From contig NZ_CP073315.1 of the NCBI RefSeq assembly GCF_018140925.1, positions 2,046,001-2,110,000 of the forward strand: a stretch of DNA of 64,000 bases. Reading direction: 5' to 3'. The notes beneath the pieces were generated by a model. It saw nothing but the letters and a program-made list of their open reading frames with translations, did not search any database and had not been told where the DNA came from. A program made the position numbers and the translations under genes. Source of the DNA: Psychrobacillus sp. INOP01. GTDB lineage: Bacteria; Bacillota; Bacilli; Bacillales_A; Planococcaceae. Below are positions 1 through 64,000 of this stretch, piece after piece; the stretch's first letter is position 1; each line of letters opens with the position of its first letter.

Positions 1-269
1 AACCCCGGAGTAAAATGCTGAAGTACACCCGATCCTCCCACATAATCTTTTCCATCGAGAATGATTAAATCCGTTAAGGCCAAGTCTCCACTTTCCACTG
101 CACTATAAACCGAAGCCATGATAGGTACCTTAATCACACTTGCCGCATAAAAAAGCTCCTGTTCGTTATGCTCCCATTTCTCCCCTGAATTTAAATCCTC
201 TAGAACGATACCCCAAGTCCCTTTTGACGGTGCAATCAATTTCTCAATCTTGCTCACAAGCTCCTCCAT
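1..269 (-). CDS. class A beta-lactamase-like serine hydrolase, C-terminus outside window
   Basis: The N-terminal 89 codons of a minus-strand gene run off the left edge. The translation begins MEELVSKIEKLIAPSKGTWG and contains ASVIKVPIM at about residues 46-54. This matches the Ser-x-x-Lys active-site motif of the beta-lactamase/transpeptidase-like fold (Beta-lactamase2 type). There is no signal peptide, so this is likely a cytoplasmic serine hydrolase of the type common in Bacillales rather than a secreted penicillinase. The start is ATG at 269, preceded by a GGGGGAT-like ribosome binding site. The rest of the catalytic motifs (SDN, KTG) lie outside the window, so activity cannot be judged. 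Confidence 0.7.
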   Translation of the reverse strand, partial: MEELVSKIEKLIAPSKGTWGIVLEDLNSGEKWEHNEQELFYAASVIKVPIMASVYSAVESGDLALTDLIILDGKDYVGGSGVLQHFTPG

Positions 270-364
270 AGTTCATCCCCCTATAGTAAATCTATTTGTT
301 TTATTATAGACTATTTGTGAATATATTTTTTGAAAATTACATTTTTAGATGGAGCACACAACTA

Positions 365-1279
365 ATGAGACAACAACTACTATTAATACAACAAGTAATT
401 GATTATATAGACAATCAAATAAAAGAAGAAATTCATCCTGAAAACCTTGCAAAGCTTATTGGATATTCTCCTTTTCATTTTTATCGGATATTCCAACAAA
501 CAACTGGTTACACCGTTATGGATTATGTACAAAAAAGAAAGCTACAATTTGCTTTGTTTGAGTTACTCCAAGGGGAGAAGATTATCGATATCGCATTAGA
601 ATATGGATTCAAAACGCATGCTGGTTTTACTAAAGCTTTTAAACGCTGCTTTGGTAGTCCTCCGAGTCTTTATAAATTGCATTGTCCGGTTTCATTGCCC
701 CAGAAATTAGATTTAAATAGCCTCCATCAAAAGAAAACAGGCGGAATAGTACTGCAGCCTAAGATAATTTCTAAACCCCCTTTTGAAGTTGCAGGAAAAA
801 CGTTTGACAGTCGCTTAGAGAAGGTGTTTTTTACAAGAGATGCCCCTGCTTTTTGGGAGCAAAGAATTTCTTCCGATGAATCTATCGAGACAACATTATA
901 CAATCTCTTATCACCAAAAGAACACGGAGAGTATTGCCTTAATCTAAGTGGGTCAGAGTATAAGAATAGCTTCACTTATTTATTTGCAGTGAATTACGAT
1001 AAAGGGACACCTATACCAGAAGGAATCACTATGTTGCAGATCAAAGCCACAAATTATGCCGTTTTTAAAACTCCTCTAGTAAATGTAGATCAATTTGTTG
1101 CTTCTATTAAAGGAACTTGGCGATATATTTTAGAAGACTGGCTACCCCACTCTCTTTATGAGGTGGATGAGGACAGCTACGACTTTGAGTACTATGATGA
1201 ACATTGTCATGACTGGGAATACGAAAAAATATATATGGAGATTTACTTGCCGATTAAAGAGAGGGATAGTCTAAAATAA
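365..1279 (+). CDS. AraC-family transcriptional regulator with GyrI-like effector domain
   Basis: A 304-aa protein with an N-terminal AraC/XylS double helix-turn-helix (residues about 8-105; LAKLIGYSPFHFYRIFQQTT is the first helix-turn-helix and FKRCFGSPPSLYK the end of the second). The C-terminal half (about 130-300) resembles the GyrI-like/integron-associated effector-binding domain, ending in an acidic YMEIYLPIKER strand. Proteins of this architecture (Rob/BmrR-like ligand domain on an AraC reader head) sense small hydrophobic molecules and often control efflux or detoxification genes. I chose ATG 365 over the upstream in-frame TTG at 296 because GGAG sits about 10 nt before it and homology starts at MRQQ. 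The target is unknown; the following hydrolase gene is a candidate. Confidence 0.85.
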   Translation: MRQQLLLIQQVIDYIDNQIKEEIHPENLAKLIGYSPFHFYRIFQQTTGYTVMDYVQKRKLQFALFELLQGEKIIDIALEYGFKTHAGFTKAFKRCFGSPPSLYKLHCPVSLPQKLDLNSLHQKKTGGIVLQPKIISKPPFEVAGKTFDSRLEKVFFTRDAPAFWEQRISSDESIETTLYNLLSPKEHGEYCLNLSGSEYKNSFTYLFAVNYDKGTPIPEGITMLQIKATNYAVFKTPLVNVDQFVASIKGTWRYILEDWLPHSLYEVDEDSYDFEYYDEHCHDWEYEKIYMEIYLPIKERDSLK

Positions 1280-1401
1280 GCACTAATAAATACCGTTATC
1301 CATTTGAAGATTACTTACCAGAATACATGCACCGTAATACTATACATAAACAGAAGGTAATTGAGTAATCTACTATACTAAGCAGTAGAAAAGAGACTAA
1401 A

Positions 1402-2115
1402 ATGAAAAAGATTGAATCTAACCATTTCGTAAATCATCTATATATCAAAAAACAAATGAGTAGGAAAAAAACGATTATGATTTTCCATGGATGGGGATCG
1501 AGTGTTCATAATTATAAACGACCTGCAGAAAATCTTTCGACGCTTGGTTTCAAAATCATTGTTCCAGAAATAATATTTCACGATAGCAGAAGTAAGTTCG
1601 AAAATCATTTTCTGAAAGAAGTTACTCAAAAATACTTCTGGAAGACAATTTTTAGAAGTATTGATGAAGCTTCACTCCTTTTTGAAGAATTAGGCATTCT
1701 TAAGGAAGATACTATTCTTATGGGGATATCTATGGGAGGATTTATTGCAAATGGGATATATGCAAATGGTCAAAATTTTGCTGGCTTAGTTAATATTAAT
1801 GGATCCGGGTCATTTCTTTTGTCAGAAAAAATTTTCCGACAAAATGACCACCGTCCGAGGTTGTCGATTGCAGAGACTAAAGAAATAAATATCTATAATC
1901 CAATTGATAAAATCGCATGCCCTTCCCCCATATTATTAATGCACGGAGAACAAGATACTATTGTTTCAATTGAAGGTCAGAAAGATTACTTTAACTTTTT
2001 GACTGAAAGTGATACTGTACATGATGTAATTTTTAATATATACAAAAATGTAAACCACTCCTTTTCTGAAGAAATGATGGAGAACTTAAAACAATGGTTA
2101 GTAAAGAAATTCTAA
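1402..2115 (+). CDS. alpha/beta hydrolase
   Basis: A 237-aa alpha/beta-hydrolase fold protein. FHGWGSS near residue 29-35 is the oxyanion-hole strand, GISMGG (about 108-113) is the nucleophile elbow with Ser as nucleophile, MHGEQDTIV (about 179-187) carries the acidic residue, and NHSF (about 217-220) the catalytic histidine. All triad members are therefore present. There is no signal peptide, so it is cytoplasmic. It resembles serine aminopeptidase S33/dienelactone-hydrolase type proteins; the substrate is unknown. It follows the AraC-type regulator on the same strand after about 120 nt and is followed by a clear terminator. The ribosome binding site is weak (AAGAGA). Confidence 0.8.
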   Translation: MKKIESNHFVNHLYIKKQMSRKKTIMIFHGWGSSVHNYKRPAENLSTLGFKIIVPEIIFHDSRSKFENHFLKEVTQKYFWKTIFRSIDEASLLFEELGILKEDTILMGISMGGFIANGIYANGQNFAGLVNINGSGSFLLSEKIFRQNDHRPRLSIAETKEINIYNPIDKIACPSPILLMHGEQDTIVSIEGQKDYFNFLTESDTVHDVIFNIYKNVNHSFSEEMMENLKQWLVKKF

Positions 2116-2141
2116 GTGACAATAGATATATGCAAAAGTAT

Positions 2142-2175
2142 AAAGCATCAGTCCTAGAACCGATGCTTTTTAATA
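2142..2175 (+). terminator. rho-independent terminator after the hydrolase gene
   Basis: Stem AAAGCATC / GATGCTTT with a 12-nt loop, followed by a T-rich tail. It lies about 25 nt after the hydrolase stop. Confidence 0.7.
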
Positions 2176-2242
2176 GTCGATATAAGCGAAATCATTTTCT
2201 TTTATCTATCAATAAAGATGAATGTATTTAAACTTAAACTAT

Positions 2243-3475
2243 TCAAACTCTAGTACTTTTCAAAATAGTTTTATATAAGTAAAGAACTGGAGTTAATAAA
2301 ACTGCACTTACAACGATGGCTGTTTTTATTGTAAAACCCGTTGCTATATATCCAATCATTGGACCCCCTCCAATTTGACCTATGGCATCTACTTGGCCTT
2401 TTACTGAGAAGAATGTTGCACGTGTAGAGGATTCAAGTATGATTTTGTTTAACCATATGTCCTCCAGTGGATACATAACTTTTCTTGTCACTTGAATAAC
2501 TATATAAAAGGCTAACAATCCAATCACAAATGAGGAAAAAGCAAAGCCAAGCAATGACAGGATTATAAATAAACTTCCTATAAATAGAGCTATATAAATA
2601 TGTCTAAGATTCTGATGTATAGAACTTCGATTCATTAAATGGAGCGCTACAAAAGAAACAAGTACAATAATGAATTGAATAGCTCCTGTAATCACAACTA
2701 ACCTCTCTTCAGGCAAAGCCGCTATATTTGATACTTCAAAAAAATGAGACATCCACAATCGATCAAAACCTTCACTATAAACCCCTACAAATAAAGCAAT
2801 TAAAAATAGCATTCTCATAATGAAGCTAGCTTTAGAATAAAAAATAATTTTGCTCATATTACCTTTCATGTTTTCCCAAGTCGACATTCTTTCTATCTTA
2901 TTCAGGGGTTTGAAGTTCTCTTCTTTCATAAAGATGATTAAATATACCGCTAACCCAATCATACATAGTCCACCAATAATGATTGGTAAACTAATCATAA
3001 AATAACCCGTTACAATACTTAAAGGTATGGCTATGACTTGCCCAAGACTACCGGCCTTTGCCCCTCTTATAAATGCTAATGAAGCACGCTCTTCTCCTAT
3101 TTCATCTGCAATCCATGCTTGCTGAGAACCACTTGTAAACGTATACCCAATTCCCCATGCGACCTGGGCCAATAGTACAGTTGCAAAATAAGGGAATAGC
3201 CCCTCCATTAAAAAACCAATTCCTATTAGAAAGTAACCAATTATTATAGACAACTTTCGACTTTTTAAATCGGAAACTACTCCGGTAGGAATTTCAAAAA
3301 GAAATACAGATAGCTCCAAAACTGTTCCCACTAAAACAAGCTGAAATGGATCCAGCATTACAACCTTTACGTGATACAACAAATTCACAGTAAAAATAAA
3401 AGTAAAAAATAGTTGTGATAAAAAGCATGTGTAGATGTAAACTTGATATGGATTTCTTGTTCTTATTAAATTCAT
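2243..3475 (-). CDS. MFS transporter (drug/metabolite exporter-like)
   Basis: A 410-aa, 12-segment membrane protein of the major facilitator superfamily. The loop 2-3 motif appears as FEIPTGVVSDLKSRKLSII (about 61-79), the typical G-x-x-x-D-x-x-x-R/K signature. Segments are distributed in two halves separated by a charged central loop near residues 185-205. The start ATG 3475 is preceded by GAGGGGGC. Relatives in Bacillales are annotated as multidrug or macrolide-type efflux proteins, but the sequence gives no substrate. It is convergent with the hydrolase gene and divergent from the cobalamin riboswitch unit. Confidence 0.8.
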   Translation of the reverse strand: MNLIRTRNPYQVYIYTCFLSQLFFTFIFTVNLLYHVKVVMLDPFQLVLVGTVLELSVFLFEIPTGVVSDLKSRKLSIIIGYFLIGIGFLMEGLFPYFATVLLAQVAWGIGYTFTSGSQQAWIADEIGEERASLAFIRGAKAGSLGQVIAIPLSIVTGYFMISLPIIIGGLCMIGLAVYLIIFMKEENFKPLNKIERMSTWENMKGNMSKIIFYSKASFIMRMLFLIALFVGVYSEGFDRLWMSHFFEVSNIAALPEERLVVITGAIQFIIVLVSFVALHLMNRSSIHQNLRHIYIALFIGSLFIILSLLGFAFSSFVIGLLAFYIVIQVTRKVMYPLEDIWLNKIILESSTRATFFSVKGQVDAIGQIGGGPMIGYIATGFTIKTAIVVSAVLLTPVLYLYKTILKSTRV

Positions 3476-3610
3476 TTTCTTGCCCCCTCGAATTAATTAT
3501 AGTGAGGGAATTTACTAAGTTCTTATCCAAATTTGCGGTTATTTACAAAAATATATTCTTCTATTTCAGATATGTTATAGTAAAAGAACAATTGAATAAT
3601 GTGTAGATTT

Positions 3611-3783
3611 AGGTGTTCTTTTGCGAAAGCGAATGAACTTAAAAGGGAAGTCGGTGAAAAACCGACGCTGTCCCGCAACTGTAAATGGGAGCAATTCTAC
3701 TACATCCACTGTAAGTTATTATGGGAAGGATAGAAACGCGATGATCATGAGCCAGGAGACCTGCCTATTTCAAGTACACACCA
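3611..3783 (+). promoter_or_regulatory. cobalamin (adenosylcobalamin) riboswitch aptamer
   Basis: Conserved cobalamin-riboswitch blocks occur in order: AGGTGTTC (3611), AAAAGGGAAGTCGGTGAAAA (3641-3660), GCTGTCCCGCAACTGTAAAT (3667-3686), GGGAAGGATAGAA near 3723-3735, and the B12 box AGCCAGGAGACCTGCC (3750-3765). The 5' AGGTGT can pair with ACACACC at about 3776-3782, closing the aptamer. Such elements repress B12 transport or synthesis genes, or B12-independent isoenzymes, when coenzyme B12 is plentiful. The genes directly downstream are small and unrecognised. Confidence 0.93.
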
Positions 3784-3818
3784 AAACCCTACGCGGATAG
3801 GAGGTGTTAAGTGCAGCT

Positions 3819-3953
3819 ATGAACAAGCAAATGCTTGAAATTGCTGTCGTACGAAAAAACGCAATGAAAACACTGGAGAAATTGACTCTTTTTCAGTGTG
3901 CATTTTATTACGTTTCAAACGTTTCGACAACAACTAATTATACTAATAACTAG
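3819..3953 (+). CDS. 44-aa ORF between the cobalamin aptamer and its terminator
   Basis: An ATG-started 44-codon frame beginning MNKQMLEIAVVRKNAMKTLE and ending in a Thr/Asn-rich tail. A good Shine-Dalgarno (AGGAGGTG, 3800-3807) lies 11 nt upstream and just after the aptamer, so ligand binding could occlude it. The stop codon overlaps the first bases of the terminator hairpin. I recognise no family. It may be a genuine riboswitch-controlled micropeptide, a degraded remnant of a B12 gene, or chance: coding potential of such a short frame cannot be judged by eye. Confidence 0.3.
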   Translation: MNKQMLEIAVVRKNAMKTLEKLTLFQCAFYYVSNVSTTTNYTNN

Positions 3954-3985
3954 CATCTTCTTTGAAAAAAGAGGATGCTTTTTTT
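3952..3985 (+). terminator. intrinsic terminator, possible cobalamin riboswitch expression platform
   Basis: Stem AGCATCTTCTTT / AAAGAGGATGCT followed by a run of T. It lies about 170 nt after the aptamer and about 20 nt before the next gene, so it may be the transcriptional switch or simply the end of the riboswitch transcript. A second possible hairpin (ACACTG...CAGTGT, about 3869-3900) precedes it. Confidence 0.75.
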
Positions 3986-4006
3986 GTTGAGGAAAGGAAC
4001 TTTGAA

Positions 4007-4234
4007 ATGACAATTGGCACAAAAGAAGATTATTTAGAGAAATTTAAATATGTATTAATGACAAACTATATAGGAAGCTCATCCACTTCACTTGATTTGA
4101 TGTTGGAAGCCTTCGAAAGAGAAATTGCTAATATCACAGATATGCGTGAACAGGATAAAACTATGTATACACTTAATTTACAAAAAGCATTTAAACAAAT
4201 TAAAAGCGAGATTTCAGGAGTTACAGAGGATTAA
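4007..4234 (+). CDS. small protein of unknown function downstream of the cobalamin riboswitch
   Basis: A 75-aa soluble, acidic and probably helical protein starting MTIGTKEDYLEKFKYVLMTN. I preferred ATG 4007 (GAGGAAAGG about 9 nt upstream) to the TTG at 3962, which lies inside the terminator hairpin. No membrane segment, signal peptide or cysteine motif is visible, and I do not recognise the family. Its position behind a cobalamin riboswitch and its terminator makes B12-responsive expression likely if no other promoter lies between. It is followed at once by a copy of the dispersed structured repeat. Confidence 0.55.
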   Translation: MTIGTKEDYLEKFKYVLMTNYIGSSSTSLDLMLEAFEREIANITDMREQDKTMYTLNLQKAFKQIKSEISGVTED

Positions 4235-4238
4235 ATAA

Positions 4239-4400
4239 GAAAAACTGGGCAAATGCCCGGTCCTTTAAATTTAAAACCTTTTTCTAGCGTTTTCAGTAGG
4301 CTTTGGACGGACTTGTTACTATATTGATTCTTTAGATAGGTTGGTCACGAAGACATTGCCACACGAGGTGGCGCTCTTAGCCTTTGTTCCTTTTCCCGAA
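4239..4400 (+). repeat. dispersed structured repeat, family 1, copy 1 (decayed)
   Basis: This begins GAAAAACTGGGC 4 nt after a stop codon and shares the family's left half: GGTCCTTTAAATT, TTTCTAGCGTTTTCAGT, GGCTTTGGACGGAC and CTATATTGATTCT, seen also near 12.97, 25.24 and 37.68 kb. The central hairpin and right arm are not preserved, so this is a degenerate or 3'-truncated copy; the right boundary is approximate. Confidence 0.6.
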
Positions 4401-4444
4401 ATGGAAATCACTAGCATTATTCTTTCTTTAAAGTACCTTGGACC

Positions 4445-4487
4445 AAAAAAGCGAACCGATTTTATATTGCATCGGTTCGCTTTTTTT
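4445..4487. terminator. bidirectional terminator
   Basis: AAAAAAGCGAACCGAT (4445-4460) pairs with ATCGGTTCGCTTTTTT (4471-4486) around a 10-nt loop. It serves the minus-strand 58-aa gene and anything read from the left. Confidence 0.85.
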
Positions 4488-4662
4488 ATAGATCTTGATA
4501 ATCTCTTTGATATTTACCGCCGTCTTTTACTTCTGAATGATATAAAGCCTTTAAAGCAAAGCTTTTCTCTAAATCATGCTCCTTCATAACCTCTTTTAAA
4601 CGCTTGCTTAACTCCGGGCTATATTTCACTAGCTCTTCCATTTTAGATTTTGAATATTGCAT
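4486..4662 (-). CDS. small conserved-looking protein, 58 aa
   Basis: A short basic, helical protein beginning MQYSKSKMEELVKYSPELSK and ending DGGKYQRDYQDL. The longer upstream frame is unlikely because ATG 4662 has GAGGG about 9 nt before it. No named domain is recognised. It is a stand-alone gene between a terminator and the divergent GTPase pseudogene. Confidence 0.5.
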   Translation of the reverse strand: MQYSKSKMEELVKYSPELSKRLKEVMKEHDLEKSFALKALYHSEVKDGGKYQRDYQDL

Positions 4663-4762
4663 GTTTTGTACCCTCTTTCTTCGTTGTTTTAGTCTACCTA
4701 GTATAGCACTGATGCAGGTGGTTTCACCGTAATTTGCTATAATTAAGTTCAGAGGTGAGAAC

Positions 4763-6686
4763 ATGCACAAAACCATTGGAATTCTTGCACATGTAGATGC
4801 TGGAAAAACTACTTTTTCGGAGCAGCTGCTATACCATACAAATACAATTAGAAAGAGGACGAGTTGACCACCAAGACTCGTTTCTTGATAGTCATACTAT
4901 AGAGAAAAATAGAGGAATTACTATCTTTGCCGATCAAGGAATCTTTTCCTACAATAATTCTACGTATTATATTATCGATACTCCTGGGCATGTCGACTTT
5001 TCTCCAGAAATGGAACGGGCAATTCAAGTGATGGACTATGCCATCATTATTATCAGCGCGGTAGATGGGATAGAAGGACATACAGAAACTGTTTGGCAAT
5101 TACTACGAAAACACAAAGTACCGACCTTTTTCTTTATCAATAAAACCGATTATGAAGGTACTGATCCAACAAGCATTCTTGCTGAAATACGTGCCACCTT
5201 ATCGGAGGATGTATGCGATATTACTAATACTTTCGATGAAGAACTAATTGAATTTATTGCGGAGCGCGATGAAGCCCTATTAGAAACATATATGGACAGC
5301 GGATTTGATAAGGACTTATGGACACAAGTGCTTCAGCGCATGATAAAGGAAAATAAAATCTTCGCATGTGCTAGTGGATCAGCATTGAAGGATATAGGAA
5401 TCGTAGAATTTCTAGACAAGCTAGATTTATTAACCACAACCTCCTATAAAGCGGATGAAGTATTTGCTGCGCAGGTTTATAAGATTCGACACGATGAAAG
5501 TGGAAACCGCGTTACCTTTTTGAAATTAGTCAACGGAACATTAAGAGTCCGCGATAGTGTAACCTACAACGACCAAACCGAAAAGATAACACAAATCCGC
5601 TTGTACAGCGGCATTAGGTTTAAAACCGTAGATCAGGCTTTAGCAGGTGAGCTTGTTGCTGTGACGGGATTAACGAGTGCCTCCATTGGGGATGGAATCG
5701 GCGCTATTTCCCAGAAAACTGAGTTCGATATGATTCCCACATTAAAATCTAAGGTTCTATTTGATGCTTCTGTCCATGTAAAGGAAGTATTGCGTTGCTT
5801 TAAATTATTAGATGCAGAAGATCCCTCATTACGTGTATTTTGGGATGAGTATTTTCAAGAAATACATGTTCATGTAATGGGAGTTATCCAGTTAGAAGTA
5901 CTCGAGCAAATCGTTTTGGAGCGTTTTGGTTTTCACGTATCTTTTGGAGAGCCTAAAATTCTTTATAAAGAAACTATTGATAACTCCGTTCGTGGATATG
6001 GGCATTTTGAACCTTTAAGACATTACGCAGAAGTTCATTTATTAATCGAGCCTGCCCAGAGGAATAGTGGAATTACATTTGCAAATATGTGCCACGCGAA
6101 TGATTTGTCAATTGGCAATCAAAACCTAGTTAGACACCACCTTTTCGAAAGAGATCATCACGGTTTACTAACAGGTTCTGCCTTAACTGATGTGAAAATT
6201 ACTTTGCTCACAGGTCGCGGACATAATGAACATACACATGGCGGTGATTTTCGAGAAGCAACGTATCGTGCACTTCGTCAAGGGTTAGAAAAAGCAGAAA
6301 ATATCCTTCTAGAGCCATTTTACGATTTTACGATTAAAGTAAATATGGACTTAATAGGTCGAGTATTATCCGATATTCAACAAGCAGCAGGAACCTTCGA
6401 ACCTCCGGAAAATATTGGATATAAAGTTCTCATAAAAGGAAGAGTACCCGTGGCAACCTTTATGAATTACAGCACAACTTTTGCCTCCTTTACGCATGGC
6501 AAGGGTTCTCTTAGCTTAGTTTTTGGAGGATACGATCGTTGTCATAATACTGAGGAGATTATCGTAACACTTGGTTATAATAAGGAAGCAGATCCTGAAT
6601 ATACGTCTACATCTATTTTTTGCGCTAAAGGAAAAGGATATCCCGTCTATTGGGATGAGGCGGAAGCAGCTATGCACTGCCTATAA
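4763..6686 (+). pseudogene. TetM/EF-G-like ribosomal protection GTPase, frameshifted near the N-terminus
   Basis: The gene starts at ATG 4763 (SD AGAGGTGAG) and reads MHKTIGILAHVDAGKTTFSE, the G1 P-loop of translational GTPases, then hits TGA at 4865. The remaining roughly 610 codons continue in the +1 frame with GRVDHQDSFLDSH, RGITIFADQ (G2), DTPGH (G3) and NKTD (G4), then EF-G domains II-V to 6686. Restoring two bases (a GA near 4850) would give IRERGRVDH, the usual family sequence. The body is otherwise uninterrupted over 600 codons, so the lesion is very recent or a sequencing error. Relatives are TetM/TetO-type ribosomal protection or EF-G-like proteins of Bacillales, which use GTP hydrolysis to act on the ribosome; resistance cannot be asserted. 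Confidence 0.85.
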
Positions 6687-6704
6687 CTTAAGGAGGAATA
6701 GTTC

Positions 6705-7175
6705 ATGATTGCTACGATTCAAAAAGAAAACGGTAACTATATCGCACGATACGAAAGACAATTCCAGCATTCTGTAGAAACAGTATGGGCCATGCTAACG
6801 AATAATACGAAGCTCAAACAATGGTTTGATGAGCTGCATATAGTAAATCTCCGTAAAGGTGGAATTATTAAGTTCGATATGCAAGATGGAACTTTTATCG
6901 ATATGAAAATCCTTGATTATGAACCATTGAAAACTTTAGCATTTGAATGGGACGCAGATATCGCTAGATTTGAATTATCCTCTTTATCAAATGGCTGCAA
7001 ATTAGTATTTATAGAAACAATTTCTACTATAACGGATCATACTCCCAAAGATTTAGCTGGATGGCATCTTTGTTTAGATGCTATAAAAGCATTGCTAGAT
7101 GGAGATTCCATTAAGCGCGAAGATGAATGGAAAGTCTGGTTCGAGAAATACAAAGAGCTTCTAGATAATTTGTAA
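6705..7175 (+). CDS. SRPBCC/AHSA1-family protein
   Basis: A 156-aa START-like (SRPBCC, Hsp90-activator AHSA1 type) protein. FQHSVETVWAMLTNNTKLKQW (about 21-41) is the characteristic N-terminal segment, and FEWDAD, a central beta-sheet and a C-terminal helix (AGWHLCLDAIKALLDG) follow. The fold binds hydrophobic ligands in a deep pocket; specific function is unknown. AAGGAGGAATAG lies just before ATG 6705. It starts 18 nt after the GTPase pseudogene, so the two probably share a transcript. Confidence 0.8.
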   Translation: MIATIQKENGNYIARYERQFQHSVETVWAMLTNNTKLKQWFDELHIVNLRKGGIIKFDMQDGTFIDMKILDYEPLKTLAFEWDADIARFELSSLSNGCKLVFIETISTITDHTPKDLAGWHLCLDAIKALLDGDSIKREDEWKVWFEKYKELLDNL

Positions 7176-7220
7176 TATAGAAGCCTTTTTTAGCTGAAGT
7201 GGTCGGTTGCAAGAATACCA

Positions 7221-7252
7221 AAAGCACTCCACTGTAATTAGCGGAGTGCTTT
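7221..7252. terminator. bidirectional terminator
   Basis: AAAGCACTCC and GGAGTGCTTT pair around a 12-nt loop between the convergent SRPBCC and methyltransferase genes. Confidence 0.75.
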
Positions 7253-7254
7253 AC

Positions 7255-7860
7255 TTAATCTAATCGGAAAATTAAAAAACGTTCATTATTATTTTCTTCA
7301 TATAATCTCGGAAGGCGAATCTCCTCCCATAATTCAAATACTGTATGAATTTCGAGAAAGTGACTATATTCCGAGGTCGGATAATAGAGAATGACATCCA
7401 CTGAACGAGGATGGTCTTCCACGGATCGAAGGATATTATCTATAACTTTTTTAAAAATCTGTAGCGAAAATGGATTAAAAAAATAGAATCGATTATCTTC
7501 TTTTTCTATATCGTATCCCTCTGCAAATATATGTTCAAACTGAATGGAAGCTCTTGAGCTTTTGGCACGCTCCATATATCTAGCTAGATTCTCCATAGCC
7601 TCTTGATAGAGCTGACCATTCATTTCTACTCCAACTGCTGAGGCGTGCAAGTGGTGATAAACGTAAAATGGGAATCTCCCCTTGCCACATCCAAAATCCA
7701 CAAAACGATCAGTTGATCTCCATTCGTATTCGTCAAAAAGAATCTCCAACGCTGAATATGGTGTCGCTTCATATCGATTATAGTGAGACGATTGATGCTG
7801 CCACTCTCTTACACCTTCCGTCTTAATACGTAATAACTTGTCATGATCTTGTTCTTTCAC
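7255..7860 (-). CDS. class I SAM-dependent methyltransferase
   Basis: A 201-aa protein with FVDFGCGKGRFPFYVY (about 53-68), the glycine-rich SAM-binding motif I, followed by an acidic strand-2 end (VGVEMNG, about 76-82) and FNPFSLQIF (about 127-135), an NPF-type active-site loop. That loop would fit an N-methyltransferase, but the substrate is unknown. The start is GTG 7860 with AGGAGGTAACGA just upstream. It starts 15 nt after the CapA-like gene's stop on the same strand, so the two are probably co-transcribed. Confidence 0.75.
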   Translation of the reverse strand: MKEQDHDKLLRIKTEGVREWQHQSSHYNRYEATPYSALEILFDEYEWRSTDRFVDFGCGKGRFPFYVYHHLHASAVGVEMNGQLYQEAMENLARYMERAKSSRASIQFEHIFAEGYDIEKEDNRFYFFNPFSLQIFKKVIDNILRSVEDHPRSVDVILYYPTSEYSHFLEIHTVFELWEEIRLPRLYEENNNERFLIFRLD

Positions 7861-7875
7861 TCGTTACCTCCTAAC

Positions 7876-8982
7876 TCACTCTACTCCAAACACATGCTGT
7901 TGCACCCACGCATTTGTTTTTCCTATCTCACTCTCAACATCTTTTAAAAAGTTAACCGTGTAGGGCTCACCTTTCAAAACTGCTGTCGATAAAAAGCTAG
8001 GATTCTCTAGAGTCACTACTTGTTCACCATTAACATTTTTCTTTAAAATTTCTATTTTAGCAATCCCGCCAATATTAGTATACTCGTCTTTTTGACCCGA
8101 GAAAAAGTTTCCTAACGAATAAAACACATGTGTCCGATGACCACTTTCTGACAAGATCAGTTCATAGGGTTGGATAACATGAGGGTGATGACCGAATATA
8201 ATATCTGCACCTGCTTCTGCAATCGACTGAGCAAGCTGTTTCTGCGTATCATTTGCCTCTAGGTTATATTCCGCCCCCCAATGGATGCTAACAACAACAA
8301 AGTCTACCTTTGCTTTTAACTCCTTTATTTCCTCTACAATTCGAGTCTCATCTATCCGATTTACTAAATAGTCCTTCCCTTCCGGAGTTTCATGCCCATT
8401 TGTTCCATACGTATAACCAAGAATTCCAAGTGATATATTATCCACTTCGAATATCCGGTCTGCGTGTTGGTCCTCTACTGATTTATAGGCCCCAACATAT
8501 GGCATTTCTACCTTCTCCATCTGTTGAATTGCTTCTAGTAGACCATCTTCACCTTGGTCGAGTGTATGATTATTAGCTATTGATAAAACGTCTACACCAA
8601 TATCCTTTAAATCTCCAATAATATGTGGAGGACTAGAAAAGTTCGGGTAACCAGATAATCCAAATGCTCCACCTGCCGGTAAGGATTCCTGATTTGCTAT
8701 TAACAAATCGACGGATTTTAATTCTTCCTGCACAGGAGAAAAAGAAGGAACAAAACTCATATAATTGTAAAGCGGTAAATGTAGTAATACGTCACCAATC
8801 ATCGCAATCTCTATTTTTTCTTCCTCGTAATCCATATAAAATGTCGAAAATTGTTTCCCGTGGAACTCTTTATTAAATTGAATAGGTTCCTCTATTTGTA
8901 GATTAAAATATAGCAATACTGAAATAACAACGACTAAAAAAGCAGTTAAAGCTTTGATAAATACCACCTCCACTCCAATCAT
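7876..8982 (-). CDS. CapA/PgsA-family metallophosphatase-like protein
   Basis: A 368-aa protein with an N-terminal membrane anchor (about 8-25) and a CapA (poly-gamma-glutamate synthesis) domain. AMIGDVLLHLPLY (about 60-72), SIANNHTLDQG (about 134-144), VVSIHWGAEY (about 231-240) and FGHHPHVIQPYE (about 259-270) carry the Asp, Asn-His, His and His-x-His residues of the calcineurin-like metal site. Family members act outside the membrane; PgsA aids poly-gamma-glutamate export, but no pgsBC genes are near, so the role here is open. Start choice is uncertain: the best Shine-Dalgarno (GGAGGTG) lies inside codons 5-6 of the ATG-8982 frame, with no standard start codon correctly placed after it. 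Confidence 0.8.
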   Translation of the reverse strand: MIGVEVVFIKALTAFLVVVISVLLYFNLQIEEPIQFNKEFHGKQFSTFYMDYEEEKIEIAMIGDVLLHLPLYNYMSFVPSFSPVQEELKSVDLLIANQESLPAGGAFGLSGYPNFSSPPHIIGDLKDIGVDVLSIANNHTLDQGEDGLLEAIQQMEKVEMPYVGAYKSVEDQHADRIFEVDNISLGILGYTYGTNGHETPEGKDYLVNRIDETRIVEEIKELKAKVDFVVVSIHWGAEYNLEANDTQKQLAQSIAEAGADIIFGHHPHVIQPYELILSESGHRTHVFYSLGNFFSGQKDEYTNIGGIAKIEILKKNVNGEQVVTLENPSFLSTAVLKGEPYTVNFLKDVESEIGKTNAWVQQHVFGVE

Positions 8983-9208
8983 GTACTTCGATCACGTTAC
9001 TTATACAAAATAATCTTTATATATACTTATAAGGATAATAGCTGCTATCTATTCTCAGCCCTTTCATAGTATACAAGACAGCAAACATTTCTTATATACA
9101 ATTATGTTGATGAAACCTAGCAAAGTAAGGTAAAAATGACCTTAGAAAATAGTAAATGGTACAAGTGGCTACCTAGATAGAGGCCGCTCTTTACGAGTAA
9201 GAAAGAAA

Positions 9209-9944
9209 GGTGTTTTAAGTGATGCTCAAAAATCGAGCAACAAGGTAGGAGTTGTGCTCCCTGTGTATAACCAAGAAAGGGAGTATTTGTTTGAATGTGG
9301 CTATGTCTCCAAAGTATGTCTGCAAGTATAGATCATAGAAGAAAAAATGGGGAAATTGTTGTAATAGATATGGGTTCGACCGATTCGACATTAAGTGAAA
9401 TATACTCTATGCACGTTTCTCGAATAATTCCCATTCATATAAGCACAAGACATAAAGCTGAAACTCTAAATATTGGCTTGGAATATGTTCTTGGTGAATA
9501 CGTATTAGAATTAGATGGAGATGATTGGATTGATCCATCCTCGCTAGAGAATATGGTAAGTGAAGGGTTTTCCTATAAGGACAAATATGAGAAGTTTCAA
9601 ACGCATTGCCCACGATTGTATCGTTATTCAGCACTCAAAGAATTGGATGGGTGGATGTCGACAATTCAAGGAGAGCCTCTTCAGCAAATGATTTTGCCAT
9701 GTTCCTACGTCTAGCCGAGCACTTCCAGTTTCACTGGATAGACAAAGACTTATATCATCCACGTCGACATAGCACAAATATTACAATACAAGAAAAGGAA
9801 ATATTAAAAAACCAATTCCGTGTGATTGTTTAAGAAACACTGCTCCGCTGGGGGAATGTCTATGAGCCAACTTTTGAATTAATAGACGGAACAATAACGA
9901 AAATCAAATTAGTTCCTAATGGAAAAGAGAGTACGAATAAGTGA
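9209..9944 (+). pseudogene. family 2 glycosyltransferase pseudogene
   Basis: Remnants of a GT2 glycosyltransferase in several frames. The first piece (about 9245-9295) reads VGVVLPVYNQEREYLFEC, the canonical GT-A start. After a frameshift near 9295 it continues with GEIVVIDMGSTDSTLSEIYS and VLELDGDDWIDP (DxD metal motif). A second shift near 9675 leads to SSANDFAMFLRLAEHFQ and DLYHPRRHSTNI. An in-frame TAA at 9831-9833 interrupts the tail, which stays open to TGA 9942. The protein also looks internally shortened compared with the family. Two shifts plus a nonsense codon indicate genuine decay. Confidence 0.85.
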
Positions 9945-9952
9945 ATGTAGCC

Positions 9953-9991
9953 AAAAAAGAAAAGCATTCACTAAGGATGCTTTTCTTTTTT
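9953..9991. terminator. bidirectional terminator
   Basis: AAAAAAGAAAAGCAT (9953-9967) pairs with ATGCTTTTCTTTTTT (9977-9991). It overlaps the 3' end of the minus-strand MFS gene. Confidence 0.85.
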
Positions 9992-11194
9992 AGATTGTGA
10001 CCGTTGATTCAGTAAAAAGACATACAAAAATGCGCCCGCTCCTAGTAATCGTAATCCTGAGCTAATATACATAGACACATTCATACCGATAAGATCCAAA
10101 GACCAGATCCCAATCTGAGGTGCAACGAAGGCGACGAAGGCAAGGAGCACATTATACGTTGTAATACAGTACGTACGGTACCTTTCAGGTGATTGCTCCA
10201 ACAACAAGTTAAATAATAATAGAACAGTACCAGATAAGAAAAATCCTGAAGTTGTTTGAATTAGGGTTAAATAGTATAGGTTTGTCGATAGAACTGTTAA
10301 AAATGGAGTTGTTGCCATTCCAATTGCTGCCCATATAAAGACTTGCATATTAGAATACTTATCCGCCCATTTCTTCCATAATGGGAACGTTAGAAACTGC
10401 ATAAGCATGCTCCCAACGGAAAACATACTAATCCAGAAGATTGTTGCACCTGCTATTCGGATGTTATAAATATTGAACAAGCCCCAAGCCATTTGCCAAC
10501 CAAAGTTAAATAAAAGAGCAGCTGCCAAAAACCAAACATAGCTAGAAATTTTAAAAATGCCCCAATCCATCGATTTCTTTTTTATTTGCTCATCTGATGT
10601 TTCAACAACGTCTTCTTCTTGTTTTAATATGAAAAACACTTCTAGTAAACCGAAACCAAACGCTAATGCAAACAGAATTTGATAGGCAATAATACTCTCG
10701 GTGGCATCTTTCATTAATACACCAATTATTAGTGTTGATATAAGTCCAACCAACGTTAATAGGCGATTACGATCACTAAAAAATTGACCTCTTCTCGATT
10801 CATCAATCATTCCACTTATCAATGTTTGCCACCCTACATTGGCTATCGTGTTCGGAATACTGATAAAAGCAATAATCACTAGGAAAGCCCATGATTGAAA
10901 CGAATCAGAAGGTAAATAGACAACAAGTACAATGAGCAAAAACATTAATCTTGCCAGTAAAACAGACATCGCCACTAGCTTCTTTTGTGTGCTTGCTCGA
11001 TTAAGTAAGATTGCTGCTGGTATTGTCATTAACAATGCCATTAAAGGAGGTAAAGAGCTAATTAATCCTACTTGATAATTAGTGGCGCCTAATATAGTTA
11101 TAGCAAAAACAGCAAAAAAATTATTGGAAAAGTTAAGTGCTATAGTAGATGCCATTCCATGGTAAATACTAATCTTTTCATTATACGGTCTCAA
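9971..11194 (-). CDS. MFS transporter
   Basis: A 407-aa, 12-segment major facilitator protein. The first half contains GLISSLPPLMALLMTIPAA, and a hydrophilic central loop (EEDVVETSDEQIKKKSMD, about 194-211) separates the two halves. The C-terminus is basic (SQSKKEKHP). The start is a TTG at 11194 with only a weak upstream purine tract; an internal ATG (MASTIALNF, codon 14) is an alternative but would trim the first segment. Substrate unknown. It sits alone between two pseudogene remnants. Confidence 0.75.
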   Translation of the reverse strand: MRPYNEKISIYHGMASTIALNFSNNFFAVFAITILGATNYQVGLISSLPPLMALLMTIPAAILLNRASTQKKLVAMSVLLARLMFLLIVLVVYLPSDSFQSWAFLVIIAFISIPNTIANVGWQTLISGMIDESRRGQFFSDRNRLLTLVGLISTLIIGVLMKDATESIIAYQILFALAFGFGLLEVFFILKQEEDVVETSDEQIKKKSMDWGIFKISSYVWFLAAALLFNFGWQMAWGLFNIYNIRIAGATIFWISMFSVGSMLMQFLTFPLWKKWADKYSNMQVFIWAAIGMATTPFLTVLSTNLYYLTLIQTTSGFFLSGTVLLLFNLLLEQSPERYRTYCITTYNVLLAFVAFVAPQIGIWSLDLIGMNVSMYISSGLRLLGAGAFLYVFLLNQRSQSKKEKHP

Positions 11195-11428
11195 GTTCTG
11201 TCAGCCCAATCAATTTTTAATAGTGGATATGCTAGAATTATATACTTGCTTTGACAGAAAACAAGTACTTCGAGACACAAAATTTATGGAGGTTTTTAGG
11301 GAGTGGGATAAGTTACCGATTCAGTAAATGATGACTGTGGAGCTATAGATATATTGTTAAATTATATGATTAGTTAACCCCAAAAACGAGGTTGCTTAGA
11401 AAAAGCACCTCGTAACTAAATACTTATA

Positions 11429-11620
11429 TTATTTAACTAATAATCCACCTTGTTTTAAGTAAGTTTGGATACCTTCTGCAGCACGATAAGAAAGTGCTCC
11501 TAGCGTACCTAATGTTTAACTAATTGACGATCTTGCTCGGTATAGTCGTATGTCATACGAAGTAACGGCATACCGTAAGCATCTTCTTTATATTCAGGGT
11601 CTAGGTCAAGATAGTTCCCA
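11429..11620 (-). pseudogene. remnant of a GMC-type oxidoreductase C-terminus
   Basis: On the minus strand, LDLDPEYKEDAYGMPLLRMT then TYDYTEQDRQLVKH ends at a stop. The text resumes in another frame as GTLGALSYRAAEGIQTYLKQ and GGLLVK up to TAA (11429-11431). Both resemble C-terminal parts of GMC/gluconate-dehydrogenase-like flavoproteins, but the segment normally between them is missing. The frame upstream to about 11740 stays open (LNSAPQLAVPDGTTLLAIGN) but is not recognised. This is from memory of the family, so a search should confirm it. Confidence 0.5.
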
Positions 11621-11947
11621 ATTGCTAATAATGTTGTTCCATCTGGTACAGCTAGCTGGGGAGCAGAGTTTAAAAGCGAATTTATTCGTTGGGCAAACAG
11701 CTTCTTAAAAATTGTTTCTAATTTACCTTTAATTCTAATAAATGCGTTCTTTCAAAATAGTTGAATAACGTCTAATACTTGTTTTCTTAGTGACAATAAG
11801 CAGACTTTTATTTACAATTGGTTCTTAAAGAGTATAATGTGTAGATGATGTAAAAGAACATTTACTGGGTATAATGGATTGCAGAAGGGTACTGCATAAT
11901 AGACAAACAAGCTTCACTTTATTTGAGAAAATGGGGTGGTATCGAAG

Positions 11948-12703
11948 ATGAATCAAGAACAACAACTGACGCTTGTTGAACATTTAACAGAACTTAGAAA
12001 AAGACTAATAATTGTCGCATCGACTTTCATTCTCTCCCTTGCTTTAGGATTTTGGTTGGCTCCAAAAACACTCACTTTCTTAAAACAACAACCTACTGCT
12101 ATGAATGTTGAATGGAATGTTTTCGGTTATACAGATGGTTTAATGATTTATGTAAAATGTGCGTTAATACTAGCCATATTAATAACTTTGCCAATTGCTC
12201 TCCATCAGATTTGGTTATTTGTAAGACCTGGTCTTAACGCAAATGAAGCAAAGGGTACAGGCTATTTTATTCCAGTGTCATTTTTCTTATTTTTAGTAGG
12301 GATTAGCTTTAGTTATTACATACTATTCCCCCTTATGCTAAATTTCATGTCTAACATCAACGATTCTATCGGGGCGTTAGAGACTTATGGGATGAAACAA
12401 TATTTCACTTTTATGTTTAACCTAGTGATTCCCGTAGGTATTGTATTTGAATTACCCGTTATTATACTGTTCCTAACCAAATTGGGTATAATAACTCCAG
12501 ATCGACTAAGAAAAATGAGAAAAGTCTCCTATTTTGTACTTGTAGTAGTTGGTGTCTCCATTACCCCACCAGACTTTATCTCTGACTTTATTATTGTCAT
12601 TCCGTTATTATTGCTATTTGAAATTAGTATTCTTGTGTCTAGTTGGTCTTATAAAAAACAACTTGCAAAACAAGCACTTGAGGACCAGATTTTAGAGCAA
12701 TAA
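11948..12703 (+). CDS. tatC: Sec-independent (Tat) translocase subunit TatC
   Basis: A 251-aa, six-segment membrane protein. The conserved N-terminal LVEHLTELRKRLI (about 9-21) binds twin-arginine signal peptides together with the acidic residue in the first cytoplasmic loop. The periplasmic cap region contains FVRPGLNANEAKG, and FELPVIILFLTKLGIITP with VSITPP mark the later segments. TatC receives folded precursors and builds a channel with TatA. I chose ATG 11948 over the GTG at 11936, which forms part of the GGGGTGG ribosome binding site. tatA follows after 56 nt, a minimal TatA-TatC pair as in Bacillus. Confidence 0.95.
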   Translation: MNQEQQLTLVEHLTELRKRLIIVASTFILSLALGFWLAPKTLTFLKQQPTAMNVEWNVFGYTDGLMIYVKCALILAILITLPIALHQIWLFVRPGLNANEAKGTGYFIPVSFFLFLVGISFSYYILFPLMLNFMSNINDSIGALETYGMKQYFTFMFNLVIPVGIVFELPVIILFLTKLGIITPDRLRKMRKVSYFVLVVVGVSITPPDFISDFIIVIPLLLLFEISILVSSWSYKKQLAKQALEDQILEQ

Positions 12704-12759
12704 ATTTAATGCACACTTGCCACTGAATTTATATACTATCACCTAGAGGAGGAACTTCC

Positions 12760-12963
12760 ATGCCTAACATTGGAGTACCAGGATTAATCATCATTTTAAT
12801 AATCGCTTTAATCGTATTCGGACCATCTAAATTACCTCAATTAGGTAAAGCGGTTGGACAAACGTTAAGAGAATTCAAAAACTCAACAAAAGATATCGTC
12901 GATGATGTTACTGAAGAGTTTAAATTAGATGACAAAGAAGCTGACACTAAAAAGAAAGCATAA
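12760..12963 (+). CDS. tatA: Sec-independent (Tat) translocase subunit TatA
   Basis: A 67-aa protein with a short N-terminal membrane helix (residues about 5-20, [14 protein letters not shown]), the [10 protein letters not shown] hinge, an amphipathic helix ([13 protein letters not shown]) and a charged tail ending TKKKA. This is the canonical TatA/E layout. TatA oligomers form the protein-conducting part of the twin-arginine pathway. AGAGGAGGAA lies 6 nt before ATG. No Tat substrate gene is adjacent. Confidence 0.95.
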
Positions 12964-12966
12964 TAA

Positions 12967-13174
12967 GAAAAACGTGCTAAAAGATGCCCGGTCCTTTATA
13001 TTCAAAACCTGTTCTATCCTTTTCAAAGGGCTTTGGGCAGACATGTGGCTATATTATTACCGAGTGAATTTTTAAAGAGGCTGGTCGTGACGGACGTCAC
13101 GACCAGCCTCTTCTTTTTCGGTAATTTTATAGCATTTGTCTGTCCGTCACCCTTCTCTAACTTTTAGAAACAGG
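12967..13174 (+). repeat. dispersed structured repeat, family 1, copy 2
   Basis: Begins GAAAAACG three bases after the tatA stop. Left arm: GGTCCTTTATATTCAAAACC, TGTTCTATCCTTTTCAAAGG, GCTTTGGGCAGACATG, GCTATATTATTACCGAGTGA. The centre is a perfect 18-bp inverted repeat with a 2-nt loop (13075-13112). Right arm: TCGGTAATTTTATAGCATTT, GTCTGTCCGTC, then TAGAAACAGG, which is the approximate inverse of the left arm (CCTGTTCTA). The whole element is thus a long imperfect inverted repeat and probably also ends the tat transcript. Confidence 0.85.
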
Positions 13175-13260
13175 TAAGTGCTTTTTTAGATAACTAGAGA
13201 AAAAATACTTTCCTATTCTTCAAGAAAAACGTATGCGCTTGACAGGTGTCGGACTATTAT

Positions 13261-13297
13261 AAAAAACCAACTATTCTATTCGGATAGTTGGTTTTTT
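13261..13297. terminator. bidirectional terminator
   Basis: AACCAACTAT / ATAGTTGGTT stem with A-run before and T-run after, downstream of the minus-strand EAL gene. Confidence 0.85.
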
Positions 13298-13303
13298 GGT
13301 TTA

Positions 13304-14299
13304 TTAAACTCTATTTGAAATAGGCTTTGCTGTTGGTTTTCCAAAATAATACCCTTGAAATAGCTTATATCCAATTTCTTTCAGCCATTCAAAGTCTTCT
13401 CGCTCTTCTATTCCTTCTGCTAAAGGAATAGACCCAACTTCTACTGCCTTTTCTAAAAACTTTTGGGCAACAGCTTGTTTCTTCACATCATTTGAAACTC
13501 CTTGGACATACTTCATATCTAGCTTCATATAATTCGGTTTTATATCTGCAAGCATTTCCATCGTGCTATAGCCTTCACCTACATCATCGAGTGCGTATTC
13601 AAACCCTTTTTTCTTATAAAATGTAAGGATTCTTTTTAAATGCTCGATATCTTCTACTTTTTCCGTTTCTACCACTTCAAATACTAGTTGGACAGGATTT
13701 ATACCTAGTTCCTCTGCTAAGGCAGTAGTAGATTTCAAACAAAATTCAGGTGAATAAATAGATGTAGGTATGAAATTGATAAATGCTTTCTTTTCTTTAA
13801 TGACTGCTGCATGTTTCACCGCGGTCATTCTACACGCTCTATCCAAAGCGTAAAGCCTTCCTCTTGCTTTAGCAGCGGAAAATATTTCATTTGGATACAT
13901 CATGGAACCATCTTCTTTTGAAAATCTAGCTAAAAGTTCATAAGCAAAGACCTGTTCCTCTACATTTACAATTGGTTGATAATGACAAACCATTAATTGT
14001 TTTTTAATGACTTCATCAATCCATTGAACATCTAATATTTCTTTTATTTTTACGATAGGCTCCCATGGCTGGTTAGAAATCCTAAATAAGACTTGAGAAG
14101 TATCCATATGATCTTGACAGAAGTCTATAAAGTCTCTAACATCAGACTCTTTAACAGTAAATATGTTCTCTTTTGCATCTACTAATATGTTCCGGCGTTT
14201 TAAATGCTTCAAGACACTGTCTATCAGGGCGATGTTGGAATCTCCATCTACTTTAAACTCAAATTTCAACTCTTTTACTCGGCAATTATTACACTCCAA
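13304..14299 (-). CDS. EAL-domain cyclic di-GMP phosphodiesterase
   Basis: A 331-aa cytoplasmic protein. The start is TTG 14299 (MECNNCRVKELKFEF), which has AAAAGGAG about 9 nt upstream; the longer frame to 14371 would overlap the upstream gene's terminator. Residues about 1-95 are an N-terminal region of unknown function with an opening Cys-x-x-Cys. The EAL domain spans about 100-325. Visible catalytic-type residues are the Glu of YELLAR, INFIP, FEVVETE, the double Asp of LDDVGEGYS, KLDMKY, EGIEE and QGYYFGKP, so c-di-GMP hydrolysis to pGpG is plausible. No GGDEF domain is present. Confidence 0.85.
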   Translation of the reverse strand: MECNNCRVKELKFEFKVDGDSNIALIDSVLKHLKRRNILVDAKENIFTVKESDVRDFIDFCQDHMDTSQVLFRISNQPWEPIVKIKEILDVQWIDEVIKKQLMVCHYQPIVNVEEQVFAYELLARFSKEDGSMMYPNEIFSAAKARGRLYALDRACRMTAVKHAAVIKEKKAFINFIPTSIYSPEFCLKSTTALAEELGINPVQLVFEVVETEKVEDIEHLKRILTFYKKKGFEYALDDVGEGYSTMEMLADIKPNYMKLDMKYVQGVSNDVKKQAVAQKFLEKAVEVGSIPLAEGIEEREDFEWLKEIGYKLFQGYYFGKPTAKPISNRV

Positions 14300-14340
14300 A
14301 TTCTTTCGCTCCTTTTGTAGTTTAGTATCAATGAAGTAAA

Positions 14341-14374
14341 AAAATCCCCTGTTCGGCACTTTGCTTAACAAGGG
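14341..14374 (-). terminator. terminator after the TraB-family gene
   Basis: On the minus strand ATCCCTTGTT pairs with AACAGGGGAT around a 13-nt loop and is followed by seven T. Confidence 0.8.
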
Positions 14375-14383
14375 ATGGAATTA

Positions 14384-15550
14384 CTATAAATTTTTGAAAA
14401 ATACTCGTATTACATCCGCTCCACCTATAAAGGTTCCAAGCGATCCAAACAAATTAGTTAATACAACTACGAGTAATACTCTAGTTACTTTGTTTCTCCA
14501 AAACCCTTTTATGGTAAAGACATCTTCTGATAACCTTTCAAAATCGGCTATCGTTGGCCGCTTAATATACGCTTGGACAAGTCCTGAAAACCAACCTGAT
14601 GCTAAAATAGGATGAAGTGCTGTAACTGGTGCCGTGATAAATGCTGCTAGAATTGCTAATGGGTGTCCTAATGCTACTGCTGCTCCAACTGCCGCCATTG
14701 AACCAGTCCACAGAATCCAGCTTAGTGCCTGGTCAAAACCTGCTGAAGGATTCGCGATGAATGTAAACACGATTAATGCCACAATTAGAATCGGAATAGC
14801 CCAACCAATTATTTTAGGAACAACTGACTTTGGTGGTAAAGCTGATAGTTCAGCTAAATCCTGCTCCTTATGAATTTCCTTTGTAATACCAGGTACATGG
14901 GCAGCGCCTAATACCGCTACAACTTTCTCTCCTGGTGCTTCCTTAATTTTTTGAGCCAAATACTGATCACGTTCATCGATTAATGGTGTTTTTAGCTTTG
15001 GAAAGGATTCCGTAAACTCAGCTAATACAGCATTTAACGTATCCTTAGATTTCATATTCTCCATTTCTTCTTCCGATATAGTATCCTTACTGAAAATACT
15101 AAAGAAAACGGAAGTAAGTAATTGTGATTTCCCAGTCCATCCAAGATTATGCCATATACGTGAAAAAGTAGTTTGGATATTACGATCTGCTAATACAAGC
15201 TCTGCCCCATTCTCTTTCGCACTTGCTATACCTTGAATCATTTCCTGACCTGGCTTAATATCAAACTGTTTAGCCATCCGATTTTGGAAAGAAGAAATTG
15301 CCAGATTCATTAATAATAGTGTAGCTTTCTTATCCTTAATAACCTTAAAGATATCCGTCTGCTTCCACTTATTATTATCTATAATAGATTGGTATCTTTG
15401 CTCATCCAATTCAATACAAACAGAATCTGGTTGTTCTCTATCGATTACTTCCTTTACCTGTTCCGCACTCTGTCTTGATACATGTGCCGTTCCGATTAAT
15501 ATAATTTCTTTATCATTTACATATAAACGTGTAATATTTTCCTCGGACAT
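14384..15550 (-). CDS. TraB/PrgY-family membrane protein
   Basis: A 388-aa protein. The N-terminal domain (about 1-235) is TraB/PrgY type: LIGTAHVSRQSAEQV (about 17-31) and VVAVLGAAHVPGI (about 210-222) carry the paired G-x-x-H signatures, with ELDEQRY and LADRNI between them. The C-terminal part has about four membrane segments (IGWAIPILIVALIVF onward). Enterococcal TraB/PrgY reduce the activity of endogenous peptide pheromones, and the fold is related to Tiki/EreA metal hydrolases; the bacterial chromosomal homologues are uncharacterised. No conjugation genes are near. The window contains a putative signalling peptide gene 17 kb away, but a link is only speculation. Confidence 0.8.
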   Translation of the reverse strand: MSEENITRLYVNDKEIILIGTAHVSRQSAEQVKEVIDREQPDSVCIELDEQRYQSIIDNNKWKQTDIFKVIKDKKATLLLMNLAISSFQNRMAKQFDIKPGQEMIQGIASAKENGAELVLADRNIQTTFSRIWHNLGWTGKSQLLTSVFFSIFSKDTISEEEMENMKSKDTLNAVLAEFTESFPKLKTPLIDERDQYLAQKIKEAPGEKVVAVLGAAHVPGITKEIHKEQDLAELSALPPKSVVPKIIGWAIPILIVALIVFTFIANPSAGFDQALSWILWTGSMAAVGAAVALGHPLAILAAFITAPVTALHPILASGWFSGLVQAYIKRPTIADFERLSEDVFTIKGFWRNKVTRVLLVVVLTNLFGSLGTFIGGADVIRVFFKNL

Positions 15551-15708
15551 AAACTACTTCCTTCGACTAATGTATTATCTCTTAGTAATACCATTAAGAG
15601 ATTCTCTATCTCTCATAATGAAGTAGATTATCATAAATTTCAACGATGATTCCATTTTATTTATAATTTTTTTGAAAAAACTTTATTTGTTTAGCGAAGT
15701 TCTCCTCA

Positions 15709-16728
15709 CTAAGCCCGAGAAAAACGTTTCTTTGCATAAACGTAAGTTACTGCCAGCGCCAAAACTAATACTGTTCCTTTAATAATATCAAATGCATAAT
15801 AAGGTAAATTTAAAATGGTTAGACCGTTCAATAAAATTCCAATTACTGCTGCTCCAAAAAAAGTTCCCAGTGCATTAGGCTTCCCAATTCCTAGTACGGA
15901 ATAGCCAACAAAAACTGCAGCAACCGCCTCCATTAAAAGTGGAGTGCCGGCATCAATTTGACCTGAACCCACCCTTGCTGTGAATAATACTCCCGCCAAC
16001 GAAGCAAAAATGCCCGAAATGATGTAAGCGATGAACTTCACTTTACGTGTGTTCACTCCGGACAATGTTGCAGCTTCCTCATTTCCACCCGTCATATATA
16101 ATATGCGACCCCAGCGTGTATGATTGAGAACAATATAAGCTACTACCACGAGTATTAACATAATCCATACAGGTACAGGTAAACCAAGCAATCTACCTTG
16201 GCCGATCCAAAGAAATGCCTCTGAGAATTTCCCTGGAGCAGTTCCACCCGAAGTAAGTGGCATATTATTGTAGATTGAGTATCCTTCTGTATATGTCCGA
16301 TGAAAGCCCGCAACAATATACATCGTACTTAAAGTTGCTAGTAAATCAGGAATACCTATAATTACAATTAGGAAACTATTAACTAATCCCACTAATACTC
16401 CAACTAGAATGGGTACAATTAATACAAGCCATAAAGGCATCTCATACCAAACCATTAGAGATGCGGTCACAACAGTTGATAGCGACATAGTAGATCCTAC
16501 ACTTAAGTCAAAACCTCCTACTACAAGAGTGAAGGTTACACCCAATGCTAATAGAGTAACGATAGAAATAGAGCGTAGAATATCTGTAAAATTTGCATAT
16601 GTAAAAAAGGCTTCACTTATTGAACTAAAATAAATAATAATACTAATAAGTAAAGCGATAGCTCCAAACTTAAATAGAAAATTAGTACCGCTTTCTTTCA
16701 ACTTATTTTTCTTTACCACCGCTTGCAT
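15709..16728 (-). CDS. sugar-type ABC transporter permease (putative methylthioribose import)
   Basis: A 339-aa RbsC/branched-chain-type permease with about 8-10 membrane segments. TLVVGGFDLSVGSTMSLSTV (about 62-81) is the typical signature of this family, and NALGTFFGAAVIGILLNGLT lies near the end. It pairs with the dual-domain ATPase whose 3' end it overlaps by 26 nt. It is the last gene of the SAM-riboswitch operon mtnK-mtnA-binding protein-ATPase-permease, which makes methylthioribose, the MtnK substrate, the best substrate guess; ribose or another pentose cannot be excluded. Confidence 0.8.
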   Translation of the reverse strand: MQAVVKKNKLKESGTNFLFKFGAIALLISIIIYFSSISEAFFTYANFTDILRSISIVTLLALGVTFTLVVGGFDLSVGSTMSLSTVVTASLMVWYEMPLWLVLIVPILVGVLVGLVNSFLIVIIGIPDLLATLSTMYIVAGFHRTYTEGYSIYNNMPLTSGGTAPGKFSEAFLWIGQGRLLGLPVPVWIMLILVVVAYIVLNHTRWGRILYMTGGNEEAATLSGVNTRKVKFIAYIISGIFASLAGVLFTARVGSGQIDAGTPLLMEAVAAVFVGYSVLGIGKPNALGTFFGAAVIGILLNGLTILNLPYYAFDIIKGTVLVLALAVTYVYAKKRFSRA

Positions 16729-18208
16729 AAAGCAAAATCCTTTCCTGGGTCGCTTCTTTCCGTGATAATTCCTTCACGATTTGACCATCATACATAACTA
16801 AAATACGATCAGAAATTCCTAGAACTTCATGAATTTCACTTGAAAAGTAAAGACACCCTTTCCCTTTTTCAGCAAATTCACGAACCATCCTATAAATATC
16901 TGTTTTTGCACCAATGTCTACGCCTTTTGTTGGCTCGTCGAACAAATAAAGAGCCGAATCCAGCGATGTCCATTTGCCTATAGCAACTTTTTGCTGATTT
17001 CCTCCACTCAAATAAACAAGCGGCGTCTCTGTACTACTTGTTTTAATTTGTAATCGTTCAATAATCTCTTTCGCAAAGGACTTTTCTTTCCTTTTATTCA
17101 TAAATAAGAAACGAGAAAAGTTTTGTAAATTAGGGAAAGATGCATTGGTTTGCAATGCTTCGTGAACAAATAGCCCTTCTTTTCTTCTTTCTTCTGGAAT
17201 AAGAGCCATGCCTGCTTTTATCGCATCTTTTGGATGCTTTATCTTCAAGGTGTTTCCTAAGATTTCAATAATTCCTTCTGTATGTGGAGAATATCCGAAT
17301 AACGTTTTAGCTAACTCTGTTTTTCCAGCCCCTACAAGCCCGACAATACCAACAATTTCTCCTTCAGACACTTGAAAAGAAATATTCCTTACTTTTTCTC
17401 CATTCGAAACATCTTTAACACGTAGTAATGTATTTCCTAATGCATGTGTACGAACTGGAAAATCTTTGCTATAAGAAGTTCCTAGCATAGCTTCAATAAT
17501 CTCTTCTTGGTTAGTCTCGGAAGTATTATAGGTCCCTACTAACATACCTTCGCCCATAACAGTTATCCGATCGCAGATTTCAAATACTTCTGGTAGTCGA
17601 TGAGATATGAATATACACCCTACTCCATTTGCTTTTAGTTTTTTAATAACTGAAAATAATTTTGTAGATTCATGAAGAGATAGAGGTGCCGTTGGTTCAT
17701 CGAAGATAATAACCTTTGCAGAACTTACAAGCGCACGGGCTATCAATACCAACTGCTTTTCTGCTAGAGAAAGCATAAACGCTGGTTTTTCTACCGGAAT
17801 ATCCTCGGCTTGTAACTGCTTCAAGGTATTCCGTGCTTCGCTATTTAGTTTCTTTTTGGAGATAAACGTATTAGTTCCAGCAACAATCGAATCCAACATT
17901 ATATTTTCTGCAACCGAGAGCTCCGAAACGATAGCGGTATCTACCTCTTGATATACACAATAAATTCCAAGATCCTTCGCGACTTTAGGGGAACGTATAC
18001 GTATTTTTTCTCCTTCTAACAAAATTTCTCCCATATCTTGCTCGTACACACCCGAGAGTACTTTCATAAGCGTACTTTTTCCTGCACCATTTACACCAAG
18101 TAAGGCATGTACTTCACCTTTTTTAAGATCAAATCCAGCATTTTTCAAGGCATTTACTTTTCCAAATGATTTATCTATAGCCTTCATGGAAAGAAAAGGA
18201 TTCAGCAT
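16703..18208 (-). CDS. sugar-type ABC transporter ATPase with two nucleotide-binding domains
   Basis: A 501-aa RbsA/MglA-type fused ATPase. The first domain has GVNGAGKSTL (Walker A), a degenerate signature (MLSLAEKQLVLIARAL) and FDEPTAPLS (Walker B). The second has the aberrant Walker A GLVGAGKTEL, LSGGNQQKVAIGKW (signature) and FDEPTKGVD. Asymmetric sites are normal for this family. I chose ATG 18208 because AAAGGAGCAATCG precedes it, rather than the earlier frame start at 18241. It energises the adjacent permease and takes substrate from the adjacent lipoprotein. Confidence 0.9.
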   Translation of the reverse strand: MLNPFLSMKAIDKSFGKVNALKNAGFDLKKGEVHALLGVNGAGKSTLMKVLSGVYEQDMGEILLEGEKIRIRSPKVAKDLGIYCVYQEVDTAIVSELSVAENIMLDSIVAGTNTFISKKKLNSEARNTLKQLQAEDIPVEKPAFMLSLAEKQLVLIARALVSSAKVIIFDEPTAPLSLHESTKLFSVIKKLKANGVGCIFISHRLPEVFEICDRITVMGEGMLVGTYNTSETNQEEIIEAMLGTSYSKDFPVRTHALGNTLLRVKDVSNGEKVRNISFQVSEGEIVGIVGLVGAGKTELAKTLFGYSPHTEGIIEILGNTLKIKHPKDAIKAGMALIPEERRKEGLFVHEALQTNASFPNLQNFSRFLFMNKRKEKSFAKEIIERLQIKTSSTETPLVYLSGGNQQKVAIGKWTSLDSALYLFDEPTKGVDIGAKTDIYRMVREFAEKGKGCLYFSSEIHEVLGISDRILVMYDGQIVKELSRKEATQERILLYASGGKEK

Positions 18209-18229
18209 CGATTGCTCCTTTCTTAGAAA

Positions 18230-18254
18230 AAGCTGTCCCATTAAACAGGACAGC
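18230..18254 (-). terminator. attenuator-like hairpin between binding-protein and ATPase genes
   Basis: On the minus strand AAGCTGTCC and GGACAGCTT pair around an 8-nt loop and are followed by TTTC. It sits between the binding-protein stop and the ATPase ribosome binding site. Such hairpins often stabilise the 5' mRNA or partly terminate, giving more binding protein than membrane subunits. Confidence 0.6.
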
Positions 18255-18269
18255 TTAAATTCTTTTAAG

Positions 18270-19358
18270 TTATCTGTTTTCTTCTAATCCTTTTAATTCA
18301 TCTGTGTAACCTTGATCACTTGCTCCCCAACCTTCAATATAGTCACTTAGTTCACCAGTCGTTACTGTTTCTTCCGGCAATTTAGATGCTTCTACAAAGA
18401 CTGGTTCTAAAACGACCTTTTCTTCTACATTACCTCCGTTAATTTTTTGATATAAATAACGAACTTGAATACGACCGATATCCTTAGGATCTACTGCTGC
18501 CGATGCAACCCATGGACTATTGTCGTTTTGAATCATCTGTAAATCTTCATCACTCATATCGATACTATATACCTTAATATCCGTACGTCCTGCTTGTTCT
18601 ATTGCTCGAACTGCACCTTTTGCAAACTCGTCCCAAGCAGCCCAAACAGCTGTAATTTCACCTTCATTAGGATATTGCTTTAATACCGCCTCCATTTGTG
18701 ACTGAGTATCTAAAGCTGTATTTTGTGTTGCTGCACCGAATGTCGCGATTTCTTTAATCCCTGGATTCTCTCCTAGAAAATTCTCATATGCTACTTGTCG
18801 TCTTTCCATCGGTGCAAAACCTGCTACCCATATTTTCACGATATTGGCTTCACCATTTGAATCTTCCGCTAGTTTCTTTAACGTCATTTGAGCCATTTTT
18901 TCATCGCCTTGTTCTAAAGAAGTTACTCCTTCAACTTCTACTCCAGCATCAAATGCGACAACCGGAATTCCCTTTGCAACTGCATTCTCTACTCCTTGGT
19001 TTAGTGCTTCTTTTGTACCATGATCTATTAAAATACCGTCAACTCCTTGATTCACCGCGGCATCCAAATTGGAAGCCATTTTAGATAAATCCCCTTCAGA
19101 AGTAAACACTGTTACTGTTCCACCAAATTTCTCTACTTGCTCTTTTACACCTTCAATATATTGAGCTGAAAATGTCCCTAAATTTTGTTGCATAACTAAT
19201 GCAATTTTCTTACCAGCTAGCGGATTTTCTGCAGCCTCTGTATCATTGTTAGAGCTAGATGACGTAGTTGCTTCCCCATTAGCTTTTGGCTGACATGCAG
19301 CTAATAAAACCCCTATAATTAAAATCGTGAATATCAACCAATACTTATTTGTTTTCAT
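18270..19358 (-). CDS. sugar-type ABC transporter substrate-binding lipoprotein
   Basis: A 362-aa type I periplasmic-binding protein (RbsB-like). A lipoprotein signal ends in LLAACQPK (Cys about residue 22), followed by a Ser/Thr/Asn-rich linker and the ligand-binding core ([15 protein letters not shown]... [20 protein letters not shown]... [13 protein letters not shown]). ATG 19358 overlaps the mtnA stop as ATGA, with AAGGAGAAGGACT just before it, so translation is coupled to mtnA. Genetic linkage to mtnK-mtnA under a SAM-I riboswitch suggests it captures 5-methylthioribose from outside the cell. Confidence 0.85.
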
Positions 19359-20416
19359 AGTCCTTCTCCTTTTTCAATTGAATTTAGTAATTCAGCTGAA
19401 ATATTTTCAATATAATCTGGATAAATAATTCCTTTTTCCGTAATAATGGCAGTGATATATTTGGCTGGTGTCACATCAAAAGCAGGGTTAAATACTTTTG
19501 TATTTGATGGAGCAATAGCCTTGTCGTTAATATTAATAATCTCCTCTGCTTTTCTTTCTTCTATTGGAATTTCTGCTCCAGTATTTATGGATAAATCGAA
19601 TGTGGAGGATGGTGCAGCCACATAAAATGGAATTCCATAAACGGAAGCAAGAATAGCTAAGTTCAGAGTTCCTATTTTGTTTGCTGTGTCTCCATTTTTT
19701 GCTATCCGATCTGCTCCAACAATAATTGCTTCTATTCCTTTTGCAACTATTGTGTGTGCAGCCATACTATCGGTGATAAGCGTCACATCGACACCTGATT
19801 GCTGTAGCTCCCACACTGTCAGCCTGCCGCCTTGAAAGATAGGTCTAGTTTCACAGGCGAATACTTCAAACTCTTTACCACGTTCCTTTCCTAGATGAAA
19901 CGGAGCTAAAGCAGTACCGTACTTTGCAGTAGCAATAGAACCCGCATTGCAAATGGTCATTACCCTGGTTTTATCTTTAAGTAAAGAAAGTGAAAATTCG
20001 CCAATATTCCGACAGGACTCCTCGTCTTCCTTATGGATTCTCCTTGCTTCTTCGATTAGTACTTGTTTTGCAATTTGAACATTATCAATATGACTTGCTA
20101 CGCTTAACAACCGGTTGAGTGCCCAAACCAAGTTGACAGCAGTTGGTCGAGATTCACCCAAGTATGTTGCATCTTTTTTTAGTATCTCTAGAAAATCTAT
20201 CATCGAATTTGTGTTGTAGCTTTGTGCCTCTCTAGCTAATCCATACGCTGCCGTAATCCCAATGGCAGGTGCACCACGAACTTTCAGGGTAATAATTGCC
20301 TCATAAACGTCTTTAAGTGCTTCTAATTCTATATAGACAACTTCATGCGGAAGTTTCTGTTGATCTAAGATTATTAACCTCTTACCGTCCCACTTAATCG
20401 ATAATGGAATACTCAT
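19355..20416 (-). CDS. mtnA: 5-methylthioribose-1-phosphate isomerase
   Basis: A 353-aa protein of the eIF2B-related aldose-ketose isomerase family. [17 protein letters not shown] (about 44-60), [15 protein letters not shown] (about 93-107), [17 protein letters not shown] (about 154-170; the catalytic Cys is in NAG context) and [18 protein letters not shown] (about 239-256; catalytic Asp) are family signatures. It converts methylthioribose-1-phosphate to methylthioribulose-1-phosphate. It overlaps mtnK by ATGA at 20413-20416 and the binding-protein gene by ATGA at 19355-19358, giving a tightly coupled operon. Confidence 0.95.
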
Positions 20417-21603
20417 TTTTGAATTTCTCCTAGCAACTCAATTAATGCATCTATTGAATCAATTTCCTGACGACTCACTATTAATCTTTCTCCTGCTTTA
20501 AGAGTTTGTTTTTTTAGTAAAATTCGTTGCTCTTTGTTTTCAATACTATCTAGGTCTTTTACATGTGCCAGTCCAATTGTTCTACGAATGAGCTCACAGC
20601 CTGCAAATCCAATTGAATCATGGAATATTTTCTCTAACAAAAATGCATCATATCCCTCTACGTCATTAAACAAGTCGAATTCACTTCGTTTTAAATACTC
20701 CGAAAATTTAGAGGAGAAAGTAATCCATGTGTTATGAATATGATCATGTATGACCTCACGTTTTTCGCCTTCTCTGGTAATCGATTGGACTATTAAATTT
20801 GCCAAAAACAAGCCTATATCAAATCCAATAGGACCGTAAAAAGCAAACTCTGGATCGATTACTTTAGTCTCTTCTTCACTAGCAAATATACTTCCCGTAT
20901 GAAGATCTCCATGCAGTAAAGCTTCTGCTTCTGTCAAAAAGCTTCTTTTTAGCTTTGCCACTTCCAGTTTCAATAAATTATTATTCCAGATGGCTTCGAC
21001 TTCTGACTGTAATCCAGGTTCAAAGTCATTTGTTTGATGATCAAAAAATGGATCCGTAAAGATTAAGTCTTCTGTGATCTTACATAGCTCTGGATTAGAA
21101 AATTCTACAACAAGTGCCTTTTTTTCAAAGGGGTGAAGTGCAAAGTCAGAAGTATGAAAAAGTGTTAAAGCTAGATATTCCCCAATATCAGTTGATAATT
21201 TAGGGTAGGACTCACCTTTTATCAATCCTTCTCGTGCTATTTTAAGATGAGACAAGTCTTCCATGACCGTGATTGCTAAATTTTCATCTGTTGCATAAAC
21301 TTTTGGAACTAATCCAACTGCGTATTCTCCATGTTTTTGTAAGGCACTCGCTTCAATCTTTGCCCTTTTCAAAGTAAGCGGCCAACTCTCCCCGACTACT
21401 TTTGCATAGGGTAAGGCCTGTTTGATAATAACGCCTTTCCCACTTGCTTGATCTGTTATATGGAATACATAGTTTAGATTTCCATCACCAATCTCTTCGC
21501 AAACTAATTGAGCTTCGTTCGAGAATAATGATAATTCTTTTGCAAGTGAAATTGCCGTTTCTTTAGTTAATGATTCATATTGTTTCGTCGCTACTACCGC
21601 CAT
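20413..21603 (-). CDS. mtnK: 5-methylthioribose kinase
   Basis: A 396-aa kinase of the choline-kinase/APH fold. [11 protein letters not shown] is the ATP loop, VIIKQALPY carries the phosphate-binding Lys, [12 protein letters not shown] (about 230-241) is the catalytic HGD loop and [17 protein letters not shown] (about 249-265) the metal-binding DPE segment. It phosphorylates methylthioribose on C1 with ATP, the first salvage step after nucleosidase action. I selected ATG 21603 (MAVVATKQ), preceded by GAGAGGGAG; the longer frame would begin inside the riboswitch terminator. It is the first gene behind the SAM-I riboswitch at 21679-21836. Confidence 0.95.
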
Positions 21604-21629
21604 TACTATCTCCCTCTCATTTACAAAAT

Positions 21630-21657
21630 AAAAAACCTCTTTCCAAAAGAAAGAGGC
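21630..21657 (-). terminator. SAM-I riboswitch terminator (mtnK operon)
   Basis: CCTCTTTC / GAAAGAGG stem followed by six T on the minus strand, between the aptamer and mtnK. This is the off-state hairpin. Confidence 0.9.
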
Positions 21658-21678
21658 CAAGAATAAGAGATTCTGAAC

Positions 21679-21836
21679 CTCTTATCTCTCAGAAAGTAAA
21701 CTTTCTGATGGAATTAGCACCGTGCCTTACGGAATTTAACATTCCGGCGCATAAAGCGCCCCGTCTCACAACGGTATTACGGTCGGTTGCTGGGCGTCAT
21801 CGGGCCATTATCCCTCTGCCTGCTCTTGATAAGAGT
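21679..21836 (-). promoter_or_regulatory. SAM-I riboswitch (S box) controlling mtnK-mtnA-ABC operon
   Basis: Minus-strand S-box blocks in order: CTCTTATCAAGAGCAGGCAG, AGGGATAATGGCCCGATGA, CGCCCAGCAACC, a P3 arm, CACGGTGCTAATTCC, a P4 hairpin (CAGAAAGTTTACTTTCTG) and AGAGATAAGAGG closing P1. High SAM favours the downstream terminator, so the operon is expressed when methionine/SAM is low. Confidence 0.96.
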
Positions 21837-21863
21837 GCGGTACAACTATGATGTTTGTTTAGA

Positions 21864-21893
21864 ATCCTAGCATATTAGAAAAAGCTATGTCAA
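21864..21893 (-). promoter_or_regulatory. candidate sigma-A promoter for the mtnK riboswitch transcript
   Basis: Minus-strand TTGACA (21888-21893) and TAGGAT (21864-21869) with an 18-nt spacer, about 28 nt before the aptamer. Confidence 0.6.
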
Positions 21894-21929
21894 CAGTATT
21901 TTGAATAAATATAATTATTAAATTTCTTG

Positions 21930-21958
21930 TTGACAGAATTTTTAATGCATGGAATAAT
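21930..21958 (+). promoter_or_regulatory. candidate sigma-A promoter for the mtnW riboswitch transcript
   Basis: TTGACA (21930-21935) with a 17-nt spacer to AATAAT (21953-21958), about 36 nt upstream of the plus-strand SAM-I aptamer. Confidence 0.55.
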
Positions 21959-21993
21959 CAATATAATTTACTAAATACAAACTGAATATTTTT

Positions 21994-22098
21994 TCTTATT
22001 TAGAGCAGGTGGAGGGACAAGCCCTACGATACCCGGCAACCGATTCAATTGTGAACACGGTGCTAATTCTTGCAGCCAATGGGCTGAGAAATAAGAAG
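21994..22098 (+). promoter_or_regulatory. SAM-I riboswitch (S box) controlling mtnW-X-B-D
   Basis: TTCTTATTTAGAGCAGGTGG, AGGGACAAGCCCTACGATAC, CCGGCAACC, CACGGTGCTAATTCTTGCAG and GAGAAATAAGAA form the S-box order P1-P2-P3-P4-P1. It is compact, with a short P3. It faces away from the other S box, so both halves of the salvage pathway share the same signal. Confidence 0.96.
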
Positions 22099-22111
22099 TT
22101 GTTAAACTATT

Positions 22112-22140
22112 AACCTCTTCTTATTTGAAGAGGTTTTTTT
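22112..22140 (+). terminator. SAM-I riboswitch terminator (mtnW operon)
   Basis: AACCTCTTC / GAAGAGGTT stem with a seven-base loop and a T-run, directly before mtnW. Confidence 0.9.
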
Positions 22141-22157
22141 ATATTAGGAGTGAAAAA

Positions 22158-23372
22158 ATGAGCGGAATTACGGCGCACTATCAACTATACGGAAAATCTG
22201 GTTCTTTTGAAAAAAAAGCGGAAGATATTGCACTTGGATTGACTATTGGTTCTTGGACTAATTTAGCTTTGTTAGAACAGGAACAGCTACAAAAGCATAA
22301 AGGATATGTAAAATCCATTACTGAGTTTAAGGATATCCTGCATCCCATTCATCCAGAAAAAATTAAAGGAGAAATTAAAATACTCTATCCTGCAGCAAAT
22401 TTTTCAACTGATATCCCAGCAATTTTAACAACTGTCTTTGGTAAACTATCCCTTGACGGTGAAGTAAAGTTATTAGATTTAGAATTCGACACGAATATAT
22501 TGTCCCATTTTCCCGGTCCCCGCTTCGGCATTCAAGGTATTCGAGAAAAATTAGGAGTATATGAACGCCCGCTAATCATGAGTATATTCAAAGGAGTCAT
22601 TGGAAGAGATATCGAATATTTGGCAGAACAACTTAAACAGCAAGCACTTGGTGGAGTTGATCTTGTAAAAGACGATGAAATTCTATTTGAAAATCCACTT
22701 ACTTCTTTTGAAACGCGTATTACTACTGGTCGAGAAGTATTGAGGCAGGTGTATGAAGAAACCGGACATCGTACTCTATATGCAGTAAATTTGACGGGTC
22801 GTACATTCGAATTAAAAGATAAGGCCAAAAAAGCCCGGGAACTTGGAGCAGATGCACTCCTATTTAATGTTCACACTTACGGATTAGACGTTCTTCAGGA
22901 GCTAGCGGAAGACGAGGAAATCCAATTGCCACTCATGGCACACCCGGCTTATAGTGGAGCATTCACGTCCTCAGCATATTATGGGGTTTCAACATCACTA
23001 GTTCTTGGAAAACTTACTCGTTATGCAGGAGCAGACTTTTCATTGTTCCCTTCTCCTTATGGTAGCGTTGCACTTGAAAAGTCTATAGCTCTTTCTTTAG
23101 GTGATGAGCTAACAAAAATCAGTAAGGTTAAACAATGCTTTCCAGTCCCATCTGCAGGCATTCACCCCGGTCTCGTACCACTATTAATGGATGACTATGG
23201 AATTGATAGCATTATTAATGCAGGGGGTGGTGTACATGGGCATCCCGCAGGTGCAACTGGAGGTGGTATAGCTTTTAGGCAGGCCGTATCAGCTGTTTTG
23301 GAAGGGATTCCGTTAGAACAGGCAGCGAAACAACATAGCGAACTAAAAACAGCACTTGAATTATGGGGGTGA
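22158..23372 (+). CDS. mtnW: 2,3-diketo-5-methylthiopentyl-1-phosphate enolase (RuBisCO-like)
   Basis: A 404-aa type IV RuBisCO-like protein. [12 protein letters not shown] (about 164-175) holds the Mg-binding Lys-Asp-Asp-Glu loop, and [16 protein letters not shown]-like and [15 protein letters not shown] (about 356-370) segments contact phosphate. In RuBisCO the Lys is carbamylated; in RLPs it supports enolisation of diketo-methylthiopentyl phosphate without CO2 fixation. ATG 22158 follows GGAGTGAAAAA; the frame start at 22125 lies inside the terminator. mtnX begins 4 nt after its stop. Confidence 0.95.
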
Positions 23373-23376
23373 TCAT

Positions 23377-24042
23377 ATGAGTAAACTTGTAGTTTTTTGT
23401 GACTTTGATGGAACCATTACCAATCAGGATAATATTATGGCAATCATGAAAAAATTTGCTCCACCAGAATGGAATCAAATTAAAGATGATATTTTAGGTC
23501 AACGAATTTCCATACGAGATGGTGTAGCAAAAATGTTCTCTCTCCTACCTATTGAGTCAAAAGCAGAAATTATTTCTTTTGTACGTCAACAGGCTATCAT
23601 CCGTGATGGGTTTAGTGAATTTGTATCCTTTACAAAAAATCATGACATCCCTCTTTACATCGTAAGTGGCGGGATAGACTTTTTCGTCCATAACTTACTA
23701 GAGCCATTCGGACCATTTGCAGGAGTTTATTGTAACGAATCCAATTTTTCTAAAGAAACAATTCACATCGAGTTCCCGCATAGCTGTGACGAACAATGTA
23801 CGAGCCAAGGCTGTGGTTGCTGTAAACCCTCTATTATTCGTACACTTCTTGACCAAGATGCTGCGAGCGTTGTAATAGGCGATTCTATTACCGATCTAGA
23901 AGCAGCAAAGTTGGGTGATATCATTATTGCAAGGGATTTTTTAATCGAAAAATGCGAGGAACTAAACATTCCATATGAGCCTTTTGAAAATTTCCACGAT
24001 GTGATAAAGATTATTGACGCTAAGTTAGGTGTGAAATTATGA
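23377..24042 (+). CDS. mtnX: 2-hydroxy-3-keto-5-methylthiopentenyl-1-phosphate phosphatase
   Basis: A 221-aa HAD-superfamily phosphatase. [13 protein letters not shown] (about 6-18) is motif I with the nucleophile Asp, IVSGG (about 92-96) motif II, and [13 protein letters not shown] (about 166-178) motif IV. A cysteine-rich insertion ([13 protein letters not shown], about 135-147) is typical of MtnX. It removes phosphate from the MtnW product to give acireductone. The MtnX/MtnW pair replaces the fused MtnC of other bacteria. Its stop overlaps the mtnB start as ATGA. Confidence 0.95.
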
Positions 24043-24653
24043 CTTTACAAGATAAATGGGAAGAACTAGCGGACATAAAAGATGAACTAGCCGCAAGAGA
24101 TTGGTTTATGGGAACTAGCGGAAACCTTGCTATTAAGGTACATGATAATCCTATGGAATTTTTAGTAACAGCAAGCGGAAAAGATAAAAAAAAGAGGACA
24201 TTGGAAGACTTTCTACTTGTTGATGCTGATGGAAACCCAGTGGAAAGTACTCATTTAACACCATCTGCCGAAACATTACTACACTGCGCAATATATCGTG
24301 AAACAAATGCAGGTTGTAGCCTTCACATCCATACAGTTGCAAATAACGTTATCTCCGAATTATATGGAGATGAAGGTACAGTTGATTTTCAAGGTATTGA
24401 ACTCATTAAAGCTTTTGGAATGTGGGAAGAAGATGCAATACTCTCTATACCAATTATTCCAAACTACGCTCATATTCCAAAACTTGTAGAAGCTTTTGCA
24501 CCTTATATTTCTGCTGACAAGGGAGCTATCCTTATTCGGAACCATGGTATAACAGTTTGGGGAAAAGATGGGTTCGAAGCAAAAAAACTGCTTGAGGCTT
24601 GTGAGTTTTTATTTCAATATCAATTAGCATTACATCAAATACACTCAAAATAG
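24039..24653 (+). CDS. mtnB: methylthioribulose-1-phosphate dehydratase
   Basis: A 204-aa class II aldolase/adducin-family protein. [12 protein letters not shown] (about 23-34), [10 protein letters not shown], the zinc-binding HIHTVANN (about 97-104) and [15 protein letters not shown] (about 167-181) match MtnB. It dehydrates methylthioribulose-1-phosphate to the diketo compound used by MtnW. The gene order W-X-B-D is the same as in Bacillus subtilis. Confidence 0.95.
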
Positions 24654-24668
24654 AAAGGAAGATTTTTG

Positions 24669-25202
24669 ATGGCTATTATTAAAATCCAAGAAACAAGTGA
24701 AACAATTGAAGCACAAAACGAGGTAGCAGCATTTTTAGAAAGTCAGGAAGTAATTTATGAACATTGGGATATTGACAAGTTACCAGAAAACCTTCGTGAA
24801 AAATTTGACTTAAGCGACGAAGAAAAGCAAGAGATTCTACAAGCTTTCCAAGTGGAAATAGACGATATCTCTACTCGTCGTGGCTATCAAGCAGCCGATA
24901 TTATTTCTCTATCTGATTCAAACCCTAATTTAGATGAACTGTTAAAAAATTTCGAACGCAAGCACCTTCATACGGACGATGAAGTTCGTTATATTGTAAG
25001 TGGCCATGGTGTCTTCATAATACAAGGCAAGGACGAACGCTACTTTGAAGTTCATCTTTCACCCGGTGACTTAATCTCCGTTCCTGAGAATATCACACAT
25101 TACTTCACATTATCAGAGGACCGTAAAGTTGTTGCTGTTCGCATATTTGTAACAACAGAGGGCTGGGTTCCAGTTTATCAAGAGGAGGCAGTAGAACAAT
25201 AA
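24669..25202 (+). CDS. mtnD: acireductone dioxygenase
   Basis: A 177-aa cupin. HLHTDDEVRYIVSG (about 97-110) and LSPGDLISVPENITHYF (about 126-142) carry the three His and one Glu that bind Fe or Ni. The Fe form yields the methionine precursor KMTB plus formate. The final aminotransferase (MtnE) is not in this window. ATG 24669 directly follows a TTG that could also initiate. Ribosome binding site AGAAAGGAAG. A family 1 repeat lies about 38 nt downstream. Confidence 0.95.
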   Translation: MAIIKIQETSETIEAQNEVAAFLESQEVIYEHWDIDKLPENLREKFDLSDEEKQEILQAFQVEIDDISTRRGYQAADIISLSDSNPNLDELLKNFERKHLHTDDEVRYIVSGHGVFIIQGKDERYFEVHLSPGDLISVPENITHYFTLSEDRKVVAVRIFVTTEGWVPVYQEEAVEQ

Positions 25203-25239
25203 TTGGTACTCCCACTTACGCTATTTCTTCTAAAAACTA

Positions 25240-25435
25240 AGTAAAACCAGGTAAAAGACGCTAAATCTAAGATCAAAATATGTTCCTATCGTTTTCAGTG
25301 GCTTTGAATAAATTTTCTGCATTCATTACCTAACAAAAGAGGCTTGGCATGACTAACGTCATGCCAAGCCTCTTTTGTTAGGTAATCTTATAGCGTTTGT
25401 CTGCCTGTTGCCCTCCTAAAAATTTTAGAAACCGA
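25240..25435 (+). repeat. dispersed structured repeat, family 1, copy 3
   Basis: Left arm includes TGTTCCTATCGTTTTCAGTG and GCTTTGAATAAATT. The centre (25325-25386) is a perfect 29-bp inverted repeat with loop TAAC, its arms opening ATTACCTAACAAAAGAGGC. Right arm: GGTAATCTTATAGCGTTTGT, CTGCCTGTTGCCCTCC and TTTTAGAAACCG. It lies about 38 nt after the mtnD stop and probably forms the 3' end of the mtnWXBD mRNA. Confidence 0.85.
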
Positions 25436-25599
25436 TTCTAAATACTTTTGAGAAGAAGAGAAGAAACTCTTTCCTACACATAGAAGAAGCGCCAGAAGAT
25501 ACAATTTCTGACGCACCTCTCCTTCGCTATTGAATAAACACTTACTTCTTTGTATTTCCATTACTATATTAATGTTGAGTACTACTCACTTAATTGATT

Positions 25600-25636
25600 G
25601 CAGTGGAACGCGTCCGCCTGAAACCGAAATCAGTAG
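25600..25636. repeat. short GC-richer intergenic repeat, family 3
   Basis: GCAGTGGAACGCGTCCGCC with GAAACCGAAATCA resembles segments at 37905-38010 and, inverted, 45850-45905 (AAAGCGTCCGC...). It is likely a degenerate interspersed repeat of a type common in Bacillales. Confidence 0.4.
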
Positions 25637-25638
25637 TA

Positions 25639-26367
25639 TTATTGGATAAATTCTTTTTCAATGTCTATTCGGTAGATTCCTTTAATATCTCGTAATCTAC
25701 ATCCATTTGCTTCAAAAATACGTCTCATGTGCTTATTACTTGTATCTGTGCTCCCCACATACAACTTCGCACCTAATGTTTTCAAGAGTTCTAATGAAAT
25801 AGCATGAAATTTCGTTCCGTACCCCTTACATCGTTGTTCAGGCACAACCCCAAAATAAAACATTCTTCCCTCATCAGTAGTATCCTGTTCAATATGAGGA
25901 ATACTAATTCCATAATTCATACTATCTTGAGAAAAGATAAAGCACTGGTCTCGCCAATTAGCACCTAATTCACGTTCAAGTGACTCCATTATTTGCCTGA
26001 TAGAAAACAATTTATTTTTGTTAGCTGAACCACTCCTACATAAATCGTACAATGTAGCAAAATCCGAATCAGTAACTCGGCTATCAGAAAGAGCTTCTAC
26101 TTGGAATGTATTCGACGCTATATAAGACCCATCTAATACCTTTGTGTACTCCACAATAGAAGACACTTTCTTAAACCGACGCTTTAAAAGCCAGTCCTCA
26201 TTCTCTTCATCCATCAGAAGTGATAGATATGCCACTCTTTGTTCTTTCCACTCTGTTAATAATTTATCAAATGCAACTAAGTATTCTATGTTTGGAATAT
26301 GAGATACTTTTAGCTGATCCACAAGCCAGTATTCTTGATCTTTTTTAATCAGATTGAAAAGGTTCAC
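25639..26367 (-). CDS. GNAT-family N-acetyltransferase
   Basis: A 242-aa protein whose C-terminal part is a GNAT fold. FGVVPEQRCKGYGTKFHAIS (about 172-191) holds the acetyl-CoA pyrophosphate loop (R/Q-x-x-G-x-G), followed by VGSTDTSNKHMRRIFEANGC. The N-terminal 130 residues are less typical and may bind substrate. The start is GTG 26367 with GGAGG about 9 nt upstream. It begins 23 nt after the ABC ATPase gene on the same strand, so it is probably the last cistron of the lysine-riboswitch operon; an amine or lysine-related substrate is possible but unproven. Confidence 0.75.
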   Translation of the reverse strand: MNLFNLIKKDQEYWLVDQLKVSHIPNIEYLVAFDKLLTEWKEQRVAYLSLLMDEENEDWLLKRRFKKVSSIVEYTKVLDGSYIASNTFQVEALSDSRVTDSDFATLYDLCRSGSANKNKLFSIRQIMESLERELGANWRDQCFIFSQDSMNYGISIPHIEQDTTDEGRMFYFGVVPEQRCKGYGTKFHAISLELLKTLGAKLYVGSTDTSNKHMRRIFEANGCRLRDIKGIYRIDIEKEFIQ

Positions 26368-26390
26368 CTATCGATTCCTCCAAGCTGTTG

Positions 26391-27125
26391 TTAGCTTAAT
26401 GTGCGTTTTAAGAAAGCTTTTGTTCGTTCTTCCCTTGGATTGTTGAAGATTTGTTCAGGAGGACCTTCTTCGGCAATTACTCCTTTATCCATAAAAACAA
26501 CCCGATCAGCAACTTCTTTAGCGAACTCCATCTCATGTGTAACTATTAACATAGTAAGTCCCGTACCTGCTAACTCTTTCATCACTTTCAGCACCTCTCC
26601 AACCATTTCTGGATCAAGTGCCGAGGTTGGTTCATCAAATAACATGACATCCGGTTCCATAGAAAGTGCTCTCGCTATCGCAACACGTTGCTTTTGTCCA
26701 CCTGATAATTGCTTTGGTTTGGCATTTACATAATGATCCATACCGACTACTTTTAAGTATTTTAACGCAATTTTTTCGGCATCTTCTTTAGAGCGTTTTA
26801 ACACTTTTACTTGACCGACCATACAGTTATTCAACACATTATGGTTGTTGAATAAGTTAAATTGTTGGAAAACCATTCCTAGCTTTGTTCGGTAGGCATG
26901 GATATCATGTTTTTCATCTAAAATATTCTCTCCGTTATAAATGATTTGCCCGCCACTGGGCTTTTCTAACAAGTTTATACAACGAAGTAAAGTGGACTTC
27001 CCTGATCCAGAGGAACCAATGATGCAAACAACTTCTCCCTTGTTCACCGAAAAATCTATATCTCTTAGAACCTCATGATTTCCGAAGGATTTACTTAAAT
27101 GTTGAACTTCGATGACATTTTCCAT
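26391..27125 (-). CDS. polar amino acid ABC transporter ATPase (putative lysine uptake)
   Basis: A 244-aa ATPase of the GlnQ/HisP type. [15 protein letters not shown] (Walker A, about 33-47), [15 protein letters not shown] (signature, about 140-154), [16 protein letters not shown] (Walker B, about 160-175) and VTHEM (H loop) are intact. It is the third gene of binding protein-permease-ATPase, with 18-nt spacing to the permease. Regulation by the upstream lysine riboswitch indicates that the system imports lysine or a close basic amino acid. Confidence 0.92.
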
Positions 27126-27143
27126 AGATTTTTCCTCCTTCGT

Positions 27144-27905
27144 TTAATCTAAATTAGTATTATTTTTGGTTAACATAAGTTGTGGTGGTGGCTGCCCAAT
27201 CATGCTGTAGTTTTCAGGTCCATCTAATTTTCTTTCTATATAACGTAATATTAATGTTACAGTAAACGTCATAACGAAATACAAAATACATGCTATAAAG
27301 AACGGTTCAAAGTACTTAAAGCTTATACCTGCAACTGTTTTCGCTTGAAAATATAGTTCCGTGACACCGATCACGTTTAATACCGATGTATCTTTAATAT
27401 TTATGATAAATTGATTGCCTGTTGCTGGCAAAATATTTCGGATTACTTGAGGTAAAACAACACTCCACATTGTTTGAACGTGATTCATACCAATTGCTTG
27501 TGCAGCCTCGAATTGTCCTTTATCAATCGAAATGACACCACCCCGCACAATTTCTGCCATATAAGCTCCCGTGTTAATCGAAACGATGAATATCGCTGCC
27601 ATTGTGCGGTCCATATCTATTCCAAAGGCTAGCGCAGACCCATAGAATATCACCATTGCTTGTACAATCATTGGTGTTCCTCTGAAAAATTCAATATATA
27701 CAGAAAGTATCAGATTAACTATTTTTAATACAATACGTTTTAGTTTTCTTTCAGGCGTAGGAATTGTACGAATAACCCCTGCCAGTAAACCAATAACTGC
27801 TCCAATAATCGTCCCAATTATGGAGATTAATAGTGTCATTCCTGCTCCACGAAGGAACATCGGCCAGTTACTTGTAATCATCGAAATAATATATTCTATG
27901 CTCAT
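27144..27905 (-). CDS. polar amino acid ABC transporter permease (putative lysine uptake)
   Basis: A 253-aa HisM/GlnP-type permease with about five membrane segments and the EAA-loop FEAAQAIGMNHVQTMWSVVL with VLPQVIRNILPATGNQF, which contacts the ATPase. YIEFFRGTPMIVQ (about 72-84) is the family's conserved segment. ATG 27905 (MSIEYIISM) is preceded by GGAGGGAAAT; an earlier frame start at 27923 is less likely. A single permease gene suggests a homodimeric channel. Confidence 0.9.
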   Translation of the reverse strand: MSIEYIISMITSNWPMFLRGAGMTLLISIIGTIIGAVIGLLAGVIRTIPTPERKLKRIVLKIVNLILSVYIEFFRGTPMIVQAMVIFYGSALAFGIDMDRTMAAIFIVSINTGAYMAEIVRGGVISIDKGQFEAAQAIGMNHVQTMWSVVLPQVIRNILPATGNQFIINIKDTSVLNVIGVTELYFQAKTVAGISFKYFEPFFIACILYFVMTFTVTLILRYIERKLDGPENYSMIGQPPPQLMLTKNNTNLD

Positions 27906-27967
27906 ACATTTCCCTCCTTCCAAATAAAAACCGACTGCAAAAAGATGCAGCCGGTATCACTTCATCC

Positions 27968-28819
27968 TTATTCTGCCGCTGGTTGGTTATTAATAGCAGC
28001 ATCCATTATTTCTTGTCGCTCTTCTTCAGAAATTTCCGCTAAAATTTTGTTGATTGCCTCAGTTAAATCACTATCTTTTTTCAAACCTACAGCCACTGCT
28101 GTATCCTCTTCTTTTGCTTTAAATCCTTCCGTAAATTCAACCATTGCGAAGTTTTTATTTGCAGAAGAAGCACTAATCCCTTCTGGGCGCTCAGATACAT
28201 AGCCATCAATAACTCCAGATTCCAAAGCTACACGCATTGCGGAGAAATTATCAGAGGCTGGTTGTTTTTTCACATCTTTAATTTGATCGATTACACCATA
28301 ATGTGAAGTATTCAGCTGACCCGTAATTTTAGCACCACTAAAATCTTGAATAGAAGTAGCCCCTTCAAAAGGACCACCTTTTTTTACAACCATAACAAAG
28401 TTGGATGTATAATAGTTTTCTGAAAAGTCGATTGTTTCTTTACGCTCTTTTGTAGGAGACATTCCCGCTATAATTGCATCAATTTTATCTGATTGTAATG
28501 ATGGTACAAGTCCATCCCATTCTGTTTTGACGATCACTAGCTCTTTTCCTAAACCATCTGCAATGCGTTTAGCAATTTCTACATCATATCCACCGGCATA
28601 TTCTGCGTTTCCAGCAATCTTCACTCCACCATTGGAATCATCTAGCTGTGTCCAGTTAAAAGGTGCATAACCAGCTTCTAAACCTACTGTAAATGTATCT
28701 GCTGCTCCTTTAGAATCATCCGATGAAGATCCTGAAGTTTCTGTAGTGTCTGTTCCACAAGCTGCTATTAACAATAATAAGCTTGCGAATATCGTTAAAA
28801 GTACTAATCTCTTTTTCAT
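27968..28819 (-). CDS. amino acid ABC transporter substrate-binding lipoprotein (putative lysine)
   Basis: A 283-aa type II solute-binding protein. The signal peptide ends in LLLIAACGTDTTE (lipobox Cys about 21), followed by a Ser/Asp-rich linker. GGYDVEIAKRIADGLGKELV and DAIIAGMSPTKERKETIDFS are hallmarks of the HisJ/GlnH family. The leader contains a lysine riboswitch ending in a terminator about 60 nt before the start codon, so expression rises when lysine is scarce. Confidence 0.92.
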   Translation of the reverse strand: MKKRLVLLTIFASLLLLIAACGTDTTETSGSSSDDSKGAADTFTVGLEAGYAPFNWTQLDDSNGGVKIAGNAEYAGGYDVEIAKRIADGLGKELVIVKTEWDGLVPSLQSDKIDAIIAGMSPTKERKETIDFSENYYTSNFVMVVKKGGPFEGATSIQDFSGAKITGQLNTSHYGVIDQIKDVKKQPASDNFSAMRVALESGVIDGYVSERPEGISASSANKNFAMVEFTEGFKAKEEDTAVAVGLKKDSDLTEAINKILAEISEEERQEIMDAAINNQPAAE

Positions 28820-28880
28820 TCTAATTACTCCCTTTTTTAATAATGTATGTTCGTTCCTATAAAAAAAGACAACTTGTACA

Positions 28881-28907
28881 AAAAAAGACCTGAGATGAAC
28901 TCAGGTC
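28881..28907 (-). terminator. lysine riboswitch terminator
   Basis: Minus-strand GACCTGAG / CTCAGGTC hairpin with a T-run, lying between the lysine aptamer and the binding-protein gene. Confidence 0.9.
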
Positions 28908-28981
28908 GCAATATGTATAGTTGCCCTAAATCCTCTACTTTTCCCTAAATGAGATAGCACACCATTATAAACTGGGATGTT

Positions 28982-29132
28982 TATAGTGGACAGTCCTGCA
29001 ATTATTAACTGCAGACCCAGCAAGTAATACCGAGCAATATTACAAACTTCGGCGACATTTCCTTCTCCCTAGTATCATAGCTTCTCAAACTCCACTAAGG
29101 ACTGTTAAATATCGCGCCTCTACCTCACTATA
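28982..29132 (-). promoter_or_regulatory. lysine riboswitch (L box)
   Basis: The minus strand shows GAGGTAGAGGCGCG, TTAGTGGAGTTTGAG, AGAAGGAAATGTCGCCGAAG, TTGCTGGGTCTGCA and GCAGGACTGTCC, the ordered conserved blocks of the L box. P1 is closed by TATAGTG (29126-29132) with CACTATA. Lysine binding favours the terminator at 28881-28907. It controls the ABC importer downstream. Confidence 0.95.
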
Positions 29133-29163
29133 CTAAGTGAGGTCGTATTCAATTATGTTTCAT

Positions 29164-29192
29164 AGTTTACAATACACGTATAATCCTGTCAA
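29164..29192 (-). promoter_or_regulatory. candidate sigma-A promoter of the lysine transport operon
   Basis: Minus-strand TTGACA (29187-29192), a 17-nt spacer, and TAAACT (29164-29169), about 30 nt before the L box. Confidence 0.6.
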
Positions 29193-29321
29193 CTGCTTCA
29201 GAATTATTATTTAGCTAAGTATATGTTATAATGATCAGTGGCAATATAAAAATAAAGAAAATTTAATTATTATTGCGTCTTTTCACATTGATAATTATTT
29301 TTTTTAATAGGAGTTGATATT

Positions 29322-30722
29322 ATGGGATCTGTCCAGCTTACAGATCACAAAGTAACTGAAGAGATAGACAAAGATTATTCATTAGAGAAGGTACCCCGTA
29401 GCCAAAGAAATATGGGTTGGTTAAGTATAACCAATATTACATTAGGAATAGCCACTGCCATTTTTTACTTTCAAATGGGGAGCGTAATGGCTCTTCAATT
29501 TGGGGCACTTAATGCTATTATCTCCTCCATTTACGCAATAATAGTTGCCGGTATACTAGGAACCTTTATTGCTTACTTATCTGCAAAATCTGGTATGAAT
29601 GTCAATTTATTATCCAGAGGAGGAGGTTTTGGCTATATAGGTGCTTCCTTAACGTCCTTCCTCTACGCGACAAACTTTATTATGTATTGTGCATTTGAAG
29701 GTCTCATTTTAGTTTCCGCGGTTCACACCTTCTTCCCCTCCCTACACGAATGGGCGCTAATCATTTTCTTCGGGTTTATCGTTATACCTTTAAATTGGTT
29801 TGGAATCAAACAGCTAGATAGAATACAAAGATGGTCTTTACCTATATTTGTTATTTTCTTAATAACAGCAATTGTTATATCGTTTTATGAGCCTCCTGTA
29901 TTTGAAGGACCATTTTGGACTTATCTACCTGAAGGAGTACAAGTTGGAGGACAAGCTTTGCTTCTCTGCATAGGAATGCAACATGGAATAATGGGTCTAA
30001 CAGCCCTCATAGCATCTGATTATGCACGTTTTCTAAAACCGAAAGATATTAAAATTGGATCTGTCGTAATCGGTTTTGTTCCGCAAATTTTCTGTTTCGG
30101 CATTATGGGTGGTCTAGGCATATGGTTTGGAGTTCGCTTAGGAGAACCGAATCCTGGAGTTTATATTGTAATGCTTCTCGGCATTGGCGGAGCATTGTTC
30201 ACTATGTTAACCCAATTACGTATAAATATTACCAATATATATAGTAGTTCCCTATCTTTATCTAACTTCTTCGAAAACGTATTTAAATTTACACCTGGTC
30301 GCCGTTTTTGGGTTGTCGTAAGTGGAATCAGTGCAATAATCCTAATGCTAGGTGGAATTGTTAACCATTTAGATACCGCTATGACATTTCAAGGTGTATT
30401 TTTACTTTCATGGGCAGCTATATTAGTTACCGATGCATTAATCGTTAAAAAAGCTTTAAAAATTGGGAATGGTTATTATGAGGATCGCCAAGAATATTTA
30501 TACAAATGGAATCCTGTTGGAGTTGTGTCTTTGATAATATCTAGTGGTCTAGGCACATTTGCAGCACTAGGTTATATGGGAACATTTTTACAAAGTACCG
30601 CTGCTTTTTTTGCAGCTATTCTAGCAGCAATTCTTACAGTTATTATTGCGGTATTAACAAAAGGTAAGTATTACAGTAAAGGTGCTGCGGATGATATTCC
30701 CAAAGAAGATTATATTGCATAA
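29322..30722 (+). CDS. NCS1-family cytosine/purine permease-like transporter
   Basis: A 466-aa membrane protein with about 12 segments. The N-terminus (SLEKVPRSQRNMGWLSITNI) has the P-x-x-x-R-x-x-x-W pattern of NCS1 carriers, and GGGFGYIGASLTSFLYATNF matches their third segment. NCS1 proteins import cytosine, purines, hydantoins or thiamine with H+ or Na+. No purine riboswitch or catabolic gene is adjacent, so substrate is open. ATG 29322 follows an AATAGGAGTTGATATT site. It is monocistronic, with a terminator about 70 nt downstream. Confidence 0.8.
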   Translation: MGSVQLTDHKVTEEIDKDYSLEKVPRSQRNMGWLSITNITLGIATAIFYFQMGSVMALQFGALNAIISSIYAIIVAGILGTFIAYLSAKSGMNVNLLSRGGGFGYIGASLTSFLYATNFIMYCAFEGLILVSAVHTFFPSLHEWALIIFFGFIVIPLNWFGIKQLDRIQRWSLPIFVIFLITAIVISFYEPPVFEGPFWTYLPEGVQVGGQALLLCIGMQHGIMGLTALIASDYARFLKPKDIKIGSVVIGFVPQIFCFGIMGGLGIWFGVRLGEPNPGVYIVMLLGIGGALFTMLTQLRINITNIYSSSLSLSNFFENVFKFTPGRRFWVVVSGISAIILMLGGIVNHLDTAMTFQGVFLLSWAAILVTDALIVKKALKIGNGYYEDRQEYLYKWNPVGVVSLIISSGLGTFAALGYMGTFLQSTAAFFAAILAAILTVIIAVLTKGKYYSKGAADDIPKEDYIA

Positions 30723-30791
30723 CATTAATTACTACTTCTAATTTAGTAAATCTCTAAAGAATAGATAAAAAATATACTCATTATTGACATT

Positions 30792-30840
30792 AAAAAAGTA
30801 ATCCATTTTTTGAGTTAACACTCGGGATGGATTACTTTTC
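30792..30840 (+). terminator. terminator after the NCS1 permease
   Basis: AAAAAGTAATCCAT and ATGGATTACTTTTC form a long stem separated by a 17-nt loop. Confidence 0.8.
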
Positions 30841-30960
30841 ACTTCTGACATCTTCTTTAAGAAAATTGTAGATTAGTGAAAATTTGCTTAAATTCCCTTT
30901 AAAAAGTGTAGCTTGCAATTTATATTATCAACAGGACATCAATTTCATCCATGTTACAAT

Positions 30961-31125
30961 TCACTTTCTTTTTTCTATACTATTGTTAACAACATTTGCT
31001 ATATTGTGAATGGTATTTTCAAGAGAGTCTATTTTATTTTCAAATCGATGCAATAAATAAATAGTGACTACAATGGGAAATCCAAAGTTTCCAATTAATT
31101 GTACGATGTTTTCCTCCCCGATCAT
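30961..31125 (-). CDS. YvrJ-family small membrane protein
   Basis: A 54-aa protein, MIGEENIVQLIGNFGFPIVV then TIYLLHRFENKIDSLENTIH. It has one membrane helix followed by an amphipathic/coiled-coil tail, the pattern of the YvrJ family (holin-like small proteins of unknown function). ATG 31125 follows GAAAGGGGGATAAAC; the longer frame from 31155 lacks a site. Confidence 0.75.
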   Translation of the reverse strand: MIGEENIVQLIGNFGFPIVVTIYLLHRFENKIDSLENTIHNIANVVNNSIEKRK

Positions 31126-31155
31126 GTTTATCCCCCTTTCCTTATTATTTACCAT

Positions 31156-31544
31156 TCCTCAAGCAATTGACATACCTGTTGAGTAAAACCACATAACGTT
31201 TGATTTGTATTCTAAGAAACTCACTTGTCCAAAACGCATAAAATTGTACCTCGTGTTATTCCCTGATTTCCCTTCGATTAAGTTAATTGATATTTATTAG
31301 ATTATACTAAATATTTATCATTTTTAGAATAATTATAAGTTGGGAAACATGCTCTAATTTATTAGATTATTAATATATAACTTAAACAACTTTCATAACT
31401 AGATGAAATTTTAATATTTCTTAATAAAAATTGGATAATTACTATACCTTTATTCTACAATTTTCTATTGCTTTCTATATTTTTCTACACATTGTTAGTC
31501 GTTTTGAGTCGAACGATTGAAAAAGGATATTTAGTTTTTTTCAA
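31156..31544. other. AT-rich intergenic region between divergent genes
   Basis: About 390 nt of very AT-rich DNA between the yvrJ-like gene and the XRE-TPR regulator. No ORF with a ribosome binding site and no riboswitch is visible. It presumably holds both promoters. Confidence 0.5.
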
Positions 31545-31565
31545 GAATTAGTACAATACTAATTC
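31545..31565. promoter_or_regulatory. perfect 9-3-9 palindrome, candidate operator of the XRE-TPR regulator
   Basis: GAATTAGTA, spacer CAA, TACTAATTC: an exact inverted repeat just upstream of the ribosome binding site (AAGGGGTGAA) of the regulator. It includes TACAAT, a possible -10 box. Position and symmetry suggest autoregulation by a dimeric helix-turn-helix protein. Confidence 0.6.
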
Positions 31566-31581
31566 ATAAGGGGTGAAGAAA

Positions 31582-32886
31582 ATGAGTAGTATAGGTCATA
31601 TAATAAAATCAGAAAGAATAAACCAAAGTATGAAACAAACCACATTGGCCAAGGGAATCTGCTCTACATCCTACTTAAGCAAAATAGAAAATAATTTAAC
31701 TGTTCCAAGTGATGAAGTAATAACGTTTTTACTCAAAAAACTAAATATAGAAATAGATCAAGTATCAAGTGAAAAGGAAAATAAAATTATTACATCGTTA
31801 TCCGAATTGTACAAAACCGCAGTTTTGAAGAGAGACAAAAAATTTATAAGAGAATCCTTGCATAAATTCACTTATCAAAAGCTATATTTTTTACAACTAA
31901 ATAATTATTACAGTTATCACCTTTATCTGTTTCGTCTCCTATTAATACTAGATGACGAGGAGGATAAACTACAATCCACCTATAACATAATTGTGAAAAT
32001 AAGAGATGATATAGACGAAAAACAAAAGTTTATAAATAATCTAAATTTGGGCATTTATAGTTATTTGGAGGGGAATTATCAAGATGCATTAAGTCGATTA
32101 GAGATGTCATTAGAATACGTAAATAATGGACTCCATGAAGAATGGGAAATAGCAGATTTTTATAATGTACTAAGCTTAACTTACTCTAAGTGTGATGAAT
32201 TTTTTAATGCAATAAATTACGCGTCAAAATCATTACTATATTATAAAGACAATCTTTTATTTGAAAGAGCAATTGATAATTATATCGTTATAGGAATTGC
32301 ACATAAAGAAATGAGAAAATTTCAAGAAGCAGAAAAGAACTATAATTTAGCTAGAAAACTAGCAATAGATTATAAACTGATTAATTATGAGGAGGTGATT
32401 TATCAAAATCTAGGTTCATTACATGCAATTCAAGGGAGTCATGAAAAAGCAATTGAGTTTTATAAGCTTAGTCTAAAAATTAAAGAAGAAGATTGTAATG
32501 CCGAAGGGTATTTACTAACAACTCTATCTATTATAAAACAGTATTCCAAACAGTCTGATCATCAACAGGTCCTCAAATGGTGTCAGAAAGGCTTAGATAA
32601 AATAGTAGAAGGAAAAAATTCTAAAAAAGAATATATTTCTTATTATTATCACCTTGAAATATATAAGCATTACCACAATTTAACCGACGAACTTGAAATG
32701 GTATTAAGGGAAGCCATAAGTTATTTTGAAAACGAAAAAGATGAACGTCATGTTCAAAAGTATTCTATATTATTGGCAGATTACCTTTTTAAACATCACA
32801 AATTTAAAGCAGCAAGTTTATATTATCAAAAAGCAAATAAGATTCTTTTTAAACAAAAATTTATTGTGAAATGGGAGGATTTATAA
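31582..32886 (+). CDS. XRE-type regulator with C-terminal TPR domain (RNPP/NprR-like)
   Basis: A 434-aa cytoplasmic protein. Residues about 3-62 are an XRE helix-turn-helix (IGHIIKSERINQSMKQTTLA, STSYLSKIENNLTVPSDEVI). From about 100 to 430 the chain is helical with TPR-like repeats, for example IGIAHKEMRKFQEAEKNYNL and NLGSLHAIQGSHEKAIEFYK. This architecture and length match the RNPP receptors (NprR, PlcR, AimR relatives), which bind re-imported signalling peptides in the TPR groove. ATG 31582 has AAGGGGTGAAG upstream. The 3' end supplies the Shine-Dalgarno (GGGAGG) of the next gene, a 43-aa exported peptide starting one base after its stop. Confidence 0.85.
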   Translation: MSSIGHIIKSERINQSMKQTTLAKGICSTSYLSKIENNLTVPSDEVITFLLKKLNIEIDQVSSEKENKIITSLSELYKTAVLKRDKKFIRESLHKFTYQKLYFLQLNNYYSYHLYLFRLLLILDDEEDKLQSTYNIIVKIRDDIDEKQKFINNLNLGIYSYLEGNYQDALSRLEMSLEYVNNGLHEEWEIADFYNVLSLTYSKCDEFFNAINYASKSLLYYKDNLLFERAIDNYIVIGIAHKEMRKFQEAEKNYNLARKLAIDYKLINYEEVIYQNLGSLHAIQGSHEKAIEFYKLSLKIKEEDCNAEGYLLTTLSIIKQYSKQSDHQQVLKWCQKGLDKIVEGKNSKKEYISYYYHLEIYKHYHNLTDELEMVLREAISYFENEKDERHVQKYSILLADYLFKHHKFKAASLYYQKANKILFKQKFIVKWEDL

Positions 32887-32887
32887 A

Positions 32888-33019
32888 ATGAAAAAGAAGA
32901 TTGTGTTGCTAACTTTATCAAGTATTGTCATCCTGACTTTGAGCTTTACAACAAACATAAAACAAATGAGTGAAAACGAAACTCCAAGACCTACATCAAT
33001 AGAGAATAAATTTATTTAA
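32888..33019 (+). CDS. putative signalling-peptide precursor (43 aa)
   Basis: A short gene not easily found by ORF length filters. The product starts MKKKIVLLTLSSIVILTLSF: three lysines, a 16-residue hydrophobic core, then a polar tail of about 20 residues rich in Ser/Glu/Pro/Asn and ending in -NKFI. This is the layout of PapR/NprX/Phr-type precursors: Sec export, then proteolysis to a short C-terminal peptide that returns through an oligopeptide permease. Shine-Dalgarno GGGAGG lies 10 nt upstream, inside the regulator gene, and only one base separates the two genes, so translation is coupled. The mature peptide cannot be deduced. Confidence 0.8.
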   Translation: MKKKIVLLTLSSIVILTLSFTTNIKQMSENETPRPTSIENKFI

Positions 33020-33126
33020 AAAAGATCGAGTATTTAGAGCTGTATTTTTAAAGCAGTGTTCATTAAGTTGAAGGTCTCCATTCACATTACTGGAGCTATT
33101 GTGAAGAATCAGCTGAGGTTACTTAA

Positions 33127-33159
33127 AAACCGGCTATCCAAATGGATAGCCGGTTTATT
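33127..33159. terminator. terminator after the regulator/peptide pair
   Basis: AACCGGCTATCC / GGATAGCCGGTT stem with a short AAAT loop and TTATT tail, lying between convergent genes. Confidence 0.8.
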
Positions 33160-33216
33160 GTTTGTTCTTATTATTGTTGCTATGGAAAACAGCTTACGTC
33201 TTTCAATAGCGAGATA

Positions 33217-34497
33217 TTAAACCGTTTTTTCTAAAGAAAGATAATACTCTTTTTCTTTTTGTTCATCGAATCGACCTTCCCACTTAGCCATAACAATTGT
33301 AGCTAACGCATTTCCTACAACGTTGACAACTGTACGAGCCATGTCCAGAAGACGGTCAATTCCTGCGATGAATGCCAGGCCTTCCAGTGGAATACCGACT
33401 GTTCCTAAAGTCGCCAATAATACAACAAAAGATACACCTGGAACTCCTGCAATACCTTTAGAAGTGACCATAAGAACTAACACTAACGTAACTTGTTGTG
33501 AAATACTTAAGTCAATCCCATACATCTGAGCGATGAAGATAGCGGCAATTGCTTGATACAAAGTAGATCCATCCAAGTTAAATGAATACCCCGTTGGCAC
33601 TACAAACGACACGATATCCTTTGGTGCTCCGAACTTCTCCATTTTCTCCATTACTTTTGGTAAAACTGTTTCCGAACTTGACGTTGAATACGCTAAAAGG
33701 AGTTCATCTTTTAATACTTTCAACAGATGGAATATATTAATACCTACAAATTTGGCTATTCCGCCAAGCACAACAATTATAAAGAATATCATCGTTGCAT
33801 ACACGAGAATCATCAGCTTACCTAATGGCAATAAAGACTCGAGACCGAATTTAGAAACCGTTACTCCTATTAACGCAAAAACCCCAAAAGGAGCAAATTT
33901 CATAATAAGGTTTGTAACCCAGAACATAGCATCTGCTGTTCCTTGGAAGAAAGCTAAGACCGGCTTACCTTTCTCACCAATGGCTGCAATTCCTAATCCG
34001 AATAATACTGAGAAGAAAATAATTGGAAGCATTTCTCCTGCTGCCATCGCTTGAATAATATTATCTGGGACTATCCCCACAATAATGTCTAATATTCCGT
34101 GATCCTCTTTCTGTACTTGCTCAGTTGTTTGAACATATTGATCAATATCACCTTTAGCAAGGTTTGACATGTCTATACCTTCACCAGGTTGGAAAAGATT
34201 CGCTGCAAGTAATCCAACTACAATCGCAAAAGTTGTCACTACTTCAAAGTAAATAAGTGTTTTCCCACCTAATTTTCCTAATTGCTTGATATCACCCGTT
34301 CCAGCAACACCTAGGATTAAAGTCGAAACAATGATAGGAACAACAATCATTTTAATCATATTGATAAACATGGTTCCTATAGGCTGTAAGTATTTTTCAA
34401 CAGAAGGGTTTCCAAAGAAAACAGCTCCCACAATAATACCTAGTACTAACCCTACTAAAATTTGATATGCTAATGTAAATTTAAATTTTCTTTTCAT
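33217..34497 (-). CDS. gltP: proton/sodium-glutamate (dicarboxylate) symporter
   Basis: A 426-aa DAACS-family carrier. TSSSETVLPKVMEKMEKFGA (about 268-287) is the serine-rich re-entrant hairpin HP1 and NLDGSTLYQAIAAIFIAQMY the segment 7 signature; GVPGVSFVVLLATLGTVGIP lies in HP2. It moves glutamate or aspartate (possibly C4-dicarboxylates) with H+ or Na+. ATG 34497. It lies downstream of glnL on the same strand with a 130-nt gap, which suggests it is a target of the GlnK-GlnL system. The symbol is by family; gltT-like function is equally possible. Confidence 0.85.
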   Translation of the reverse strand: MKRKFKFTLAYQILVGLVLGIIVGAVFFGNPSVEKYLQPIGTMFINMIKMIVVPIIVSTLILGVAGTGDIKQLGKLGGKTLIYFEVVTTFAIVVGLLAANLFQPGEGIDMSNLAKGDIDQYVQTTEQVQKEDHGILDIIVGIVPDNIIQAMAAGEMLPIIFFSVLFGLGIAAIGEKGKPVLAFFQGTADAMFWVTNLIMKFAPFGVFALIGVTVSKFGLESLLPLGKLMILVYATMIFFIIVVLGGIAKFVGINIFHLLKVLKDELLLAYSTSSSETVLPKVMEKMEKFGAPKDIVSFVVPTGYSFNLDGSTLYQAIAAIFIAQMYGIDLSISQQVTLVLVLMVTSKGIAGVPGVSFVVLLATLGTVGIPLEGLAFIAGIDRLLDMARTVVNVVGNALATIVMAKWEGRFDEQKEKEYYLSLEKTV

Positions 34498-34628
34498 ATT
34501 AAAGTCACCACTCCCAAACTTGTAACCGCTTTCTGGAAAACAGATTAGCTTAAATAGTAGTATATGGGCGACTTATGAAATCATACAGAATCCTACATTT
34601 ATCTTTATGAATTAAATTTATCCTTAGA

Positions 34629-35507
34629 CTATTTATAATTTTCAAGTACTTCTAAATAAAGTACTTGAAGAAATTTTTTTATATTTACCTTAATTTTTGA
34701 AGGGTTTACCCTATTTTCTCCTATTTCAATTGTTAGTTTTCGAATCTCTTGAAAATCGAAGTATCGTGGCGCATAATGCTCGAATTCCGGGTTTGTATAA
34801 TCAATGGCACCAATTGTAGCCATATGTTGCATGGCTAATAATATCGTTCTTCGCAGTCGCTGTTCGATTGCCTTCATTTCTTTTTTTATATCTCCCGCAT
34901 CCTGTTTCATCGCAAGCGATTCATATATATCTTTTAAGGGGGGAAATTTGCTTAAAGGATTACTATGATGAATAAGTATTTCCACTATCGAGATCAGATC
35001 ATTGCATCCTACCTCACCCACTATCCCCATGTCGCTTAGCTTCGAGCTAACAATCTCTCTAACACTTTGCTTTTTTTGCACTGGCTTTAAAGAACCAATA
35101 TTTGATAAGGAATCTTTTATCGCCAAGAGAGAATCCTTCAAACGAAATTGTTGTGCTGTTTTCGTTAAAATACTCTGAACCTCAACACGATTAATTGGCT
35201 TATGTATAAAAAACTCTATTCCTTTTATATATGCTTCTCCCACCATCTCTTTATTGACAACTTGCGAAATCATTATAAATTGTCCTTCAAATCCCTTACT
35301 TTTCAATTGATCAATCGTTTCAAGTCCATCTAATTCTGGCATTAGAAAATCAATGAGAACAACATCTGGTTCTGTTGTGAGAATCGGCGATATACTTTCC
35401 ACCCCATTTTCCGCTTCACCAACAACTAGTCCCAACTCTCCCTCTGTTATGATTTTTTTAAGCATCAATCGGCTTGCTGAATCATCGTCTACAATATAAT
35501 ATCGCAA
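34629..35507 (-). CDS. glnL: two-component response regulator GlnL-like
   Basis: A 292-aa response regulator. The receiver domain (1-120) begins MRYYIVDDDSASRL with the acidic pair, has the phospho-acceptor Asp in VVLIDFLMPELDG (about 51-63) and the Lys in FFIHKP (about 99-104). Residues about 150-290 match the YcbB/GlnL output domain with an unusual helix-turn-helix (KDIYESLAMKQDAGDIKKEM). In B. subtilis GlnL activates glutaminase and glutamine-carrier genes; here the neighbour is a glutamate symporter. It starts 10 nt after glnK's stop on the minus strand. Confidence 0.85.
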   Translation of the reverse strand: MRYYIVDDDSASRLMLKKIITEGELGLVVGEAENGVESISPILTTEPDVVLIDFLMPELDGLETIDQLKSKGFEGQFIMISQVVNKEMVGEAYIKGIEFFIHKPINRVEVQSILTKTAQQFRLKDSLLAIKDSLSNIGSLKPVQKKQSVREIVSSKLSDMGIVGEVGCNDLISIVEILIHHSNPLSKFPPLKDIYESLAMKQDAGDIKKEMKAIEQRLRRTILLAMQHMATIGAIDYTNPEFEHYAPRYFDFQEIRKLTIEIGENRVNPSKIKVNIKKFLQVLYLEVLENYK

Positions 35508-35517
35508 TGTTCCTCCC

Positions 35518-36777
35518 TCACCTTCTCAAGTTTTTTGTTGGAATGTTAACTTTGAAAATAACACCCTTTTCGGGTGATATAATGTGTATATGACCTTCCA
35601 ATGTAAGAATAATTTCTTTTGTGTGAGACAGCCCAATACCTGTTGCAGCTACTCCCTGATCATTGAACTTAGTTGTATATCCTGGTTCAAAAACAATTGC
35701 TTGATCTTCATTTGAGATACCTTTGCCAGTATCTTCAATAACAAACCACGTATTGTGAGACTCCTCATACATATCTATATAAATATCTCCGACATAGAAA
35801 ATTGCTTCTACTGCATTCGCAACCAGATTATTCAATATTGCTAATAACGGAATTTGCTGCTCCGTTTCAAAATCAATTGCAATAGTAGAGTGAATAACAA
35901 TTCGTTTTTTCAACAATTCACTATATTTTTCATTGGCATGAATAACAAGTTGGAGTATCTCTGAAAGAAAATAACGCTTCTCCCTTTTAACTTTTGTAAT
36001 TTTCTCCAATCCTGCTAAAATACGTTGCGAATCCTTTTTCACCTCATGTATTTCCTGCGCAACATGCAATGCTTGAACACTTAAAGAATGACATTCTTGT
36101 TTTTTTAGCTGACGATATAAATCGTAGCTAGATGCTGTAATTTGTTCAATATGATTCATCGATTTTTGTAAATAGAGTGTTTCTGCATATAGATTAGAGC
36201 CAACCTCAAGCATTTCCTGCATACGCTTGTTTTGTTCCATTATTGTAATTGAACTATATAAACCTACTACAAAATAACTTCGAAAAATGGCTACTAATGC
36301 TAATAATACCCATTCTCGAACCTCAAAATGCTCATTGCTTAATAACAAATAACGAACAATATGTTCCGCACTATTAGCCGTAAACTCAATTACTGTAGCG
36401 ACTGCTCCAAGTAAAAGAGGGGTCGTTTTGAAACGTTCTAAATTTATAACACTTATACCAACTGCAAATAACAAATAAAATAAAAATGCGGGGAAGTGAT
36501 TCTCAAAGATTAACCAAAAAGCATCATCCGTGAATAACATATCTTCCCCGATTCGTATGACTACAATTGCAACTCCCGTTAAAAGACCGGTGAGGACAAA
36601 CGAAGCTGGTTGAAATATTAACAAAAGAAAGAAAAAAGCAGCACTTCCTAATCCAAAACGGAAGTCCTCCCCATTGAAAGGAATAACTTTAAATTCACTA
36701 GCAAGTACAGTAAATAATATTGTTATTGCCAAGGCAATCCATTTATTAGAGACTAGTTGATGTCGTTTAATAACCAT
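35518..36777 (-). CDS. glnK: sensor histidine kinase GlnK-like
   Basis: A 419-aa membrane kinase. About six hydrophobic segments fill residues 15-190 (sensor region without a large extracellular loop). A helical DHp follows, with VAQEIHEVKKDSQR (about 238-251) as H box. The ATPase domain has NLVANAVEAI (N box), EDTGKGIS (G1), a GYTTK segment and GIGLSHTKEII (G2). ATG 36777 follows AGGAGAG. Together with glnL it forms a GlnK-GlnL type pair, known in B. subtilis to respond to glutamine. Confidence 0.85.
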   Translation of the reverse strand: MVIKRHQLVSNKWIALAITILFTVLASEFKVIPFNGEDFRFGLGSAAFFFLLLIFQPASFVLTGLLTGVAIVVIRIGEDMLFTDDAFWLIFENHFPAFLFYLLFAVGISVINLERFKTTPLLLGAVATVIEFTANSAEHIVRYLLLSNEHFEVREWVLLALVAIFRSYFVVGLYSSITIMEQNKRMQEMLEVGSNLYAETLYLQKSMNHIEQITASSYDLYRQLKKQECHSLSVQALHVAQEIHEVKKDSQRILAGLEKITKVKREKRYFLSEILQLVIHANEKYSELLKKRIVIHSTIAIDFETEQQIPLLAILNNLVANAVEAIFYVGDIYIDMYEESHNTWFVIEDTGKGISNEDQAIVFEPGYTTKFNDQGVAATGIGLSHTKEIILTLEGHIHIISPEKGVIFKVNIPTKNLRR

Positions 36778-36914
36778 AAAACTCTCCTGTATGGATGTAT
36801 TTAATAGTATGAGTATAACATTTCCAGGTCAATTTTAGACGAAGACCATATTGGTAGCATTGTATTTTCTATACATTTAAAACGTACTATTATATAGTGA
36901 CATTAGGTGATCAT

Positions 36915-37676
36915 ATGAATATAAAAATATATGTAAACAATGAAAAGATAATCGCAGGAATAACAATGAAGGATAAAGAGGAACTAGAACAGGGAAATAT
37001 GGCTCTACATGCATGTATAAATCCAGAGCACGTCTTAGAAAACCGTAAAAAACTAGCAACTTTTCTATCTTGCGGGATCGATAATTTCGTTTGTGCCAAT
37101 CAAACTCATAGCGTTCATTTTCATCGAGTAACACTTGAAGATAAAGGACTTGGTGCCATATCGAAAGATACAGCAATAGCCGATACGGATGCCTTGTATA
37201 CATTTGAACCAAATATTGTTCTATCTAGCTTTACTGCGGATTGTGTTCCAGTTATTTTTTACAATAAAGTGAATGGTCTTATTGGTGTCATTCATTCGGG
37301 TTGGCAAGGGACGATTAAGGAAGTTACCCCCAAGCTATTTAAGCACTTCAAAGAGGTGGAAAATTGTAATCCAAGTGACTTCCATGTTCAAATAGGCGCT
37401 GCACTGAGCCAAGAGAAATTCGAGGTCGATGCGGATGTCTATGTAAAATTTAACGACTTGGGCTATGCCAATGACTTTATGTATTATAAGGAATCTACCA
37501 ACAAATATCATATTGACAATCAGTTGACTGTAAAAAAACAATGTGAGCTCGCTGGTATCCCTTCTGACCAAATTACAATCGATCCCACCTGCACATTTTT
37601 GAGTCCAGATGGATTCTCCTATCGTGAAGACAAACAAGCAGGAAGACATTTAAGCTTTATTATGAGAAAAGATTAG
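36915..37676 (+). CDS. PgeF/YfiH-family laccase-domain protein
   Basis: A 253-aa Cu-oxidase_4 (DUF152) protein. QTHSVHFHRV (about 66-75), TADCVPVIFYN (about 110-120) and GVIHSGWQGT (about 126-135) contain the His/Cys/His metal triad. Related proteins are reported as purine nucleosidase/polyphenol-oxidase-like enzymes and as the PgeF editing factor that removes wrong L-Ser from UDP-MurNAc peptide. I chose ATG 36915 after AGGTGATC. It is transcribed away from glnK; a family 1 repeat starts 7 nt after the stop. Confidence 0.8.
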   Translation: MNIKIYVNNEKIIAGITMKDKEELEQGNMALHACINPEHVLENRKKLATFLSCGIDNFVCANQTHSVHFHRVTLEDKGLGAISKDTAIADTDALYTFEPNIVLSSFTADCVPVIFYNKVNGLIGVIHSGWQGTIKEVTPKLFKHFKEVENCNPSDFHVQIGAALSQEKFEVDADVYVKFNDLGYANDFMYYKESTNKYHIDNQLTVKKQCELAGIPSDQITIDPTCTFLSPDGFSYREDKQAGRHLSFIMRKD

Positions 37677-37682
37677 ACATCA

Positions 37683-37897
37683 GAAAAATGGGCAAAAAAA
37701 GACTCCTGATCCTTTTAGGTCAAAGCTTGTTTCTATCGTTTTCGAAGTGCTTTGGACAGTCGTTTTGCTATATGATTACCGAGTGAGTTTTTAGTGAGTA
37801 TTGGTTATGACAGTCATCACAACCAATACTCACTTTTCTCGGAAATCTTATGGCGGTTGTCTGTCCGTCTCCCCTCCTACAACTATTATTGTTTGTA
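37683..37897 (+). repeat. dispersed structured repeat, family 1, copy 4
   Basis: GAAAAATGGGC, TTGTTTCTATCGTTTTCGAA, GCTTTGGACAGTCG and GCTATATGATTACCGAGTGA form the left arm. The central hairpin (37794-37833, arms AGTGAGTATTGGTTATGA and the near-exact inverse) differs in sequence from the other copies. TCTCGGAAATCTTATGGCGG, TTGTCTGTCCGTC and CCCCTCC form the right arm. Confidence 0.85.
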
Positions 37898-37904
37898 GCG
37901 CAAG

Positions 37905-38015
37905 AGGGCGACTCCAGTGGGAACAGCGCTAGGCTGAGGCACGCCCACAGAAAGCGTCCACCTGTTTCTGCATCGCTACGCTAGCTTCGAAACATGAAAG
38001 TTCGTTGTAACGGTA
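37905..38015. repeat. GC-richer intergenic repeat, family 3, long copy
   Basis: A block GCGACTCCAGTGGGAACAGC, GCTAGGCTGAGGCACGCCCA, AGAAAGCGTCCACCTGTTTC and TGCATCGCTACGCTAGC, clearly richer in G+C than its surroundings. It shares the AAAGCGTCC core with 25600-25636 and 45850-45905. It looks like one of the non-coding interspersed repeats found in many Bacillales genomes. Confidence 0.55.
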
Positions 38016-38131
38016 ATCATCAGGTTTATTCCTTCTTAAAAGTTCCATGAACCCAAAGTTCACGCTACATTTTATATACTTTCTTTTCAAAAAGCACATT
38101 TATGTGGATGAGCTTTTACTTTCATTCAACT

Positions 38132-38620
38132 TTAAAACCTCGTATTTTTAACCTTCTGTTCATGCTGAAGTAACCATTCTTTTCTCCAGAGGCCTCCTGC
38201 ATAGCCTGTTAGCTTTCCATTTGTACCAATGATTCGATGACAGGGTATTACGATAGTTAACTTATTTCTACCATTGGCACTTCCTACCGCGCGTATTGCT
38301 TTTTCATTGCCGATAGAAACAGCAATATCTTTATAGGATCCGGTTTCTGCATAGGAAATACTCTTTAAAGCATTCCACACAGATTGTTGGAATACGGTCC
38401 CATTTACTACATAAGGAAAACTAAATTCATGAAGCTCTCCTTTAAAGTAATCATCTATTTGAACAAGGCAATCTTTTAGAACCTGAGGAGTATCCTCCTG
38501 CAACGTATTTTCCATTTCTTCTCTTTCTACAAAAAGAATGGAACTAATGGCTTGATCTGTCCCTATTATTTCTAGAATCCCAATCGACGACTTGTAGTCT
38601 ACTGTATATAATTTATCCAT
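38132..38620 (-). CDS. ogt: methylated-DNA--protein-cysteine methyltransferase
   Basis: A 162-aa O6-alkylguanine-DNA alkyltransferase. VFQQSVWNALKSISYAET (about 72-89), SANGRNKLTIVIPCHRIIGT (about 113-132, acceptor Cys in PCHR) and GYAGGLWRKEWLLQHE (about 138-153) are the signatures. It transfers alkyl groups from O6-alkylguanine to its own cysteine. ATG 38620 lies inside the end of the adaA gene (8-nt overlap), so the two are translationally coupled in an adaptive-response operon as in B. subtilis. Confidence 0.93.
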   Translation of the reverse strand: MDKLYTVDYKSSIGILEIIGTDQAISSILFVEREEMENTLQEDTPQVLKDCLVQIDDYFKGELHEFSFPYVVNGTVFQQSVWNALKSISYAETGSYKDIAVSIGNEKAIRAVGSANGRNKLTIVIPCHRIIGTNGKLTGYAGGLWRKEWLLQHEQKVKNTRF

Positions 38621-39188
38621 CTAACTCATCCTTATCTTTTTGTTTTCTATACTCACTTGGAGAGCAGTTTTGTAAACACCGAAAAACCTTATAAAAGTTT
38701 GATGAACTTTGAAAACCAGTTTCATAGCAAACCTCTAAGTTAGACAAGCTCGTATTTTTCAACAGATAGACAGCTTTATCTATTCGGATTTTCTCTAAAT
38801 AGCTACGAGGGGTTTCCCCAGTTTCCTCTTTAAATAATCGTTCCAAATAATACGGACTCAGCCCAACATGATTTGCGATATCTTGCAACTCTAGCTTTTG
38901 TTTATAGTTATTGACTAAGAAACCAATGACATTTTTTACAACTTCTATATGGGGTGAGTGCTCTACCTCTGGCTTACACCTTTTACATGCACGATATCCC
39001 GCTTTTTCAACCTGTTGAATATCCTGAAAAAATTCAACGTTTTTCATTTTCGGCTTTCTCGATCGACAGGAAGGACGGCAATATATTTTCGTCGTTTTAA
39101 CTGCCGTATAAAATAGTCCATCGTACATTCGATCGCAGGTCATAATCTTATCCCACATTTCCTCGAAGGAAAGATGGATAGTATTCAT
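38613..39188 (-). CDS. adaA: AdaA-like methylphosphotriester repair protein and AraC-type activator
   Basis: A 191-aa protein with an Ada zinc domain (about 8-82): DGLFYTAVKTTKIYCRPSCR and ACKRCKPE give the four Zn cysteines, the first being the methyl acceptor in Ada. An AraC helix-turn-helix domain follows (about 95-185; LSPYYLERLFKEETGETPRS and GFQSSSNFYKVF). Methylated Ada proteins switch on their own operon. ATG 39188 is chosen from homology (MNTIHLSFEEMWDKIM); the frame is open 56 codons further upstream to 39356, but that would overlap the divergent endopeptidase gene. Confidence 0.88.
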   Translation of the reverse strand: MNTIHLSFEEMWDKIMTCDRMYDGLFYTAVKTTKIYCRPSCRSRKPKMKNVEFFQDIQQVEKAGYRACKRCKPEVEHSPHIEVVKNVIGFLVNNYKQKLELQDIANHVGLSPYYLERLFKEETGETPRSYLEKIRIDKAVYLLKNTSLSNLEVCYETGFQSSSNFYKVFRCLQNCSPSEYRKQKDKDELDG

Positions 39189-39373
39189 CAAATATTCACC
39201 GTCCTCTTTTGATATCTTGTAATCCATTCTATCAACAGTTCTACAATACCGCGACCTCATTCTTGCTCTTATGGTCGGAGGAATGACTAGACCTACGTAC
39301 TCACGCATCACTTTTTCGGGTTTAGTTTCATATACTTTTATGATTGGTCTTTTCATCGAAAGGAGGGAACGAC

Positions 39374-40564
39374 ATGGATGTATATGTTAGACCCGGGGAT
39401 TCACTTTGGTATTATAGCCAATTATTCAGGATCCCTATTAAACTTATTATTGATTCTAACCGGAATATTAACCCACAAATACTTTCGGTAGGTGCACGTA
39501 TTCAAATTCCAGGATACGTTACTACTGAGTATCAAATTAGAACAGGGGACTCCTTATGGTCTATTGCTAGCAGTAGAAATCTTCCACTAGATGCGCTTCT
39601 TCTTAGTAATCCTACCCTCAATCCAATCCGGCTACAAATCGGACAGACAATTAACGTTCCCGTAAGAGTTACTTGGAGAATTGTGAACGGAAAACAAAAT
39701 TATGATTTCAGCACGATGATGAATGATATTAGACAATTACAAACTACTTATCCCTTCTTGCAGGTATCTTCTATCGGTAATTCAGTTGAATATCGACAAT
39801 TGACTGAAATTTTAATAGGTAGCGGAGAAAAAAAGGTTCATTACAATGCTTCCTTTCATGCGAATGAATGGATTACGACACCTGTCCTATTAACCTTTTT
39901 AAATGATTACGCATTGTCCATAACTAACCAAACTGCTATTCGTGGACTTGATACATTCCCGTTGTATTTACAAACCTCATTGTCCCTAGTCCCAATGGTA
40001 AATCCCGATGGCGTGGACCTCGTAATAAATGGACTTCCTAATGAAAGCCCTTGGAAAAGTAGAGTAATTGAATGGAATAATGGCAGCTCTGATTTTTCCG
40101 GATGGAAAGCAAATATCAGAGGTGTCGACTTAAATGATCAATTTCCTGCGAAATGGGAATTAGAACGAGCACGAAACCCTAAAGTTCCAGGTCCGAGAGA
40201 TTATGGGGGAGAAAGTCCATTATCGGAGCCAGAAGCAATCGCGATGGCAGATCTGACAAGGAGTAGTGATTTTGAAAGAGTACTAGCATTTCACACACAA
40301 GGAGAAGTTATCTATTGGGGATTTGAAAACCTCGAACCACCAGAGTCCGAAGCAATGGTTGCTGAGTTTAGTAGAGTCAGCGGATACGAACCTGTCAAGA
40401 CGATTGATAGCTACGCTGGCTTTAAAGACTGGTTTATCCAGGATTGGCGCAGACCTGGCTTTACTGTCGAGCTTGGCACAGGAACAAATCCCCTGCCACT
40501 CTCCCAATTTGATGAAATCTATGAAGAGGTATTAGGAATATTTTTAGCAGGACTGTATGTATAA
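39374..40564 (+). CDS. LysM and M14 gamma-D-glutamyl-L-diamino acid endopeptidase
   Basis: A 396-aa protein with two N-terminal LysM peptidoglycan-binding repeats (VRPGDSLWYYSQLF, about 4-17; IRTGDSLWSIASSRN, about 54-68) and an M14 zinc carboxypeptidase domain (about 105-390). HANEWITT (about 161-168) gives the His-x-x-Glu zinc ligands, VNPDG lies in the active-site region, and TVELGTG holds the catalytic Glu. It resembles Bacillus endopeptidase I/YqgT, which cuts gamma-D-Glu-meso-DAP bonds in recycled or spore murein. No signal peptide is evident. ATG 39374 follows AGGAGGGAACGAC. Confidence 0.9.
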   Translation: MDVYVRPGDSLWYYSQLFRIPIKLIIDSNRNINPQILSVGARIQIPGYVTTEYQIRTGDSLWSIASSRNLPLDALLLSNPTLNPIRLQIGQTINVPVRVTWRIVNGKQNYDFSTMMNDIRQLQTTYPFLQVSSIGNSVEYRQLTEILIGSGEKKVHYNASFHANEWITTPVLLTFLNDYALSITNQTAIRGLDTFPLYLQTSLSLVPMVNPDGVDLVINGLPNESPWKSRVIEWNNGSSDFSGWKANIRGVDLNDQFPAKWELERARNPKVPGPRDYGGESPLSEPEAIAMADLTRSSDFERVLAFHTQGEVIYWGFENLEPPESEAMVAEFSRVSGYEPVKTIDSYAGFKDWFIQDWRRPGFTVELGTGTNPLPLSQFDEIYEEVLGIFLAGLYV

Positions 40565-40705
40565 AGTGGCAAAAAATAAACGCAAGTGCCTATGTTTTAA
40601 TACTCAGTCGTCGCGACACTTTGTCGTGACGACTAACTAAATGCCATTGTGCGACCTCGAAAGTGTGGCTGACCCGCCTCTTCGGGTTTGTTAGTTTAAC
40701 GTAGA

Positions 40706-41521
40706 CTATGAACTCTGATTGCCAAACACTAAAGATATTAACCAGATAAAGAAAACTATTCCCACAAAGCCGAGTTCTATAAAATGTATTTTTAATACCT
40801 TTTCATAATTTTGTTTTGCCTGTCGAACTCCCAAAAAGTCCACGTGATGGATGATATAGACGAACCCACACAAAAATATAAGCCCTGATAAGCAATACAT
40901 TCCACCTTCTAGAGTCATTACTTTCATACCACCACTTATTTCAGTAAATGTATATCCTAGCTCCTTCGTTAATAAATAGGAGCAAGTTATTACTGTAAAT
41001 AGAAGCAAGGACAGGCTAAAGAAATGATTTCTATAATCAATTAAACTCATAAGCGTTCGAACTTTAGCAGTTTTTGGTTTTAATGTTTCATCATCTTCCA
41101 TTTCCATGTCATCATGGTACATCGAATATAGAAAAGCTACTACAACCATTCCACAGAATAGAATCGGTGATAGTAAACTAACAGCTAGTCCAAAATCAAA
41201 AATAGAAATAATAACCAAGACAATAAAAAGACCTACTATTAATATCCCGCCCAATTTATCTCTTTCATCCCATACTCTACGAATATACACTCGATTATCT
41301 TTTTGGTTTCCGGAACCTTTCTGTACTTCTATACTTAGAGGCTTTTTAAATTTGAATAAGAAGTAAGAAACAACGATCAAACATACCCCTAATACTAAAT
41401 AAACAAATGACTCTCTTGGATAGGAAACAATAGAATCATATGACTCTACAATCCAAAGGCCGTCCAATACTATGCAGAATAAACCAATTACAAAAATATA
41501 TGGAGCAACTTTACTAATCAT
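40706..41521 (-). CDS. multi-pass membrane protein of unknown function
   Basis: A 271-aa protein with about seven hydrophobic segments, for example VAPYIFVIGLFCIVLDGLW, FVYLVLGVCLIVVSYFLF, GILIVGLFIVLVIISIFDF and IHFIELGFVGIVFFIWLISL. An acidic cytoplasmic loop (HDDMEMEDDETLKPKTAK) lies in the middle. No domain name is recognised. ATG 41521 follows GGGAGTGAAGA. It is monocistronic; a GC-rich hairpin (40606-40634) lies downstream. Confidence 0.6.
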   Translation of the reverse strand: MISKVAPYIFVIGLFCIVLDGLWIVESYDSIVSYPRESFVYLVLGVCLIVVSYFLFKFKKPLSIEVQKGSGNQKDNRVYIRRVWDERDKLGGILIVGLFIVLVIISIFDFGLAVSLLSPILFCGMVVVAFLYSMYHDDMEMEDDETLKPKTAKVRTLMSLIDYRNHFFSLSLLLFTVITCSYLLTKELGYTFTEISGGMKVMTLEGGMYCLSGLIFLCGFVYIIHHVDFLGVRQAKQNYEKVLKIHFIELGFVGIVFFIWLISLVFGNQSS

Positions 41522-41664
41522 ATTCTTCACTCCCTTTTTATAGTTTTTGATCAATAAATTGTGCCATGCCTTACAACCTCACACGTCGGCACTGTATCTA
41601 CCTCATCGGTTTGGACTCAAAAATATTATAAAAAAGGAACAAATAGCATATGAAGCATCTATTT

Positions 41665-42462
41665 TCAATGTAATAGAACTTTAACACTCTCGCTTAAATA
41701 ATCTCTTAGTTTTAGTAAATCATCTTTGTCAAAGAGAGCATGCAATTTCTTATCAGCGTAGGCTTCTGATACCTGTTGAATGAGCGAGTGAAACTCTATT
41801 GGAAGATGTGACCCTCCCCATGTCCCTGCCTCTTGCTTGGAGGAAATACTCTCTTCTTTTAAATACATATAAACTCTTATCAAATTTAGAGTACAATAAA
41901 CCGGTTCATGTTCAATATTGTTTAAACAGTCCTCAAAATCCCCTAAAATGGAGGTAAGAAAATCTGACTGAGTAACTAAAGGGAAAACCTGTCTTATTGG
42001 CTTTCCTGCAATACATACCCCACGATGATTTAATATCATAATGTGTGCAGCCAAATCTCCATCCTTTTTTTCATCACCATTCAAATAGAGCGCTGTTCCT
42101 TCTTTTATCTCATCTTCATATCTTTTTCTCCAGAACTCACTGTAATGAAAATCATAGGGCGTAGGAAAGTTCCAGTTATCGAGTTGGGGAGCATTTAAAA
42201 AGCTAACCTCAATTGGATATGGATGATTTGAATTCTCTAAGTAAAGAACCGCTAACCTTCTCGTGGTTTCAATCGATAGCGGATTTTCCGTTACAATTAT
42301 TAAATCGATATCACTACTATCTGGATTGAATCCTCCCATAGCTAATGAGCCATGTAGATAACAACCGATCAACCGATCATCAATAACTGCTTGTGTCTTA
42401 GTTAGTAAATTTGATACAAGTACTTTTATTTCCTGAGGACAAGATTCCCATTTATAGTTCAC
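41665..42462 (-). CDS. nucleotidyltransferase of the aminoglycoside adenylyltransferase (AadA/DUF4111) type
   Basis: A 265-aa protein. GSLAMGGFNPDSSDIDLIIV (about 39-58) is the pol-beta nucleotidyltransferase motif (G-S-x10-D-x-D). The C-terminal part (about 140-265) matches the helical DUF4111 domain with LNLIRVYMYLKEE and SKQEAGTW. ANT(9)/ANT(3'') enzymes share this design and adenylylate spectinomycin/streptomycin; a resistance role cannot be inferred from sequence alone. It begins 13 nt after the GrpB-type gene on the same strand. Confidence 0.8.
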   Translation of the reverse strand: MNYKWESCPQEIKVLVSNLLTKTQAVIDDRLIGCYLHGSLAMGGFNPDSSDIDLIIVTENPLSIETTRRLAVLYLENSNHPYPIEVSFLNAPQLDNWNFPTPYDFHYSEFWRKRYEDEIKEGTALYLNGDEKKDGDLAAHIMILNHRGVCIAGKPIRQVFPLVTQSDFLTSILGDFEDCLNNIEHEPVYCTLNLIRVYMYLKEESISSKQEAGTWGGSHLPIEFHSLIQQVSEAYADKKLHALFDKDDLLKLRDYLSESVKVLLH

Positions 42463-42475
42463 ATTAGTAACCCCT

Positions 42476-43015
42476 TCATTTCAATTTTTCTTGAAGACTA
42501 TTTATAATGAATTCTATAAAATCTCCTTTTCCCTGTGTATAAGATTCTCTGTCATTTGTACTTCTCGCTAATTCTCTTTTTAAACTTTCATAAGCACGTA
42601 CAGCTTCGGGATGCTCCCTTAAATAATCTCTAAAAATTAGATGTCTCCTCAATTCATCGCTATTCTGAAGACATACATATAGATGATGTGCCATCCAAGT
42701 TGTACCTTCATTGTCTTTTGGTACATTTTGATTGGTTCTGGCAAAGGCTTCCCTGTTCTTAATTCCCAAATCTCCTTCATGATAGTAACCTAATTCCTCG
42801 AGTCCTTTTATCACTGGCCGAAGGAGTTGTTTATTTTCGATGACAATATCAATATCGATTATTGGTTTAGCGCTTAATCCTTTTACCGATGTACTACCTA
42901 CATGTTCAATAGAAATAATTAAGTCCCCTAATTTATTTTGGTAAATAGAAGATAAACAACGAAAGGTTTTTTCCCACTCGAGATTGTATTTCTCAATTTT
43001 AAGGTTTTGTTTCAT
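42476..43015 (-). CDS. GrpB-family (nucleotidyltransferase-fold) protein
   Basis: A 179-aa UPF0157/GrpB protein. IEHVGSTSVKGLSAKPIIDI (about 36-55) is the hallmark, followed by HLYVCLQNSDELRRHLIFRD (about 111-130) and a C-terminal KGDFIEFIINSL helix. The fold belongs to the nucleotidyltransferase superfamily; biochemical role unknown. It precedes the aminoglycoside-transferase-like gene by 13 nt, so the two small-molecule transferases form an operon. Confidence 0.85.
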   Translation of the reverse strand: MKQNLKIEKYNLEWEKTFRCLSSIYQNKLGDLIISIEHVGSTSVKGLSAKPIIDIDIVIENKQLLRPVIKGLEELGYYHEGDLGIKNREAFARTNQNVPKDNEGTTWMAHHLYVCLQNSDELRRHLIFRDYLREHPEAVRAYESLKRELARSTNDRESYTQGKGDFIEFIINSLQEKLK

Positions 43016-43394
43016 AATTGTGTTCCCTTCAGGGAAATTTCAAATGATTGATTAATTTTCCAATCCAAGGTGAAGATAGCTGATACTTGGTTAAAGCATC
43101 TCTTTCCCCCGCACTTCTCCCAATTTTCAAATGACTCGTTACTTTGGATCATTTATCCTTACTCTATATTCTATATTCAATTTAAAAGTCCTTTTACTAT
43201 GAAAGCTTATTAAATAGAGTAATAAAAGTATGAGCAACTTTTACTAAAAGCGATTTGTTTTAAGAGGGAGAGAAAATGTCAAAGTAGGTTGCAAAGTAGA
43301 ATCTGTATAACTGGCTAATAGGAAATAGCCTCCTTTAGAGATAGGTACGGTGACCTGTATTCTGTCTAAAGAAGGCTTATTGTACTGAAAGTAA
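43016..43394. other. intergenic stretch without recognisable features
   Basis: About 380 nt. A 73-codon minus-strand frame at 43244-43465 overlaps the pseudogene fragment in another frame and looks fortuitous; its tail (SKGGYFLLASYTDSTLQP) is not recognised. Confidence 0.4.
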
Positions 43395-43552
43395 CTATTC
43401 CAATACGTCGTACGAATAACAAATTGGAATCTGTAATTTAGGATCTTGAATAATACAAGCGTCAATTTGAAATACTTCTCTCAACACTTCGCCTGATATA
43501 ATTTCAAACGGTGTGCCACATTTCATAAAGTCATTTTTACTTTTGAGCGTCT
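43395..43552 (-). pseudogene. C-terminal remnant of an iron-siderophore ABC transporter ATPase
   Basis: The minus strand reads KNDFMKCGTPFEIISGEVLR, EVFQIDACIIQDPKLQIPIC then YSYDVLE and a stop. This resembles the C-terminal tail of FecE/FhuC-type ATPases (GTP-x-E-[IV]-[IL]-T...VF-x-[IV]-[DE]...DP...P). The ATPase core with Walker motifs is absent, so only a fragment survives, probably after deletion of a siderophore uptake operon. Confidence 0.6.
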
Positions 43553-43770
43553 CTTTTTAAAACCACACTTATTAGGATCGATGAGTGTAGGTACGAGTAC
43601 TATTAACTAGTTTTCATTATTATAAATCCCCTTACACATCACCCAAATTTCCCTATTCCTCTACTAACTGACCACTACAGTTTTTGTTGAATTGATACTT
43701 TTAAAAACACCAATTCCTTGCTAATGTAATTCTTAACTCATAAAAATCATTGAAAAGGAAGGTTTTAACT

Positions 43771-44304
43771 ATGCAAAAAACAATAAGCTATTCCCCGGCA
43801 CGTACTTTCGATTTAATTATTACATCTATGTTAATTGCCCTTGTCTTCGTTGCTACGGTATTGTTAAATATTAAATTACCTATCACGGCAAATGGTGGTT
43901 TAGTTCATCTTGGCACAGCCGTACTCTTTATCTCTTCTATTTTATTTGGTCCTAAAAAGGGAGCTATTGCTGGCGCAGTTGGTATGGGTTTATTCGATTT
44001 AGTAGGTCCTTGGATTTTATGGACACCAATTACGTTTTTAGCACGCGGCTTGCAGGGATATATCGTGGGTAAAATTGCTTGGTCGAAGGGGCGCAACGGA
44101 AGTAGTTTAGCACTCAATTTATTTGCAACGATTATTTCGATTCCTTTTATGCTAGGTGTCTATTATCTTGGAGAAGCAATCATATTTAAAAGTTGGATTG
44201 TACCAGCAGCCTCTATTCCTGGGAACATCGTACAAAATGTTGTAGGACTTTGCGTAGCCATCCCAGTTTGTGTAGTAATGAAAAAAATCCCATATTTTAA
44301 ATAA
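43771..44304 (+). CDS. ECF-type transporter S component
   Basis: A 177-aa membrane protein with about six helices. GGLVHLGTAVLFISSILFGPK and GAIAGAVGMGLFDLVGPWIL, then TFLARGLQGYIVGKIA, match the DUF1393/ECF substrate-specific component family (HmpT/ThiW/PdxU-like). S components capture a vitamin and work with a shared EcfAA'T module encoded elsewhere. The charged/aromatic end of FDLVGPWILWTP is conserved in the family, but the vitamin cannot be named. No riboswitch is visible in the 200 nt upstream. ATG 43771 follows AAGGAAGG. Confidence 0.8.
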   Translation: MQKTISYSPARTFDLIITSMLIALVFVATVLLNIKLPITANGGLVHLGTAVLFISSILFGPKKGAIAGAVGMGLFDLVGPWILWTPITFLARGLQGYIVGKIAWSKGRNGSSLALNLFATIISIPFMLGVYYLGEAIIFKSWIVPAASIPGNIVQNVVGLCVAIPVCVVMKKIPYFK

Positions 44305-44312
44305 CTTTAAAA

Positions 44313-44346
44313 GTGGAGAATGCTTTCTATATCAAGCATTCTCCTT
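44313..44346. terminator. terminator after the ECF S-component
   Basis: GGAGAATGCTT / AAGCATTCTCC stem with TTCTTTTG tail. Confidence 0.8.
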
Positions 44347-44392
44347 CTTTTGATTTTTATTAATAGTTTAGACGCCTCTTCAACCTGTTCAA

Positions 44393-45109
44393 CTAGCCCA
44401 AGCTCTCAAAAAGCAAATATAATCCCGTAAACAACAAGATGATATATGTAAATATGCGGAAAACATTTTGATTAATCCTCTTAAATAATAGTTGACCCAA
44501 GTACAGTCCAATTAGTACTAATGGTAAAGCAATTCCGCTAGATACCCATACGGTTTTGCTTGTTCCCGCAAAAATTACTTGGATTATTAGACTCACTGAA
44601 TAGATAAATAAATAAAATGCCAGCGTAGTACCCCGCAACTTTTCTTTTTGAGTATCTGTACCGGAAAAGTATAACAATAAAGGTGGTCCGGGCATCCCTA
44701 TACTAGTTGTTAGAGAACCTGATAGTCCGCCCACAATCAAATCTCTTTTTTTATTCTGTTTTATTCTAAACCTAAGTATAAGCATTATTGTTAATACTAA
44801 GATGATCAGACTTATTCCCAATTTAATTTTATTAATATCTATTAGTAAGAAAGTTATAATTCCTATTGGCAGTCCTGCGACACTTCCAATTATTAATCTT
44901 TTTAACACTTCAAAATCTATATCCTTTATAATCTTAGTTATTAAAGCACCAGAAATAACTAATGATAACAACAGGTTAATTTGTATTGCTTCCATTGGTT
45001 CAAATATCAAAAGAAGGAAGGGAGTAGCCAAAATAGAAAAACCAAATCCGGTACTCGTTTGAAGAATGGAGGCCACTAAAATAATTGCAAAGAATAGTAC
45101 TGTATCCAT
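44393..45109 (-). CDS. TSUP-family (TauE/SafE) membrane transporter
   Basis: A 238-aa protein with about eight helices in two related halves. SILQTSTGFGFSILATPFLL (about 14-33) and GGLSGSLTTSIGMPGPPLLL (about 126-145) are the duplicated G-x-G-F/G-P-P signature of TSUP proteins. These export or import sulfite, sulfoacetate or related small anions. No sulfur gene is adjacent. A terminator lies upstream at 45193-45227. Confidence 0.8.
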   Translation of the reverse strand: MDTVLFFAIILVASILQTSTGFGFSILATPFLLLIFEPMEAIQINLLLSLVISGALITKIIKDIDFEVLKRLIIGSVAGLPIGIITFLLIDINKIKLGISLIILVLTIMLILRFRIKQNKKRDLIVGGLSGSLTTSIGMPGPPLLLYFSGTDTQKEKLRGTTLAFYLFIYSVSLIIQVIFAGTSKTVWVSSGIALPLVLIGLYLGQLLFKRINQNVFRIFTYIILLFTGLYLLFESLG

Positions 45110-45192
45110 ATAAAACCTACTTTCTTACATAAGACATAGACTAAAAAAACTATTTAAGTCTAGCGTTTTAACAATATTAACGATAAACGAAC

Positions 45193-45227
45193 AAAGGATA
45201 CCTTAAACGAAAGGTATCCTTTGTATT
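45193..45227. terminator. terminator-like hairpin
   Basis: ACAAAGGATACCTT / AAGGTATCCTTTGT around a 6-nt loop, followed by ATTT. Confidence 0.65.
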
Positions 45228-45459
45228 TATAAAAGCTATCTATTTAGAATATCACTATCCAAAAATAGGTCAACTTATTGTTTGACCATATAAACTATAA
45301 ACAACTTTTTATCAGTATGTCTTTAAACTAATTCCCTCTTATTAAGAGGGACTAAAGGACACTTCCCTCTAGCCCCTCTCTAATCTCAATGTTTAGTTTA
45401 CATCTACCAATATTAAACCTAAATGACTGGACCTCATTTTAGTATTATTAGAAATAATA

Positions 45460-45681
45460 CTATTTTTGATTTCCTTTAGGTTTGAACGTTTTACAGCACG
45501 TATCTGCTGAATGACTTGCTTCTTCAGAAATAGAGCGGTAATCAAATTCAGAAGCAAACTCTGTATTATTGTCGTTTGCATTGTAATCCATATCTATTTC
45601 AATTTTTTCGGCTCCACAAACATTTCCTTTTGCATGGAAAATACAATTTGATACAGCACATTTAACTTCTACATTTGGCAT
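45460..45681 (-). CDS. DUF1540 small cysteine-rich protein
   Basis: A 73-aa protein starting MPNVEVKCAVSNCIFHAKGN. Cysteines at about 8, 13 and 22 (C-x4-C-x8-C) and a later CC pair (about 62-63) match DUF1540, a small presumed metal-binding domain found in spore-formers. ATG 45681 follows AGGAGGACAACT, so the longer frame to 45750 is not used. Function unknown. Confidence 0.8.
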   Translation of the reverse strand: MPNVEVKCAVSNCIFHAKGNVCGAEKIEIDMDYNANDNNTEFASEFDYRSISEEASHSADTCCKTFKPKGNQK

Positions 45682-45849
45682 AGTTGTCCTCCTAACCTGA
45701 GATGTTTTAAGAAATACATAAATGTACTCCTCATAAAATATCTTGCCCAATTCAACGAGTTTAATTTATACAAGAATTTTTCTTTTTGCATTTACTTCAT
45801 ATGTGAATTGAATTCATAAAAGCATATTAAATAGTGAAATCCAAACAAT

Positions 45850-45905
45850 CTTGACTTCCGCTCCATGCGGACGCTTTCTTTAAATGGAATCCGGTTTCTA
45901 GAAAT
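45850..45905. repeat. short GC-richer intergenic repeat, family 3, inverted copy
   Basis: CTTCCGCTCCATGCGGACGC then TTTCTTT; the reverse complement carries AAAGCGTCCGCATGGAGCGG, matching the cores at 25.6 and 37.9 kb. Confidence 0.45.
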
Positions 45906-45914
45906 CAAAAAAGC

Positions 45915-45958
45915 AAAAAGAATCTATAATCTATCTATGGACAGATTAAAGATTCTAC
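45915..45958 (-). terminator. terminator of mqo
   Basis: Minus-strand AGAATCTTTAATCTGTC pairs with GATAGATTATAGATTCT, with one bulge, and is followed by TTTTT. Confidence 0.75.
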
Positions 45959-45969
45959 ATTTTAAAGAA

Positions 45970-47478
45970 TTAACTATAGACTTCTTCTTTTTTGCTTAGA
46001 CCAAGTGCCTTTGCTGTTGAAGTATGGACTTCGTGTAAAAGCTCTGGATTTTCCATTAACGATACGCCATAAGAAGGAATCATTTCTTTAATTTTTGGTT
46101 CCCACTCCTCTATTTGTTGCGGGAAGCATCTATAAAGTATCTCTATCATAGCATGGACAGCGGTGGAAGCACCTGGAGAAGCACCTAGCAATGCTGCGAT
46201 AGAACCATCAGCTGCAGTGACAATCTCTGTACCAAATTGAAGTGTTCCTTTACCGCCAGTCTCTGTATCTTTGATAACTTGTACACGTTGACCTGCTACT
46301 ACTGTATCCCAATCCTCGAGTTTAGCATTCGGGATAAACTCACGTAATTCTTCAATACGTTTTTCTTTTGACAGCATAACTTGTTGAATCAGGTATTTTG
46401 TTAAGGACAACTCTTTTGCTCCTGCTGCCAACATAGTTGTTAAATTATCTGGTTTTACAGAAGTTACTAAATCCAACATTGAACCTGTTTTTAAAAACTT
46501 TGGTGAGAAACCAGCAAACGGTCCGAATAATAGTGATTTTTTATTGTCGATAAATCTTGTATCTAGATGTGGAACAGACATTGGTGGAGCGCCGACCTTA
46601 GCTTTTCCGTATACTTTCGCATGGTGCTGCTCTACGACTTCCGGCTTGTTACATACTAAAAATAGTCCACTTACCGGGAATCCTCCAATATGTTTTCCTT
46701 CAGGTATACCAGATTTTTGTAGCAAATGAAGACTTCCTCCTCCACCTCCGACGAAGACGAATTTTGCGGTATGGTATTCGATTTTACCTTCAGCATCATT
46801 CTTCACTTTCACTTCCCACTTGCCATCACTCGTACGTTTAAGATTTTCCACACTATGATTGTAGTTAATATCAACGTTTTGGTTTTTAAGGTGATCAAGC
46901 AACATACGTGTTAAAGCTCCGAAGTTTACATCCGTTCCAGAGTCAATTTTTGTAGCTGCAATAGCTTCCGTTGCTGGACGATTCTGCATGATAAGCGGAA
47001 TCCATTCCTTCAGTTTTTCTGGATTATCGGAAAATTCCATCCCTTGGAATAGAGGATTATTTGACATTGCTTCAAAACGCTTCTTTAAAAAAGCTACATT
47101 TTCTTCTCCTTGTACCATACTCATGTGAGGTATTGGCATGATAAAGTCTTCTGGATTATTTAGTAGCTTGCTGTTTACAAGATAAGACCAAAACTGCATT
47201 GAAAGTTGGAACTGTTCATTAATGTTAATTGCTTTGGTAATATTTATAGAGCCGTCTGGATTTGCCGAAGTGTAATTTAGCTCACACAGCGCCGCGTGCC
47301 CTGTTCCTGCGTTATTCCATTCGTTAGAGCTTTCTTCCCCTGCTTTATCGAGTTTCTCAAATACTTTAACTTTCCATTCTGGTTTTAATTCCTTCAATAA
47401 TGTTCCTAAAGTAGCACTCATAATTCCGGCACCTATTAAGATAACTTCTGTTTCTATTTCAGTTTCTCTCTTGTTCAT
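45970..47478 (-). CDS. mqo: malate:quinone oxidoreductase
   Basis: A 502-aa FAD-dependent peripheral membrane dehydrogenase. [20 protein letters not shown] (about 13-32) is the dinucleotide-binding motif, [19 protein letters not shown] (about 52-70) the signature of MQO, and [20 protein letters not shown] and [13 protein letters not shown] (about 436-448) occur as usual. It oxidises malate to oxaloacetate and passes electrons to menaquinone. Length is normal. ATG 47478 follows AAGGAAGG. Monocistronic. Confidence 0.95.
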
Positions 47479-47714
47479 ATAAACCTTCCTTACTCCGTAT
47501 TTGTTTAAAGGATGTACACTACTTAGGCATAACTATATGTCAAGTTAAATTACAGGAATACATCTTTTTTCATTCTATTATAACCATATCATAAATTACA
47601 ATTTATTATTGATGATATCTTCTATTATCTGCTAATTATAAGCTATTTGAAAGCGATTTAAAAGCTAGTAAATAGTGAGAATATTACCAGCGGACCGCGA
47701 CTATATAATTTTAA

Positions 47715-47768
47715 AAATTTCTTATGGTACAGTTCTTCGTAATCGATACTTTAACCTAGTGCATTGGA
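47715..47768. repeat. small palindromic repeat, family 2, divergent copy
   Basis: CTTATGGTACAGTTCTTCGT followed by AATCGATACTTTAACC resembles the family 2 core TTATGATACGGTTCTCCGT at 56.7, 58.0, 62.0 and 62.2 kb. Confidence 0.45.
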
Positions 47769-47774
47769 AGTTTA

Positions 47775-47822
47775 AAAGGGCCATTCTCAGTTGTAAAAAC
47801 AACTCGAATAGCCCTTTCCTTT
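47775..47822. terminator. terminator of the metNIQ operon
   Basis: AAAGGGC, ATTC and GTTGT pair with ACAAC, GAAT and GCCCTTT in a long interrupted stem flanked by A and T runs. Confidence 0.7.
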
Positions 47823-47829
47823 TAACTGC

Positions 47830-48657
47830 CTAGAATGCTGGAATTGCAGTTTCATCATAATTTTCTTCTAAAAACTCTCGTACTTCGGTACTTGTCATGG
47901 CTTCAGCTAGCTTTTTAATTGCCTCTGAATCCTCATTATCTTCGCGCGCAACTAGAGTTATGGCAAAGTCATTATCGTCACCCTCAGTTAGGAGAGCATC
48001 GCTTTTTGGTGTTAATCCAAGTGGAGCAGCATAAGCAGGTGTCATTACTACTGCATCAGCATCATCATACATTCTCGCTAGCATTAACAAATCTACTTCC
48101 TCGAACTTATAATTTTTTGGATTTTCCACAATATCTGCTTTTGTATAGTATGGACCTGTTTTCTCTTTTAAAGTGATCACATCATGTTGAGCTAATAATG
48201 CTAACGAACGATCTATATTTGAAACGTCATTTGCAATAGCGATAACAGCTTCCTCCGGTAATTCATCCATCGAATTATATTCTTTAGAATATGTGCCATA
48301 ATTTGCAAAATAGATAGGCACAATTGGCACTAGATTTGCATCGTTGTTTCTATTGAATTCCTCCATATAGGGAACATGCTGGAAGAAATTCACGTCTACT
48401 TCACCTGCTGCTAGAGCACTGTTAGGCTGAACATTATCTCCTAATACAACAATTTCAAGATTAATCGATTCCTCTGCTAATTTTGGCTTAATAAGCTCAA
48501 GAATCTCTGTCATTGGGGGAATTAATGATGCTACTTTCAATGTTACTTCTTCTTGATCATTTTCCTGTGCTTTTTCTTTATCATTTGCCTCATTTTCTTG
48601 ACTACACCCTGCTAAAATTAATACAAACATTGTCATTAAAAATAGAATTTTTTTCAT
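47830..48657 (-). CDS. metQ: MetQ-family ABC transporter substrate-binding lipoprotein
   Basis: A 275-aa NLPA/MetQ lipoprotein; LILAGCSQ (lipobox Cys about 18) then LKVASLIPPMTEILELIKPK. AAGEVDVNFFQHVPYMEEFN (about 87-106) and DLLMLARMYDDADAVVMTPA are family segments. The D-A-x-x-x-x-P ligand segment is present as DADAVVMTPAYA. It probably binds methionine, but no S box is seen upstream, unlike most Bacillales met operons, so another ligand is possible. Confidence 0.85.
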   Translation of the reverse strand: MKKILFLMTMFVLILAGCSQENEANDKEKAQENDQEEVTLKVASLIPPMTEILELIKPKLAEESINLEIVVLGDNVQPNSALAAGEVDVNFFQHVPYMEEFNRNNDANLVPIVPIYFANYGTYSKEYNSMDELPEEAVIAIANDVSNIDRSLALLAQHDVITLKEKTGPYYTKADIVENPKNYKFEEVDLLMLARMYDDADAVVMTPAYAAPLGLTPKSDALLTEGDDNDFAITLVAREDNEDSEAIKKLAEAMTSTEVREFLEENYDETAIPAF

Positions 48658-48673
48658 GTTTTCCTCCTATTAT

Positions 48674-49336
48674 CTATCTCTTATCAATCAGTCTGGCTAC
48701 AGTTGTACCAACAAATTGGATAAGCTGTACTAGTATAATCATAATAATAATCATATAAATCATTAAATCGGTTTTAAATTGTTGGTATCCATAGCGGATA
48801 GCAAAATCACCTATACCTCCACCTCCAACTACTCCCATTATTGTCGAATATGAAATAAAACTAATTATCGATGTCGTTAATCCAAGAACAAGACCAGATC
48901 TAGTCTCGACATAAAGAAATTTAAATATAATTTCCTTAACAGAAGCACCCATTGAAATTGCCGCTTCCATTACACCTTTTGGTACTTCCAATAAAGATTG
49001 CTCAACTAATCTTGAATAATGCGCAATGGCTATTATCGATAAAGGAACAATTGCAGCTGCTGTGCCTATTGCTGTTCCTATGATTAATCTTGTAAAAGGA
49101 ATTAAAAAAACAACTAATAATAAGAACGGAAAAGAACGGATAATATTTACTAATAAATTTAAAATAGAAAAAACTAACCGATTCTCGAGCACCTGACCCT
49201 TTCGACAAATGAAAAGTAACGTTCCAACAGGGAGACCTAATAAAATTGCCGCTACTATAGATGCACCAACCATTATAAACGTTTCACCGATCGACGCCCA
49301 AATTTCAGCCTCATATTGAACTAATATCTCAGGCAT
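48674..49336 (-). CDS. metI: MetI-family ABC transporter permease
   Basis: A 220-aa permease with five helices. FPFLLLVVFLIPFTRLIIGT and EAAISMGASVKEIIFKFLYV (EAA loop) match MetI, with VGGGGIGDFAIRYGYQQF near the C-terminus. I chose ATG 49336 (MPEILVQYE), preceded by GGGGAG; it overlaps the 3' end of metN by 8 nt. Confidence 0.88.
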   Translation of the reverse strand: MPEILVQYEAEIWASIGETFIMVGASIVAAILLGLPVGTLLFICRKGQVLENRLVFSILNLLVNIIRSFPFLLLVVFLIPFTRLIIGTAIGTAAAIVPLSIIAIAHYSRLVEQSLLEVPKGVMEAAISMGASVKEIIFKFLYVETRSGLVLGLTTSIISFISYSTIMGVVGGGGIGDFAIRYGYQQFKTDLMIYMIIIMIILVQLIQFVGTTVARLIDKR

Positions 49337-50078
49337 CGTCCATCTCCCCATCCTTTGTTAACTGCTCCACAAAGTAGCTAGGTCTATTATCTATAATTGG
49401 AATACTTTTTGGTTCAATTAATACGATGTCATAGATTTCTCCAGCTGCCATTACAGTTACTCGATTACATATACTTTTAATCACTTCCATCTCATGACTG
49501 ACAATGACAATTGTAACACCTAGACTTTGATTAATATTTTTTAATACCTCTAATATTTCAGCAGTTGTATTAGGATCAAGTGAAGAGGTTGGTTCATCAC
49601 ATAACAAAACTTGGGGATTATTCGCTAGTGCTCTTGCAATTGCAACGCGCTGCTTTTGTCCGCCACTTAACTGAACTGGATATTGTTCCATTAAATTCTC
49701 CAACCCAACAAATTGAAGACATTCTATCACTCGACTCTTTCGTTCCTTTTTTGGAATGTTGGCCAACTCTAAGGAAACGGCGACATTTTCATAAACTGTT
49801 TTATTCGCCACTAGATTAAAATGCTGAAAAATCATCCCTATTTTTTTTCGTGCATGTCGAAGTTCTTTGCTGCTCAAATTTGTTAACCTCTGACCATTAA
49901 CCTCTATTTCACCTTCATCTGGGATTTCCAATAAATTCATTAACCTAAGTAAAGTAGATTTACCTGCTCCACTAGCTCCTATAATTCCATGAATCTCGCC
50001 TTTATCTATCGTTAAGGAAACAGATTTAATGGCTTGAAATGTTGAAAAACTTTTACTGGCATTATGTAATTTAATCAC
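49329..50078 (-). CDS. metN: MetN-family ABC transporter ATPase lacking the regulatory domain
   Basis: A 249-aa ATPase with GASGAGKSTLLRLMN (Walker A), [15 protein letters not shown] (signature), LLCDEPTSSLDPNTT (Walker B) and VSHEM. MetN is usually about 340 residues because of a C-terminal NIL/ACT domain that binds methionine and shuts transport; here the protein ends at about residue 249, without it. The loss removes substrate trans-inhibition, or indicates a different substrate branch. Confidence 0.85.
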   Translation of the reverse strand: MIKLHNASKSFSTFQAIKSVSLTIDKGEIHGIIGASGAGKSTLLRLMNLLEIPDEGEIEVNGQRLTNLSSKELRHARKKIGMIFQHFNLVANKTVYENVAVSLELANIPKKERKSRVIECLQFVGLENLMEQYPVQLSGGQKQRVAIARALANNPQVLLCDEPTSSLDPNTTAEILEVLKNINQSLGVTIVIVSHEMEVIKSICNRVTVMAAGEIYDIVLIEPKSIPIIDNRPSYFVEQLTKDGEMDDA

Positions 50079-50175
50079 AAAAAAACCCCTTTCTATTATT
50101 GAAGGGTGATTACAATGTTTTTAATTATAGCCTAATATACTTGTACTGTCATTTAGCAGTTTCTTTCGGATTTTA

Positions 50176-50338
50176 TGGAACTAATAGCAAATTAAAAAGG
50201 AAAAATCGCAAGGTCCACTCCGAGAATCGCAAGTAACCTGGGATTTTTCCCCTAGATGGAGAATCACAAGTTGTATGGAGCTATTGCAAGTCAAACAGGA
50301 AAAATCACAGGGTCCACTCCGAGAATCGCAAGTAACCA
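50176..50338. repeat. direct repeat, two 63-bp copies with a 100-bp period
   Basis: TGGAACTAATAGCAA...GGAAAAATCGCAAGGTCC (50176-50238) recurs as TGGAGCTATTGCAAG...GGAAAAATCACAGGGTCC (50276-50338). Both end ACTCCGAGAATCGCAAGTAA. A shorter motif, GAATCGCAAGT and variants, appears about six times. It is non-coding, between metN and the ABC-2 operon. Confidence 0.8.
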
Positions 50339-50354
50339 CTGTTTCTAGAATCCA

Positions 50355-51263
50355 TTATCCCGGCTGGTACTCCATCGAATATAAATCATTCAATTTCAAC
50401 TTACCAAAGCTAAAATCAGTCAACTGCTGCTCTATTAAATACTGTGTGATATCACCTAATATCATTGTGTTCTGTTCACTTACATCAATAAGGGTTTTGC
50501 CACTTGGTAATGTCTGCACATGCAGTCCTGAAAACTTGTTCTTAAATACTTCAAGTAGCTCCGGCGAAAAATTTGACACACGAACGGTTGTTATCTTTTT
50601 GTCAGTAAAACCAGGTACCAATTCATCTACTAGCTTTAGCTCACCGTTTTTCATAAAGAAAATACGATCCGCATATTGCTCAAGGTTTTCCAATAAATGT
50701 GAAGCAATAATAATTATTTTGCCTTCCGCTTTCTTTTGTAAAAGTATTTGCGATATTAGCTCTACATGCGTTGGATCCAATCCATTCATCACTTCATCCA
50801 TCAGCATTATCTGTGTATCAGAGACAATTTGCATAGCAAAGCACAAACGCTGGCGCATTCCTAAAGAATATGTACCCGTTTTTTTCTTCACATAGGATTC
50901 CATACCAAGTTTTATAATTGTATCCTCTATTAGTTTCGGATCACTATTCCACATCGCCTGATAGATTCTCAAATGATTCTTACCTGATACATGATTATAT
51001 AAATCACTTTGATCAGGCATCATCGATACAGCTTGATGTATCTTCACTTCGTTTGCTTTATTTGAATATTGTAGTTTCTTATTCAAAATCACCTTGCCAT
51101 GGTTTGGTGATAAATAGTTCATAATTACATTCATAAGCGTCGATTTTCCTGTTCCGTTTGGGGCTACTAAACCAATAATCTCACCAGGTTGAAACGTAAT
51201 CGATATATCCTTTAATACTGATTTATCTCCAAATTGTACGCCTATTTGTTTTAATTCCAACAT
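50355..51263 (-). CDS. ABC-2 exporter ATPase
   Basis: A 302-aa ATPase of the drug/bacteriocin exporter type. APNGTGKSTLMNVIM (Walker A), YSLGMRQRLCFAMQIV (signature, with LG-M in place of SGGQ), IMLMDEVMNGLDPTHVE (Walker B) and ASHL are visible. The C-terminal 80 residues form the usual accessory domain. ATG 51263 or 51269 is used (SD GGAAGGGTG). Two integral membrane subunits follow upstream in the operon (52482 and 51279), so it is a three-gene exporter. The substrate is unknown. Confidence 0.85.
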   Translation of the reverse strand: MLELKQIGVQFGDKSVLKDISITFQPGEIIGLVAPNGTGKSTLMNVIMNYLSPNHGKVILNKKLQYSNKANEVKIHQAVSMMPDQSDLYNHVSGKNHLRIYQAMWNSDPKLIEDTIIKLGMESYVKKKTGTYSLGMRQRLCFAMQIVSDTQIMLMDEVMNGLDPTHVELISQILLQKKAEGKIIIIASHLLENLEQYADRIFFMKNGELKLVDELVPGFTDKKITTVRVSNFSPELLEVFKNKFSGLHVQTLPSGKTLIDVSEQNTMILGDITQYLIEQQLTDFSFGKLKLNDLYSMEYQPG

Positions 51264-51278
51264 GTCCATCACCCTTCC

Positions 51279-52478
51279 CTAAGCTATTAACTTAAATCTT
51301 TTTAATTTACTCGCAATCAACGTCAATATCATCAAGATAAGCGTGCAGCTTCCTAAAATTATTAACCCATTTTGATAGGTTAAGTATGGAGACTCGTAAA
51401 TAAAGTTTCTATATCCTGAAATAACTTGTCCTACTTGCACATAAGATGTTGGATAGCGCTGTATATCCGTATACGCTCCCATCACTCGTTCAAAATAGAT
51501 CCATTCAGCTGCTATCACGATAAAACTAACAAATAAGTTAGCAAATTCAGCTTTCAAGATAATACTTACGAACAAAATGATAGTTATAAAAAATAGAATC
51601 CAAACACTTATGAATAACCCGTTTTTCAATATGAATGTACCCATGGTCATATTGGAAAAGGTTTCTTCTATGTAAGAATAAATAGGCACCCTGAGTGAAA
51701 GATTACCAAAGCCATTTTGTAATCCGATAATGACCAAACCCACACATAGTGGAATAATTGTCAAAATACTTCCTATAAATGCAACTATCCCTTTCATGAA
51801 TAGCTTTTTCCAATCAGCAATAGGGAATCCCTTTAACAAACTTGGATTACGGCGATCTTTCAATACAATATCTACAGATAAAAAGATACAACTTATAAAT
51901 AATACAAGTGGTAAATATTCATTTAACATACGTTGTAACGTTTGTAGTGCTGTTCTTTCCTCAAACAGTTCCATCGACAGTTCGGAACTTCCCTCTATAT
52001 ATCCAGTAAATCTACTAGCCGTATAGCCATAACCATAATGACCATCAGCATGAGCATAATCATTGTCATAGGTGTAATAGAGGGGGTTATAGAATAATTC
52101 ACTACTGTTTAATGTCATTGCATCAGAATATTTATACCATTCTGCCGTTGCTTCCGCGTATTTTAAATAATCATTCTCACTCAACGCTTCAATTCTTGCT
52201 TTATCCAATTCATTCCACCTTGGGAATATCGCAAGTGCGTAGGCTACTGAAGGATGTATATTAAATTTCCCTTCTACACTTTTGATAAAATCATCTCTCG
52301 TATTGAAACGCGCCTCCATTTCCGCTACATCGACTTTTTCAATAGGATCATAAGCGGGTGCGACTTTTAATGCAAAATATAAAGCTAAAAAAAGTAAAAT
52401 CACATATACAGCTATGTTTTTCTTATTCGTAAAAAATTGTCTAAACTCCCATTTAAAATAAGACCACATCTCATCCAC
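51279..52478 (-). CDS. ABC-2 exporter permease subunit
   Basis: A 399-aa protein. One N-terminal segment (NIAVYVILLFLALYFALKV, about 21-39) is followed by a large extracytoplasmic domain (about 45-180) and five more helices (for example YLPLVLFISCIFLSVDIVL). This is the ABC2_membrane_3-like layout. It sits 3 nt from the other permease gene and 15 nt before the ATPase. Confidence 0.75.
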   Translation of the reverse strand: MDEMWSYFKWEFRQFFTNKKNIAVYVILLFLALYFALKVAPAYDPIEKVDVAEMEARFNTRDDFIKSVEGKFNIHPSVAYALAIFPRWNELDKARIEALSENDYLKYAEATAEWYKYSDAMTLNSSELFYNPLYYTYDNDYAHADGHYGYGYTASRFTGYIEGSSELSMELFEERTALQTLQRMLNEYLPLVLFISCIFLSVDIVLKDRRNPSLLKGFPIADWKKLFMKGIVAFIGSILTIIPLCVGLVIIGLQNGFGNLSLRVPIYSYIEETFSNMTMGTFILKNGLFISVWILFFITIILFVSIILKAEFANLFVSFIVIAAEWIYFERVMGAYTDIQRYPTSYVQVGQVISGYRNFIYESPYLTYQNGLIILGSCTLILMILTLIASKLKRFKLIA

Positions 52479-52481
52479 CCC

Positions 52482-53600
52482 CTATATTTTCTGAAGCTTC
52501 CCAGTCGATAAAAACCATTTTATAATAGCCATCAGCAATATTATGCTAATACATATATAGACCAACCCTACATTGCTATTTAACGCGACCGGGGTTGCTA
52601 AATTCAGAGAATCTCCATTTAAGACACTTGGAAAGTTAACATAGTTAAATGGATTAAACGGTATAAGCTCGATTAAACTTGGGAACAAAATAGGAATTAC
52701 GACAAGGATAATCTGTACAAATATAGTTAAATAAACATTTTTTAATAGTACATTCAAAATCACGGACAATAAAATTGCAAAAACCGCCAAACAAATCATA
52801 TAAACAATGGAAACTGCTATGTATTTATATATCGGATAAATCATTACCTCACCATTAAAAACGGCTACAGGATAAGATGCCTGCCCCAGTCCTTTAAAGT
52901 AGAGTAGCGGCAAACTACATACAATAAGCTCAAAAATGAAAATAAAGACAATACCCATCGAAGTCATACATTTCGCTAGTACATACTGACTAAAAGCGAT
53001 AGGATATCCTTTAATAAGAGAAGTATGTCGGAAATCATCTATCATAATGTTAGATGCGTAGATACAAATTAGAACAAACCAAACCGAACCTACTACACTA
53101 AATAGAAACGCTAAAAATGGATAGAAGCTTAGGGAGCCGAAGGATAATGCTAAATTATGTTCCTTTAAATATTGATAATAGGCAGAATCCATTTCATTCT
53201 CTATTTTTGTTGGTAAATTTCCAGCTATTAACTCATAATTGTCCATTTCAAAAGCTTGTTTTCGTAATTCTGTTAGCTCAATTGCTGTTTCTATAAACAA
53301 CTCTGGCTGCTCTGTTTTTAATGCCATCCCCTGTTTTGGATAAGTGTAATATTGTTTGACTATATTTTTGTATATATCACTACCATCCCCGTATTCACTA
53401 GCATCAACAATTTGAAATTTATTCATAGCTACCTTGACTGGTAGGGATTCACTTGATTTTTCTTTAATCGGATTTCCTAACTCCTGAGTATTAGCAAAGA
53501 CAACCATCCCAATCACACAGAGAGCTACAATGAGACATGCAAAAATGTTTTTCCTATCAGTTTTTTCTATAATATATAGCGTTTTTAACATATTTCTCAT
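52482..53600 (-). CDS. ABC-2 exporter permease subunit
   Basis: A 372-aa paralogue-like permease: one helix (IFACLIVALCVIGMVVFA, about 18-35), an external loop of about 100 residues, then five or six helices ending in VYICISIILLMAIIKWFL. ATG 53600 follows GGAGGAGTGG; the frame start at 53627 is upstream of that site. First gene of the operon. Confidence 0.75.
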   Translation of the reverse strand: MRNMLKTLYIIEKTDRKNIFACLIVALCVIGMVVFANTQELGNPIKEKSSESLPVKVAMNKFQIVDASEYGDGSDIYKNIVKQYYTYPKQGMALKTEQPELFIETAIELTELRKQAFEMDNYELIAGNLPTKIENEMDSAYYQYLKEHNLALSFGSLSFYPFLAFLFSVVGSVWFVLICIYASNIMIDDFRHTSLIKGYPIAFSQYVLAKCMTSMGIVFIFIFELIVCSLPLLYFKGLGQASYPVAVFNGEVMIYPIYKYIAVSIVYMICLAVFAILLSVILNVLLKNVYLTIFVQIILVVIPILFPSLIELIPFNPFNYVNFPSVLNGDSLNLATPVALNSNVGLVYICISIILLMAIIKWFLSTGKLQKI

Positions 53601-53627
53601 ATAATTCCACTCCTCCAGCAAAAACAT

Positions 53628-53943
53628 GTGAAAATTATTTCGCCATTATCTATTTTAATATTAATTTGAATTTCTTTCGTTTTGTGAATATTTAGTTTAT
53701 TATAGTTTCATATAATCCTTTAATAAAATAAAAAATTCTTATACTTCCAATTTTATTCTCTATATTATCATTCGACATATACCCACAAATTACCTCCTTT
53801 ATAAAAAAATACAAAATTACTGGATACTTTGAAACATTTCTATCGCATGCTATCCGAAAAGAATGATCGGCGTAGCCTACCATATTCTGGTATTACAATT
53901 ATTCTGATACACTATGGTTAATATTACTAGGAGGGATGTTTAC
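53628..53943. other. divergent promoter region, no gene seen
   Basis: About 315 nt of AT-rich sequence between the ABC-2 operon and the secreted-protein gene. The only minus-strand frame (53692-53883) lacks a ribosome binding site and a recognisable product. Confidence 0.5.
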
Positions 53944-55371
53944 ATGAAGAAATGGATTATTTCTACGTCTTTGCTTTTTATATTTTTTATACAAGAACCT
54001 GTCGATGCCAAAGTGATTTGGAATGGTAGTGAAATTGTAGAAGACCAAAGAGGGAAAATGACGTTCACAAAAGATGTGAAAGTCTATAAAAAATTACCGA
54101 ATGGACAATTTGAATCATTAGTCGTCAAACGAAATAACTATTTCCGTGTATATGATATAGAAAATCAATACTCTACTAAACCCTATTATTGGATGAGTGG
54201 GGGCTATCGTGTACAAGCAACGAATTTAGTTATCTTTAAAGAAGTTCCTTATGAGATTATCGATAAAGTTATGAATGAGCATTCATATGTCGTAACAAAT
54301 AAAAACGGTGGTGAATTCCGATCACGCCGTTCAAATATGTTAGGTAACGTAGTTGAAACTGTTCCATATGGCTATCAATTTACAGGGCCAGCTATTAATA
54401 ATGGCTATATTACACAATCATTTAGTGAATATATATCTTGTGGCGAGGAATGCGATTATACGATATATAAAAAAGGCTTCATAAATGCAAATAAGGTCAC
54501 GCAACTTAAGATTACAGAAGCACCATATAAAGAAAATACTTATCTTGTCTTAACAAAAGACACTACTTTATATAAAGATCCTGTAACAAAAACAATAAGT
54601 AAAGCAACTTTCGGTACAACATTTTTGGACCAACAAACCTTAAACGTATTACCAAAAGGAACTGTTGTAAAAACAACTGGTAAATTAGCAAATGGATACT
54701 TACAGATTGAACAGGGTATTATTTCTTTAAATAATGTAGCGACTCTACCGAAGCCCACTACAAAATATCTCCAATACGCACAAGATATTTCGGAATGGAC
54801 TGGATGGAACTATCTATCTATTGCTGGCTATAACCACCATTTTGTTCCTAGAAACACAGCGGTTAAAGTATATAGTACAAATAGTATTAAAGCCTTTGTT
54901 TCTTATAATGGTGTGTATGGATATGTGCCAGAAAACTCACTTTCATCAAAAAAAGCGACTGTTCCTTCTATTTCTGAGACAATCAGTCCAACAGCTAACT
55001 TAAAGATAACGTTTAATAATAATTTTCCAAGAGACCAGACAGAACAAGCGGAAACCACACTTACAAATAATGGAGAAGGTGGATGGACAAATTCAGATGG
55101 ATATGGCTTTCTTTATGAAGAATCAGATACAGCTTTCCGCTTTCAACATCAACACACAAATGATGACTATGGCTGGTTTGAGATTCAAAAGCCAATTAAA
55201 GAAGGAAGCCCGATTAGCCGAGGGGGTAAAGTGCTAACAGTTTATGATACTTATACAACACCTGTAGGTACATTTAAGAATGTTTTTGTAACAGATTTCG
55301 GCTATGTCATTGCACCGGGTTACGGTGTTATCCAATTCTTTGATAGTTACTATACTACTAAAATAGAATAA
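53944..55371 (+). CDS. secreted protein of unknown function
   Basis: A 475-aa protein with a Sec signal peptide (KKWIISTSLLFIFFIQEPVDA, cleavage probably after VDA, about 22). The mature part is rich in Tyr, Thr and Asn, with repeating beta-type segments (TKDVKVYKKLPNGQF, TKDTTLYKDPVTKTI, NTAVKVYSTNSIKAF), each beginning like a bacterial SH3 strand. The C-terminal 90 residues end in TPVGTFKNVFVTDFGYVIAP, a motif shared by some Bacillus lipoproteins. It may bind cell wall. ATG 53944 follows AGGAGGGATG. No anchor is seen, so it is presumably released or wall-bound. Confidence 0.65.
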   Translation: MKKWIISTSLLFIFFIQEPVDAKVIWNGSEIVEDQRGKMTFTKDVKVYKKLPNGQFESLVVKRNNYFRVYDIENQYSTKPYYWMSGGYRVQATNLVIFKEVPYEIIDKVMNEHSYVVTNKNGGEFRSRRSNMLGNVVETVPYGYQFTGPAINNGYITQSFSEYISCGEECDYTIYKKGFINANKVTQLKITEAPYKENTYLVLTKDTTLYKDPVTKTISKATFGTTFLDQQTLNVLPKGTVVKTTGKLANGYLQIEQGIISLNNVATLPKPTTKYLQYAQDISEWTGWNYLSIAGYNHHFVPRNTAVKVYSTNSIKAFVSYNGVYGYVPENSLSSKKATVPSISETISPTANLKITFNNNFPRDQTEQAETTLTNNGEGGWTNSDGYGFLYEESDTAFRFQHQHTNDDYGWFEIQKPIKEGSPISRGGKVLTVYDTYTTPVGTFKNVFVTDFGYVIAPGYGVIQFFDSYYTTKIE

Positions 55372-55380
55372 AATGATTAA

Positions 55381-55421
55381 AAAAAACCAGTAGCAAAGAT
55401 AGACTCTGCTACTGGTTTTCA
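55381..55421 (+). terminator. terminator after the secreted protein
   Basis: AAAACCAGTAGCA and TGCTACTGGTTTT pair around a loop of about 11 nt. Confidence 0.85.
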
Positions 55422-55531
55422 ACGTCCACAAATTAGCTAATTTAACTACATCTTTTTGGATAGATCAAGCCAAGCTTATGCTTATTTATGATATGATAAT
55501 ATGATTGTCTTAGCATCAAGGAGGTCACATC

Positions 55532-56428
55532 ATGAAATTAAATAAGGGTGTTTTATTTATATTATTAGGTGCTTCATTTTTTGGTTTTACACCTATATTT
55601 GCTAAACTTGGTTTTAGCTATGGCTACTCACTTGGCCAAATCAATATCGTTCAAATGATTATTTCTTTCTTATTATTATGGTCGTTTACTCTTATTAAAC
55701 GCTCCAGTTTCAAGGGACTTAATAAGAAGAATATTATTCAAATTATGATTACCGGTTGTTTTATCGGATTAACAAGTATTTTTTATTATGGTTCGATGCA
55801 ATACTTGCCCGCTTCGTTAGCCATTATTTTAATGTTCCAATTCGTTTGGATAGGGATTATTTTAGAATGGATTTTCAGCAAAATAAAACCTGCATCTGTA
55901 ACAATATTGTCTATCATTATAATTTTAATAGGGGTCTTTTTTGCTTCGAACATTGTAAATGGAGATATACAAGGCCTACCGTTTAAAGGTTTCATTTTTG
56001 GAATTCTATCTGCATTCACTTATGCTGGTTTTATTTTTTTCAGTGGAAAGGTCGCTGTTAATGTAGATGCATGGACTCGGAGCTCATTGATGGTAACAGG
56101 ATCAACCATCTTAGTGCTTGTCCTATTTATGCATGAAATCCCATCGGTACTGCCATTGGAGAAAGACTTGTTGACTACTGCCGTTGGAGTTTCGTTATTT
56201 GGAGCAGTCCTTCCACCCCTGTTTTTCGCTGTGGGTGCACCTTTAGTTTCAGGAGGAATTGCAAATATATTAACATCCATTGAATTACCTATCGCAATCC
56301 TATCAGCTAGTCTTATTTTGTCGGAAGCAGTAACCCCGCTTCAGTGGTTAGGCACGGCTATTATACTAGTTGCTATTGCGCTAAACGAACTCGGTCCTAA
56401 CCTATTCCGAAATAGAAAGCAGTATTAA
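55532..56428 (+). CDS. EamA/DMT-family transporter
   Basis: A 298-aa protein with ten helices in two EamA repeats (about 8-140 and 150-290); FILLGASFFGFTPIFAKLGF and GFIFGILSAFTYAGFIFFSG start the halves. Such carriers export amino acids or other metabolites. ATG 55532 follows AAGGAGGTCAC. Monocistronic, with two terminators downstream. Confidence 0.8.
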   Translation: MKLNKGVLFILLGASFFGFTPIFAKLGFSYGYSLGQINIVQMIISFLLLWSFTLIKRSSFKGLNKKNIIQIMITGCFIGLTSIFYYGSMQYLPASLAIILMFQFVWIGIILEWIFSKIKPASVTILSIIIILIGVFFASNIVNGDIQGLPFKGFIFGILSAFTYAGFIFFSGKVAVNVDAWTRSSLMVTGSTILVLVLFMHEIPSVLPLEKDLLTTAVGVSLFGAVLPPLFFAVGAPLVSGGIANILTSIELPIAILSASLILSEAVTPLQWLGTAIILVAIALNELGPNLFRNRKQY

Positions 56429-56510
56429 CACTTAATACGAGCAATTGCATAAGCATGTAGACATTTATTTGTTTACTTCCTATATATACCTTTATGCCAA
56501 CCTAAACTGT

Positions 56511-56552
56511 AATCAATCTCGATAAACTTCGAGATTGATTACATTCTTTTTT
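56511..56552 (+). terminator. terminator downstream of the DMT transporter
   Basis: AATCAATCTCGA / TCGAGATTGATT stem followed by a T-rich tail. Confidence 0.85.
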
Positions 56553-56618
56553 ATTTGATTTAGATATAAAGCTGTTATGCAATAATGGGGTAAAAGATAT
56601 ATAGATTCTCGGCAAAAA

Positions 56619-56655
56619 TAAAGGAGTTTAGTGTAAGTCACTAAACTCCTTTTTA
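56619..56655. terminator. second terminator, adjoining a family 2 repeat
   Basis: AAAGGAGTTTAGTG / CACTAAACTCCTTT stem followed by T; the family 2 repeat begins directly after it. Confidence 0.8.
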
Positions 56656-56656
56656 A

Positions 56657-56709
56657 TAACCGCACGTCTTTATGATACGTTTCACCGTAACTGGTGTAAG
56701 TGCGGTTTT
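56657..56709. repeat. small palindromic repeat, family 2
   Basis: AACCGCAC...GTAAGTGCGGTT outer stem enclosing TTATGATACGTTTCACCGTA, itself able to form a small hairpin. Best-paired member of the family. Confidence 0.7.
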
Positions 56710-56761
56710 ATATTGATGATTAAATGATGTATTAGCATAAAACAGAGATCTTTAGCTTCCT

Positions 56762-57418
56762 CTATCTCTCCCAAATTAACGTCATCTCTTGCAAAAGTTC
56801 TTCCCAAGTTTGCTCTTTTGTAATGATTACTTTTTCCAAATCAAATTTTCCATAATATACTGCGTCAACAGTTTTACTATCTGGTAACGTAAATTGCTCG
56901 GGACCTATACTTTCATCCTCCCTTAAAAAGTTCCTCGTAGGTGAATTAGCTATTGTTTCAACATAATAGACTAAGCTGATATTTTTCATTTCTCCATCTA
57001 TTTCAACCTTCATCGGGTGCGTCATATGAGTCCCCGCATGACTTTTCCCAAAATATTCAGCGAAGAGAGTCTGATCGTCTTGCTCTTTAATCACAAATAA
57101 ATCATTTGAATAAGGAATCATTTTTTGGTAATAAAATACATATGAAAATACAGCTAAACATAAAAACAATGTCGTGAAAATAGATCCACCAATAAGTATA
57201 ATTTTTTTGCGATTCCATTTTTTATTGACCTTTTCGAACAAAGTAACTTTATTTTCAATGGGTATATACAATGTTTGCGTCATTTGTTGGTGTTCTTTTT
57301 GGCATGCTTGACATGTTTGTAAATGTTGTCTTACCAGCTCTTTTGTATCTTCACTTACGACATCGTCTACATAAAGCGGTAACAAATCTTGAATAATTGT
57401 ACATTTAATTTCCTTCAT
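56762..57418 (-). CDS. zinc-finger anti-sigma factor
   Basis: A 218-aa single-pass membrane protein. The N-terminal zf-HC2/anti-sigma domain shows CTIIQDLLPLYVDDVVSEDT, RQHLQTCQACQ (H-x3-C-x2-C). A membrane helix lies at about 73-92 (KIILIGGSIFTTLFLCLAVF), and an extracytoplasmic sensor domain of about 120 residues follows. It should hold the co-encoded ECF sigma factor inactive until a wall or membrane signal triggers release. The start overlaps the sigma gene by 14 nt. Confidence 0.85.
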   Translation of the reverse strand: MKEIKCTIIQDLLPLYVDDVVSEDTKELVRQHLQTCQACQKEHQQMTQTLYIPIENKVTLFEKVNKKWNRKKIILIGGSIFTTLFLCLAVFSYVFYYQKMIPYSNDLFVIKEQDDQTLFAEYFGKSHAGTHMTHPMKVEIDGEMKNISLVYYVETIANSPTRNFLREDESIGPEQFTLPDSKTVDAVYYGKFDLEKVIITKEQTWEELLQEMTLIWER

Positions 57419-57893
57419 CTTGTTTCGCCTCCATATACGCTAATATTTTCTTTTTCGCACGGTAAAAGGTCACTCTTGCCCAGCCATCACTTTTTCCAAA
57501 CAACTGCCCAATTTTCTCAAAAGACAGCTCTCCAAATGTACGAAGGGAAAAGACTTCTTTATAGGGCTCTTCCATTGTGTGTAAATAATGATGAATAGCA
57601 AAAGCTTGTTCTTCATTCATTAAATACTCTACGATTTGAACATCTAACACCGATTCTTCTACCCGATTAATCTGACGTTGCTGCTTTTTATAATGCGTAA
57701 AGTATGTATTTTTCGCTATTGTAAAAAGCCATGCTCTAATATCTTTTTTGCCGTCAAATTGATGCATGGACTTTAGAGCCTTAAAAAATGTTTCTTGTGT
57801 AATTTCTTCTGCAATATTTTCATCTGACGCCAGTGATTTCAAATAAAAATAAACGTCTTGAAAATATGCTTGATAGATTTCTTCAAAGTCCAT
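57405..57893 (-). CDS. ECF-type RNA polymerase sigma factor
   Basis: A 162-aa sigma-70 family ECF protein. Region 2 (about 8-75) includes ENIAEEITQETFFKALKSMH and DIRAWLFTIAKNTYFTHYKK; region 4 (about 105-155) includes EPYKEVFSLRTFGELSFEKI and GKSDGWARVTFYRAKKKI. It directs transcription of an extracytoplasmic stress regulon, probably including its own operon. ATG 57893 follows AAAGGGGGGAAGAC. The subgroup cannot be stated. Confidence 0.88.
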   Translation of the reverse strand: MDFEEIYQAYFQDVYFYLKSLASDENIAEEITQETFFKALKSMHQFDGKKDIRAWLFTIAKNTYFTHYKKQQRQINRVEESVLDVQIVEYLMNEEQAFAIHHYLHTMEEPYKEVFSLRTFGELSFEKIGQLFGKSDGWARVTFYRAKKKILAYMEAKQDEGN

Positions 57894-57950
57894 GTCTTCC
57901 CCCCTTTACCTAAATAACTAGCGAAATGTTAAAGCGTTACAAGATCTTCA

Positions 57951-57991
57951 AAAAAAAATAGACATATTCATTTTATCTGAATATGTCTAAC
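57951..57991 (-). terminator. terminator after the ATP-pyrophosphatase gene
   Basis: Minus-strand AGACATATTCA / TGAATATGTCT hairpin with a 7-nt loop followed by a long T-run. Confidence 0.8.
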
Positions 57992-58030
57992 TAATGATTA
58001 ATCTATGAGCTTGTTAAAGAACATACCATT

Positions 58031-58085
58031 ATAACCGCACTTACTTGTGATACGGTTCACCATAGCACTTTCAATGGAGGTTATT
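58031..58085. repeat. small palindromic repeat, family 2
   Basis: ATAACCGCACTTACTTGTGA then TACGGTTCACCATAG, closing with TCAATGGAGGTTAT. It shares the core with 56.7 and 62.0 kb; the outer arms pair imperfectly. Confidence 0.65.
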
Positions 58086-58094
58086 TTCAAAATG

Positions 58095-58775
58095 TTAATT
58101 TTCTAATTCTAATGTTAGGTACAAATATTCACCTTTTGAAGTAATCTCACCATTTCTAACTTTTAAATCTTGTTTAAAAAGTGGCCCACTTATAACTGTA
58201 GTATGGAACTCTCCTGCTTCACCACAAGGGTCGATACCTCTTTCTTCTAACTCTTTTATATATTCTAAAGTAAGTACACGTCCAAGATCTTCTTCTTTCA
58301 TTCCTTTTTTCAGATTAACTGTCACTATCTTTGTTACAAAGCCTAAATGTATAAACTCCTCTACTACATCTTTATGGTTTTTTTGCCAAAGTGGCATACC
58401 AAGTTCAAGCCCTACACTGCTTGTAACTCTTTCATGCCAACAATCTTGTTCTGGTACATCAATATCACCCGTTACAAGCACCTCTGCTCCTAATTCTTTC
58501 GCGTCTTTTAGTAGCTTTACAAATACTCCTTCATAACCTTCCCATGTCGCAGCCCCTGTGTAAAGCGGAAGTCCTATAGATTCTGCTTGTGCTTTAAGAA
58601 CTGATGGAATAAGACTATGTGATCTTGACCTTTCTCCAGTTTCCTCCATCATTACAATAATTCCTATGGCTGTTCCTTCTTGCATAGTTTTATATAATGC
58701 TAAAGTGCTGTCTTTCCCTCCACTATATGATGCTATAAACTTTTTATTTTTTGCACCATCAATCCATTTTTTCAT
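58095..58775 (-). CDS. Dph6-like ATP-pyrophosphatase (adenine nucleotide alpha hydrolase)
   Basis: A 226-aa PP-loop protein. FIASYSGGKDSTLALYKTMQ (about 12-31) is the SGGKDS ATP-binding loop, followed by MMEETGERSRSHSL, VTGDIDVPEQDCWHERV and the C-terminal GIDPCGEAGEFHTTVISGP, the signature of the diphthine-ammonia-ligase family. Bacteria lack diphthamide, so the bacterial role is unknown; an amide-forming ATP-dependent reaction is likely. The start is uncertain: ATG 58775 or TTG 58796, neither with a strong ribosome binding site. Confidence 0.8.
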   Translation of the reverse strand: MKKWIDGAKNKKFIASYSGGKDSTLALYKTMQEGTAIGIIVMMEETGERSRSHSLIPSVLKAQAESIGLPLYTGAATWEGYEGVFVKLLKDAKELGAEVLVTGDIDVPEQDCWHERVTSSVGLELGMPLWQKNHKDVVEEFIHLGFVTKIVTVNLKKGMKEEDLGRVLTLEYIKELEERGIDPCGEAGEFHTTVISGPLFKQDLKVRNGEITSKGEYLYLTLELEN

Positions 58776-59095
58776 TTTTCTATTGCTACTACACAAGATA
58801 TATACAAAAAATAACTTTGAATTCCTATTTATTGTTATATATTTTATTTAGTAGCTTCTCCCTTCTTTTTTATAGATTTATTAAGACCGAAATTATAACA
58901 TCGCATACATTTTATACATCTATCCTCGAAAATAATTTTATTATCTATTATTAACTGTATCACTAAAAACTCCATATTAAAAAGCAGGGAATCCGTTCGT
59001 GATTTCCCCACTTTATTGATGTTATTTCAACTGTTATTTTGTATTTTTAATTTTTAAAGAAGACCCGTCGGCATTTTATATTATACGTCCCTACA

Positions 59096-59593
59096 TTAAA
59101 TTGTCGCTGCTGAGGAAGCGGCTGCTTGGTCAGCCTTCACGCAATCAATTGCGACAACGAACGCAATAATGATGGCCTCCATCTCCTCGTTCAGTATTTG
59201 AACCTTGTAGCTATCTCCCCAAGTGAACCACTCCTTGTTCACTTTACCGATGACTACACCATGCTGCAAGACCTGAAAATCCATATCCCACCAGTTACCA
59301 TGTATCTCAATGTCTGCTGCATCAATCGTATAGCGTGCTTTAAAGAAAGAAAACTCCTTCTTAATCGTTAACACCTCTTGACCATTTACCTCAACAAAAA
59401 ACTTCGGTAAAAAGCTGAACACCTTTTTCGTAATAAGCGCGACTTCATCTCTTGTTGTGTTCATAATAGAGAAAGTCTTTGGAATTTGCATAAAACTACC
59501 CTCTACGTAATAAACATCCTTCTCCTGCTGATCCTTTACCGTAAATTTGCCACTTAGACTGAATACCTTCTGCTTTATATAAAGCTGCTTCAT
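59096..59593 (-). CDS. LURP-one-related (YxjI-like) protein
   Basis: A 165-aa protein of the tubby-like LOR fold, built of beta strands: MKQLYIKQKVFSLSGKFTVK, EGSFMQIPKTFSIMN, YTIDAADIEIHGNWWDMDF, GKVNKEWFTWGDSYKVQI. A helical, alanine-rich tail (IIIAFVVAIDCVKADQAAAS) closes the barrel. Members are thought to sit at membranes or bind lipids; function unknown. ATG 59593 follows GAAGGAGGTGTAGT. Confidence 0.85.
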   Translation of the reverse strand: MKQLYIKQKVFSLSGKFTVKDQQEKDVYYVEGSFMQIPKTFSIMNTTRDEVALITKKVFSFLPKFFVEVNGQEVLTIKKEFSFFKARYTIDAADIEIHGNWWDMDFQVLQHGVVIGKVNKEWFTWGDSYKVQILNEEMEAIIIAFVVAIDCVKADQAAASSAATI

Positions 59594-59775
59594 ACTACAC
59601 CTCCTTCGAAATAGCATATTAATATAGCGCAGATTTCATCATATTATTAATAATTATAGAAATAATTTTTGAAATTTGGACTTGGAAATTTATTTATTCA
59701 ACGTATTATATGTAAATACCTTCTTTACAAAAAAGATATGCTAGTAAAGAAGTTTGCATATCTTGCTAATCTATT

Positions 59776-59820
59776 CGACACTACGGTTCTTCGTAACAAC
59801 ATTAAAGCAAAGTTTCACTT
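59776..59820. repeat. small palindromic repeat, family 2, weak copy
   Basis: CACTACGGTTCTTCGTAACA matches the core ACGGTTCTCCGTAA with one change; outer arms are poorly conserved. Confidence 0.4.
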
Positions 59821-59822
59821 TT

Positions 59823-61874
59823 TCATATACAAGTAAATTTTATAAAAAAAGTAGTTCCTTCAGATCCTGTTTGAATTTCAATTTTTGCGTTATGACGGGC
59901 AGCAATGGCATAGCATATGCCCAGTCCTAAGCCAGTGCCATTATCTTTGGTCGTGTAAAATGGAGTACCCAATTTCTCTAGTATCGCAGGATTGATACCT
60001 TCTCCTTGATCTCGTATTGCAAGAACTACACAATTTTCGTCTCCCTTGTAGGTACTGATGGATAGAAACTTACCTGTGCTCATTGCTTCTAAGCCATTAC
60101 GGTATAAATTTATTATCAATTGTCGTATTTCGTTACGATTTAATAGTAGTTCTGGAATGTCTTTCAGATTAAATTGAATAAATTTGTTTTGATTAAATGT
60201 ATCTATCTTTATTAAAGGAGTAATATCTCGAATAATAGAATTTAAATCTAACATCTGTAAATCGGATGTCTTTGTATTACCTATAGAAAGAAATTCAGTA
60301 ATAATAGAATTGGCACGGTCTAGTTCTTCGATCATTACATTAAAGTAACCATTATGTTTTTCAAATTCGCTTTCTTTTTTTAAAAGCTGCAAAAATCCTC
60401 GTACTGTTGTCATGGGATTTCTAATCTCATGACTAATACCTGCTGCCATCTGACCTATTAAGTCTAGGTTTGATAATCTTTTCAATTCCTTCTCATATTT
60501 CTTTTTTTCGGTTATGTTTTTTAAAAGGCAGCAGATTCCCTCATCATACGGGTAAGCAACTACTTCGTACCAATTATCCCCATAGGCTGAGGTCATTTCA
60601 AAATTTACTGCTATACGCTCTGACATCGCACGATGAAATTCCTTATACATGACCGTGTCTACGCATTCCGGGAAAAGCTCCCATATATTCTTGCCTAATA
60701 CATCTTTTGCCGTTTTCCTTTGCGGCAAATATTGATGTTTATTCATGTAAAGAAATTCCCACTCGCGGCTCAATGCAAAGAATCCATCCGTTATACCATC
60801 AATAACACTTGTAACCTTTTCATTAGCAACAGCTAGTTCCCTTGTTCGCTCTTCTACCATATCTTCAAGTTGGTCCATATATAACAAGTTTGACAACGTA
60901 GGGGCTGTGGCATCGACTATCGATTTTGCTAATTGAATTTGAGATTCATGGTAATTACGAGTTTGACCTCCTAAATTGACAACTGTTATAACTCCTAATA
61001 CTTTCCCCATTGAAACCAGTGGAATCATAAGTAGACTCATACTATCTATATTTGGAGTGTGAATTATACTTTTGGTATTAATAACCTGTTGAATCATAGC
61101 TTCGTAGCTTTGGTTCATCCTTATGCTTTTAAGATTCTCCATCCAAGTCGCTTCTGTCCATTCACAGTCTTTATTTAACTTCATAAATGTGACTGTGTTT
61201 TTTCCCAACGGATCCAGGATGTGGGCTGCACTTTTTTTGCTATCCAAAATCTTTTCTAAGTAGTAAAAACATTTATCAAGACTTTTCTGTACGGAGGAAC
61301 ACATCGATAAATCACGCGTAACATCGAGTAACAACTGCTTTTCTGCAATAAGGTTTTCCTTATATGTTAAATTATTTGCGTTTTGTATTGCAACTGCAGC
61401 CATATTCACATATGCTTCAACACTTTGAATTTCCGACTCTGTTAAATTCATCGGCGTTCCATAATCAAATAAAAAAACTAAACCAAATATTTCTTGTTCA
61501 TATGAGATAGGCAGTGCTAATAAGGATTTAATCTTGAAGGCTCCTACCGATCTCGGATCCGGGCGATTATCCGTTGAGGTATCCGGGATATAGATAGTTT
61601 TTTTAGTTTCAATAACTTCTTTGGCCAGTAGGTCTGTTTCAATATCAATTACCTGTGTATCGAGCGTTATGCCATTCATATCTTCTGGTTTTCCTACAAA
61701 TCCTCTAAATGTGCCATCTTTTTCGGGTAAATAAATACCAACCGAATTACATTGCACGATTTCCTCGGATATTGCCTGCGTTACACGCTGTAAAACTTCA
61801 CGAAGTTTTAACTTTGTATTAATTACTTTTGTTATATCCGCGAGCCTAGAATATCTCGTCTGTTCACTAAACAT
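59823..61874 (-). CDS. cytoplasmic sensor histidine kinase, GAF-GAF-PAS-HisKA-HATPase
   Basis: A 683-aa protein without membrane segments. GAF 1 covers about 15-165 (LREVLQRVTQAISEEIVQCN), GAF 2 about 185-335, and PAS about 350-460 (VIDGITDGFFALSREWEFLY). The H box is AAGISHEIRNPMTTVRGFLQ (about 478-497). The ATPase shows LIINLYRNGLEAM (N), IRDQGEGI (G1) and GTGLGLGICYAI (G2). The H/N/G boxes resemble Bacillus sporulation-type kinases, but no response regulator is adjacent, so it is an orphan. ATG 61874 follows GGAGACC. Confidence 0.88.
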   Translation of the reverse strand: MFSEQTRYSRLADITKVINTKLKLREVLQRVTQAISEEIVQCNSVGIYLPEKDGTFRGFVGKPEDMNGITLDTQVIDIETDLLAKEVIETKKTIYIPDTSTDNRPDPRSVGAFKIKSLLALPISYEQEIFGLVFLFDYGTPMNLTESEIQSVEAYVNMAAVAIQNANNLTYKENLIAEKQLLLDVTRDLSMCSSVQKSLDKCFYYLEKILDSKKSAAHILDPLGKNTVTFMKLNKDCEWTEATWMENLKSIRMNQSYEAMIQQVINTKSIIHTPNIDSMSLLMIPLVSMGKVLGVITVVNLGGQTRNYHESQIQLAKSIVDATAPTLSNLLYMDQLEDMVEERTRELAVANEKVTSVIDGITDGFFALSREWEFLYMNKHQYLPQRKTAKDVLGKNIWELFPECVDTVMYKEFHRAMSERIAVNFEMTSAYGDNWYEVVAYPYDEGICCLLKNITEKKKYEKELKRLSNLDLIGQMAAGISHEIRNPMTTVRGFLQLLKKESEFEKHNGYFNVMIEELDRANSIITEFLSIGNTKTSDLQMLDLNSIIRDITPLIKIDTFNQNKFIQFNLKDIPELLLNRNEIRQLIINLYRNGLEAMSTGKFLSISTYKGDENCVVLAIRDQGEGINPAILEKLGTPFYTTKDNGTGLGLGICYAIAARHNAKIEIQTGSEGTTFFIKFTCI

Positions 61875-61989
61875 TACATGGTCTCCAATCAAAGCCTACT
61901 AAAATTTACAGTATAATTTCTAGCTAACAATCTAGTTCGAGGTCAGTTTACTGTTTTTAATTTTATTTCTGTATTCTATTATACATGGA

Positions 61990-62045
61990 AAACCTCTATT
62001 ACTTATGATACGGTTCTCCGGAACTGGTCTAAGAGCAGTTACTAT
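61990..62045. repeat. small palindromic repeat, family 2
   Basis: AACCTCTATTACTTATGATA and CGGTTCTCCGGAACTGGTCT followed by AAGAGCAGTTA. Confidence 0.6.
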
Positions 62046-62159
62046 AACTTTTTGTGGATATGATCAAATTTAACTGGTGGATTGATTAGCTGCCTAGAAT
62101 TCACTATAAACATCAAAATAAAGTTAGTACTCGATACCAATATGAAAATTTATCAAAAA

Positions 62160-62202
62160 TAAAATCCGATTCATAGAGGAATTATGAATCGGATTTTTAT
62201 AA
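62160..62202. terminator. bidirectional terminator
   Basis: AAAATCCGATTCATA and TATGAATCGGATTTTT pair around a loop of 8 nt. Confidence 0.85.
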
Positions 62203-62207
62203 ATTTT

Positions 62208-62264
62208 AAAACTCACTTATTTATGGTACGGTTCTCCGTGATGCCTCTAAATGAGGTTTAGTAG
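62208..62264. repeat. small palindromic repeat, family 2
   Basis: AAACTCACTTATTTATGGTA and CGGTTCTCCGTGATGCC, closing with TAAATGAGGTTT. This copy lies only about 220 nt from the previous one. Confidence 0.6.
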
Positions 62265-62273
62265 TAGACCTTT

Positions 62274-62546
62274 CTAATTTTTATTTCTTTCTAGTAGCAT
62301 ATCCATTTTATTATCCACTTGTAGTAGTACTTGTTTTATTTGTTTAATCTGTTCTTCTTTTTGAACCATCTGCTTGTATTTATCTTGGAATATTACTTTT
62401 ATTCGTAGAAGGTTTTGGATTTCTTCTTTAGACAATTCTTTATTTTGATCGGTATTTTGCAACCTGTCAAAAAGCATTTTGATTTCTTGTAGTGAAAATC
62501 CAGTTTGTTTTAGTTTAAGGATTGTATCAATTATAATATGGCATAA
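62274..62546 (-). pseudogene. 5'-truncated MerR-family regulator
   Basis: The open frame reads IIIDTILKLKQTGFSLQEIK, MLFDRLQNTDQNKELSKEEI, then a coiled-coil tail (EEQIKQIKQVLLQVDNKMDM). It matches the second half of a MerR DNA-binding domain (LK-x-x-GFSL-x-EI) plus the dimerisation helix. The frame upstream meets TAA at once, and the N-terminal helix-turn-helix is missing, so DNA binding is lost. Confidence 0.7.
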
Positions 62547-62582
62547 TTAATGAGATTACAGTTATCCCTTTATATAAAATTG

Positions 62583-62628
62583 AAAAAAGAAGTATCAAGA
62601 ACGTTTAGTTGTTCTTTGATACTTCTAT
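62583..62628 (-). terminator. terminator of the nucleoside permease gene
   Basis: GAAGTATCAA(A)GAAC / GTTC(T)TTGATACTTC stem followed by six T on the minus strand, about 125 nt after the permease stop. Confidence 0.75.
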
Positions 62629-62750
62629 AAAAAACTGACTATGTGCTTACTAATGGTTGTGATTCTTATGCAACTTTTACTAATATTTTTTATTACATTC
62701 CAAACCAAATATCGTTTCAAAGCGGAAACAAAAATGATAAAGAATATCTA

Positions 62751-64000
62751 TTAAGCAACATTATTTACATTCTTAATTGCATCACGGTCATTCTTGTATT
62801 TAAAACTTACAGCAAAAACGATTGCAAGGACGAATGTATATACTGCAAAAACTAACCAGATATTTTGCCAATCCCTCACTCCGTTAATTGTAAAATAATC
62901 CACCAGTTTCCCACTAAGAACTGCGCCTACATAGGTACCGATTCCGTTGACCATTGTCATGAATAAGCCTTGTGCACTTCCACGAATTCGACTATCCACT
63001 TCCTTTTCAACAAAAATAGATCCAGAAATATTAAAGAAGTCAAATGCAGCACCATATACAATCATTGATAATAGCAATAAAATGATTCCTACATTAGATG
63101 GGTCGCCAAAGGCGAAAAGAATAAAGCGTAATGTCCACGCCACCATACTCAACAACATTACCGTCTTAATTCCAAATTTACGTAAGAAAAAAGGAATGGC
63201 AAGAATAAAGAATACTTCAGCAATTTGTCCCATTGATAATAAAATTGCTGGATATTTAACAACAAGACTATCTTTATAGTTAGCGTTTGACGCAAAATCA
63301 TGTAAAAATGGGTCAGCAAATGCAATGTTAATTTGCAACGCAGCACCTAACAGCATAGCAAAAATGAAAAAGATAGCCATTCTCTTTTGCTTAAATAATA
63401 CGAAAGCATCTAGACCTAAAAGACTTACTAACGACTTATCCTTTTTGACATTTGATGTTGGACAATCTGGCAGTGTAAATGAATAAAGTGCAAGTAAGAA
63501 GGAAGCCCCCGCAGCTATGTAAAGCTGGATGTTGCTTAACTCAAATCCACCAAGACTAACTACCCACATTGCAAGAATAAAACTAATTGTTCCAAAAACA
63601 CGAACAGAAGGGAAGCCTTTCATTGTATCAAGCCCTTCTTTTTCTAAGCAAAAATATGAAATCGTATAAGATAGAGAAATCGTCGGCATGTAAACCATTG
63701 CGTTAAAAAGCATAGCCCAAAACATAAGATTAGGTTCTGAAATCCCTGCTGCTGAAAATAAGAAAATCGCTCCAAGGAAATGGCAAATTCCATATAATCT
63801 ATTTGCCTTTATCCAACGATCCGCAATAATCCCTACAAGACTTGGCATTAGAAGAGAAGCAAGCCCTATTGTGCTATAAACACCTCCAACTTGTGTGCCG
63901 GAAAAATGCAAAGTATTGAACATATATGAGCCAAGTGTAACAAGCCAACATCCCCAAATAAAAAACTGAAGAGACATCATAATTTTAAGTCGTGATTTTA
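62751..64000 (-). CDS. NupG-like nucleoside:H+ symporter, N-terminus outside window
   Basis: At least 416 codons of an MFS permease of the nucleoside:H+ symporter family. SRLKIMMSLQFFIWGCWLVT and LGSYMFNTLHFSGTQVGGVY are the typical N-terminal segments; the frame is open through 64000, so the start codon lies beyond the edge, although an ATG at 63980 exists. VGIIADRWIKANRLYG (loop 2-3) and GAAFDFFNISGSIFVEKEVD occur further on. It probably imports nucleosides. Confidence 0.85.
   Translation of the reverse strand, partial: KSRLKIMMSLQFFIWGCWLVTLGSYMFNTLHFSGTQVGGVYSTIGLASLLMPSLVGIIADRWIKANRLYGICHFLGAIFLFSAAGISEPNLMFWAMLFNAMVYMPTISLSYTISYFCLEKEGLDTMKGFPSVRVFGTISFILAMWVVSLGGFELSNIQLYIAAGASFLLALYSFTLPDCPTSNVKKDKSLVSLLGLDAFVLFKQKRMAIFFIFAMLLGAALQINIAFADPFLHDFASNANYKDSLVVKYPAILLSMGQIAEVFFILAIPFFLRKFGIKTVMLLSMVAWTLRFILFAFGDPSNVGIILLLLSMIVYGAAFDFFNISGSIFVEKEVDSRIRGSAQGLFMTMVNGIGTYVGAVLSGKLVDYFTINGVRDWQNIWLVFAVYTFVLAIVFAVSFKYKNDRDAIKNVNNVA

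Follow-up and report, generated by a model that had tools for sequence, protein, structure and literature searches.

Within the window, the whole 64,000-nucleotide stretch of Psychrobacillus sp. INOP01 DNA that was analysed, lies a two-gene cassette that we read, at a probability of roughly 0.85, as a quorum-sensing system of the RRNPP type, of the HTH-bearing, nine-TPR, NprR-like kind. As the original prediction had it, a 434-aa regulator is followed after one base by a 43-codon gene whose ribosome-binding site lies inside the regulator gene, and these coordinates were confirmed. The gene pair, its conservation, the selection on its coding frame, the predicted fold, the ribosome-site signature and the neighbourhood are all read from sequence; the system is very probably real, new in detail and ordinary in kind. 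The receptor occurs in 18 of 19 Psychrobacillus genomes, one of which (G018) also has a more distantly related copy (L021, 51% identical), and we refer to the resulting 19 loci as group 1. The features of the cassette and its surroundings are:

31582–32886, + strand: receptor gene, XRE-HTH plus TPR, 434 aa (ATG at 31582, stop at 32884–32886)
31603–31758, + strand: HTH_3 domain of the receptor (residues 8–59)
32888–33019, + strand: propeptide gene, 43 aa, with KKK, a hydrophobic core and a polar tail
32873–32878, + strand: GGGAGG, ribosome-binding site of the propeptide gene, within receptor codons TGG GAG GAT TTA (WEDL)
32984–32998, + strand: candidate pheromone core PRPTS (propeptide residues 33–37), from conservation among group-1 propeptides
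31545–31565, no strand: perfect 9-3-9 palindrome GAATTAGTA CAA TACTAATTC, putative receptor operator
31522–31550, + strand: sigma-H-like promoter AAAGGATAT-N11-CAAGAATTA, scored against an assumed consensus
31507–31513, + strand: AGTCGAA, Spo0A-box-like by comparison with an assumed TGTCGAA; a lead only
31305–31309, no strand: distal TACTA on the divergent side, a possible second binding half-site
31339–31347, no strand: conserved intergenic element GTTGGGAAA, exact at 14 of 18 loci and present as GTTGTGAAA at 2 more
30961–31155, − strand: yvrJ, divergent conserved neighbour (PF12841, E 5.4e-18)
33127–33156, + strand: terminator-like stem-loop 3' of the cassette

The receptor–propeptide pair and its distribution

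The receptor has domain matches above cut-off to HTH_3 (1.5e-8) and TPR_12 (1.2e-10), and it matches phrog_5208 (E 3.1e-19), a PHROG entry without a stated function. A GTG upstream, at 31573, is an alternative start that would make the protein three residues longer. Within the window, a signal-like small ORF at the spacing of the cassette comes after 13 of 3688 TAA triplets and after 2 of 55 long ORFs, the cassette itself being one of the two, while the same kind of ORF follows 19 of 19 group-1 receptors. Thus, the pairing of receptor and peptide is more than chance. Loss of the short frame beside orthologous receptors had been set beforehand as a refuting test, and the frame was kept at every one of these loci. 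The flanks had been described as an AT-rich region of 390 nt and a terminator; the terminator is borne out by the stem at 33127–33156, and the AT-rich region is more correctly the intergenic region to the divergent yvrJ. At the Rfam gathering threshold nothing was found in the cassette, and riboswitches were found elsewhere in the window. The genome, a single contig of 4.30 Mb, encodes two receptor paralogues besides the cassette receptor.

In a scan covering close relatives only, the closest receptors (4 loci, 83–90% identical) belonged to Psychrobacillus species. A direct search with the peptide was positive in 15 of 200 genomes of the family, all of them Psychrobacillus, and ORFs read beside receptors added three diverged members of the genus, so that all 19 group-1 loci have a peptide gene. 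A profile built from the 19 receptors was run on 261 genomes of the family and found relatives at E ≤ 1e-15 in 132 of them; many weaker matches covered part of the protein only. Sixty regions were taken, nearly all from the top of the profile list and not at random, and together with L001–L031, after exclusion of repeats from this genome and G018 (L103–L105) and one stray (L120), they make up 94 scored receptor rows. An adjacent propeptide was recognized by a filter in 69 of these and was intact in 71 after reading by hand, the filter having missed a five-repeat propeptide that is too long (L023) and another with one lysine too few (L110). The peptide frame of L022 has an early stop, and 21 rows have no peptide gene within 400 bases downstream, the side covered by the search (105 bases in the case of L114). 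The receptor fold alone is therefore no guarantee of a ligand gene beside it. A phage origin was rejected because the three phage records match over the length of the HTH only, and a plasmid origin because all 17 plasmid records that match the receptor are below 60% identity.

Receptor fold and kinship with known systems

The receptor model, built on a 19-row alignment, has a pLDDT of 89.2 and shows 18 helices, or nine pairs, after the HTH part. When structures were ranked by Z, apo-NprR came first (30.2, rmsd 3.7 over 348 residues, 64–423), followed by RapI (28.6) and other Rap proteins (27). The NprR–NprX complex (25.6) came under eukaryotic LGN proteins (26–27), so the TPR fold alone is not decisive. 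Foldseek, ranked by E-value, placed RapI first and NprR twelfth. We conclude that the fold is an RRNPP-like TPR superhelix, and that the choice between NprR and Rap comes from the HTH domain. By profile the regulator matches Rap3T (1.6e-12), NprR (1.8e-8) and PlcR (0.091), with designed TPR proteins in between. Among the RNPP relatives that had been named for it, NprR and Rap are thus supported by fold and profile, and PlcR drops out as nearest relative.

BLAST against the TPR part of NprR (306 residues) gave 23% identity over 199 residues, which falls short of the NprR sequence rule (at least 30% identity at 80% mutual coverage), a rule described as naming a cluster by its best hit and not each of its members (PMC10075063). 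At 1e-10, nothing in the genome matched the NprR TPR part. A quick tree of 123 rows grouped 93 family receptors into one clade (98), with a Priestia plasmid receptor as the sister of this clade (support 87) and NprR placed elsewhere, among other Bacilli receptors. This tree has long branches and an unsure deep order, with L021 not cleanly among the other 18 group-1 loci, and the placement outside the NprR clade is accordingly not final. The cassette agrees with the RRNPP(A) description of a TPR receptor of 250–500 aa (434 aa, TPR_12, model) beside a propeptide of 10–100 aa (19 of 19 group-1 loci), and HTH_3 together with the model agrees with the NprR-type fold of an HTH, a three-helix bundle and nine TPRs. 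Its nine helix pairs and its E-value set it apart from PlcR-type receptors, defined as five-TPR and close to PlcR, and its HTH_3 domain (1.5e-8) from Rap proteins, defined as having no HTH. Since the receptor stands apart from NprR by sequence and by clade and its modelled fold is nearest to NprR by Z, we describe the system as NprR–NprX-like in working, and not as NprR by sequence.

With NprR–NprX of the B. cereus group the cassette shares an HTH-plus-TPR receptor of like length and a 43-aa propeptide directly downstream, as well as a core inside the tail (SKPDIVG in NprX, PRPTS here) and an involvement of sigma-H (PMC4147580), which here is predicted. NprX is given as SKPDIVG in two sources (PMC4147580; PMC5641580), and it derives from a 43-aa precursor in which the active part lies within the tail and not at its end (PMC4147580). 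The receptor here differs from NprR in sequence, in its separate quick-tree clade and in the peptide core that goes with it. In addition, nprR–nprX lies beside nprA and is described as not autoregulated (PMC4147580), whereas the neighbours here are yvrJ and gltP. NprR-type receptors are reported from 21 genera (PMC9765709), and a Priestia koreensis FS-1 plasmid is named in a survey as carrying two NprR–NprX systems (PMC10075063). A plasmid of that strain (NZ_CP061869.1) carries a receptor 31% identical over 96% of the query and a propeptide gene with the tail EEEFPEPTVAQVLI; judged by strain and plasmid, this locus would be one of the two in the survey. Its receptor is plasmid-borne, unlike the cassette here, and is the sister of the 93-row clade. 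The cassette had been proposed as new, and because of this published system it is new at the subfamily level only, and not as to kind.

The TPR superhelix is shared with Rap–Phr, and most phr genes are described as having a sigma-H promoter (PMC4147580); Rap proteins lack an HTH domain (PMC9765709), whereas the receptor here has one. An HTH–TPR receptor with an adjacent small exported peptide is shared with PlcR–PapR, export being predicted in our case, but PlcR has a five-TPR fold (PMC12700828). The leaderless-peptide systems with RopB-type receptors that are reported in Lysinibacillus sphaericus (PMC10518010) are of a different kind. The main texts of PMC10075063, PMC9765709 and PMC12700828 do not mention Psychrobacillus, and the titles and abstract beginnings of the Psychrobacillus quorum-sensing literature showed nothing resembling the cassette. 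We found no paper joining quorum sensing and NprR with Planococcaceae, which we take to be the name of the family.

Coding selection, candidate pheromone core and ribosome-binding site

Among five close orthologues of the same length, the propeptide gave a pS of 0.472 and a pN of 0.123, against pS/pN of 0.201/0.185 and 0.185/0.196 in frames shifted by 1 or 2, and substitutions at codon positions 1, 2 and 3 numbered 71, 38 and 145 (sums over ten pairs). The short frame thus has the coding signature on which the original prediction depended, and the alignments argue strongly that the propeptide evolves as a protein under purifying selection. The most constrained part looked at was PRPTSI (pN 0.032), with pN of 0.095 in the signal part (residues 2–24) and 0.155 in the tail. 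PRPTS is found in 14 of the 19 group-1 propeptides, the remaining five having PRVTS, PRITS, PRPTT, PRPTG or PRPTF, one each. The propeptides often end in FI, YI or FL, and TN and KK also occur.

These data fit the suggestion of a distinct specificity group, with PRPTS as its core, which differs from the SKPDIVG of NprX. The stress that had been laid on its ending in NKFI needs correction, since among strains the internal PRPTS is kept and the C-terminal end is variable. It seems that the pheromone code is internal to the tail, as in NprX, and the mature peptide probably lies in or around PRPTS. Candidate forms are PRPTS, TPRPTS, PRPTSIENKFI and ENETPRPTSIENKFI.

By a simple ad hoc filter, the propeptide has a basic N-terminus followed by a hydrophobic stretch. 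A P-x-[PILVM]-x core, a pattern devised after the propeptide sequences had been read, is present in 69 of 69 filtered family propeptides, compared with a mean of 8.3 and a largest value of 15 in shuffled tails. Several relatives have propeptides in which this core is repeated: L023 has five DKP[DE]ITS units in tandem, L161, L162 and L172 each have three HPKIV units, L155 has NSPGIKSL-like units, and a relative on a Mesobacillus plasmid has DEEFPPPLAP-like units. At L109 a signal-like ORF with repeated PLDEVPEIAF-like units lies 251 bases downstream of the receptor. Such repeats appear to mark the mature region. Along with the adjacent propeptides of group 1, the purifying selection and the NprR/Rap-like fold, they uphold the RNPP-type reading with which the analysis began.

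The GGGAGG contained in the codons of the receptor C-terminal WEDL lies nine bases 5' of the peptide start. At all 67 scored loci where an intact peptide gene adjoins the receptor (65 scored by script, with L023 and L110 added), the Glu codon of WEDL is GAG, compared with a background of 25.6% GAG among Glu codons elsewhere in peptide-bearing receptor genes; the rows counted share ancestry and are not independent. Four further intact-peptide rows were not scored by script: L015, L072 and L097 have GAG by eye, and L003 is without the motif. Of the 20 scored peptide-less rows, one has GAG (L067b), 12 have GAA, and 7 have Gln (CAA) in place of Glu; a WEDL-type motif is absent from L113 and L109. 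L022, in which the peptide frame is broken, still has GAG. Because the tetrapeptide is kept in orphans and GAG tracks the presence of the peptide, we take the tetrapeptide to be a feature of the protein and the codon choice to be tied to the peptide. GAG in WEDL thus offers a simple sequence mark separating live pheromone pairs from orphans. Titles and abstract beginnings yielded no literature on ribosome-site coupling in Rap–Phr.

Promoter region, divergent neighbour and proposed mechanism

Scored against a sigma-H consensus that we take to be RNAGGAWWW-N11-12-RNNGAAT, the best site lies at −60 to −63 from the receptor start in 16 of 19 group-1 loci and consists of an AAAGG-type element (at one locus GAAGG) separated by 11 bases from GAA[TC]TA. 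The score of the window site was reached in 0 of 60 base shuffles, and those of L007, L011 and L012 in 13, 14 and 10 of 60; at L016, L017 and L021 the best-scoring site is elsewhere. In other genera and in groups 2 and 3 the sites were mostly no better than base shuffles, with L063 and L116 as exceptions (0 of 60), and the promoter is proposed for group 1 alone. A sigma-A-type scan was uninformative (17 sites vs 13.5 expected). The perfect 9-3-9 palindrome that had been noted over the likely promoter is present and covers the sigma-H-like −10, the GAAT of which forms its first four bases, so that a bound receptor should block or reshape the promoter. Upstream of the sigma-H-like site, the presumed Spo0A box TGTCGAA is found exactly at 2 of 19 loci, as AGTCGAA at 8 and in weaker forms at 7, with none at L004 and L021; given that Spo0A is encoded in the genome, this box is a weak lead to a link between the two.

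With up to 3 mismatches allowed, the palindrome has one match in the window, at 0 mismatches, where 0.13 would be expected and 13 of 100 shuffles produced a match. Among the 19 group-1 loci, 7 have the palindrome in perfect form. Searching the genome for it had been suggested as a check. This search returned no further copy at 0 or 1 mismatch, and weaker copies were no commoner than in a reversed control (4 vs 7 at up to 3 mismatches; 7 vs 11 in a second count); thus, this genome shows no regulon other than the promoter of the receptor itself. In seven genomes, copies with up to 2 mismatches numbered 73 against 62 in the reversed control, the largest excess being in G009 (15 vs 7) and G007 (12 vs 7). 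With counts this near to the controls, the palindrome was rejected as a regulon marker and no target was drawn. An extra exact copy in G014 sits within a coding frame, and a copy with 1 mismatch in G001 belongs to a hairpin flanked by transport-like genes; neither was taken as a target. Further 1-mismatch copies occur in G014 (another one) and G016 (two).

Two TACTA elements, one near −25 (−36 in L019 and L020) and one 200–280 bases upstream, are kept at 18 of 18 loci compared, as raw counts of a five-letter word. The upstream one lies within one of the best-conserved windows (mean identity 0.87 vs 0.53 overall). The blocks CTAAAT-TACTAAA and GTTGGGAAA are also among the best conserved; genome-wide, a pattern based on the latter gave 6 and 4 matches vs 3 and 9 in controls.

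Every group-1 locus except L021 (18 of 19) has a divergent yvrJ next to the receptor. In flanks of 1.5 kb, gltP was found downstream at 6 loci (L001 and L004–L008, only as short pieces at L006 and L007). At 11 loci (L010–L020) the divergent unit consists of a sigma-like gene with region 4, yvrJ and an RsoA-like gene. In the two loci read, the sigma-like product has 174 aa and the RsoA-like products have 74 and 61 aa, and the RsoA-like matches to NF041489 (E 1.3e-9 and 3.1e-8) are below the curated cut-off; the label SigO-like stands for region 4 plus gene company. In the lineage of the window (7 loci), yvrJ alone remains at the locus, and the genome has no full SigO-like match, with region-4 similarity only (1.5e-6). 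A second YvrJ homologue is encoded elsewhere in this genome. SigO and RsoA of B. subtilis form a split sigma factor that is described as transcribing yvrJ among others (PMC8103513). The same three kinds of gene are found at the 11 loci, where they stand divergent from a pheromone receptor. This arrangement makes a split sigma factor a candidate target, and the conserved neighbour together with the conserved intergenic blocks makes the divergent operon the best candidate.

We propose that a sigma-H-like promoter would drive receptor and propeptide jointly, with the propeptide translated from the site within the receptor C-terminal codons; this site, being built into the codons, would tie pheromone output to receptor output. 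The propeptide would be exported by Sec, cut to a short PRPTS-containing peptide and taken back by oligopeptide permeases (the genome encodes oligopeptide-binding proteins, with 5 matches over cut-off). Bound in the TPR groove, the peptide would change receptor assembly and DNA binding. The receptor may act on its own promoter through the palindrome that covers the −10, and a second probable site of action is the divergent yvrJ promoter, which in more distant orthologues is that of the SigO-like/yvrJ/RsoA-like operon. We infer export, cutting, uptake and groove binding from known RRNPP systems, and autoregulation and divergent control from position; the targets are candidates in the same sense.

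The small protein might act in the producing cell as a membrane or secreted accessory, a regulatory microprotein and not a pheromone, since a signal-like N-terminus alone is no proof of release and the hydrophobic segment is constrained as well (pN 0.095). We regard this as highly improbable: relatives carry the tail core in tandem copies behind a single signal segment, as processed pheromones do, PRPTSI is under stronger constraint than the whole tail, and the modelled receptor has a pheromone-receptor fold. For the receptor of such a pheromone, it is conceivable but unlikely that it works mainly by protein–protein contact, as a Rap/NprR-like phosphatase or response-regulator anti-activator, with DNA binding serving autoregulation only. 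Residues 62–427 do align to NprR and Rap structures over ~340–355 residues, and the genome has no second close operator copy; yet the position corresponding to the Rap catalytic glutamine, which we presume from RapH and read by eye, is not conserved in group 1, the HTH region is largely invariant there, and TACTA elements stand on both sides of the divergent region.

What a DNA-binding receptor would control depends on how the neighbourhood is read. That yvrJ and the SigO-like and RsoA-like genes are unrelated to the receptor, kept beside it by shared ancestry within one genus, has a chance only a little short of even. The association is confined to the genus (L063, the nearest receptor outside it, has other genes and no yvrJ in ~1 kb upstream), and three genomes carry a second SigO-like/YvrJ/RsoA-like set away from the receptor match. 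However, the gltP flank is found at 6 of 19 loci only, against 18 for yvrJ; G004, the sole genus genome without the receptor, is also without a YvrJ match; and the intergenic blocks are conserved even at loci without the sigma gene. A functional connection can be put forward tentatively: cell density may switch on a split SigO/RsoA-type sigma factor and YvrJ from a common divergent promoter region, and the ribosome-binding site in the C-terminal codons of the receptor would couple pheromone translation firmly to it; in the window lineage yvrJ would be the remaining output, the sigma factor being absent from the locus. Among the matches listed, no literature joins RsoA with RRNPP or NprR.

The neighbourhood would thereby offer a way to test whether quorum sensing is connected with a split sigma factor. 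The ~70 receptor–peptide pairs and ~20 peptide-less relatives form a resource on the divergence of the peptide code and on orphan receptors. With peptide-bearing pairs in six genera, the cassette and its relatives would extend NprR-like pheromone signalling to several genera of one family.

Surroundings of the cassette in the window

Upstream of the receptor-propeptide cassette lies a 466-aa ORF that, judged by eye, looks like a membrane transporter; searches of this ORF against Pfam and NCBIfam gave no significant match. The window also carries several RNA elements, among them two SAM riboswitches that are neighbours on opposite strands.

Features of the window
3594-3782, +, cobalamin riboswitch
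4338-4396, -, Bacillaceae-1 RNA
21679-21835, -, SAM riboswitch
21993-22097, +, SAM riboswitch
28947-29130, -, lysine riboswitch
29322-30722, +, 466-aa ORF

Related receptors and their peptides

The group 2 paralogue (loci L002/L103 and L022-L031) constitutes a second receptor-propeptide pair within the genus, with a peptide core, KP[KDES]IT, that by look resembles KPDIVG of NprX. The core is present in five tandem copies in the L023 propeptide, and the propeptide frame at L022 is broken by an early stop.

In another genus (L064-L069 and L071), receptors are arranged in tandem, the downstream copy with a peptide gene nearby and the upstream copy without one; these upstream copies are apparently orphan receptors. 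A related receptor on a Mesobacillus foraminis plasmid (L144) is followed by a repeat-rich 137-aa propeptide, and a non-ribosomal peptide synthetase gene lies close by.

A third receptor paralogue in INOP01

The strain's own genome encodes a third, more distant paralogue, L104, with a signal-like 59-aa ORF (tail GEEFPPILQ).

Features of the L104 locus (C1:1552000-1565000)
1967-4453, -, neighbour genes
5822-7132, +, receptor

Genes near this receptor encode asparagine synthase, transglutaminase-like and PqqD-like proteins, a combination that we take to resemble a lasso-peptide cluster. As a lead, the L104 locus may specify an antimicrobial under quorum control.
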